This document shows, in pieces, positions 1-33,665 of a stretch of DNA of 33,665 nt. Each line of letters starts with the position of its first letter. Positions within the stretch are counted from its first letter, which is position 1. The DNA is from a virus, in the IMG/VR virus record IMGVR_UViG_3300029448_000189, positions 1 through 33,665 of that record. One strand, 5' to 3'. Below the pieces are notes generated by a model. That model worked only from the letters and a program-made list of their open reading frames with translations, searched no databases and had not been told where the DNA came from. The translations under genes and the position numbers were made by a program.

Positions 1-98
1 TATTTCTTGTGGTTGTTCTACGACTGTACTGTCGTCATATAAATTTTTAACTGCACCGCATAATTGCATTAAATCCATTGATTTGAAAGTCTTAATTT
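1..98. repeat. Terminal direct repeat, left copy (contig overlap)
   Basis: These 98 bases are identical to 33568-33665. Both copies lie inside the large terminase reading frame, and joining position 33567 to position 1 keeps that frame open. The simplest reading is that a circular or circularly permuted molecule was cut at an arbitrary point during assembly. It is probably not a physical T7-type terminal repeat. Confidence 0.95.
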
Positions 99-1116
99 CA
101 AGAACAGTATTACCTTGTCTTATACATAGTGCAGAATTATCACCACCGAAACGTGCAACGTCTAATCCCCAAACAATAGGTGATTTAGTTGTTAGTGCTA
201 CGTCTCTATCGACAGCGTTTCTTGCCAGTTCCATTGGTATGACTGAATCATCGTCAGCGTTGGGGAACTCGCCTCGTACTTCAACTCTAGCAACGGTAGA
301 ATCTTCGCCGTATTGCTCGAGCATAGTTTGGAATAGTTTTTGGTCAGTACCCTCGACTGTTCGTGAGTCTATTTGTTTTAAGTTCCAGAACTTACGCTTG
401 GATGTAAAACTCTCGTAGAAAGGTCCTGTGTTTCTTCTTGGATTAGAAAAAGTAAACCAGAAACGGTTTTCTGTAGGCTCGGAAAAGAATCCTTCGGATA
501 CAGAATAGATAGGAGCTGGAATACCCGATGCTTCATCCATTATCAAACATACTCCGTAAGATGAGTGGATGCCTGCAAACGCATCTGGATTTTCCTCGCT
601 CCATAACTGTGCTTGGGCGTAGTAGTAGCCCGTGTCTATTTTTAAGTCTCTTTTGAGTGCTTCTTCAAACCAACCATCTGGTTTTATGGTGGTAGCAGTT
701 TTAGAGAACCAATGATTGTTAATTGATAGTGTTAGCCACTTACCTAACTCTGCCCATGTTCTTGAACGAAGCTGTTGTTCGGTGTTGGCGGTGACTATGA
801 TGGTTGAGCCTAGTCTGGTTGATAGCATCCATAGTATTAACCATGCAACAAGGGCAGACTTTCCTATTCCACGACCAGAAGCAACAGCAAGTCTAAACAT
901 CTCTGGTGTTGGAACGCCTTTATTTCGTTGTATGTGAATTGATAAATCTTTTAAAATTTTTTTCTGCCACTCTCTTGGGCCTGTAAAATCTTCGAGGGGG
1001 GTGTCCTTCTGTCCCCAGGGGAAGATAAACATTACAAAGTTGTATGGATCATCAGCAACATGTGGTGACCAAACTTCGGTCATTAGTTGTTGTTCAGCTT
1101 CAGCACCGTATTTCAT
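1..1116 (-). CDS. terL: Terminase large subunit, N-terminal ATPase part (continues at 33567)
   Basis: This is the motor that cuts concatemeric DNA and pumps it into the capsid through the portal. The frame opens at ATG 1116 and stays open to the left edge (372 codons), then resumes in frame at 33567 and stops at 33151, giving 510 aa in the circular genome, a usual TerL length. I translated it by hand. Walker A is SGRGIGKS (residues 80-87), Walker B is VCLIMDEA (189-196) with the acidic pair D194/E195, and the nuclease domain begins near GLDVARFGGD (317-326). The start overlaps the methyltransferase stop in an ATGA arrangement (1113-1116), so translation is probably coupled. TerS lies about 800 bp upstream. 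Family assignment is very secure; the packaging mode (headful is suggested by the P22-like portal) is inference. Confidence 0.95.
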   Translation of the reverse strand, partial: MKYGAEAEQQLMTEVWSPHVADDPYNFVMFIFPWGQKDTPLEDFTGPREWQKKILKDLSIHIQRNKGVPTPEMFRLAVASGRGIGKSALVAWLILWMLSTRLGSTIIVTANTEQQLRSRTWAELGKWLTLSINNHWFSKTATTIKPDGWFEEALKRDLKIDTGYYYAQAQLWSEENPDAFAGIHSSYGVCLIMDEASGIPAPIYSVSEGFFSEPTENRFWFTFSNPRRNTGPFYESFTSKRKFWNLKQIDSRTVEGTDQKLFQTMLEQYGEDSTVARVEVRGEFPNADDDSVIPMELARNAVDRDVALTTKSPIVWGLDVARFGGDNSALCIRQGNTVLEIKTFKSMDLMQLCGAVKNLYDDSTVVEQPQEI

Positions 1117-1646
1117 ACTTCGTTACCCCAACTATCCCAGCCATCCGCTGTCTGTCTTGCAAATAATTCTATGCGTGGTAAATCTCCTACAAGTTCTAAT
1201 ATCAAATCTCTAAATTCATCGGGTTTTTTACTATGTCTTTCTATAGGAAACACTTGTAGTTGCCTTACAGCATTAGACTTTCTACTAATATTACCCTTTG
1301 TAGCCAAAACACAAATTTCTGGATTAGCTCTTGTCCACCTACCTAAACCCATAAAAAAACTATCAGCTTTTTTATTTTTTTTAACCCAAACAAATGCAGT
1401 TGTTTTATATTCAAAACCCCAACCATTAATAACTTTCATAAATTCATTTAATTTTGGGAGTGTAACCCACATAAATAAAACGCAATTATCATCTGCTAAA
1501 TCTTGTACAGGCATATTAGCAATATCATCTATGCTCATAACTGGATAATGGTCTGTTACTGAGCTATTCATCATTTTACCCTTATAACTCCAAGCTGGAT
1601 CAGCATAAATTATATTGTATTTTTTGTTTGGAAATTGAATGTCTAT
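1113..1646 (-). CDS. MT-A70-family DNA N6-adenine methyltransferase with non-canonical start
   Basis: This is a putative S-adenosylmethionine-dependent adenine-N6 methyltransferase that would modify phage DNA, perhaps against host restriction or to mark DNA for packaging. The catalytic DPPW-type motif appears as DPAW, in YNIIYADPAWSYKG, but it lies upstream of the first ATG (1574). The frame is open back to a TAA near 1702 and has no ATG, GTG or TTG before the motif. The best start is ATA at 1646, seven bases after a good ribosome site (GAGAGGG), giving 177 aa with DPAW at 16-19. The downstream text (CVLFMWVTLPK, FVWVKKNK, RWTRANPEICVLATKG) is typical of MT-A70 proteins. It sits between TerS and TerL and overlaps TerL by 4 nt. 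Alternatives are an ATT start, coupling or frameshift from the 29-aa ORF just upstream, or a truncated inactive protein from ATG 1574. Confidence 0.85.
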   Translation of the reverse strand: MDIQFPNKKYNIIYADPAWSYKGKMMNSSVTDHYPVMSIDDIANMPVQDLADDNCVLFMWVTLPKLNEFMKVINGWGFEYKTTAFVWVKKNKKADSFFMGLGRWTRANPEICVLATKGNISRKSNAVRQLQVFPIERHSKKPDEFRDLILELVGDLPRIELFARQTADGWDSWGNEV

Positions 1647-1663
1647 GTTACTACCCTCTCTTT

Positions 1664-1753
1664 TTATAAATTTACCAAAATTATAAATAATAAAAAATTA
1701 CCAAGTCCAGCTATGGTGGTGATTTCTATTATTCCTTTTATTACCTCTTTCAT
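1664..1753 (-). CDS. Predicted 29-aa membrane peptide
   Basis: A 29-codon ORF starts at ATG 1753. It has a short charged N-terminus (MKEVIKGIIE) followed by a strongly hydrophobic stretch, ITTIAGLGNFLLFIILV, long enough for one membrane span. It ends 17 nt before the proposed ATA start of the methyltransferase, and its last codons overlap the upstream open part of that frame. No strong ribosome site precedes it. Its function is unknown. It could be a real membrane peptide, a leader that couples translation to the methyltransferase, or chance. Confidence 0.45.
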   Translation of the reverse strand: MKEVIKGIIEITTIAGLGNFLLFIILVNL

Positions 1754-1904
1754 ATTCTACTCAAAAAAAATTAAAAAAAATTAGCGCAACAGTTACACGT
1801 AATATACCCGTGCGAAAAAATGTAAGGGGGGGTCAATCATTTAAAATCGGAGCATGATTTGTCAGATTGTGGGCAACCCTTACTGATAACGCCTTTTATG
1901 TTTG
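1754..1904. other. Gap between TerS and the membrane peptide
   Basis: About 150 bp lie between the TerS stop and the small membrane ORF. The stretch has two long A-runs and one G-run and no convincing ORF, terminator or promoter. Confidence 0.5.
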
Positions 1905-2417
1905 TTATCCGCCCTTAGTATCATCGTTCTTTATATCGTCCTGATTATTTACCAGTTGTCCCGAGTCTGTATCTGTTGATTTAACAACGTTTATAACCTT
2001 AGGTTTATTAATAGTCGCCATAGAGTCGCCGAGTCTATCTTTTGCACCAGATAAAACATCATTCAAATTTATAGTAGCGTGAACATTCTCGACTCGATCC
2101 TTCCATGTTTTTGGGTCTTGGTTCTTTAAGTAAAATATCTGGGCTGTGACGTTGCCATCCGTTGCCGAAGTGAAAAGAGAATTAGTAACCTGGGCTAACC
2201 CTTTCGCTTGCCCCCTTTTTAAAGCGTCTTCAAATTCACCTAAACGCTTTCTATTGCGGTCTATAGTATTCCAGGAAACACCCAAAGCGCGGGCAATTTG
2301 AGTAGTACCAAGACCACGAGAAGCCAAGTTTTCTACTTGCTCCAAATCTAATTCAATACGTTTTCTACCTACTTTTTTTATAGGTTTATTGTCGTTTTTA
2401 CTCAAAAATTGCTCCAT
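1905..2417 (-). CDS. terS: Terminase small subunit
   Basis: This is the DNA-recognition subunit of the packaging motor, which selects phage DNA and hands it to TerL. The 170-aa protein has a basic N-terminus with a helix-turn-helix (LASRGLGTTQIARALGVSW, about residues 32-50). The middle segment, DGNVTAQIFYLKNQDPKTW, is characteristic of phage small terminases, and the C-terminal tail is polar and Asp/Asn-rich. It is the first gene of the leftward late transcription unit, divergent from the plus-strand cassette at 2571. The start ATG is 18 nt from an AAGGAG, which is farther than usual, so the true start could differ slightly. Confidence 0.85.
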   Translation of the reverse strand: MEQFLSKNDNKPIKKVGRKRIELDLEQVENLASRGLGTTQIARALGVSWNTIDRNRKRLGEFEDALKRGQAKGLAQVTNSLFTSATDGNVTAQIFYLKNQDPKTWKDRVENVHATINLNDVLSGAKDRLGDSMATINKPKVINVVKSTDTDSGQLVNNQDDIKNDDTKGG

Positions 2418-2570
2418 ATTTGAAATTTTTTTATGCTCCTTAGACCCCTATAATACAACATTCCTCATAAAAACCCTAAGTTTTTTTAGCTAACTACTTG
2501 TAATATAAGTACAATTTAGCAATAATACGTACTGTAAGGAAAAACAAATACTTTAGGAGGTACTTACAAA
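2418..2570. promoter_or_regulatory. Divergent control region between TerS and the small-ORF cassette
   Basis: This intergenic region separates leftward late genes from a rightward cassette, so it must hold promoters for both. Rightward, TTGTAA (2498-2503) and AATAAT (2521-2526) are spaced by 17 bp and fit a sigma-70 promoter with two mismatches in the -35 box and one in the -10. The -35 box lies in an imperfect inverted repeat, TTGTA-N7-TACAA (2498-2514), a possible operator. Leftward, TATTAT near 2445-2450 could be a -10. These are inferences from consensus matches. Confidence 0.5.
2546..2562 (+). repeat. Repeated leader with strong ribosome site, copy 1
   Basis: The 17-nt string AAATACTTTAGGAGGTA occurs here and again at 2815-2831, each time ending just before a start codon. 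A shorter version (ACTTTAGGAG) precedes ATG 12121. It includes a near-perfect Shine-Dalgarno sequence. Confidence 0.75.
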
Positions 2571-2756
2571 ATGGAAGAATACAAAATTATAGATTGGGCA
2601 TATAACAGAATGTTTCCAAACAAAACTTTTAAAAGTTTTGATGACGGCATAGCCTTTGTACATGAGAGATTTAATCAAGATGAATTAGACGAAATCTTTG
2701 TTGTTCCCTCTAATACCAAGTGTTATGCGAATGGTTATTGGTCTACCATGAACTAA
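2571..2756 (+). CDS. Hypothetical protein, 61 aa
   Basis: This is the first gene of the rightward small-ORF cassette. The start ATG follows AGGAGG by 10 nt. The product is acidic and rich in aromatics (MEEYKIIDWAYNRMF), with no recognised domain, signal peptide or membrane segment. A strong hairpin terminator at 2775-2798 follows it, so it may be produced in excess over the genes downstream. The function is unknown. Position and size fit an early host-interaction protein, but nothing in the sequence proves that. Confidence 0.7.
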   Translation: MEEYKIIDWAYNRMFPNKTFKSFDDGIAFVHERFNQDELDEIFVVPSNTKCYANGYWSTMN

Positions 2757-2774
2757 CCCCAACCCCAAACAAAC

Positions 2775-2798
2775 AAGCCCGCTTTATGTGGGCTTTTT
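2775..2798 (+). terminator. Intrinsic terminator or attenuator after the first cassette gene
   Basis: AGCCCGC and GTGGGCT pair around the loop TTTAT (one G-T pair), extended by one A-T pair, and run straight into five T residues. This is a classical rho-independent terminator. It sits between two same-strand genes that each have the same leader, so it probably attenuates transcription into the rest of the cassette. Confidence 0.8.
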
Positions 2799-2814
2799 GG
2801 GTAGAAGTCATAAT

Positions 2815-2831
2815 AAATACTTTAGGAGGTA
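2815..2831 (+). repeat. Repeated leader with strong ribosome site, copy 2
   Basis: This is identical over 17 nt to 2546-2562 and lies just before ATG 2838, so it places AGGAGG at working distance from that start. Confidence 0.75.
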
Positions 2832-2837
2832 AATGAC

Positions 2838-3323
2838 ATGAGTAGTTATATAGTAAACAAAGAACATATAGAGCAAATTGTTTTATATGTTTATAAATTA
2901 AAAGGTATTGATTCATTAAATTATTACCACAAGGGCAATCGTAAAGAGTTTGATTCTTTGGGTGATGTTGCTAAGGAATTATCAATAGCAAATTGTGAAG
3001 GCGTAAATTATCGTTATGATGATGATAACAACCCTTACAACTTTGATGATTTAAGCATTGGTAATCTCAAAGTTAAGAACCCATTGCAAGTTATACAATT
3101 GATAAGATGTTTAGAGTATCAATCTTGCGACAATCCAAATTATGAAAACAGTTTGGCAAATTCAATTTTAAAAACCATTACAGACCATATAGTCAGTTAT
3201 ATGATTCAGCATGAGTGCGAACTACACGCAACAGAAAGTTACAAGCTATGGGATTACAACGAAGATAATATTTTATCTTATGTTAGGGTGCAAGTTGTCC
3301 ATAAATCAAAAGAGGTGGCGTAA
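2838..3323 (+). CDS. Conserved phage-type hypothetical protein, 161 aa
   Basis: This is the largest gene of the rightward cassette, with a start preceded by AGGAGG. It is acidic, with an Asn/Asp run (YRYDDDNNPYN) and a core KNPLQVIQLIRCLEYQSCDNPNY. That core resembles a motif I associate with small accessory proteins of many tailed phages (a cysteine-centred YQSC followed by a conserved aromatic), but I cannot name a family or function. There is no membrane segment or signal peptide. Its stop overlaps the next start by one base (TAATG at 3321-3325), so the two are probably coupled. Confidence 0.75.
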   Translation: MSSYIVNKEHIEQIVLYVYKLKGIDSLNYYHKGNRKEFDSLGDVAKELSIANCEGVNYRYDDDNNPYNFDDLSIGNLKVKNPLQVIQLIRCLEYQSCDNPNYENSLANSILKTITDHIVSYMIQHECELHATESYKLWDYNEDNILSYVRVQVVHKSKEVA

Positions 3324-3517
3324 TGAGTGCAATACAAAAACCAAAGAAAGTGACACGTCTACAAAAACACTTTGTAACGGACATTATAAGAACTCTGGAC
3401 GATGATCTTCAGAACTTAGACATCGCATCTATAGAACGCTTAATAATTGTAATGCTCGGCTTCGAGAAGAACTGGAGAGTGTTTCAGGACTATATAACTG
3501 GAGAGCTGAACCGATGA
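3323..3517 (+). CDS. Hypothetical protein, 64 aa
   Basis: This small soluble protein has a basic N-terminus (MSAIQKPKKVTRLQKHF) and a predicted helical body (LQNLDIASIERLIIVML). It is translationally coupled to the genes on both sides: it shares one base with the stop before it and its stop overlaps the next start as ATGA (3514-3517). The function is unknown. Confidence 0.7.
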   Translation: MSAIQKPKKVTRLQKHFVTDIIRTLDDDLQNLDIASIERLIIVMLGFEKNWRVFQDYITGELNR

Positions 3518-3684
3518 AAACAAGAACACACAAAAGCGTAATAGGACAGCTCCGCAAAAAGTACGGACTAAAAGACAACACACCTATTCACAAAGTAGAA
3601 CAAATAATGACACCAAAGGATTGGGAAGCGTTTAGCGAAGCGTTGACTTTTCCAAATGGTAAACCAACACAAAGGGAGAAATGA
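3514..3684 (+). CDS. Hypothetical protein, 56 aa
   Basis: This ORF, found by hand translation, begins at ATG 3514, overlapping the previous stop, and ends at TGA 3682-3684. The product is basic at the N-terminus (MKTRTHKSVIGQLRKKYG) with a short helical C-terminal half (TPKDWEAFSEALTF). It overlaps both neighbours by about 4 nt, the pattern of a coupled operon. No family is recognised. Confidence 0.65.
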   Translation: MKTRTHKSVIGQLRKKYGLKDNTPIHKVEQIMTPKDWEAFSEALTFPNGKPTQREK

Positions 3685-3845
3685 TGAGTAATAATAATTA
3701 TGTATGCGATGTATGTACTTCTGATGATATAGAAATTATCGAGGACCAGAGCAAAGAAATGGATTGTTATTGTAACAATTGCAAACAAGAAACTTACAAA
3801 GTTTCATCATGGTGGATTAATAAACATAGAGAGGTATCTAACTAA
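3681..3845 (+). CDS. Small zinc-ribbon protein, 54 aa
   Basis: The ORF starts at ATG 3681 (or the adjacent ATG 3684, which has GGGAGA upstream) and ends at TAA 3843-3845. It contains two knuckles, CDVC near residue 9 and CNNC near residue 31 (in CYCNNCKQE), spaced as in a single zinc ribbon, with a short hydrophobic Trp-containing tail (VSSWWINKH). Such mini zinc ribbons bind nucleic acid or protein partners; here no partner can be named. It overlaps the next start by one base. Confidence 0.7.
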   Translation: MMSNNNYVCDVCTSDDIEIIEDQSKEMDCYCNNCKQETYKVSSWWINKHREVSN

Positions 3846-3931
3846 TGGACTTACAACTATTACCAGTATTAATGTTCATGGCATTTTGCTTGTATGCAAT
3901 TGCTTTAATAATCAAGGATAAAGAAAAATGA
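3845..3931 (+). CDS. Predicted 28-aa membrane peptide
   Basis: This tiny ORF (ATG 3845 to TGA 3931) overlaps its neighbours at both ends (TAATG before, ATGA after), so it sits exactly in register with the operon. The product is one hydrophobic span, LLPVLMFMAFCLYAIALII, followed by a charged tail, KDKEK. It should be a single-pass inner-membrane peptide with a cytoplasmic tail. Its role is unknown; superinfection or host-membrane modulation would be speculative. Confidence 0.6.
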   Translation: MDLQLLPVLMFMAFCLYAIALIIKDKEK

Positions 3932-4176
3932 TATTTTCTATAAACATCAACGGCTCAATTGTTGATTGGTGCTACACCATAAATAACCAAGAGAAACAAT
4001 ATCATCAAACATGGATACCCAAGATCCGAGATATTCAAATCATAACTAAAGAACTAAACGGCTTAACAGTTAGCGAAGTCAGAAAGCTAATACTTGAAGA
4101 CATACAACCCGATATACAAATGGTGAGAGATAACACCAACAAGAAGGCGAGAGCCAGGAGGCAAAAAAATGTCTAA
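3928..4176 (+). CDS. Hypothetical protein, 82 aa
   Basis: The start overlaps the preceding stop as ATGA. The N-terminal half looks beta-rich (MIFSININGSIVDWCYTINN) and the C-terminus is strongly basic (NKKARARRQKNV), which may contact nucleic acid. It overlaps the next gene by 8 nt. No family is recognised. Confidence 0.65.
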   Translation: MIFSININGSIVDWCYTINNQEKQYHQTWIPKIRDIQIITKELNGLTVSEVRKLILEDIQPDIQMVRDNTNKKARARRQKNV

Positions 4177-4408
4177 AGAAGGAGATAGAATCAGAGAACA
4201 AATAGAAATAGAACGCGACTTAAAATCATCACCCACAAAAGCTGTTGAGAGAGTCTATACAGTTGAGTTTATGCCTATTGAATTCAATATATTCGTAGGC
4301 AACAAAGCACCAACGAGGGAAGAGGTAGGAAGAGCAATCATTCAAGAAATAGAAAACGATACTTTCTATTACAAAGAAGTTATTAAACACGTTAAAAATG
4401 AAGATTGA
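4169..4408 (+). CDS. Hypothetical protein, 79 aa
   Basis: The start follows AGGAGG by seven bases, the best ribosome site within this part of the cassette, although it lies inside the previous gene. The protein has a charged N-terminus (MSKEGDRIREQIEIERDL) and a mixed alpha/beta core ending in YYKEVIKHVKNED. It overlaps the next start. No function can be assigned. Confidence 0.65.
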   Translation: MSKEGDRIREQIEIERDLKSSPTKAVERVYTVEFMPIEFNIFVGNKAPTREEVGRAIIQEIENDTFYYKEVIKHVKNED

Positions 4409-4670
4409 CCCAATACAACTAGAACAGGCAACCGCATTTATATTAGAAACCAATAAATATATATACGAGCAAGCCAAAGAACTGGCAACGCAACACCTGG
4501 AAACAGAGGACAACAAAAACTTCAAGGCAAGGGTCAAACGCTATGAACCTGAAAGCAAAGAAACGCTTTTACACTTCGCCGATGAAGTCACCGCATGGGC
4601 TGAATGTGAAAAGAACTATCCGCTTATGGATTTCATAGATAAATTTTTTAAAACTAAAAAGGGGTACTAA
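4398..4670 (+). CDS. Hypothetical protein, 90 aa
   Basis: This is a helical, charged protein (QLEQATAFILETNKYIYEQA; KARVKRYEPESKETLLHFAD) without membrane segments. The start lies 11 nt inside the previous gene and the stop shares a base with the next start (TAATG at 4668-4672), so expression should be coupled. It is unknown in function. Confidence 0.65.
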   Translation: MKIDPIQLEQATAFILETNKYIYEQAKELATQHLETEDNKNFKARVKRYEPESKETLLHFADEVTAWAECEKNYPLMDFIDKFFKTKKGY

Positions 4671-4837
4671 TGATTAGAGTACAAATACACGGAACAACAA
4701 TTTTTGGATACGTCCGAGGAGATTACAAAGAGAATAAACTTAAAAGAGTTGCTTTTCTTGACGAGGAAACCAAACAAGTAAGACGAGTCACTAAAAACCA
4801 AATTAAAGAAACTTATCAAAAAGAGAGGTATAACTAA
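4670..4837 (+). CDS. Hypothetical protein, 55 aa
   Basis: This ORF, found by hand translation, starts at ATG 4670 on the preceding stop and ends at TAA 4835-4837. The product is basic and beta-rich (IRVQIHGTTIFGYVRGDYK), which could suit a small nucleic-acid-binding barrel, but no family is recognised. The next gene starts one base later. Confidence 0.6.
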   Translation: MIRVQIHGTTIFGYVRGDYKENKLKRVAFLDEETKQVRRVTKNQIKETYQKERYN

Positions 4838-4838
4838 A

Positions 4839-5063
4839 ATGACTAAAACAATATTACAAAGCAGAATCACGCACAAAGAAACTAAAAAACCTTATGTGCT
4901 TTTAAAACAAGAAGGCAATAAATACTATATTGATGTTCTTGAATACAAGGGCGATAAATACGAACCAAAAAGAAAAAGCGGTGTTTATTCAGACATTGAA
5001 TATTTTAAAACGTATGATGAAGCAGATACTTCATTCATTCAATCTTGTTTAAGGTATAATTAA
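4839..5063 (+). CDS. Hypothetical protein, 74 aa
   Basis: This is the last gene of the rightward cassette, with GAGAGG in front of its ATG. The protein alternates charged and aromatic residues (YVLLKQEGNKYYIDVLEYKG), suggesting a small beta-sheet fold. It resembles its 55-aa neighbour in being short, basic and beta-rich. It converges with the minus-strand HTH gene 47 bp away. No clear terminator is visible between them. Confidence 0.65.
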   Translation: MTKTILQSRITHKETKKPYVLLKQEGNKYYIDVLEYKGDKYEPKRKSGVYSDIEYFKTYDEADTSFIQSCLRYN

Positions 5064-5110
5064 CCAATCACGGAAGCTGAGAAGGGTATCCTCAACCCCC
5101 TAAAGTATAA

Positions 5111-5548
5111 TTACTCTTCTTGGCTTTCTCTCTCCAACATCACGCCCAAACCAACGAACAAGAAATGCTTATGCTGAACCCCTCTCTTTAGGCTTCGCAA
5201 AACTTTCCTCTCTCCATCAATCGCACACCAAATAATATTTGAATCCATTAAATTCTGAATACCTTTACTAACGGTCTTTCTGTTCATGCCAATCATTAAC
5301 GCCAAGTAGCTAACCGCATCATGGCTAGAATAATCCTGGGCCGAATACCTCTCGCACAAGGCATACAATACTAGCTTCTCCCTACCCTTTATATCCGTTC
5401 TCCCTAAATGCTTTTTATACCACTTCCAGACAACCTTTTTCAGCTTCGAATAACTCTTATACTTCATGGCTACACCGTAAGTTATCAACCCACTCTTCTC
5501 TGGAGTCTCAATCGCTTCTATAACTAACCACCATTTTTCCTTATTCAA
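5111..5548 (-). CDS. Winged-helix DNA-binding protein, 145 aa
   Basis: The segment EKLVLYALCERYSAQDYSSH through SYLALMIGMNRKTVSKGIQ to NLMDSNII (about residues 57-107) has the pattern of a phage HTH_36-type winged helix, as found in replication-initiator-like proteins and phage regulators. The N-terminus is Trp/Lys-rich and the C-terminus is acidic. It starts directly after the stop of the MarR-like gene, so the two form a leftward operon downstream of the three-repeat region. It could be a replication initiator or a transcription regulator; the sequence cannot separate these. Confidence 0.7.
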   Translation of the reverse strand: MNKEKWWLVIEAIETPEKSGLITYGVAMKYKSYSKLKKVVWKWYKKHLGRTDIKGREKLVLYALCERYSAQDYSSHDAVSYLALMIGMNRKTVSKGIQNLMDSNIIWCAIDGERKVLRSLKRGVQHKHFLFVGLGVMLERESQEE

Positions 5549-5914
5549 CTAACTAACCGCCTTGAGACTTCTTTGTCTCTCTACAAACCATTCATTTAAT
5601 AACTTCATTGCTCCTGGACACATTATATAATCTCGCTTCCTCTTATCCTTCCCTACCTTCTTGCACATATACCCTCTCGCTACAAAGTCCTCTAACACCG
5701 TTGCCACCGTTGACCGACTCCCCATACTGCTCGGCAATAGTTTCACTATTGCTTCAAAATTAATGCTCTTGCTACTCGCGTCAGCAATAGCAACCTCTAA
5801 GACTAAAATCGTATGAAGCGGACTGGAAAACCAAAATGCAGTAAATCCTCTTTTTCTTCTACTCTTATAATACTGATCTCTTACACTCATCATTCTGTCT
5901 CTTAACTGTTTCAT
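5549..5914 (-). CDS. MarR-like winged-helix regulator, 121 aa
   Basis: The C-terminal half (SRSTVATVLEDFVARGYMCK, then KDKRKRDYIMCPGAMKLLNEW, about residues 66-111) matches the recognition-helix and wing layout of MarR-type regulators, including the basic wing KVGKDKRKRD. It has a good ribosome site (GGAGGTGA) seven bases before ATG 5914. It directly faces the 18-bp repeats at 6052-6123 and is the first gene leftward of them, so it is a good candidate to bind them and to act as lysogeny or early-gene regulator in the absence of a CI-type repressor. That role is inferred from position. Confidence 0.7.
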   Translation of the reverse strand: MKQLRDRMMSVRDQYYKSRRKRGFTAFWFSSPLHTILVLEVAIADASSKSINFEAIVKLLPSSMGSRSTVATVLEDFVARGYMCKKVGKDKRKRDYIMCPGAMKLLNEWFVERQRSLKAVS

Positions 5915-6009
5915 TTTATGTCACCTCCGATTTTACGTTTCATGTAATGATTTACTTACCGATTACAACCTAACATTATCCGTAAATATTACTGATACAT
6001 TTTACCACT

Positions 6010-6038
6010 GAGAGATGAGCCGACAGGCTCACTCTCTC
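6010..6038. other. Long hairpin next to the repeat cluster
   Basis: GAGAGATGAGCC pairs with GGCTCACTCTCTC around the loop GACA, giving twelve base pairs with a single bulged C. There is no T-run on either side, so an intrinsic terminator is unlikely. An origin element, a protein-binding cruciform or an RNA structure are possible. Confidence 0.6.
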
Positions 6039-6051
6039 TATTAGTCTAGTC

Positions 6052-6123
6052 TTGGATATATGGGTACCCCTATGGTCAATCATTGGGTATACGGGTACCC
6101 TGCTATTGGGTATATGGGTACCC
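6052..6123 (+). repeat. Three 18-bp repeats with nested palindrome (candidate operators or iterons)
   Basis: Copies are 6052-6069, 6083-6100 and 6106-6123, with consensus TTGGGTATAYGGGTACCC (first copy has TTGGATA at its start). Each contains the palindrome GGGTACCC and a second GGGTA half-site, so each copy is itself an inverted repeat GGGTA-N6-TACCC. Starts are 31 and 23 bp apart. They lie between the replication operon and the winged-helix genes. Confidence 0.85.
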
Positions 6124-6125
6124 AA

Positions 6126-6257
6126 TCAAGTATCCTTCTTTTTGTCTTTTTTAGGCTCTTTTTTAGTTTTTTTCTTACTAAATATCCTATCCCAATTATC
6201 CTCAAATATTTTCTTATCTATTTGTCTTGGTCGTTGGTCACTTCCCTTTCCATTCAT
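6126..6257 (-). CDS. Small basic phage protein, 43 aa (MGKGS-like)
   Basis: This ORF, found by hand translation, starts at ATG 6257 behind AAGGAG and ends at TGA 6126. The N-terminus MNGKGSDQRPRQIDKKIF followed by NWDRIFSKK matches a short protein type I recognise from many phages (usually beginning MGKGS..RP and containing NWDKIF). The tail is an Asp/Lys-rich run. It is the last gene of the replication operon, 12 nt after the primase-helicase gene, and its end borders the 18-bp repeats. The function is unknown. Confidence 0.7.
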   Translation of the reverse strand: MNGKGSDQRPRQIDKKIFEDNWDRIFSKKKTKKEPKKDKKKDT

Positions 6258-6269
6258 TTCATTTACTCC

Positions 6270-8129
6270 TTAGTCCCAATCGAAGGACTTTTTATTTCCA
6301 TCTAAAATTTCTAAAACCGCACCACGTCTAACCAATGTTTTGGTTGAATAATCTACGTTGCCAGAATTACTTTTAACTAGACTGGCTTTAACAACTGCCA
6401 TTCTGTCTACTTCAATACCTTGCTCTAGGCATATCTTCTCGCAGGTATCGTTGTCCGCTAACCACATGGCTATCGCAAACCTAACTGAATCAGTAATACT
6501 TGAAGCACCTCTTATCTCTGCTCTATGCGAAAGTGCATCATCTGAATCATTAGTAAGGGCAGATTTTGCCAAATGATGAACTGTGAGACAGGTAATACCC
6601 AGTCTTGCACTTATATTTGCACAATAACTACCCCATAATTGGCCAACTTCATTACTTGAACTAATATTTCCAGTCGTAAATGCTTGTAATGGGTCGAATA
6701 CAACCAGTTTTAAGTTTGGTATTGTCTTTAATTCTTCTACTAATTCAGTTGCTTGGGACGTAATCCCTTCTTCTCTTAATAAAATCATTGGTTCTTTTTG
6801 TTCTGGAATAGGAAATACATAAACGTCATACTCGGATTGAAAACGTAAACCTAATGGGTCTAACGATGCAATCCTTCTATGCACTTCACCAAGATCGTCT
6901 TCAGCTGCAAAAATTACAGTAGAGCCTTTTTGTTTTATGGTTTTACCCCACCAATCACCGCCAGTTGCAATACCTAAAGCTAATTGAATCATTGATAAAG
7001 ATTTACCAACCCCTCCAACTGCCGCGATAATTCCAGGTTTACCAAATGGAATGAAACTATCTACTAACCACTCTATTGGTTTTGGTTCTTCAACCAAGTT
7101 TCTAATAGCGTATTGTCTAATATTAAACTTAGACTCAACTAACTCTAACTTAACTTGGTCTAAGCCTTTCTCTAAATACAAATCATTAAAGTCACCAATA
7201 ATAGATGGCAATCTGGAAACTGCATTAGTAATACTGTTGACTACTTCATTGGCACATTTCTCACCAATCCCAGATGTATCGTTATCAAGTGCAATTATAA
7301 ACTTTGCACCTGTTATAGAACGCAATCTAGTACACGCAGAGACACAGAAATTTGCAGAGAATACCACCGCGACAGGTAAGCCTGTAGCTTCGTATATAGA
7401 GGCTCCTGTTGCGTATCCTTCACATAAAATAATTGTTTCTAAACTAGGTAATTCATGCGCCTCACAACCAATAAGAAAAACATTGCCTTTAACTTCACCA
7501 CCCCCAGCAAACTTTTTACTGCCATCTGGCATGATGTATTGAAGTGACTTTATTTGTGAAACTAATATTCCATTATCATTATTTCTTATGATAGAATACA
7601 CCCCGATTAATAGGTTTCCATTAATCGTTTTTAAACCATAATTTTTAATCTTTTTATTTGTGAGATACTTATGCTCTATAACTTCATTCGCACCAGCAAA
7701 CTTTTCTTTAACGTATACGGCAACTTGTTCATGTTGTATTTTCTTAGCCTCTTCTCTCCTCTTTTGTGCCTCTTCGAGCTTGGATTGTAATACCCTTTTT
7801 TGCTCGGCAGACATCTCATTAGGATTATAAGAGGTAAACTTGTTCTCTAAATTAGTACGCCAATTACCATAAACGCATACAAAGTTTTGATCTAACTGAT
7901 TGTACACATAATACCCAGAACGCTCACCACCTTTATCTGGTCGATGGTTAGGACCAGCACTTACAGGAACTCTAACTAAATTTCCTGTTGTATCTAAATA
8001 ATCAACTAACAAACCATGAGAACGCATCTCATTAATTAAATCAGCATTAGACTTGCTTGTATTACTAAAGGCATAGTTGTCATCTATAACAACGCCCTTA
8101 TCTCCATAAAATTGTGTTAAGTCAGTCAT
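6270..8129 (-). CDS. TOPRIM primase / RepA-like replicative helicase, 619 aa
   Basis: This protein would unwind DNA and may prime it at the phage replication fork. The start at ATG 8129 is preferred over ATG 8168 because it overlaps the upstream stop by only 8 nt. Visible parts: an N-terminal region with SGYYVY near residue 71 and a charged coiled segment (107-135); a TOPRIM domain with LCEGYA (E237) and ALDND (D282, D284); then a RecA-fold ATPase with Walker A AVGGVGKS (370-377) and Walker B LVVFDP (475-480), followed by HHLAKS (518-523) and RGASSITDSVR. There is no obvious CHC2-type zinc finger before the TOPRIM, so primase activity is less certain than helicase activity. It may work with the DUF669/SSB-like and Sak4-like proteins of the same operon. 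Confidence 0.9.
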   Translation of the reverse strand: MTDLTQFYGDKGVVIDDNYAFSNTSKSNADLINEMRSHGLLVDYLDTTGNLVRVPVSAGPNHRPDKGGERSGYYVYNQLDQNFVCVYGNWRTNLENKFTSYNPNEMSAEQKRVLQSKLEEAQKRREEAKKIQHEQVAVYVKEKFAGANEVIEHKYLTNKKIKNYGLKTINGNLLIGVYSIIRNNDNGILVSQIKSLQYIMPDGSKKFAGGGEVKGNVFLIGCEAHELPSLETIILCEGYATGASIYEATGLPVAVVFSANFCVSACTRLRSITGAKFIIALDNDTSGIGEKCANEVVNSITNAVSRLPSIIGDFNDLYLEKGLDQVKLELVESKFNIRQYAIRNLVEEPKPIEWLVDSFIPFGKPGIIAAVGGVGKSLSMIQLALGIATGGDWWGKTIKQKGSTVIFAAEDDLGEVHRRIASLDPLGLRFQSEYDVYVFPIPEQKEPMILLREEGITSQATELVEELKTIPNLKLVVFDPLQAFTTGNISSSNEVGQLWGSYCANISARLGITCLTVHHLAKSALTNDSDDALSHRAEIRGASSITDSVRFAIAMWLADNDTCEKICLEQGIEVDRMAVVKASLVKSNSGNVDYSTKTLVRRGAVLEILDGNKKSFDWD

Positions 8130-8499
8130 CGGCCTGTGCCTTGGAGTTATTGAGATAACTGGACACAAGCTTTCTTATAAAATTAATCCTATCTTCTTTA
8201 GTCCATTCATGTAGGACAAAGGATTTATTTTTTTTAGAAACTTCTAGGTACGTTGACTTACTATCACTTAGTGCAACAGATAACAGCTCCTCGTTAATCT
8301 GTGCGAAATTTTTAATTTGCTCCATTTTTTTACCTTCTCCAATAAATTTAAGATGTTCATAACAACAGGCACCTTTAATCTTGCCGTTGCGGATATGAAG
8401 TAGCGGAGAGCTAAGTCCATGACAGTATGAACATAGACTCGGCCTCCGATACTTAAGATCATCATTATTAAAAAGGTAGGTCGTCTTCGTCTTCGACAT
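8122..8499 (-). CDS. Zinc-binding hypothetical protein, 125 aa
   Basis: A likely zinc site is formed by CSYCHG (residues 23-28) and CCYEH (45-49). The C-terminal half is helical and charged. The gene overlaps the SSB-like gene by 32 nt and the primase-helicase by 8 nt, in an operon of replication genes, so a role at the replication fork is reasonable but unproven. Its first ten residues (MSKTKTTYLF) are encoded by the same bases as the acidic tail of the upstream SSB-like protein. Confidence 0.7.
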   Translation of the reverse strand: MSKTKTTYLFNNDDLKYRRPSLCSYCHGLSSPLLHIRNGKIKGACCYEHLKFIGEGKKMEQIKNFAQINEELLSVALSDSKSTYLEVSKKNKSFVLHEWTKEDRINFIRKLVSSYLNNSKAQADD

Positions 8500-8965
8500 C
8501 GCTAGGGAACATTTCCTCTTTATCTTCTTTTGGTAATACGTCTTTAGGGTCTACGTTTTCTTTGGTAGCAGTGGTGCCATAAGCCTTCCAACCATTACCA
8601 AAGTCATCTTTGACTTCTAAATAACCTTTCTCGCCAACGACTAATTCGCCTTCGACTTTTTTACCAAGAAGTTCATCAGAGTTTTTCATTGACGCTACTC
8701 CCATTGCATTTAGCATTTTAACTAATGACTCTCTGCCTATCTCAACAGGCTTGTCATTGTTGTGTGCCATTGTGAACGCATGACTAACTTTTATAATCTC
8801 GCCCTCTACATCAAAGTGAATCTTTAAAGCCTTCCAACCATTCTTACCCTCAATCATTTCTGACCCAGCGTATTCAAAGTTGTATCTTCCAGGCTTTACC
8901 CTATCTCCACCGCCAGAGCTTTCTCCAGCTTCTATTTTATCCAAACCAAATTCTGTTAAATCCAT
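8468..8965 (-). CDS. DUF669 / SSB-like single-stranded DNA-binding protein
   Basis: The protein is 165 aa. The N-terminus (MDLTEFGLDKIEAGES), the PGRYNFEYAGSEMI strand and the following beta-rich body fit the phage DUF669 family, which occupies the place of an ssDNA-binding protein in many phage replication modules. The last residues, DVEDEDDLPF, copy the acidic tail with terminal hydrophobic Phe that bacterial SSBs use to recruit partners. A strong GGAGGTAA ribosome site precedes ATG 8965. It lies between the Sak4-like ATPase and the primase-helicase, matching a role in coating ssDNA during replication and annealing. Confidence 0.8.
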   Translation of the reverse strand: MDLTEFGLDKIEAGESSGGGDRVKPGRYNFEYAGSEMIEGKNGWKALKIHFDVEGEIIKVSHAFTMAHNNDKPVEIGRESLVKMLNAMGVASMKNSDELLGKKVEGELVVGEKGYLEVKDDFGNGWKAYGTTATKENVDPKDVLPKEDKEEMFPSDVEDEDDLPF

Positions 8966-9002
8966 GTTATTACCTCCGTAAAATTTAACAATTAATAATT
9001 AA

Positions 9003-9197
9003 TTACCCAGGGTCGTATTCCTCGTAATCATCTGCTCGACTTATTTCTTCTTCAAGGGCATCAACAACATCTGCTAAGACTCTGTTTGCACCTAACGGGA
9101 GAATAAGGTCATCATCTCCGTTTTTATCCATACAATCTTCAACTAAAATTTTAGCTTTACGCATAAAGTAGATTAGTTTTTCTTGTGGAGTTGCCAT
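9003..9197 (-). CDS. Hypothetical protein, 64 aa
   Basis: This small acidic helical protein (LIYFMRKAKILVEDCMD; VVDALEEEISRADDYEEYD) has its start overlapping the Sak4-like stop at 9197, so it is translationally coupled to that gene. No family is recognised. Its location between the annealing ATPase and the SSB-like gene suggests an accessory replication or recombination role. Confidence 0.65.
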   Translation of the reverse strand: MATPQEKLIYFMRKAKILVEDCMDKNGDDDLILPLGANRVLADVVDALEEEISRADDYEEYDPG

Positions 9198-9979
9198 TAT
9201 TTCGCAATCAGTTTACCAATTTCAGTCCACGTCTTTTCAGCTCTAACTATAAAGTCATCGCCTTCTTCTACGACTGAGATTTGTTCTGGTAATCCGTATC
9301 TGTTTTTGGCTACACAAGCTGGGGATTCAGTTGTCACTAATATCCTTCCAGATTGAACAGTCTTACTTGTTAGTCCTTTACTACCTTGAACTTTTACAGT
9401 TCCCTTTTTGTAGTTTAGGAATAAACACATGTCGCTGGCTTCAAGTACTAAGGCCGAAGCAGCTTTATGCATCTTAAGCTCATGTCGGTCATACGCTTCT
9501 GTAGATGGATCGTGAAATGCTTTGATTTGGTTATGAGCAATCATAACGATACGCATTTTCTTTTCGTTTCTTAATATATTTACTAAATCAAGAACTTCTC
9601 TCCAATACTTCAACGCTTCTGCATAACCACGACCATAACCAAAAGATTCTATTGATGGTTGTTTATGTGCTTCACAAGTTTTTGCATGTATGAGTGGCTC
9701 TAACCAATCAAGACTATCAATAACTAAAGTGTTGTATTCAAGTTCATCTGCATCAACTAAAGACTTTAGATAACCATGAAAGGTATCGTAATCTTTTGAT
9801 AATGGAAAGTGAGGTATATCTCTGTTGTTAGTTAAGATTCCCAAACCTTCTTCTGTTTGCAAGACAACAGGATTTTTACTTCCTACTGCTAAAGTCGTTT
9901 TTCCCAATCCAGAAGGACCGTAAATAATTACAATCGAGGGTTTGGCTCGGGCCTTTTTTTGTATTGCTGCTAAAGACAT
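9197..9979 (-). CDS. Sak4-like RecA-fold ATPase (AAA_24), 260 aa
   Basis: This is a single-domain RecA-type ATPase of the phage Sak4/AAA_24 group, which assists single-strand annealing and recombination-dependent replication. Walker A is YGPSGLGKTT (residues 20-29), followed by LQTEEGLG, and Walker B is LVIDSLDW (85-92). The segment MRIVMIAHNQIKAF resembles the sensor strand after the ATPase core. The start overlaps the upstream stop at 9979. With the DUF669/SSB-like partner and the Cas4-like nuclease nearby, it forms a complete-looking exonuclease, annealase and SSB module, though the biochemistry is inferred from family and context. Confidence 0.85.
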   Translation of the reverse strand: MSLAAIQKKARAKPSIVIIYGPSGLGKTTLAVGSKNPVVLQTEEGLGILTNNRDIPHFPLSKDYDTFHGYLKSLVDADELEYNTLVIDSLDWLEPLIHAKTCEAHKQPSIESFGYGRGYAEALKYWREVLDLVNILRNEKKMRIVMIAHNQIKAFHDPSTEAYDRHELKMHKAASALVLEASDMCLFLNYKKGTVKVQGSKGLTSKTVQSGRILVTTESPACVAKNRYGLPEQISVVEEGDDFIVRAEKTWTEIGKLIAK

Positions 9980-10278
9980 TAGTTAATCTCCTTAGTCACG
10001 CCCTCTATCTTGATAGGCTTTTTGTAAGGCGGTAATTCTTTTTCTAACTTCTCTAAAGTGTTAGTTATATTTTTCCTTACCGCTTCCATGTGATGCACAG
10101 TTTTAGTTGCAAGTTCATAAGCTTCCATCAACTGCTTCTCTGCTCCCAAGTCTCTGCTGATTTCTTCTACCAAAGGCGCAGTTGCATCAGTCAAGTCTCT
10201 CTCAAATATCTCTCTAGGGTTTCCATCTTTATCTTGAAAACTTAAGAGAGGTTGTTCCTTCTTCTTTTCATTTACCAT
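9979..10278 (-). CDS. Hypothetical coiled protein, 99 aa
   Basis: The frame is open further upstream to 10386, but ATG 10278 is chosen because GGAGG precedes it by 9 nt and because the longer version would overlap the Cas4-like gene by over 100 nt. The product is charged and helical (LMEAYELATKTVHHMEAVRKN, split here for length as LMEAYELATK and TVHHMEAVRKN) with a Pro/Lys-rich end (ELPPYKKPIK). It is probably a coiled coil. It sits between the nuclease and the ATPase and may be their partner; no family is recognised. Confidence 0.65.
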   Translation of the reverse strand: MVNEKKKEQPLLSFQDKDGNPREIFERDLTDATAPLVEEISRDLGAEKQLMEAYELATKTVHHMEAVRKNITNTLEKLEKELPPYKKPIKIEGVTKEIN

Positions 10279-10279
10279 T

Positions 10280-11014
10280 TTAATTATCCTCCATGGATTT
10301 ATAGGTTTCGCAAACTTCTTTGTGTGAACAGAATTTGCACCAAGTTCCAGCATTAAAGCTAGGCTCATCACCCATCGCTTCATCACAAGCTGGTTTCAAA
10401 ATATTCAATCCCCAGTCGACAAGATCAACTGCTTGAATATCCCAAGTTCTTATTTGCCCATCTTTATGAAAGGCTCTTTTGTTTGGTTGTACGATTGTCA
10501 TTTCAATGACTGTATCTTCATTGCCCCATCGTGATAGGCAACCTAGGGCGTAGCACATTAGCTGTTCATTCATCACAACATCTACTGCCCAAGCACCAGA
10601 CTTTAAATCACCAACAACCATTCTATTACCTTCTCCAAGGATGACTGCATCAGCAGTTCCCCAAAGGTCATCGTTTATATCTGGAGCATTTACTTTTTCT
10701 TCTACAAGTAATTTACCGTTAAGTTCTTCAGTTCTTTTATTTATATAATCAACATAGATTTCTGCCATGTCGATATCATCTTGCGTGATATCAAAACTAA
10801 AACCATCTACATCTACTGTTCTACCAAGATAATAGTCAGCTAATGTAATTCCCTCTAATCTATTTTTAAGTAAGGCTTCTACCATTTCGTGAGTAGAAGT
10901 ACCTCTAGCTGCTGCCATGCTACCTTTACGTTCCGCAGCTGCATTTATTTTTGCACTAGCAGGGCAACGAATAATTCTATTTATACTACTAGGAGATAAT
11001 ATCGCGTGTGACAA
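10280..11014 (-). CDS. Cas4/RecB-like PD-(D/E)XK exonuclease with four-Cys (Fe-S type) site
   Basis: This 244-aa protein has the RecB-family motifs in order: H42 (STHEM), GTADAVI with D122, VVGDLKSG with D136 and K138, and QLMCYA (Q151, Y155). Four cysteines are placed as in Cas4/AddB-type iron-sulfur nucleases: C17 near the N-terminus (RCPAS) and C226, C229 and C235 near the C-terminus (CKFCSHKEVC). This suggests a DNA exonuclease that makes 3' single strands for the Sak4-like annealase encoded just downstream. DUF2800-type phage proteins share this plan; this copy is shorter than many. No CRISPR array or Cas1/2 is present, so an adaptation role is not implied. Confidence 0.85.
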   Translation of the reverse strand: MSHAILSPSSINRIIRCPASAKINAAAERKGSMAAARGTSTHEMVEALLKNRLEGITLADYYLGRTVDVDGFSFDITQDDIDMAEIYVDYINKRTEELNGKLLVEEKVNAPDINDDLWGTADAVILGEGNRMVVGDLKSGAWAVDVVMNEQLMCYALGCLSRWGNEDTVIEMTIVQPNKRAFHKDGQIRTWDIQAVDLVDWGLNILKPACDEAMGDEPSFNAGTWCKFCSHKEVCETYKSMEDN

Positions 11015-11408
11015 GTCCGTACTCCTCTCTTATTAATGATGCAAATAGTTCCGTAGAAATATTCATTGCAACATTGAAATCTTCCATTTCAAATAAATTA
11101 TTTTTAAGTGCGTAAGTGTTAGCTATCATTACGCGCCAGTCTGATCTGTCAGCTCTAAACCATAAGCATGGTAAGAGTCTTACCTTCCTTGCTTGTGTGG
11201 TTGTTTGTTCCCAGAAGTTTTTTAAGTCTCCTGGTGTAATGACTTTTCTTCTTTTAACTTCGATAGCAAAACCATCTAAGCCTAGTAAGTCGTGGCCACC
11301 ACCAAATGTTTGTGAGTAGTTAACTTCTAATTGAATACCTAAAAGTTCTTTGATTTCATCAATAACTTCTCGCTCACCTCTGCGACCTTTGTTTCGTGCG
11401 TTGACCAA
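10989..11408 (-). CDS. Small PD-(D/E)XK nuclease, Holliday-junction-resolvase-like
   Basis: The 139-aa protein begins with NKGRRGEREV (E12), then has GGGHDLLGLDG (D40) and AIEVKRRK (E50, K52), the order of acidic and lysine residues expected of a phage PD-(D/E)XK endonuclease, often annotated as a junction resolvase. It could trim branched replication intermediates before packaging. It overlaps the Cas4-like gene by 26 nt and follows the AlpA-like gene by one base, in the early recombination operon. Confidence 0.75.
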   Translation of the reverse strand: MVNARNKGRRGEREVIDEIKELLGIQLEVNYSQTFGGGHDLLGLDGFAIEVKRRKVITPGDLKNFWEQTTTQARKVRLLPCLWFRADRSDWRVMIANTYALKNNLFEMEDFNVAMNISTELFASLIREEYGLVTRDIIS

Positions 11409-11409
11409 A

Positions 11410-11592
11410 CTACTCTCCGACTTGTGATGTTTCTTCTAGCTTTATGATTTCTTCAAACTTGTATCTAACTTGACCGCCTAGCTTTACATAAGATGGTCCT
11501 TTGCCATGTGAACGCCAGTTCTCTAAAGTTCTTGGAGACATTCCCCATCGCTCAGCAAGTTCGTTTTGATTTAAAAATATTTTTTCTTCCAT
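11410..11592 (-). CDS. AlpA/excisionase-like helix-turn-helix protein, 60 aa
   Basis: The pattern FLNQNELAERWGMSPRTLEN, then WRSHGKGPSYVKLGGQVRYK, is a complete small HTH_17 (MerR-like/AlpA) domain with the typical winged end (RYKFEEI). Such proteins act as excisionases or as early activators. It is the first gene of the leftward early operon, and its promoter must lie in 11593-11755. With an integrase encoded nearby, a role in excision control is plausible; it could equally regulate its own operon. Confidence 0.8.
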   Translation of the reverse strand: MEEKIFLNQNELAERWGMSPRTLENWRSHGKGPSYVKLGGQVRYKFEEIIKLEETSQVGE

Positions 11593-11755
11593 GTTGTTTA
11601 CCTATTACTGTGTGGATTATGTTATTCTACTCGAAGTAAATTTAATAAAGCAAGTGACTGAGCAAAAATAATAGAAATATTATTGAGATTAAAACTTCAG
11701 AAATAAATTACAGAAAAATTATCAATAAAATTTAATCATTAATTTGGAGGAATAA
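11593..11755. promoter_or_regulatory. Divergent early promoter region
   Basis: This AT-rich gap separates leftward early genes from the rightward DUF3310 gene. It contains a perfect 7-bp inverted repeat, AATAATA-GAAA-TATTATT (11667-11684), a candidate operator for the AlpA-like protein. GGAGG lies seven bases before ATG 11756. Promoter boxes are not clear-cut on either strand. Confidence 0.45.
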
Positions 11756-12031
11756 ATGAGTATAGATAACGTAACTCCTGGAGAGTGGGACAGAGCTAGA
11801 ATGAAAGCAACACAAAAACAAATTGGTGGAAGCCATTACAAAGATAAAGGTATTCAACCTTTAGAGTATGCGTATAGCAATGGACTAACGCCTAACTTAA
11901 CCAATGTAGTTAAGTATGTGACTAGAGAGAAAGAAGATAGAGTGAAAGACTTACGAAAAGCCATTCACTATATCGAACTTGAATTAGAAATGGTCTATGG
12001 TGTTGACCCAGAAGGTAACCCTTTAGATTAA
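11756..12031 (+). CDS. DUF3310 protein, 91 aa
   Basis: The core IGGSHYKDKGIQPLEYA followed by LTNVVKYVTR and DLRKAIHYIELEL is the hallmark of the DUF3310 family found in very many phages. It is sometimes annotated as a nucleotide kinase, but no ATP-binding loop is visible here and the role remains unknown. The protein is essentially only the domain plus about 20 N-terminal residues. It is divergent from the early operon, preceded by GGAGG, and probably expressed early. Confidence 0.85.
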   Translation: MSIDNVTPGEWDRARMKATQKQIGGSHYKDKGIQPLEYAYSNGLTPNLTNVVKYVTREKEDRVKDLRKAIHYIELELEMVYGVDPEGNPLD

Positions 12032-12059
12032 ATTTATAGTTAATCTTAGTTTACACAAT

Positions 12060-12088
12060 TTTACTTATTACTACTTTTGTGATATAAT
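12060..12088 (+). promoter_or_regulatory. Sigma-70-type promoter before the 60-aa gene
   Basis: A perfect TATAAT (12083-12088) is preceded by TGA, making an extended -10, and by TTTACT (12060-12065) at 17-bp spacing as a -35 box. It lies about 33 bp before ATG 12121. It is one of the best-matching promoters in the window. Confidence 0.75.
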
Positions 12089-12120
12089 GGGTTTTTCATT
12101 AAAACTTTAGGAGATAAAAA

Positions 12121-12303
12121 ATGGATAGAACAATATTAAACAAAGTAATAAATAATATTGACACAGTTGATTTGGCTTACTACTTTAGAGCAGAAAGAAA
12201 TATGACTTACAAACAAGCTATGAAAGAAGTATCAAAAATTGCTCAATTTTTAAATACTGATTTTAATTGTCCTGGCAGAAATCACAAACACCCAATAACC
12301 TAA
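12121..12303 (+). CDS. Hypothetical protein, 60 aa
   Basis: This small gene has its own strong promoter and an AGGAGA ribosome site in a leader resembling those at 2546 and 2815. The product is mainly helical (ILNKVINNIDTVDLAYYFRA; YKQAMKEVSKIAQFL) with a polar C-terminus. It converges on the integrase gene; both stop codons fall inside the palindrome CTAATT-T-AATTAG (12300-12312). No family is recognised. Confidence 0.65.
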   Translation: MDRTILNKVINNIDTVDLAYYFRAERNMTYKQAMKEVSKIAQFLNTDFNCPGRNHKHPIT

Positions 12304-12304
12304 T

Positions 12305-13384
12305 TTAATTAGACATCATTATCTTGGTCATATAGTCGCCTACATTTTGCATTTCTTTGATTGCTCTTGGCTCTCTTACTTTACGATAACGTAAAACAGC
12401 AGACATGCTCTTATGACCAGATAGTTTCATTAATTCTGGTAGTTCCATAATCTCACCAGCCATAGTACAAAAGTTATGTCTTAGATCATGCAACCTTAGT
12501 TCTGGTCTACCAATCTTTTTAGCTAGTTGTTTCCACATCTTGACAGGGTAATCTACATCTAAAATGTATTCTCCCTTTCTCTCTAGCTTATTAATAACCA
12601 TCATAGCTTGATTGCTTAGATAGATGACTCTATCTTCATTAGTCTCATGGTCAGTCTTATGTTCGCTTAGAACTATCTTGTTATCTTTTAAATCAGACCA
12701 CTTGGCACTGCCTATCTCACTCTTACATCTACCGCCAGAGTGCATACAAAGTTCTATGTAATCTAAAGAGCTAACAAAGTTAGGTCGAACAGTTTGTCTC
12801 TTAATGTTTATTTGTCTTTGTAATTCAGCAAACTCTTTGTCTGATATTTCATTCTCACTAATCAGCTCTTTGTTTAGTTTAATTTTACAAGGATTTATTT
12901 CTACCAGTGATAATGCTATCGCATGGTTATAACAACCAGATATCATTTGAACAACTCTGTTAGCAGTATAAGAACCTCTTTTAGATATTTCTAAATGTAA
13001 TCTTGTAATATCACCCCTATTTATATCTGTTAGATTTCTTTTACCTAAATCATTCTTAACATCTTTATCCCACATTCTTACATACTCACCAGGCTTACCG
13101 TTCTTGTTAGGCATAGCAACTCTTCGTTTGTTTTGTATTAACTTATCAATGTAATATTCAAACGCTTGATTTAAAGTTTCTCCGCCTCTGGTATTTAATG
13201 GATCAATACCTTGTGCAACTTCACCAAGTATTTGTTGTGCTTTGTTTCTTGCTACATTAATTGGTATGTCTCTACTACCAAGAGTTAGTTCTCTCTTCCT
13301 TCCATTAATGCGATAGAAGACTCTATAAGTTTTTTCTGTGATTAATAAATTGTTTACCTTTGTATCTCTTTTATATCTAGCCAT
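12305..13384 (-). CDS. int: Tyrosine-recombinase integrase, 359 aa
   Basis: This enzyme should recombine attP with a host attB to establish lysogeny. The start is ATG 13384 with GGAGGT eight bases upstream; the frame also contains a TTG at 13399 that is part of this ribosome site. The N-terminal arm-binding domain has FYRINGRKRELTLG, and a core-binding region spans about 70-165. The catalytic domain shows R219 (SGGRCKSE), K243 (SEHKTDH), H299 and R302 (LHDLRHNF), H324 (LSGHKS) and the nucleophile Y333 (VLRYRKV), so all key residues are present. The tRNA-Glu fragment at 13553-13590 lies just upstream, the expected attP neighbourhood. Confidence 0.93.
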   Translation of the reverse strand: MARYKRDTKVNNLLITEKTYRVFYRINGRKRELTLGSRDIPINVARNKAQQILGEVAQGIDPLNTRGGETLNQAFEYYIDKLIQNKRRVAMPNKNGKPGEYVRMWDKDVKNDLGKRNLTDINRGDITRLHLEISKRGSYTANRVVQMISGCYNHAIALSLVEINPCKIKLNKELISENEISDKEFAELQRQINIKRQTVRPNFVSSLDYIELCMHSGGRCKSEIGSAKWSDLKDNKIVLSEHKTDHETNEDRVIYLSNQAMMVINKLERKGEYILDVDYPVKMWKQLAKKIGRPELRLHDLRHNFCTMAGEIMELPELMKLSGHKSMSAVLRYRKVREPRAIKEMQNVGDYMTKIMMSN

Positions 13385-13399
13385 AACTCGTACCTCCAA

Positions 13400-13552
13400 G
13401 CAGAGTCGCCATATAGTCGACAGTTGATGTCGAAATGACGTGTATTTTAATTACCTATTCAGTAGATTATAAATCGAATCTTGTAAAGAAAACAAGGGTT
13501 TTTAGGGAAATAATGTACAGTCGAGAAACTGTGTGATGGATAATATTTAAGA
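13400..13552. promoter_or_regulatory. Integrase upstream region with inverted repeats (attP flank)
   Basis: Two short perfect inverted repeats are visible: TCGACA-GTTGA-TGTCGA (13417-13433) and ACAGT-CGAGAA-ACTGT (13517-13532). They may bind integrase, an excisionase or a repressor of int. The integrase promoter must lie here or upstream of the tRNA fragment; no strong consensus box was found. Confidence 0.5.
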
Positions 13553-13590
13553 ATGAAAACCAGGTGTCCTAACCGATAGACGAAGGGGTC
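13553..13590 (-). other. attP: 5' half of a tRNA-Glu(TTC) gene: candidate attP core
   Basis: Read on the minus strand, these 38 nt follow the tRNA-Glu pattern from base 1: acceptor strand GACCCCT, TC, D arm GTCT-ATCGGTT-AGGAC, A26, anticodon stem CCTGG, and loop TTTTCAT with anticodon TTC. The match breaks at position 39: the next bases (TCTTA) cannot pair with CCTGG, where CCAGG would be needed. It is therefore not a working tRNA but a piece captured from a host gene, beside the integrase. Carrying the 5' rather than the 3' half is unusual. Confidence 0.85.
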
Positions 13591-13602
13591 AAAGACCAGA
13601 AA

Positions 13603-14076
13603 TCAGCCATTTATTGCAGCTTTTTTAATACCAGAAGTCGACTTATTTTTGCCTTGTCGACCATCAGTCGCCAAAATAATCGACTCCATAGCTTCTTTTA
13701 AACTATCAATAGAATTAGTTGATTTCATAATTTCGTCCTTTATCGTGATTTGTGCAGTTTGACAATCAGAAAAGGCTTTGAAGCATATAGTCTGGTATTC
13801 AAGATTAACCATTGCGATTATATCTATTTCATTCTTTTTATAATGTCTTCCTGTGGTGGTAATGCCTTTGCGAATATCAAACCGCCAATTCTTTTTTCTC
13901 TTCTCTATATGTGTGACTGTTTTAACTTGGCATCTATATAGTTTGTGTTTCCATTCAAAGATTACATCGGCATGGGATGTATGAGGCATTATTGTAACGG
14001 TGTCTGATTCTCTCGCCAGAACTGAGCAGGTTAGGTATTCACCACTCCTACCTATTCGCTCCGATCTGCGTGTCAT
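13603..14076 (-). CDS. PD-(D/E)XK endonuclease-like protein, 157 aa
   Basis: The pattern SERIGRSGEYLTCSVLA (E13), HADVIFEW (D37) and YRCQVKTV (Q50, K52) is that of a PD-(D/E)XK endonuclease in which Gln replaces the usual acidic residue before the lysine. The rest is basic and beta-rich, with a Lys/Gly-rich tail. It begins 11 nt after the last structural gene with no good ribosome site, and stops 12 nt before the tRNA fragment. It is thus the last late-strand gene before attP, the classic spot for cargo genes. A role in host DNA breakdown, exclusion of other phages or homing are all possible; none is shown. Confidence 0.7.
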   Translation of the reverse strand: MTRRSERIGRSGEYLTCSVLARESDTVTIMPHTSHADVIFEWKHKLYRCQVKTVTHIEKRKKNWRFDIRKGITTTGRHYKKNEIDIIAMVNLEYQTICFKAFSDCQTAQITIKDEIMKSTNSIDSLKEAMESIILATDGRQGKNKSTSGIKKAAING

Positions 14077-14087
14077 GGTATGTCATG

Positions 14088-16049
14088 TTAGTTTAGTAAA
14101 CCTTCCTCTACTGATGGAACTAATGGTTGTACTGCTAACATTCCAGGTGTTACACCTTGAGGCAATTGTTGCATTGACTCTGGTAAAAACTGTTTAAATC
14201 TATCCATCAATTCTTTAACTTTAGCTGTATTAGATTGACTTGCCTCTTTAACCAATTGTTTATTAAATGGGGTGGCTAGAAATTTATTAACCAAATATAG
14301 CATACCTATTCCAGGAACTCCTGCACCCGCACCTGTTGCTCCAATAACAGCAGATGGGCCAATATTTGAGGCTGCCCTCAAAGCACCTGATCTCATTATA
14401 AATGTGTTTACATCTGGCAAGACTTCTGGGAATTGTTTTAATGCTCCTAAGAAGTTTGATAAATCTTTAATACTTGTATTTTTGTAAGTTTTTAATAATT
14501 CTTCTGTTGCTTCATATTTCAAGCTGCCAGGGTTTGATAAACCAAGCTCATCAAATAGTTTATTAAAGTCTCCACCATCAGGTTTAATGTATTTTTTAAA
14601 CACATCGTCTAAATAACTACCAGCTAATCTATTAACATTATTATCACCAATTAAATTTCTTAACTCTCTTACAGCTTCTGGACTTTTATTTTGACCAAAA
14701 GTTCTGTTATATAAATCCTCTATTCTTGCTGTTGGAGGTCTGCCAATACCAGGCCTTAAAGCCCCTCTTCCCAATGCTTTTTGGAACTCTTTACCAGTTT
14801 TGTTTTCAACTTTTTGCATAAATTGATTAAACATTTTGTCACCAGCAGCATACAAGCGACCAGCTTCGTCACTTGGATTTCTTAATTGTTTTTTCATTGT
14901 ATCTAGTAAAGCATTTGATGTTCTATAAGCATAATTATTTGGAACATCTGATTTAGCTGGATCATATTTTTTTGATAAATCTGTTAATCTTGTATCTAAA
15001 GCTCTTACATCTACAAATTTTATTTTATTTCCTTTATTTAATTTTAGTTCATCAAGTAAATCTACTATCTCTTTTGGAGCATCTGTAAATTTGCTTGGTG
15101 AGGTAACTCTATTTGCGGTATTTGCTAAAGGATTCATATCAAAAAAATTACCCTTTGCCCTATTTATAGAGTCTGCTTTTTTATAAATTTTATTATAAGA
15201 TTTTTTCCAAATATTAAAATTTTCTAACCCAACCTCTTTTATTAAATCTGACCTTTCAGACTCCGTTAATGGTTTAAGTTTTGCAGATGGAGATATTCTT
15301 TTTTCTAATGCTGTATTGACTTGTGAAAAAACATTTTCTAATTGTTTTCTTCCAGGATTACCAACCAAAGGCATCCTGCTTGTTAAATTATATGAACCTT
15401 GTATTAATGGGCTTGATGAGGCTTGCCCTAAAGATAGTTCTATACCTTCATTGCCTAATATTTTTGCTTTTTGAACAGCATCATCTGTTATACCAAGTCC
15501 TCTCTCAACAAGACCAACGCCTTTCTCAGAACTAGGTATTGATGTTTTGATTTTGTCAGATACTTTTTGACCACCCTGAATAGTCTTTCTTATCAAGGGT
15601 GAAAGTGTTTTACCGACAACTGGTACTGCTGCTGTTAATCCAGAGTCAATAGCACCTGTTATCGCCGCATCTGTTAATCTTTCTTTTGTTGTTGGAGATG
15701 GCATATCAGGAGATAATAAATCACCCAAAAAATCAGATGCTAAAGACATGGTAGCTGAACCACCACCAGCACCAGCTACAGCCCCAGGAGGGCCGCCAGC
15801 AAGTCCACCACCAATAGCTCCGCCAATACCGCCTATAACTTCAAGAGTTGGCTCTACCCATTTTGGCAATCTTCCAGGATATTCGTTTTCACCAATAAGA
15901 CCAAGTTCAATACCAGCTTCCCTTGTTTTGGCATAATATGTTTTAGCGTCTATTTTACCTTCTTTTAGATAACGACTACCTTCTAATTTTACTTGTTCAA
16001 AAAGTTTTTTAGCTTCTTCTTTTTGTTTAAGCTCTTGTAATGTAGCCAT
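14088..16049 (-). CDS. Large ejection-type internal virion protein, 653 aa
   Basis: This is the largest of three consecutive proteins at the tail end of the structural operon, in the place of podovirus DNA-ejection proteins that leave the head with the DNA and form a channel. Two Gly/Ala-rich hydrophobic stretches can be seen, one near residues 71-105 (IGGIGGAIGGGLAGG) and one near the C-terminus (IGATGAGAGVPGIGMLYLV). The region between is long, basic and helical. Length and composition fit an ejection protein (P22 gp16/gp20-like in role), but similarity to a named family was not established by eye. Confidence 0.65.
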   Translation of the reverse strand: MATLQELKQKEEAKKLFEQVKLEGSRYLKEGKIDAKTYYAKTREAGIELGLIGENEYPGRLPKWVEPTLEVIGGIGGAIGGGLAGGPPGAVAGAGGGSATMSLASDFLGDLLSPDMPSPTTKERLTDAAITGAIDSGLTAAVPVVGKTLSPLIRKTIQGGQKVSDKIKTSIPSSEKGVGLVERGLGITDDAVQKAKILGNEGIELSLGQASSSPLIQGSYNLTSRMPLVGNPGRKQLENVFSQVNTALEKRISPSAKLKPLTESERSDLIKEVGLENFNIWKKSYNKIYKKADSINRAKGNFFDMNPLANTANRVTSPSKFTDAPKEIVDLLDELKLNKGNKIKFVDVRALDTRLTDLSKKYDPAKSDVPNNYAYRTSNALLDTMKKQLRNPSDEAGRLYAAGDKMFNQFMQKVENKTGKEFQKALGRGALRPGIGRPPTARIEDLYNRTFGQNKSPEAVRELRNLIGDNNVNRLAGSYLDDVFKKYIKPDGGDFNKLFDELGLSNPGSLKYEATEELLKTYKNTSIKDLSNFLGALKQFPEVLPDVNTFIMRSGALRAASNIGPSAVIGATGAGAGVPGIGMLYLVNKFLATPFNKQLVKEASQSNTAKVKELMDRFKQFLPESMQQLPQGVTPGMLAVQPLVPSVEEGLLN

Positions 16050-17141
16050 TTATTCTGTTACGCCAAAAAATGGGCCAAATTGTCCTGTCATTTGTCCTGA
16101 GTCCTTGCCCTCAGAAACAATATCTAAACTTGTTGATTCATCTTTTTTTAAGTTTCCAATTACCGTTTCTAAATCTTTAAGTAAAAAAGATGTGCTTTTG
16201 TATTCGTTTTGCAGGGTAAGTAAATCTGTTCCTTCAAACATTCCACTATTTATATTTTCTTCTAACTCTGCTTTTCCTTGATCTAAAACTCTTTTAATTT
16301 CTGCATATTTTTGCATCGCATCAAATTCTGAAGTGTAAGTTCCCATTGGAAGTAACGCATCAATTCTTTGGTTTAAATAAACACTAGGTCTTCCAGAATA
16401 TTGATTTACAAATCTTTCTCTAAGATTTTCATTCAAAATACCCTTAGAGTTTATAGCAGCATTTGTTTCTTTGGCAGGAGTTCCAAATATAGGGCCTACT
16501 GTTTTATTAACAGCGTTATCTATTGTATCTTTTAAACCAAATGCCTGGTCTATTGATTGTAAGCCTTCAGATGGAACATATTGTGATTCTACTTCTTTTT
16601 GTAAGTCTTCAAAAGATTTAAAGCCATCAGGCTCTACATCTCTTAACTCAATAATATCTTTTGCCTTCATGCCAGCATTTGTAAATAAATTAATTTCTCT
16701 ATCGCTAAATCCTGCATTCTTTAAACCTTTCATTGTTCTTAGTTCTTCTAAACCTGCTGCTTCAGCAGCTAGTTGTTGTTGCTGATATTGAAATGCAGCA
16801 TTAGGACCAAAGGTTTTATAAATTTTTTGTTGCTCTGGACTCATGGCATTAATTGCTTTTTCCTGCTCTGCTTTTGCTTTAGCATTTTCTTGATCTATTT
16901 TTCTTTGTCTAATCATATTAGATGTAGCAGACAATCTTTGTGGATTTTCTGATTCAATAGCTGAAGCCATCATAAGAGAATCTAAAAATCTTTGCATACC
17001 TTGATTTCTAAATCTTTTTTTATCTTCATCGGAAAGTGATGCTATTTGTGTTGGGTCTGCATTAAACACAGTTCCGCCTTGACCAAGACTGGTAAAGGCG
17101 TTTCCTATTTTATTACCAAAGTTTGAAAATATATTTGCCAT
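16050..17141 (-). CDS. Putative internal virion / ejection protein, 363 aa
   Basis: This soluble, helical protein has a Gln/Ala-rich middle (AAFQYQQQQLAAEAAGLEEL, about residues 114-133) and a charged coiled segment before it (RQRKIDQENAKAKAEQEKA). It lies immediately before the 653-aa protein with no spacing (its stop is adjacent to that gene's start) and after the 410-aa Gln-rich protein. The composition and order match sets of three ejection proteins in podoviruses. No catalytic motif is seen. Confidence 0.6.
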   Translation of the reverse strand: MANIFSNFGNKIGNAFTSLGQGGTVFNADPTQIASLSDEDKKRFRNQGMQRFLDSLMMASAIESENPQRLSATSNMIRQRKIDQENAKAKAEQEKAINAMSPEQQKIYKTFGPNAAFQYQQQQLAAEAAGLEELRTMKGLKNAGFSDREINLFTNAGMKAKDIIELRDVEPDGFKSFEDLQKEVESQYVPSEGLQSIDQAFGLKDTIDNAVNKTVGPIFGTPAKETNAAINSKGILNENLRERFVNQYSGRPSVYLNQRIDALLPMGTYTSEFDAMQKYAEIKRVLDQGKAELEENINSGMFEGTDLLTLQNEYKSTSFLLKDLETVIGNLKKDESTSLDIVSEGKDSGQMTGQFGPFFGVTE

Positions 17142-17150
17142 AATTATCTC

Positions 17151-18383
17151 CTAACCAAATGGACTATATCCAAGTCCACCAAATATTGAAGCTACTGAAC
17201 CTATTTGACTTAACGTGCTAGGATTGTTGCTTGATGTAACATTACTCTGTGTAGGCAACGCACTAACACCTTGAGCCAATAGACCAAGTTGTTGTGGGCC
17301 GTAACCAATAGCTCGTAAGAACTCGTTGTAACCAGCATCCATTCCAGCTTGTTGTAGTCCTTGCTGTTGACCACCGATACCAGATAACATTCCAAGACTT
17401 CTGTATTGGTCGCTTAATTGGTTTCCTAATAAACCAGCTTGAAATTGTCTGTTTTGCATATCCAGTCCTGGTCGCATAAATGCAGCTCTGTTTTGTGCAT
17501 CTAAGTTTGCCATATTCATTTGGTTATCAAACTGTCCTTGCTGTAAACCAAATCTGTTTGTAGCATCTTGATCTGAAGCAAATCTACTTGCATCTAATCT
17601 TGCTTGATTTTGTGCTATATCACCAAGTAAACCTTGACCAGCTAATCCTGCCTGTTGACCATAACCAGCATTAGCCATTGCAACTTGTCTGTCTGCATCT
17701 GACATAAATTGTTGTGCTGATAAGTCTCTGCCTATGTCTTGACCAGCTAAACTTGTCGCTTTATCAAAGCCCTGTGAACGTAAGCTAGATGCAAGATTAC
17801 CAGCTCTATCTGCAAAGTTTCTATTTGTTTCTGCTTCTAATATAGCTGAACGTGAACCACCAAATGCACCTCTGCCTATAGCTGCATCTTGGTCACTTTG
17901 TATTTGCATTTGTCTTGCTCGGTTTAAATCACTTAATGTGTTGTCTATAACTTGTGATTGAAATGGGTTTTGGTATGCACCTAAATTTGTGTCTAATAAA
18001 GATGTGGGTTTTACATCTCTTACATCGCCACGATTAACCGAAGCTCCACCAAACATATTTATTGGTGCAATATTAGATGCTTGTTGCATTGCTGCTGGTT
18101 GCAGTTGTGTTGATGTCCCAGTGCGAGGTGATACGGTTGGTGCAGACATATTAGCTAGATTGTTTAGTCCTTGTCTAGGATTAAAACCCATTGATTGATT
18201 AAACATATTTCTTGTTGCATCAAATCCTTGTAATTGATCTGGATTAAATCCAGCTACTCTTGCACCCGTATATGGTATAAAAGGTTGTTCAGCTATACCT
18301 TGAGCCTTACCATAAAGGTCTTCATAGATAGCCATTTGTGTTGGATCGGTTGTTGTTGTAGTTGTGCTTTTTCCTTTACTCAT
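17151..18383 (-). CDS. Gln/Ala/Gly-rich internal virion-type protein, 410 aa
   Basis: The protein starts with a low-complexity segment (MSKGKSTTTTTTDPTQ) and is rich in Gln, Asn, Gly and Ala throughout, with repeated QxxL/GxxxQ helices (QQAGLAGQGLLGDIAQNQAR). It lacks membrane spans. I recognise similar proteins from marine podovirus genomes at the same place, next to the other internal virion proteins. It probably belongs to the ejectosome or lines the tail lumen. It overlaps the upstream GNAT-like gene by 4 nt. Confidence 0.6.
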   Translation of the reverse strand: MSKGKSTTTTTTDPTQMAIYEDLYGKAQGIAEQPFIPYTGARVAGFNPDQLQGFDATRNMFNQSMGFNPRQGLNNLANMSAPTVSPRTGTSTQLQPAAMQQASNIAPINMFGGASVNRGDVRDVKPTSLLDTNLGAYQNPFQSQVIDNTLSDLNRARQMQIQSDQDAAIGRGAFGGSRSAILEAETNRNFADRAGNLASSLRSQGFDKATSLAGQDIGRDLSAQQFMSDADRQVAMANAGYGQQAGLAGQGLLGDIAQNQARLDASRFASDQDATNRFGLQQGQFDNQMNMANLDAQNRAAFMRPGLDMQNRQFQAGLLGNQLSDQYRSLGMLSGIGGQQQGLQQAGMDAGYNEFLRAIGYGPQQLGLLAQGVSALPTQSNVTSSNNPSTLSQIGSVASIFGGLGYSPFG

Positions 18384-18805
18384 AATTCTTTTCTAACCAG
18401 ATATTCTTGGTCAAAGCCAAGATGTTTTATTTTGCGTAGCCAGCCTTTACGACCACCACCATAAATTCTTTTGCATCCAAAATGTTTTGCAAATTGTTCA
18501 AAGCTAGGTAACATTGCTTCTAGCTCTTTGTAGTCACCACCACAGAATAATAAATTCATTACCTTTACTCTGGGGTATTCTACAAACTCTGTTATCATTA
18601 CAGAGTTCTTACCAGGCCATATATGAAACATTCCTTGGCCTATTTTTTCTTTAATATCAGTTAAATTATACATATCTTGGTGCTTTATTGCACGAATAAT
18701 ATGATGCTCTAACCTGTCAAACTCTACTTCCCAGTCTTCTTTAGACTGTTGCGGAGGTGGAGAGTGTTCCGTCGTCTGCGACATTGACCTTATATTTTGT
18801 TCCAT
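18380..18805 (-). CDS. GNAT-like acetyltransferase-fold protein, 141 aa
   Basis: The central segments FHIWPGKNSVMITEF and VMNLLFCGGDYKELEAMLP, followed by FAKHFGCKRIYGGGRKGWLRK, resemble a small phage protein of GNAT fold often found beside tail genes. GGTGAG precedes ATG 18805, which overlaps the upstream gene by 65 nt; ATG 18784 is an alternative. The N-terminus is Pro/Gln-rich. If active it would acetylate an amine using acetyl-CoA, but the substrate is unknown and a non-enzymatic virion role is possible. Confidence 0.6.
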   Translation of the reverse strand: MEQNIRSMSQTTEHSPPPQQSKEDWEVEFDRLEHHIIRAIKHQDMYNLTDIKEKIGQGMFHIWPGKNSVMITEFVEYPRVKVMNLLFCGGDYKELEAMLPSFEQFAKHFGCKRIYGGGRKGWLRKIKHLGFDQEYLVRKEL

Positions 18806-18968
18806 TTGGACTCACCAATACTAATTCGGTGGCATCACCACCATTGACTTGTATTCTTTCACCTTTATTAAAAGTAATACCTGTTTGATATTCTACTTCT
18901 GATATTAAATAATTTAAGTAATTTGTATCAAAGCTTTCACCTGGTCTTGTAAGTGTTTTTCTTGCCAC
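18741..18968 (-). CDS. Hypothetical protein with GTG start, 75 aa
   Basis: The start codon is GTG at 18968, sharing its first G with the TAG stop of the gp10-like gene (TAGTG), which supports coupled translation. The product is a small beta-rich protein (IQVNGGDATELVLVSPNGTK) of the kind found between tail genes. No family is recognised. The C-terminal third overlaps the GNAT-like gene. Confidence 0.65.
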   Translation of the reverse strand: MARKTLTRPGESFDTNYLNYLISEVEYQTGITFNKGERIQVNGGDATELVLVSPNGTKYKVNVADDGTLSTSATV

Positions 18969-20467
18969 TACCTACGACCTCTGTTTCTTAAATCTAATCG
19001 TATATTACCAACCTGAAATTGTTGATTGGTTGTGCCAGTAACTTTCATACGAACTTGTCTGGCTGTAAATCTTGCATCGGTGTATCCATCACTATTAAAA
19101 GTAAAGTTACCAAAGTTTGTTTCTGCTCCGAGTGGTGTAAATCTTCCTGTAAAACTTATAACAACACCAGGTAATGTATTTGCTTCTTCATCAGGTAGTA
19201 TTTGATTACATTGCACATAGTTATCACCGTTACCTATTTCGATAGGTCCTGATTGTGCGTAAGGAACTGCACCACCTAAATTCTCTGAATTACTTAATGT
19301 AGTGCTATCGTGCTGATAAACATTACCACTTGAATCACATGCAATAGGATAATCAAATACACCTTGGTCTATCCAACATCCTCTATCCATCTGACCTATT
19401 GACCAAACATTATCAACATAATTCCATATCACATATTTGTTTGGTGTTTGCTGATCGTCTCCTGTTGGGAAAAACCACCATATCTCATTAAAGTTAGAGT
19501 TATGACCACCGCAAGAAATACGTCTATATTGATATGTAAGATTATCAAAAACAGTATCACTTACATCACACTTAATTTCTTTAACAGAACCGTCAAATAC
19601 AAAGAAAGAGTTTTCACCCATCCATGCTAAGAAGTTACCAGCAGTAACAGTCGTTCTTGGACTTACAGCCTTACAGTTAGTACCAGCATCTTGTATGCCA
19701 TATATAAAAGGAGAACCTGTGTAATACATTCTTGCAATACCTGTATCGGTAAAGATAATAATATCTGTTTGCCATTTAATAGCACTTAATGCTGTACCGC
19801 CTGTTGGTATCTGTAAATCACCAGCGGTGTTCGTTGCTGCGGCTGTCCATGTAGTGCTTGCTTCTCTGGATGACCATTGTACTTTTCTTGGGTCGCCGCC
19901 TGCTCCTAAAGCTACGACATGACGTTCATTGGTTACTAAAATACTAGAACAGTTAATAGGAGAGTTTGCTAGTTGCGCTCCTATTGTAGAAGGTGAGGTA
20001 GGCGACCATTTATAAATCTTGCCATCACTTGCACAGCAGAAAAGTAAGTCTTCACCAAAGTTATCAAATGACCATGATTTAGAATCAAAGAATAATCCAG
20101 ATTGACTTCTAGCATCACCGTAGTCTTCTACATCATAGTGATATGCACCATAGCCAAGTGGGTCAGTTGTTTGGTCAGAAACAAAACCAGAAGGAGTTAT
20201 GTCATACCAAGTTCCATCATGGTTGACATAAATCTTTTGTCTTGTTCCTACGGCTAAAACTTTTTTACCAGAGTTAGTAATGTACGCAAACATTCCTGTT
20301 GGCGTTCCAGTTAAAGCTGTTTCTCTTATTTTTTCCCAACCGCCAATAGGTCGTAAATAACCATTTTGAAAACGAACTAAATCGCTGTCAACCCAGCGAC
20401 CTTTGTTACTGTAATCAGTTCCGTTAGTTGCAACACCAGCGGGAGGGGTGATTGGCAACAACGGCAT
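18968..20467 (-). CDS. P22 gp10-like head-closure / tail-hub protein, 499 aa
   Basis: The N-terminus (MPLLPITPPAGVATNGTDY, then NKGRWVDSDLVRF and LRPIGGWEKI) is the signature of P22 gp10-type packaged-DNA stabilisation proteins, which form a ring under the portal and gp4 and keep the DNA inside. The body is a string of beta strands with many Trp/Gly (propeller-like), and the length is close to that of gp10. It follows the S74 fibre gene by one base. The assignment strongly supports a short-tailed virion. Confidence 0.85.
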   Translation of the reverse strand: MPLLPITPPAGVATNGTDYSNKGRWVDSDLVRFQNGYLRPIGGWEKIRETALTGTPTGMFAYITNSGKKVLAVGTRQKIYVNHDGTWYDITPSGFVSDQTTDPLGYGAYHYDVEDYGDARSQSGLFFDSKSWSFDNFGEDLLFCCASDGKIYKWSPTSPSTIGAQLANSPINCSSILVTNERHVVALGAGGDPRKVQWSSREASTTWTAAATNTAGDLQIPTGGTALSAIKWQTDIIIFTDTGIARMYYTGSPFIYGIQDAGTNCKAVSPRTTVTAGNFLAWMGENSFFVFDGSVKEIKCDVSDTVFDNLTYQYRRISCGGHNSNFNEIWWFFPTGDDQQTPNKYVIWNYVDNVWSIGQMDRGCWIDQGVFDYPIACDSSGNVYQHDSTTLSNSENLGGAVPYAQSGPIEIGNGDNYVQCNQILPDEEANTLPGVVISFTGRFTPLGAETNFGNFTFNSDGYTDARFTARQVRMKVTGTTNQQFQVGNIRLDLRNRGRR

Positions 20468-20468
20468 A

Positions 20469-22340
20469 TTAGTTCTCCAATGCTTCTACTTTAGCTTCTA
20501 AAGTTTCTATTTTTGTTATTGCTTCTTGTAAGGCTTTTATAGCTTTCATATAAAGTATTGAATATTTTACTGTTTTGTATGATTTAATATCACCAATATT
20601 TTTATCGCCATTTATAACCTCAAGGTCTGTTTCAGTATATAAAACTTCATTTTCAACCAATCCATTCATATTAGATGCTTCTAATTCTTGAGCTACAACT
20701 CCCAACATTTTTGGATTGTTTTCATCTGATAATAAATCAGATTTGAATTTAAAATTTTTAACCTTTACATTTTTAATATCATTCCATTGTGAAGGTGCGT
20801 CAGTTATTTGTTCTTTTATTCTTTCATCTGAAAAAGCACCGTAGCTATTAGTTCTACTTTTAACATTTCCAGCAGACGTTACCTCAAACTTTGTTTCATC
20901 TGTTGAAGAATGAGATGACCTTAATAAAATTAATGAAACACCACCACTTGTAGTGCTATTGTTACAAAGAAAAGAAGGTTGAGAGCTTGGTATTACAACA
21001 CCTGGGGCTGAGCCTGTGCTTGCTGTTATCGTATTAAATAAAGCATTACCATCACTATCAATGCGGAGTCTTTCTGTGCCGTTAACATCAAATTGCATTG
21101 AGTCGTCTGGGTGGTTATATTTGATTTTACCTTTAGTTGAACCATCAAAGAAAGCAATAATACCTGAAGTTGTTGAAGGCGACTGTATTTTAAATGTAGG
21201 GTTGGCACTACCGTTAATATGAAGTAACTCGCTTGGACTGGTCGTTCCTATACCCAATTGCCCCGCCGTATCAAGACGCATTCTTTCTGAAGTAGTAGAA
21301 CCATCACTAAAATCAAAAGTTAAATTAGCTTCATCAAGAGCAATGTCATAACGGACATTTACATTACCACTACCGTCTGTCTCAGCAAGTCTTAAGGTTG
21401 CGTGTGAGTCTGCACCTGAAGTTGAAGTATCTCTAATAGTTAATATTGGGTCTGCACCAACTAAATCAAGAATTGAATCAGGACTATCGGTGCCAATTCC
21501 AACGTTGCCTGCACTATTAATAGTAAATCTAGCATTAGTTCCAAGAGCATCATTATCTGCAATTTCAAAAGTAGTACTATTAGTACCTATTGAAAAAGTG
21601 TTGTTTGCTGAAGCAAATTTAATCTGAGGGTCTCCACTACTAGCATTTATTTCTACTGTTCCTGTTGCACCAATATCACGAGTAAACTCTGCAAGAGCTA
21701 TTCCACCATTACCACCTGTAACTTTTAATCCAGTAGTAGCAGCATCTTGGTCAATTCTTAATTTTGCATCAGGACTATCGGTGCCAATTCCAACGTTGCC
21801 TGATGAGTCTATTCTCATGCGTTCAATTGCACGTTCACCTTCTGGTGTGGAACCAGTTGCTGCTGTAGCAAAAACAAGTTCTCCGGCTTGTCCTATAGAG
21901 TCTGCTGCACGAGCTTCAATAAAAGCTGCAACGTTTGGACCTTTTGCTGAAGGGTCTGTATTATAAAACTCAATACCAGCAAAGTTTGCGTCAGCAACAT
22001 TTCCAGATTGACCAGAAATACGCAAATAACTTTCTGAATTAGTATCGCTAATAATTTCAAGAGTTCTCTGAGGACTGGTCGTTCCAATTCCAACGTTGCC
22101 TGTAGTTGTTAAACCTGTAGCTGATAAAGTTGTAAATGATCCTGCGGCTGCTGTAGTACCACCAATGACAGAACTATCAATGACTGCTCCGTCTAAGTTT
22201 AATGCTATTGATGTACCATTGGAAGCAAAGATTGCATCAAGTGTATCGAGGTCAGCGTTTAGCTTTGTTCCCCAGGTATTAGTAGATGCGCCTACTTCTG
22301 GTTTTGTTAAATTTAAGTTTGTTGTAAATGTGTCTGCCAT
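20469..22340 (-). CDS. Tail fibre with C-terminal S74 intramolecular chaperone, 623 aa
   Basis: This would be a receptor-binding fibre. Residues 1-40 ([20 protein letters not shown], then [18 protein letters not shown]) are shared with the second fibre and are probably the virion anchor. The shaft carries at least four NVGIGT/DSP units (for example [16 protein letters not shown]), the usual marine-fibre repeat. From about residue 504, [11 protein letters not shown] starts a Peptidase_S74 domain, with S504 and K509 as the likely Ser-Lys catalytic pair that cleaves the chaperone after trimerisation, and a coiled coil at the end ([17 protein letters not shown]). A 35-bp exact DNA repeat occurs inside the shaft (21477-21511, 21768-21802). 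Confidence 0.88.
21477..21511. repeat. 35-bp exact repeat in fibre gene, copy 1
   Basis: This copy is identical to 21768-21802 and encodes the [10 protein letters not shown] shaft motif. A diverged third version lies at about 22069-22102. Such in-frame repeats can recombine to lengthen or shorten the fibre. Confidence 0.8.
21768..21802. repeat. 35-bp exact repeat in fibre gene, copy 2
   Basis: This is the second exact copy of the repeat at 21477-21511; the starts are 291 bp apart, a multiple of three, so recombination between them would keep the frame. Confidence 0.8.
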
Positions 22341-22359
22341 AATATTCTACTTTGTTAAT

Positions 22360-22677
22360 CTAGGTTTTAGGATGTGCAGATTTAATTTCTGCTATCTTAT
22401 CCGCCCAAGTTGTTGTTCCGTTTACAGAATCCCAATACTGCATGTCTAGTTGTTCTTCTATACTAGGATATTTTTTTATTCTTTCTCTAGCGTATTCTTG
22501 ATTGTCCCAATCAGCTTGTAACTCTATAATTTTTGCATCTATTTCTTCATCTGTTGGTTTGTCATCAATGTCTTGTAACCATCTTAAAGTTGGTGTTCCA
22601 TCAATATCTTCTACGACATATTCTATTCCAAATTCGTATTCTGGTTTTAAGTTATGTATTGCTGTTGCTATATCCAT
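22360..22677 (-). CDS. Tail-fibre assembly chaperone-like protein, 105 aa
   Basis: The C-terminal half, YARERIKKYPSIEEQLDMQYWD, is the typical XkdW-type/phage tail-fibre-accessory motif (YPSxxEQLDMLYWD), and it ends in a short helix (WADKIAEIKSAHP). The first half is beta-rich and acidic. It lies between the two fibre genes, so it probably helps fold or attach them. It could also be a small structural protein. Confidence 0.75.
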   Translation of the reverse strand: MDIATAIHNLKPEYEFGIEYVVEDIDGTPTLRWLQDIDDKPTDEEIDAKIIELQADWDNQEYARERIKKYPSIEEQLDMQYWDSVNGTTTWADKIAEIKSAHPKT

Positions 22678-22688
22678 ATTTTATTCCT

Positions 22689-23642
22689 CTATTCTATTCT
22701 TACGATGTACATATAATTATTGGTTGTGTATTGACCATTTCCTTCTATAACAACATTCGTTGTACTAGCATAATTGGATAGCAGAAATCTAAAATCAATT
22801 ACATCATTTTGAGCCAAATCCCATACTTGATTAACAACAATTTCAAATCTAATTATATCTGCACCAGCAGTCTTACTATATTGTGAAGTGCTATAATTAG
22901 GTAACACTGAACCATTTTTATAGATATATATATTAGCTACATGCTGACCATTAGCAATGGTCTGAAAATTTTCACTTTTAATTCTTCCTAAAAATAAATA
23001 TTTACCCGCTGCTGGAACTGTATATTCTTTATTGGTTGTGTTGAATGCATTGTTAGAGTTGCCAAACTCAACATAATTGAAATTCATTTTAGTTGTTGTG
23101 TTTCTTGATATTGTTTGATTTGAGCCATTTATCAAAACTTTAACTCCATTTGATAAAGTAGAGCTACCTCCACCTCCTCCACCGCCTGATTGGTCAACCC
23201 AGCTTAATATACCTGAACCATCTGTTTTTAAAACTTGACCTGCACTACCATCATCGTTTGGTAGGGTTAATGTGTAACTTGCTGCTGCACTATGTGGTGG
23301 GCCTTTAATTGTTATTCCGTGTGAGTTATTTTCACAATTAAGTTTAAATTGACCAGCACCCTTAGTAGCGTTTCCTTTAAATACAACAACACCTGAACCA
23401 TTTGGGTCTAAGTTTATTGCACCATTACTTGCGCTAACAATATCAGATGCACTTAATGTACCAGCTACAGATAAAGTTTTGCCTGATCCTATATTTAAAC
23501 CTATGCTAGTTCCTGTGCCATCTGCTTTAAAGATAGCGTCAAGAGCATCTAAGTCTGCATTAAGAGAAATACCCCAAGTATCTTCCGCTGCACCTGGTTC
23601 TGGTTTGGTTAAGTTTAGATTAGTTGTATATGTATCTGCCAT
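22689..23642 (-). CDS. Second tail fibre with shared anchor and C1q-like tip, 317 aa
   Basis: The N-terminus ([20 protein letters not shown], then DTWGISLNADLDALDAIF) is a close match to the anchor of the larger fibre. It is followed by a shaft with LPNDDGSAGQVLKTDGSGIL, a standard fibre motif, then a Gly run of eight residues (near 157) as a linker. The C-terminal ~140 residues (TVPAAGKYLFLGRIKSE; NIYIYKNG; VWDLAQNDVIDF) look like a C1q/TNF-type jelly roll that could bind host glycans or proteins. No S74 chaperone is present. The start directly follows the stop of the repeat protein. Confidence 0.8.
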   Translation of the reverse strand: MADTYTTNLNLTKPEPGAAEDTWGISLNADLDALDAIFKADGTGTSIGLNIGSGKTLSVAGTLSASDIVSASNGAINLDPNGSGVVVFKGNATKGAGQFKLNCENNSHGITIKGPPHSAAASYTLTLPNDDGSAGQVLKTDGSGILSWVDQSGGGGGGGSSTLSNGVKVLINGSNQTISRNTTTKMNFNYVEFGNSNNAFNTTNKEYTVPAAGKYLFLGRIKSENFQTIANGQHVANIYIYKNGSVLPNYSTSQYSKTAGADIIRFEIVVNQVWDLAQNDVIDFRFLLSNYASTTNVVIEGNGQYTTNNYMYIVRIE

Positions 23643-24365
23643 TTAAGCTGCCTCTTGTTTTTCTAATTCAGTCCAATTTGTTGATGGGCTTGTTTTATTT
23701 GTCCATGTTGCATCTGCAACTATCTGGTTTGTCCACGTATCGCTTGGAACAATTATATCTTCCCATTTTAAACCACCAAGGGCAACAAAGCCACTTATTT
23801 GATTTATCGTTGATGCTGAAACAAATGTAGCTCTACCTGTTGCATCAAACCCTGATGTTGCTGCTATGGTTGAAAAACCAGCAGCTTTAATAAAACCTTG
23901 TGAGTCAAAGTCTGATACTGCTGCAATCGTAGCATTAGCACCGTTTATTTTTCTTCCTACTGCATCAACATTTGATACAGCCTGTATGACTGTTGTTCCT
24001 TTATCAATTTGTGTACCAGATGCAGTTGCGTTTGATACAGCCTGTATGATTGTTGTGGCTTCATCTATTTTGGTTAAAGTAGCGGTAAGACCAGATAAAG
24101 CATTAATAGTTGCACTACTACTATCAATCTCTGTGACAGTTGCCACAAAATCTGAAGCTCCTTGAACAGTCGCTTGAGCTTGTATAGCAAGATAATTAAA
24201 TTTTGACCTTGAGTAAAAACCTGTATTAAAGCCAGTATTATTATCTATTTCTGTTGCAGTAGCGGTAGCTCCTGAAACAGATTGAATAGTTGCTTCGGCT
24301 TGAAAAGCAAGATCGTTAAACTTTGACCTTGAGTAGTAGCCTTTATTAAAGCCTATACTGGCCAT
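23643..24365 (-). CDS. Fibre-like protein built of 20-residue repeats, 240 aa
   Basis: The middle of this protein is a series of 20-residue units beginning TVQGAS, TINALS, (T)IIQAVS, VIQAVS, TIAAVS, TIAATS and TINQIS, each with a small-residue turn and an I or T near position 15. The corresponding DNA has a 60-bp period. The N-terminus holds two 40-47-residue units with YYSRSKFNDLAFQAEA and FYSRSKFNYLAIQAQA. The C-terminus has spaced Trp residues (SDTWTNQIV, DATWTNK, STNWTELE), possibly a trimerisation or docking element. The pattern fits a beta-helical or beta-spiral shaft. Placed between adaptor and fibre genes, it is likely a fibre or tail-fibre linker; no family is recognised. Confidence 0.7.
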   Translation of the reverse strand: MASIGFNKGYYSRSKFNDLAFQAEATIQSVSGATATATEIDNNTGFNTGFYSRSKFNYLAIQAQATVQGASDFVATVTEIDSSSATINALSGLTATLTKIDEATTIIQAVSNATASGTQIDKGTTVIQAVSNVDAVGRKINGANATIAAVSDFDSQGFIKAAGFSTIAATSGFDATGRATFVSASTINQISGFVALGGLKWEDIIVPSDTWTNQIVADATWTNKTSPSTNWTELEKQEAA

Positions 24366-24369
24366 GATG

Positions 24370-24762
24370 TTAAGCCAGTGTTACGTCTAAATCACCAGAG
24401 TTGAATCTAAATACATCTCCTGTGCTAACAACTTTAGATGCGGTTAAGTTTGCGTATGCTAATAAGTTGCCTGATGATGAAGCATCAAAGATACCAACTG
24501 CAACTACTGTTCCATAGTTTGCTGTAGCTGTTGGGTATTCAACCGCAGCTGAATTACTGGCTTGTGTTGGGTTAGTACCAGATACAGTAAATGCAGCAGT
24601 TTGCCTTGCGTAAGCTCCGCCTGAAACTTCTGTGCCGCCACCTGTGTCTGTTGGTGCTACTGTATATAAAGCAACGTATAAAGTTGATGGTGCTGAATAA
24701 GCATTGCCACCAAAAACATGCTCTAAAACTTTGTCTTCTAAATAATCTGTAAATCCAGCCAT
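24370..24762 (-). CDS. Conserved phage structural protein, 130 aa
   Basis: The sequence MAGFTDYLEDKVLEHVFGG followed by STLYVALYTVAPTDTGGGTE and VSGGAYARQ is a pattern I recognise from many tailed phages and gene-transfer-agent-like clusters (ALYT...P..TGGGTEVSGGxYAR). It is thought to be a virion component of the tail or head surface. The C-terminal half is beta-rich. It lies between the adaptor and fibre genes. The exact location in the virion is not known. Confidence 0.75.
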   Translation of the reverse strand: MAGFTDYLEDKVLEHVFGGNAYSAPSTLYVALYTVAPTDTGGGTEVSGGAYARQTAAFTVSGTNPTQASNSAAVEYPTATANYGTVVAVGIFDASSSGNLLAYANLTASKVVSTGDVFRFNSGDLDVTLA

Positions 24763-24776
24763 TCTATTCTCCTTTA

Positions 24777-25424
24777 TTAATTACCGTAGTAATAATTTTT
24801 CTTTTGTCTTTTTCCGTAAGTTCTTCTTCTCATCATTAAAGAACCTTTACCAAATGAAGCTTTCTCTTGTTCAAGTCTCATTTCTTCTAATGCCTTCTCA
24901 AATTGTTGAGTAAACATTGGTATTCTTTCGTCTTCCATCAAAAAAATAGAAGCGTGTTTTAATGCACCATATAAATAAACATCTGGGTGCGAGACTGATA
25001 CAAAGTTACTTGTATTGGAATCACTTAATGCAGATATTTTAGCATAGTAAGTTAGCTGTAGGGTATATTGTCCATCAGGAGTTGGTGCTAATTCGATGGA
25101 GTCATCAACCATTGCATAATATACTGGTTGACCTACAGAGTTGTTATTTGATTTTCTATAGACATCTAGTGACTCTATAGATTGTTGAAATAAAGGACTG
25201 AAATCGTTTGATGTAATTTCTACATTAATTGCCTCTATCCAATCTGTTGGAACTGCTAAGTATTGTGAGTCAGCTGTAGCAGTTGCTCTTTTAATCATGT
25301 CTTTGGTTCTTAATCGTCTATTAAGTTCTGCCTCAACATTGTCGATAAACGTATCTATATCAGACGTTAAATCTGATCTATTTAGATAATTTGCTATTGC
25401 TGTTTTTAATTCTGCATATGTCAT
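24777..25424 (-). CDS. Head-tail adaptor protein (gp4-like), 215 aa
   Basis: The helical N-terminus (YAELKTAIANYLNRSDL; FIDNVEAELNRRLRTKDM) followed by a beta segment (YLAVPTDWIEAINVEI) and a helical region near 150-185 match phage adaptor proteins of podoviruses, which dock under the portal and start tail assembly. The C-terminus is very basic and Tyr-rich (MMRRRTYGKRQKKNYYYGN). It follows the capsid by one gene, as gp4 does in P22-like order, and its start overlaps the previous stop by 4 nt. Confidence 0.75.
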   Translation of the reverse strand: MTYAELKTAIANYLNRSDLTSDIDTFIDNVEAELNRRLRTKDMIKRATATADSQYLAVPTDWIEAINVEITSNDFSPLFQQSIESLDVYRKSNNNSVGQPVYYAMVDDSIELAPTPDGQYTLQLTYYAKISALSDSNTSNFVSVSHPDVYLYGALKHASIFLMEDERIPMFTQQFEKALEEMRLEQEKASFGKGSLMMRRRTYGKRQKKNYYYGN

Positions 25425-25720
25425 ACTTTACCTTGCCAAGTTCTAAATACTTTATTATCTGGGTCGTTGAGCCATTGTTTCCATTTAGCTCTATCCTTTG
25501 ACCAGCCTTCGCGTAATGCCTTTTGCCAAATTACCATGGGTACTTCAGCAATGTGTCGCATATCTTTTCCAGGCTTAGGTGTATTGTCTCTTAGTTTCTT
25601 AACGTGGTCAATGACGGGAGCAACATCTTGAGTCGTGTGATAAACCAACTTGTCATCTTCAGTAATGAACTCTGATTTGTAACCAGTTTTATGGTCAGTG
25701 ATTGTACGTTTTGTTGCCAT
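25421..25720 (-). CDS. Conserved hypothetical protein after capsid, 99 aa
   Basis: The basic, Trp-rich C-terminal half (VPMVIWQKALREGWSKDR; AKWKQWLNDPDNKVFRTWQGKV is the end of it, read in two parts) resembles a small protein found after the capsid gene in related phages. It may be a head-completion or DNA-contact protein. It is separated from the capsid gene by a hairpin (25734-25753) and overlaps the adaptor start. Confidence 0.65.
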   Translation of the reverse strand: MATKRTITDHKTGYKSEFITEDDKLVYHTTQDVAPVIDHVKKLRDNTPKPGKDMRHIAEVPMVIWQKALREGWSKDRAKWKQWLNDPDNKVFRTWQGKV

Positions 25721-25733
25721 ATTAAATAAGGGC

Positions 25734-25753
25734 GGGAGAGCCGAAGCTCTCCC
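25734..25753 (-). other. Perfect hairpin with TTCG loop after the capsid gene
   Basis: On the minus strand, GGGAGAGC pairs with GCTCTCCC around the very stable tetraloop TTCG. It lies 15 nt after the capsid stop. No T-run follows, so it should not be a full terminator; it may protect the 3' end of capsid mRNA or reduce read-through and so set capsid over tail protein levels. Confidence 0.75.
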
Positions 25754-25768
25754 TAAATTCTAACTAAC

Positions 25769-26710
25769 TTATGAAGTAGTTAAGTCAGCAACTATACCGT
25801 GAGCAGCTTCGTTGCTCATTTCTAGTCCGTACTCAGTTACAAGCATCTTAGTCATTGCATCTCCAACAGTAGCGATATCAACTGTTTTAAAGTCTCTTAG
25901 GTAAGAAACTTTAGCATAGTCTGGATCAACTAATAATAGTGATCTTTCTCTACTGAAGTTAGATGGAATAATTTTTAGTTCACCAAAGTCTGAAGCATAA
26001 ATAGAAACAGAAGCCTCTACTGTATTTGCATCAACCATTTGTCTAGCTGAACTTCTACCTGTGAAACCAGATATTTTCTGCTTGTTTACAGGACCACAGA
26101 TTGCCATTGAAGGCTCTCCACCGTTTGAGAAACAAGATTGTAATACTGCTTTAAGTAAAGGTTCAGTTAAAGCTCTTTGAGTTCCGTCTGTTGGAGCTGT
26201 TCCGCCACCAGTAGGAGTTGAGCCTGCTGCATTACTTACGTTAGATTTCATCCAAGATTCAAAACCACCAGTTACTCTTGCTGTTGTAGCATTACCAGTT
26301 GTTTTAGCGCCTTTTTGACAAAGAGCAGATTCCATGTCTCTTTTCAATGCTTTAGCCATAATAGCTAATTGATGAGCCATTTCTGATTTCTTACCAGCTG
26401 GGTCAGATGCTTGTTGAGAACCAGATACAGTTGCGTCTCTTGAAGAGATCATTGCAACATTACTAACTCTTGATGTAGCTGTAGAAGCTGAAGTAGCTCC
26501 GTCTAATCTAAAGCCTTCTAGTTCACCTGTCATATCAACAGTTGGTAGGGTTTCTGTTTGCCAATCGAAAACTACGTTCTTGATTGAGTTTTTACCAATA
26601 GCACTCATAAAAGGAGTAGCTTGTGGTGAGATGTTATAAATTACGTCACTCAGTTGTTCTCTATCGGAAGTCGCTGAGTAAGTATCAAATGCGTTTGTTA
26701 CTTTTGCCAT
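25769..26710 (-). CDS. Major capsid protein, 313 aa
   Basis: This is the building block of the icosahedral head. The N-terminus (FDTYSATSDREQLSDVIYNI, then SPQATPFMSAIGK) and the following TLPTVDMTGELEGF and MISSRDATVSGSQQASD belong to the DUF5309/SU10-type HK97-fold capsid family common in marine phages. The C-terminal half holds IYASDFGELKIIPSNF and LLLVDPDYAKVSYLRDFKTV, also typical. The gene follows the scaffold gene and precedes a hairpin, as expected for the most abundant product. Codon use looks like that of its neighbours. Confidence 0.9.
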   Translation of the reverse strand: MAKVTNAFDTYSATSDREQLSDVIYNISPQATPFMSAIGKNSIKNVVFDWQTETLPTVDMTGELEGFRLDGATSASTATSRVSNVAMISSRDATVSGSQQASDPAGKKSEMAHQLAIMAKALKRDMESALCQKGAKTTGNATTARVTGGFESWMKSNVSNAAGSTPTGGGTAPTDGTQRALTEPLLKAVLQSCFSNGGEPSMAICGPVNKQKISGFTGRSSARQMVDANTVEASVSIYASDFGELKIIPSNFSRERSLLLVDPDYAKVSYLRDFKTVDIATVGDAMTKMLVTEYGLEMSNEAAHGIVADLTTS

Positions 26711-26737
26711 GATATTTATTTCCTATGTTTAAAAAGT

Positions 26738-27733
26738 TTATATTAATTGTTCAAATAATTTAGCTGCATCCTGGACCTTTCCAGTCTTAGCTAATTTTTG
26801 ACGCGCTCTTTTCACAGGAGTTGTTGTCTTAGGTACGTTTGAAGTGCCAGGTCTTGCAGTACGAGCAACTGCTTTCTTTTCAGTTGGTTTCACTTTGGTC
26901 GCTTGTTGTGTCTTATGTTGTAGCCATGCGTTTCTTAAACCAAGTAAAACTCGGTAGTCATAAACACTGTCCATCTCTTGAGGTGTGTACCCCAAAACAT
27001 TAACACCATAATCACGAATTGCCATCTTTTCTTTTGATGCCATTTCGTTATCTTGCCATTCTGGTATTTGTTCAAGCAGTTGTTGATTACCGTATTCAAC
27101 AAATTGTTGAAGTTTCTTTTGCTGTTCGGCTTGAGACTCTTGTTGGAGTCTTTGTGCTTCAGCTTGTACGGCTTGCATCTTTTGCTTTTTTTCATTCCAG
27201 ATGTCTTTTTCACGGACATAGGCAATAGGGTCAGCTTCGTAAAGTGCGTTCCAATCTGGCTCGTTTTCTAACTCGCCTTTCAAAGTCGATTCCATCTTTG
27301 GTAACAACTGTGAGTAAATTGCGTCTTTTTGAGAAACCTCTTGTTGTTGAGCTTCAACAACTTTTCGCTGTTGAGCTAACTCCTGAGTTTTTCTCGTATA
27401 ATCTCTTTGGCGACTGTATCCGTTTTGGAGTTCTTCAAGCGTGACCTGTGTATCTTCACCATCTACTTTAATTGTATATAGCTGTGGTTGCTCGGACTCC
27501 TCTTCTTCGACTTGATCTTCTTGGAGTTCTTCTTCTTCGGCAGCTTCTAGTTCTTCTTCAAAAGGTTCGTCATCTTCGATAACTTCCTGTTGGTCGACTA
27601 ACTCTTCAGTTGCCTCTTCTTCTATTTCGTTTTCTGGTTGTTCCGATGGAGTCAAAAAACTTTCAAAAGATTGTTCTGTCTCTTGCATGTTTGTTTGTAA
27701 ACCAATCGGCTTTGCGTTGTTGGTCATAATCAT
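26738..27733 (-). CDS. Capsid scaffolding protein, 331 aa
   Basis: The location just before the major capsid gene and the composition both point to a scaffold. Residues about 30-82 are extremely acidic (EELEAAEEEELQEDQVEEEE), a compact folded patch (LYTIKVDGEDTQVTLEELQNG) follows, then a long Gln-rich coiled coil (about 115-215), and the C-terminus is strongly basic (VKRARQKLAKTGKVQDAAK), the part that binds coat protein in other scaffolds. No protease motif is visible. The N-terminus starts MIMTNN; ATG 27727 is an equally possible start. Confidence 0.82.
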   Translation of the reverse strand: MIMTNNAKPIGLQTNMQETEQSFESFLTPSEQPENEIEEEATEELVDQQEVIEDDEPFEEELEAAEEEELQEDQVEEEESEQPQLYTIKVDGEDTQVTLEELQNGYSRQRDYTRKTQELAQQRKVVEAQQQEVSQKDAIYSQLLPKMESTLKGELENEPDWNALYEADPIAYVREKDIWNEKKQKMQAVQAEAQRLQQESQAEQQKKLQQFVEYGNQQLLEQIPEWQDNEMASKEKMAIRDYGVNVLGYTPQEMDSVYDYRVLLGLRNAWLQHKTQQATKVKPTEKKAVARTARPGTSNVPKTTTPVKRARQKLAKTGKVQDAAKLFEQLI

Positions 27734-27778
27734 TCCTTAAAAATGTAAAGTAATATTTTAACAATACTTAGTTAAATT

Positions 27779-28039
27779 TTACACAACTTTGTGCAATCTT
27801 CCTAGTTGGGCTTTTGTGATTTTACCCTTCTCTACGATTATACGCAGATGTCTTTCAACCTCTGGTAGTAGTTTAATTGCTTTGTGTAAATTTTCTCTTT
27901 TACTTATATCATCTTGCTTGGATGATAACCATAAATTTATGTATTCATTTTTAAGTTCTTCGATTGCGTTTGTAAAAGTTTCAGCGTTAAGTATTAACTC
28001 TGCTTCGTTTGAATTTAAAATCTCTTCTTGTGACGGCAT
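27779..28039 (-). CDS. Hypothetical helical protein, 86 aa
   Basis: This charged, wholly helical protein (EELKNEYINLWLSSKQDDI; LLPEVERHLRIIVEKG) is encoded between the Pro-rich structural protein and the scaffold. It lacks membrane spans. It may be a small head accessory protein or an assembly factor. No family is recognised. Confidence 0.65.
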   Translation of the reverse strand: MPSQEEILNSNEAELILNAETFTNAIEELKNEYINLWLSSKQDDISKRENLHKAIKLLPEVERHLRIIVEKGKITKAQLGRLHKVV

Positions 28040-28042
28040 AAA

Positions 28043-29119
28043 TTATCTTCCAAATTTATAAATGTTTGAATAATCAATCCCAGGATTGAATGAAGAAGTA
28101 GGAGCTGGACTAGCACTTGGTGAAGGACTAGGTGAAAAATCATTTTGGAAAGAATTAGAAATATTTTTTGCTAATCCCAATCCCGGTACTGCCATTGGAA
28201 TTGCTGCTTCCATAAATGCTGGTATACCTAAATTAATTGCACTACCTATTGGTAGTTCTTCTTTATAAGTATCCATATTGATTGGAGACTTATTTATAAA
28301 TTCATCAAGTTCAACCTGATATTGATTTCTTACACCATCATCAGCTGGCATTTGTGATAGTTCATTTTTATTAGAAATTAAATTTAGTAACTCTTCTTGC
28401 GATGAAAATTTTGCTGTTTCTTGTGGAGTAAATGTATTAGCTATGTCTAAACCAGGCTGTCTATTACTTGGAATCATGTCGATAAATGTTTCAGGTATTT
28501 CTGGAATAAACTCAACACCAGTATTCATATCAACTGGTCCCTGTGTTAATTTTCTAGGAATGAAACTATCGTCATCAATAAAGTTTGTCATATCATCTAT
28601 AAATATTTGATCGTTTCTTTTTTCTGATATTGGAGGCATTGGCATATCCACTGGACCTTGCATTGGTCCTGGTATATTTGGAAAGTTTATTCCTGATTCT
28701 AATAGTTTTTTACTTATAGCATCTATATCTATATTATCGTTGTACTGAAAGTCTGGTATGGGTAGTGTTGACTCTTTTGGATTGCCACCAAATATATCTC
28801 TTAATGGCGGCATCTTTTTTTTACCATAGGTATCATCAAATATTGTTACACCACCAATGCCTGTACCTAAAAAGCTAGGATCATCTGGTGCTGGTAATTT
28901 TTCTGGCGGTGGTGGGGGTGGTTCTACAGGAGTTGTACCAACAGGTGTATTTAATTGCTCTTGTGTATAACCCATTGGTTGTTCAGGAGAATAACTTACG
29001 CCAGGTGCAATAACTTGTGACATTGGCATACCGCCTGCTATAGAACGTGCATAGTTTCCACCGCTAGTAAAATTTGAGTCTTTTGTTAAGTTTGCTAAAA
29101 AATCTGCTAATGTTGACAT
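28043..29119 (-). CDS. Pro-rich putative structural protein, 358 aa
   Basis: The protein is unusually rich in Pro, Asn, Asp and Ile and looks partly disordered: a Pro run (TPVEPPPPPPEKLPAPDD, about residues 63-80), repeated GPVDM motifs (MQGPVDMPMP and TQGPVDMNTG), and a Ser/Pro/Ala tail (SPSPSPSASPAPTSS). A Gly/Ala-rich hydrophobic stretch near 295-315 (AAIPMAVPGLGLA) could touch membrane. It lies between the lysis cassette and the scaffold gene. A virion role is inferred only from position. Confidence 0.6.
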   Translation of the reverse strand: MSTLADFLANLTKDSNFTSGGNYARSIAGGMPMSQVIAPGVSYSPEQPMGYTQEQLNTPVGTTPVEPPPPPPEKLPAPDDPSFLGTGIGGVTIFDDTYGKKKMPPLRDIFGGNPKESTLPIPDFQYNDNIDIDAISKKLLESGINFPNIPGPMQGPVDMPMPPISEKRNDQIFIDDMTNFIDDDSFIPRKLTQGPVDMNTGVEFIPEIPETFIDMIPSNRQPGLDIANTFTPQETAKFSSQEELLNLISNKNELSQMPADDGVRNQYQVELDEFINKSPINMDTYKEELPIGSAINLGIPAFMEAAIPMAVPGLGLAKNISNSFQNDFSPSPSPSASPAPTSSFNPGIDYSNIYKFGR

Positions 29120-29128
29120 AATTAATTC

Positions 29129-29365
29129 CTATCCTGCTATTAGTTTATCAATTTTTTCATCTAATTTGTCTAATCTATCGAAAATTCTTTGCATATCTAA
29201 ATGAAGGTCTTGTTTGGTTGCGTAGCGTGATGGGATTTCTTCTCTGGTTTTATTGAGGAGTATTTCTACTCGTTTAATATCTGAAGCGTTAGTTCTAATA
29301 CTATAGATAATAGGAACATACACTAACGTAATGATTGCGTTCCAAAATAAAATAGGGTTGTCCAT
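29129..29365 (-). CDS. Small TM plus coiled-coil protein, probable lysis accessory, 78 aa
   Basis: The chosen start is ATG 29365, which overlaps the endolysin stop (TGATG); an in-frame TTG at 29377 is also possible. An N-terminal span (ILFWNAIITLVYVPIIYSI) is followed by a charged coiled coil (MQRIFDRLDKLDEKIDKLI). This layout is seen in inner-membrane spanin-like or holin-associated proteins next to endolysins. No outer-membrane lipoprotein partner was seen. It could be an anti-holin or an Rz-like protein. Confidence 0.65.
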   Translation of the reverse strand: MDNPILFWNAIITLVYVPIIYSIRTNASDIKRVEILLNKTREEIPSRYATKQDLHLDMQRIFDRLDKLDEKIDKLIAG

Positions 29366-29736
29366 CAATAACTCCAAATGTGTGGTCTTGGTCTGTTTGT
29401 TTGTTCTTCCGAAATATCTAAATGTATAAATCGAGAATTGCCTTTTTGGTTTACGCCAATACCAGTAAATCCATAATCTCTAGCTTTCGATACAATCTGG
29501 AGTGCTTTGTCTCCTCTTACATATACATCAGCAGCTAGTCCTTCTGCATGAGTTCCTGGAGTTTTCTTCCTTGCTTCTACGGGGTGGTCTTCACACCTGT
29601 ACCCAGAAGTTATAATAAAGGGAAAATCCAGCTCTGTTCTTAGTGATTGTAACTTATTTATTAGTTCGTGTGAAATACCATTTTTACCACAATGTTTGCA
29701 AGCAAACTCTTCTTCTTTGAAATTTTCCCAAGACAT
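29365..29736 (-). CDS. Endolysin, M15-type zinc peptidase, 123 aa
   Basis: This is a Peptidase_M15_3/VanY-type protein that should cleave peptide cross-links of peptidoglycan at the end of infection. The zinc ligands are visible as H63 and D70 in GTHAEGLAAD and H105 in FIHLD, and the family motif SGYRC is at 44-48. It also has a CxxC (residues 13-16). There is no signal peptide, so it should depend on the adjacent holin. Its start overlaps the holin stop by one base, and the next lysis gene starts on its stop. Confidence 0.88.
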   Translation of the reverse strand: MSWENFKEEEFACKHCGKNGISHELINKLQSLRTELDFPFIITSGYRCEDHPVEARKKTPGTHAEGLAADVYVRGDKALQIVSKARDYGFTGIGVNQKGNSRFIHLDISEEQTNRPRPHIWSY

Positions 29737-30107
29737 TATTTTCCTACGCCCTTAATACGTTCATACGACCTCATTCCGCCAAGACCAAGCATACCCATAA
29801 GCACAGGTAGCATAGTTGATGTATCTGCTTGCGGTACGATAATACCAAAAGGAGCCGCGAGTGGACTGATTAAAAAGTTTACAGCAAAACCACATACACA
29901 TATCCAAGCTGTAGCTGGTCGCCAAGAAGATTGAAACCAATTACCTTTTGCCTCTTCTTTATTTACATCTATTTGTGCTTTAGCAATCTCATGGATGTGC
30001 CTTTCAGACATAGTTGCAATTTCATGTGCAATCTTTTGTTTCGTGTCTGCGTCTGGAATGAACTTATCAAGAAGTTCGCTTACTGGTTTTATTAGTTTTT
30101 CTATCAT
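29736..30107 (-). CDS. Three-TM holin (GTA_holin_3TM type), 123 aa
   Basis: This protein would form the lethal membrane hole that releases the endolysin. The N-terminal half is amphipathic and charged (residues 1-55). NWFQSSWRPATAWICV, then GFAVNFLISPLAAPFGIIV and MLPVLMGMLGLGGM, give two to three hydrophobic segments. The WFQSSWRP entry motif is typical of the gene-transfer-agent-type holin family. It is immediately followed by the peptidase, so the assignment is well supported by context. Confidence 0.85.
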   Translation of the reverse strand: MIEKLIKPVSELLDKFIPDADTKQKIAHEIATMSERHIHEIAKAQIDVNKEEAKGNWFQSSWRPATAWICVCGFAVNFLISPLAAPFGIIVPQADTSTMLPVLMGMLGLGGMRSYERIKGVGK

Positions 30108-30189
30108 AATTTCTTAGTTTGATTAATGCTTTTAATTTGGAAAAAGAATTAACTGTTTGTTTTTTTGGTTTCTGTTGTTTTGTATTCAT
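30067..30189 (-). CDS. Possible small basic protein, 40 aa
   Basis: An ORF runs from ATG 30189 to TGA 30067 and encodes a very basic peptide (MNTKQQKPKKQTVNSFSKLK). It overlaps the holin start by 41 nt, has no strong ribosome site and may be a chance frame in a Lys-rich region. It is listed because the neighbourhood is full of similar small basic genes. Confidence 0.3.
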   Translation of the reverse strand: MNTKQQKPKKQTVNSFSKLKALIKLRNYDRKTNKTSKRTS

Positions 30190-30265
30190 GTGAATATTTA
30201 TTAAAAAGTTTTTCTGCCTTTCTTTTAAAAGACCATTCTAAAAATTTACCAAGTAAGTAAGACAA
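30149..30265 (-). CDS. Possible small helical protein with TTG start, 38 aa
   Basis: From TTG 30265 to TAA 30149 the frame encodes LSYLLGKFLEWSFKRKAEKL, then FNKYSHEYKTTETKKTNS. It is amphipathic and protein-like, and the frame stays open further upstream (VKELRKKLKLKSS) without any ATG. The start is therefore unclear. It competes with the 40-aa ORF in another frame; at most one is likely real. Confidence 0.35.
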   Translation of the reverse strand: MSYLLGKFLEWSFKRKAEKLFNKYSHEYKTTETKKTNS

Positions 30266-30272
30266 GCTACTT

Positions 30273-30440
30273 TTAAGCTTTAGCTTTTTTCTTAGCTCTT
30301 TTACTTAACTCGTTAAAATGAAATAACTTTACACTTGTTTTAGTGTGAGATTTATTTGTATGTAAATCTCCATTAGGCATTTTGTGTGTATTGCCCTTAT
30401 GTTCAGTTCCATCTCTTTTGTAATGTTTAACGCCTTTCAT
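30273..30440 (-). CDS. Small conserved phage protein, 55 aa (KGVKHY type)
   Basis: Found by hand translation, the ORF starts at ATG 30440 on the previous stop (TAATG) and ends at TAA 30273. The sequence MKGVKHYKRDGTEHKGNTHK followed by MPNGDLHTNKSHTKTS and LFHFNEL resembles a small His-rich protein I recognise from many podoviruses (KGVKHY..DG.....HKM..G..H). It is basic, without a known function, and may be a virion or DNA-binding component. Confidence 0.65.
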   Translation of the reverse strand: MKGVKHYKRDGTEHKGNTHKMPNGDLHTNKSHTKTSVKLFHFNELSKRAKKKAKA

Positions 30441-30577
30441 TATTTTTTCTTCTTCTTAGGAAAACCAGCTTTCATATTTGCGTAAGCTTTCTTAGTAATA
30501 GTAGATTTCTTTTTAGTTCTACTTGTTTTAGCTTTTTTTCTAGCGTTTATATTTGCGTATAGTCCTTTTCCTGGCAT
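30440..30577 (-). CDS. Small basic phage protein, 45 aa (MPGKGLYANI type)
   Basis: Found by hand translation, from ATG 30577 (GGAGATA just upstream) to TAA 30440. The N-terminus MPGKGLYANINARKKAKTSR is a signature of a tiny, Lys-rich protein seen near portal genes of marine podoviruses. The rest is a string of Lys (GFPKKKKK). It shares its stop with the start of the next small gene. It probably binds DNA or the procapsid interior; its function is unknown. Confidence 0.7.
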   Translation of the reverse strand: MPGKGLYANINARKKAKTSRTKKKSTITKKAYANMKAGFPKKKKK

Positions 30578-30587
30578 AGTTATCTCC

Positions 30588-30839
30588 TTACCATTTTTTG
30601 CAAGACCAATATCTTGCGGTTAATTTACTAGGTGTATTAGTGTCACACTTATGCCTAGCTCTAAATGATTTACGTCTTGCTGGTTGATCTTTTTTAATTG
30701 TCATGTTGGGGTCGCCAAAACGAATAAGTTTTATTTTATCGCCAACCTTTGCCAAGACAGCAAACTTCTTTGACTTTCCTGGTGTACGTTTAGGTTTGTT
30801 ATATCCAGAGAACCTTTCGCCTCTATAAGTTATTGCCAT
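30588..30839 (-). CDS. DUF6321-like small phage protein, 83 aa
   Basis: The segment SKKFAVLAKVGDKIKLIRFG, then DPNMTIKKDQPARRKSFRAR and HKCDTNTPSKLTARYWSCKKW (read in parts), matches a strongly conserved domain in phage genomes that I associate with DUF6321, with a conserved HxCD...RYWSC end. It occurs either alone or fused to other head proteins. The protein is very basic. It sits just after the portal gene; its role in head assembly is unproven. Confidence 0.75.
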   Translation of the reverse strand: MAITYRGERFSGYNKPKRTPGKSKKFAVLAKVGDKIKLIRFGDPNMTIKKDQPARRKSFRARHKCDTNTPSKLTARYWSCKKW

Positions 30840-30841
30840 AG

Positions 30842-31024
30842 TTAATGTATTAAAGTTACTTTAGAAGATATTAGTTCTGAGTCGTGAGGTATTTGTAAAA
30901 ACACCAAAGCAACTCTTTTAGCATCTTCTAAGCTCTTAGCTTTTATATCGTTACCGCAGTAGATAAAATCTCCGTCAAGAAACTCTAGGTCGTAAATTTT
31001 ATCCGACTGGTTGGTTGTTGCCAT
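30842..31024 (-). CDS. Hypothetical protein, 60 aa
   Basis: The start lies inside the 3' end of the portal gene (26-nt overlap) in another frame. The product is acidic and alpha/beta (YDLEFLDGDFIYCGNDIKAK; LEDAKRVALVFLQI). No family is recognised. The gene ends two bases before the DUF6321-like gene, so it fits the operon. Confidence 0.65.
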   Translation of the reverse strand: MATTNQSDKIYDLEFLDGDFIYCGNDIKAKSLEDAKRVALVFLQIPHDSELISSKVTLIH

Positions 31025-33146
31025 TGGTAAACATTCCTTGCGATTGGTTTTTTGCTACCTGTCTAATCGCCTCTCTATCTCTTTCCATGATTGCATTTAT
31101 TTCAGCGACATTAATTTGCGCACCGTACTTAGCTTGTAGTTCTGCTATCTTCAGTTTTAAATCAGCTTCATGTTCATCACGGTTTCTATCGTCATCCATA
31201 ATGATTTTCATTCTATCTGTCTCTGCATCAATGATAGCTTTTTGTGCTAAGTTTTGTGCCTTCATTGCTTCGGCTTGAGCCAACATTTCTTCTGGTGAAG
31301 GTTTAGCTGGTTCTTGTGGTTGCGGAGGCATAGGCGGTACAGTTGTATTTATAAATGTTGTTGCATCTTTAAATCCAGCCATCTCAATCATTTTAGTTAG
31401 AGTGTTTGCATACTGCTGTAAATTAACCAAAGGATTGTTAGGTCCTAGTGTTTGCATAATCTGTTCTTGCTTTTGTGATAGTGCTGTTAACACTTGGAAC
31501 TTTTCTTCGTCAGAGTTTTTAGAAATACCAACATTAATAACCATGTCTTTATCAGCGTTCCAATATCTAGGATCAACGGGAATAAACTCGTTGTTTAATC
31601 TCATCATGTCTTGGCCTTCTTGGTGTTTGATTACAAGAGAGTTTACAAGTTTAAATAAATCTTTCATACCGTCAGCAAAGTGACGACAGATAAGTTCTAC
31701 TCTTCCCTGTGCGCCAGACATAGTTGCCGATACAGCTGCGGAAGTTGTAGATTGTAATGCTTCTGCATTAAGTCCAGCCGAAGCCTTAGAAACACCTGTT
31801 CGGTTTTCTTTTGCTTCGTCAAGATAAGATAATACTGGGAAGGCTTCTTTACCAACGAAAGGAACTGAGAAAGGCTGAACCATTCCTGGTGCTCTCATTC
31901 TAATTGGTTGTCCAATGTCAGTATTAAGAACATCGTCAATGTTGACTTGTCCTTCTACTATACCCATTCTCGGGAAGATGGCGTGGCCTAGACTATCAAG
32001 GGTATCTCTCATTATTTGAGATTTAGCTGCTTGAATAGGCATCAAGTAGTCCGCGGGGCATGAGCCAATGGAGGTATGTGGCTCTGGATCGGGACAGAAG
32101 AGTGTAATAGGTAAATCATCCCAGGGTGTTGAGTTAACAATATTTAATCCATTCCCTACAGTGCATACTCTAATCCTTTCATCTATGCCATCACCATCTA
32201 AATCATAAAAAACATAATGCTCTACATAGAGAACACTTTTACTATTACTGTCTGCTCTATCAGCACCAGTAAAATCTGCGTATGGATTTCTTGCTTGTTC
32301 TAAGTCGTAGGAGTCTTCATCGACTGCACTTCCAGAACCAGCAAACTGTTCCATTTGTTCTTTGTCATAACCCATAGCTACTAAGTCACTTACAGTCTTA
32401 ACCATTCTGTGTGCAACATAAGGTGATGAGTTTAAATCTCTTGCATGTCTTGATATAAGTATTTCTTCAGTTGGTACTGCTTCGATAACCACTTGGTCTT
32501 TAGGTTTAATTCTTCTTATTTTGACATCGTAACTAACTGGAGTTTCTTGTGTCATCTCTTCGCTAGTTTCAGGATTCATTATTGTGATGCTTTCCATCTC
32601 AGCTTTTTCTTCAATGACCTCTACGTTTGGGTCGAGAGTAATTGCTTGATAAGCCTCTGGTGATAAACCAGTATATTCATGTGTTGATGCAGTAATGCTG
32701 TCATCCCAATAGGCTTTTACAAAACCAGTTTTTCTAATAAGTGCATCTTTGAACGCATCGTATAAAACTTTGAAGCCTGGATTTTTTTGTTGGATGACAT
32801 AGTTAATGTAATCTGTTTGTTGTTTGGCAAGTTGTATGTCCTCTGGGCCGTGAGGTATAAACTCTACTATTTTGTTAGTACCAAAAAATGTACGCATGAT
32901 GGAAGGCAACATGAATAAAACGCTGTCTCTAACATCAGTTGATACAAATTCTGATTGCATAGAACTTTGAGCTGTTGGAGAATTACCAAGGTAATAATCA
33001 GTAGCGTCAGCTCTGTCCTGGTCTATTTGGTCGATGAAGTCTTTAGCGTCATCCATTTCGGATTTAAGTACGCCTTGTAGTTCTTCTTCATTGTAAGAAT
33101 CTTCTACTTGTAACTCTTCGATTTTTTGATCTTTGTCGTATTCCAT
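30999..33146 (-). CDS. Portal protein, P22-like, 715 aa
   Basis: This would be the dodecameric ring through which DNA enters and leaves the head. The length (715 aa, near that of P22 gp1) and motifs DVRDSVLFMLPSIMRTFFGT, then FGTNKIVEFIPHGPED and LIRKTGFVKAYWDDS, are typical of large podovirus portals. A Pro-rich turn (PPMPPQPQEPAKPSPEE, near 630) precedes a helical C-terminal barrel-like coil (LAQAEAMKAQNLAQKAIIDA) as in P22. It follows TerL by 4 nt and is the start of the head module. Confidence 0.92.
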   Translation of the reverse strand: MEYDKDQKIEELQVEDSYNEEELQGVLKSEMDDAKDFIDQIDQDRADATDYYLGNSPTAQSSMQSEFVSTDVRDSVLFMLPSIMRTFFGTNKIVEFIPHGPEDIQLAKQQTDYINYVIQQKNPGFKVLYDAFKDALIRKTGFVKAYWDDSITASTHEYTGLSPEAYQAITLDPNVEVIEEKAEMESITIMNPETSEEMTQETPVSYDVKIRRIKPKDQVVIEAVPTEEILISRHARDLNSSPYVAHRMVKTVSDLVAMGYDKEQMEQFAGSGSAVDEDSYDLEQARNPYADFTGADRADSNSKSVLYVEHYVFYDLDGDGIDERIRVCTVGNGLNIVNSTPWDDLPITLFCPDPEPHTSIGSCPADYLMPIQAAKSQIMRDTLDSLGHAIFPRMGIVEGQVNIDDVLNTDIGQPIRMRAPGMVQPFSVPFVGKEAFPVLSYLDEAKENRTGVSKASAGLNAEALQSTTSAAVSATMSGAQGRVELICRHFADGMKDLFKLVNSLVIKHQEGQDMMRLNNEFIPVDPRYWNADKDMVINVGISKNSDEEKFQVLTALSQKQEQIMQTLGPNNPLVNLQQYANTLTKMIEMAGFKDATTFINTTVPPMPPQPQEPAKPSPEEMLAQAEAMKAQNLAQKAIIDAETDRMKIIMDDDRNRDEHEADLKLKIAELQAKYGAQINVAEINAIMERDREAIRQVAKNQSQGMFTNGNNQPVG

Positions 33147-33150
33147 AAAT

Positions 33151-33665
33151 TTATCCCACTCTGATTATTCTTGATGTCAAGGGTTTCTTGAAATTATACC
33201 CTAAAAAGTTCTCGCCACCACTAAAACTTGCAGCGGAACTTGCCATCGTTAGTGCAAGTGCGTCAGCTTTATCGGGAGACTTAACACCTCTTTTTTTCAT
33301 TTCGTCCTTAGACTCTATTTTTATTTTTCCAGTTGATGTATATTTATAACTAGGTGCTGCCAATTCTGATACAAGCTCATCATCATTAGGAAGTCGGCAA
33401 TTACGCAGCACCAACCAATCCTTGATTGCGAACCATAATTCAGCTCGTAAGTTTAAATAGTTTTTCTTAGTCGATGGTGCTTCAGCAACATTAACTCCTC
33501 TTACTGGTAAATTTTGTTCAGCTAGTCTATCTACAACTCCACTACCAAGACCAATTACATCTATAAGTATTTCTTGTGGTTGTTCTACGACTGTACTGTC
33601 GTCATATAAATTTTTAACTGCACCGCATAATTGCATTAAATCCATTGATTTGAAAGTCTTAATTT
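33151..33665 (-). CDS. terL: Terminase large subunit, C-terminal nuclease part (continues from position 1)
   Basis: This is the continuation of the TerL frame from positions 1-1116; bases 33568-33665 duplicate 1-98, and the non-redundant part is 33151-33567 (138 codons plus stop). The RuvC-like nuclease domain shows ILIDVIGLG (D375 of the whole protein) and the C-terminal signature SPDKADALALT, which carries the last metal-binding acidic residue. Together with GLDVARFGGD in the other part, the catalytic set is complete. The stop lies 4 nt before the portal start. Confidence 0.95.
   Translation of the reverse strand, partial: IKTFKSMDLMQLCGAVKNLYDDSTVVEQPQEILIDVIGLGSGVVDRLAEQNLPVRGVNVAEAPSTKKNYLNLRAELWFAIKDWLVLRNCRLPNDDELVSELAAPSYKYTSTGKIKIESKDEMKKRGVKSPDKADALALTMASSAASFSGGENFLGYNFKKPLTSRIIRVG
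33568..33665. repeat. Terminal direct repeat, right copy (contig overlap)
   Basis: These 98 bases are identical to 1-98 and mark the closure of the circular map at 33,567 bp. Confidence 0.95.

Follow-up and report, generated by a model that had tools for sequence, protein, structure and literature searches.

What would happen to a host tRNA gene if a phage integrated into it through the 5' half of that gene rather than the 3' half, and which promoter would then express the tRNA? This question is raised by a virus record from IMG/VR (IMGVR_UViG_3300029448_000189), which was analyzed over its whole length of 33,665 bases (the window). Because it carries a 98-bp direct terminal repeat (positions 1 to 98 and 33568 to 33665), the record is probably a complete genome; it appears to have been opened within the terminase gene. 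Pfam families identify an SU10-type portal and capsid, and by portal comparison the nearest cultured pelagiphage that we found is HTVC106P (33.7%), which has no annotated integrase. Near the integrase gene of HTVC019P, no match of at least 16 nt to the host tRNA library was detected. No complete tRNA gene was found in the window, which thus carries no full tRNA of the target isotype.

The first-pass annotation had read 38 nt of the minus strand (13553 to 13590, with tRNA base 1 at 13590) as tRNA-Glu(TTC) from base 1 to the end of the anticodon loop, and had looked to bacterial genomes for a gene with this exact 5' half. Both expectations were confirmed. From 13590 down to 13553 the segment reads GACCCCTTCGTCTATCGGTTAGGACACCTGGTTTTCAT and comprises the acceptor 5' strand, the D arm, the anticodon 5' strand and the full anticodon loop; it is letter-perfect against bases 1 to 38 of the complete tRNA-Glu(TTC) genes in L001, L002 and L003. 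Exact matches to this core occur in only three genomes of the GTDB genome collection, all of one order. Identity between phage and host ends at base 38, and on the 5' side of base 1 they have a single T in common, which is chance. A search of IMG/VR with a 35-mer of the core recovered 24 further viral contigs that contain the 38 nt unchanged within variable flanks. Judged from the sequences, the match is far beyond chance, because all 38 nt agree, the 24 further contigs retain them and relatives have a tRNA-Pro counterpart at this place. The core sits in the gap between a nuclease gene and the integrase gene (int), the reading frame of the latter starting about 154 nt after it; the core is identical to the tRNA from base 1, and the 3' half is absent. 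A classical 3'-half tRNA attP is ruled out, since the core equals tRNA bases 1 to 38. RNA folding of the core region gave nothing stable except the tRNA parts.

The core also points to a host. One of the three core-matching genomes is titled Pelagibacteraceae, and G001 and G003 are listed in the order of G002. The anticodon-stem variant of the phage copy, CACCTGG, was found in 3 of 162 genomes of this order, the same three as the core matches, with CATCAGG in the main clade and CATCACC in a further group; the core therefore indicates a narrow host clade. Through its attachment site, the phage is apparently linked to SAR11-type bacteria (Pelagibacterales), and an exact core of this kind allows a sharp host prediction. 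The earlier suggestion that the host has one tRNA-Glu gene also agrees with the genomes: each core-matching genome has a single copy, and a general tRNA-Glu pattern had a single match in 121/162 genomes of the order and two matches in 0/162. Among the typed tRNAs, G001 and the G003 contig of L003 each have one tRNA-Glu. The targeted tRNA-Glu is thus apparently the only one of the host. Of the 81 genomes of this order that matched tRNA-Pro(TGG), 80 have a single copy.

The int gene beside the core (12305 to 13399, minus strand) encodes a complete tyrosine integrase, as annotated from the sequence (Pfam Phage_integrase, 7e-11; arm-binding domain PF13356, 2.5e-8; PHROG integrase, 1e-38). The alignment retains the catalytic R, K, HxxR, H and Y together with the N-terminal arm-binding domain, and integrases of Aeromonas and Pseudomonas share 23 to 29% identity with it. 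Translation may start at TTG 13399 or at the conserved ATG 13384, the ATG being more likely. Arm-type sites lie on both sides of the core, all on the minus strand: on the int side (13404 to 13434) GGCGACT at 13404, GTCGACT at 13415 and TTCGACA at 13428, and on the nuclease side (13636 to 13686), within the 3' end of the nuclease gene, GTCGACT at 13636, GTCGACA at 13655 and GGCGACT at 13666. The genome holds five GTCGAC sites, three of which cluster in a 361-bp stretch around attP, with members on both sides of the core, and the related TGGCGACT is likewise present on both sides. A small HTH protein encoded at 11410 to 11592 on the minus strand (HTH_17, 7e-9; PHROG excisionase families, about 1e-7) is a probable excisionase by these family matches. 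Its gene adjoins a second PD-(D/E)XK nuclease gene (10989 to 11408; PDDEXK_15, 7e-14).

Related phages carry the same arrangement with a different tRNA. Bases 1 to 27 of tRNA-Pro(TGG), the 5' part of tRNA-Pro of the same bacterial order, were found in at least 45 contigs with related integrases, in the place and orientation of the window core. A few of these cores carry a D-loop variant; variation was seen only at positions 16 and 17 (CC, TC or CT), and the TC form also exists in the host tRNA-Pro of G004. In every relative examined, family-specific repeats flank the core on both sides, at about -52 to -94 and +156 to +190; the repeats (CGCGACAAATA, CGGATGGGTA, TTGACAGATGGG, ATGACGGATATA) differ from those of the window, but their distances are similar. 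In the integrase tree the Pro type forms one side of a supported branch. The integrases of the window and L162, both of Glu type, share 70% identity in the core-binding and catalytic domain and 43% in the arm domain, whereas the window and L046 (Glu versus Pro) share 49% and 96%, respectively. In these sequences the core type tracks the core-binding and catalytic domain, and the arm repeats track the arm-binding domain; the integrases of the window (12305 to 13399), L046 and L162 appear modular, with the arm-binding and catalytic domains exchanged independently. The core match, the position beside int, the arm repeats and the relatives together support the proposal that the core is an attP of the 5'-half kind.

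It could be argued that the core is only a decayed remnant of a phage-encoded tRNA-Glu gene, since many phages carry complete tRNA genes and 15 viral contigs contain a complete tRNA-Glu of the main-clade type. We consider this very improbable. All of the 24 further half genes stop at the same base, which decay would not produce, and they sit at a constant place relative to int wherever int is present, with arm repeats around them wherever examined. Decay would not switch the tRNA either, yet the relatives carry a tRNA-Pro 5' part instead, and among the free-phage relatives none was seen with a full tRNA-Glu at the spot of the core. As a control, the main-clade anticodon-stem variant was searched in IMG/VR and gave 15/15 complete phage tRNA genes and 0 half genes; half genes are therefore not a generic decay product.

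Our main reading, with a probability of about 0.86, is that the segment forms the core of a working attP, which the lambda-type tyrosine integrase would recombine with the tRNA-Glu gene of a small Pelagibacterales clade, the tRNA being rebuilt behind the nuclease gene. The shared block, from tRNA base 1 to the 3' edge of the anticodon loop, would be the mirror image of the usual 3'-half site. A 5'-half attP needs identity with the tRNA from base 1 through the overlap region, and further identity is not required; since the Glu core stops at the final base of the loop, a crossover in the 7-nt anticodon loop fits and is the most likely one. As the Pro core extends only just past the D stem, the Pro-type crossover would fall at or before base 27; a candidate is the 7-nt D stem-loop stretch GCCTGGT between inverted GCGC arms, inside which the variation at positions 16 and 17 falls. 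Bacterial integrases are reported to use the anticodon arm, the T arm and the 3' end of tRNA genes, and for an archaeal integrase cleavage in the D loop was suggested as possible (PMC8371274). The D-arm crossover implied by the tRNA-Pro type would lie outside the three sub-locations reported for bacteria. Besides the negative searches for junctions, for a close integrase in the order, for a repressor and for a promoter just before the core, which are given below, one contig counts against the main reading: L031 (IMGVR_UViG_3300046170_000088; int at 6001 to 7092) combines a Glu-type integrase, 99% identical to that of the window, with a tRNA-Pro core, and it may be either a natural mosaic or an assembly chimera joined in the shared arm-domain region.

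Insertion by such a crossover would place the host promoter, tRNA bases 1 to 38 and the int leader at one end, facing int, and the nuclease gene, 12 nt and the full tRNA-Glu on the same strand at the other. This geometry, int behind the host promoter and the restored tRNA behind the nuclease gene, had been anticipated in the first-pass annotation and agrees with recombination logic. It follows from the 5'-half geometry that the restored tRNA would need transcription from the element, and in the simplest case the nuclease transcript would run on from the phage side and end in the rebuilt tRNA. The stricter version, that in lysogens the sole tRNA-Glu of the host (tRNA-Pro for the relatives) is made only as the tail of that transcript while the displaced host tRNA promoter drives int, is doubtful; if it were true, viability would be tied to continuous prophage gene expression.

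The nuclease gene (13603 to 14076, minus strand) encodes a PD-(D/E)XK-like protein (phrog_5018, 6e-12; PF11645, 2.6e-4, below its cut-off), and 12 nt separate its stop codon from tRNA base 1. This spacing measures 5 to 23 nt in almost all relatives, and one group of relatives without the nuclease has a gap of 86 to 107 nt. We rejected the nuclease as a defence gene on finding no PADLOC match and no meaningful solved-structure match. Directly upstream on the same strand, across a gap of 11 to 12 nt, lies the gene for a 653-aa protein (14088 to 16049, minus strand), for which Pfam and PHROG family searches gave no match. Between the core and int, a promoter-like element, TTGTTT-18-TATAAT (13466 to 13495, minus strand; top 1.6% of windows), faces int, and such an element is present in the int leaders of most relatives; int could therefore be expressed without the host promoter. 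Ahead of the core, the highest-scoring promoter-like pair is TCGACT-17-TGCAAT, whose score is reached by about 21% of random phage windows. Host tRNA promoters also score modestly by this measure (median, 26%), so the absence of a promoter before the core does not follow. Of the earlier promoter claims, the extended -10 at 13625 to 13633 is present in its letters, but it is neither conserved in relatives nor above background; the phage-supplied promoter postulated for the restored tRNA-Glu could not be shown upstream of the core by promoter scoring.

These results bear on two further explanations. A promoter within the nuclease 3' end, either TGGTATTAA or TCGACT-17-TGCAAT, might have been acquired specifically to drive the restored tRNA, and the latter pair or a one-letter variant of it indeed occurs in most Glu-type contigs and in L103 and L104. 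However, the pair is absent from L152 and from the divergent Glu-type L162, its TCGACT belongs to an arm site, TGGTATTAA is not conserved, and the 21% background argues in the same direction, although with host promoters at a median of 26% that test is weak. This explanation therefore seems unlikely. A better, although still tentative, alternative is that the attP is functional but that integration is short-lived or harms the cell: with no adequate promoter for the rebuilt tRNA-Glu, integrated cells would die and no stable lysogens would form. The searches for lysogeny are consistent with it. No prophage was found in 162 genomes of the order, where the integrase search returned no close relative (best, 27%); no repressor was recognised among the genes scanned; the target is single copy; and no clear promoter lies before the core. 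Furthermore, T7-like cyanophages integrate in 0.3 to 1% of infected cells and gave no stable lysogens (PMC8776855). On the other hand, the integrase, arm sites, excisionase-like gene and host-matched core are kept in dozens of contigs, which argues for a used and selected site, and in the cyanophage P-SSP7 the half tRNA has a strong promoter-like element before it (top 0.1%), so a missing promoter is not a general cause.

The promoter swap proposed from the sequence thus stands in its geometry, but integrated copies, looked for with IMG/VR patterns and in the 162 genomes, were not found. The 35-mer core pattern and the tRNA-Pro attR-style pattern gave no attL or attR junction in IMG/VR, and an int-side pattern, which was too strict, gave 0 matches. 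As no integrated copy was found, we infer rather than observe the swap and the control of the essential tRNA; on the sequence evidence, prophage control of an essential host tRNA is a well-founded prediction.

Sites in the 5' half of tRNA genes are rare but known. A passage in PMC6563490, citing Zhao and Williams 2002, describes recombination with tRNA 5' parts as considerably less frequent; the cited bacterial study concerns 5'-part recombination too, but by its title a single element and not a marine phage family using two tRNAs. Recombinant bacterial tRNA genes keep their original promoter with very few exceptions (PMC8371274), in agreement with the background assumed in the first-pass annotation. 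The pTN3-like archaeal integrases are a documented 5'-half exception: their attB is the tRNA 5' half and the rebuilt tRNA is expressed from a promoter of the element (PMC8371274). Unlike the window, where attP lies outside int on its upstream side, these are suicidal integrases that are split on integration, and the int promoter drives the tRNA.

The T7-like cyanophages P-SSP7 and S-TIP37 are closer in that they too are marine and use the first half of a host tRNA gene as attP, here 39 bp of tRNA-Leu; their integration was shown by junction PCR and in S-TIP37 depends on int and attP (PMC8776855). They belong to phage groups unrelated to the window phage. In P-SSP7 (L243) the tRNA-Leu(TAA) 5' half follows int on the same strand (5860, region 5769 to 6039) and is preceded by a near-consensus TTGTTA-16-TATAAT, a candidate promoter of the restored tRNA. 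There int is upstream of the half tRNA and the restored tRNA follows int, whereas in the window int is downstream and the restored tRNA would follow the nuclease gene. Mycobacteriophages with tRNA-dependent lysogeny likewise take over the supply of an essential host tRNA at attB, but their core is about 10 bp, the tRNA is not rebuilt and a full tRNA is carried, whereas the window carries none and would rebuild it (PMC10865867). In integrated ICEKp1 the host tRNA promoter reads into int, as expected for the window; the insertion point of ICEKp1, however, lies downstream of that promoter, and it is the terminator of the tRNA that is displaced, so that the tRNA keeps its own promoter (PMC13023037).

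The window system would work in the manner of these examples; what is new here is the orientation, the phage group, the target range and the well-populated family: a whole Pelagibacterales-linked phage family whose 5'-half sites correspond to two tRNA genes, each single-copy in the host. Should these sites work in the way their sequences indicate, an essential tRNA of a major ocean bacterial group would come under phage control, and losing the host promoter may have to do with how seldom prophages of some marine phages are seen. Two contigs of 94 to 98% integrase identity, L040 and L043, are without a tRNA core upstream of int; their arm sites seem to have decayed and the integrase of L043 carries a frameshift, which suggests lineages that are losing integration.
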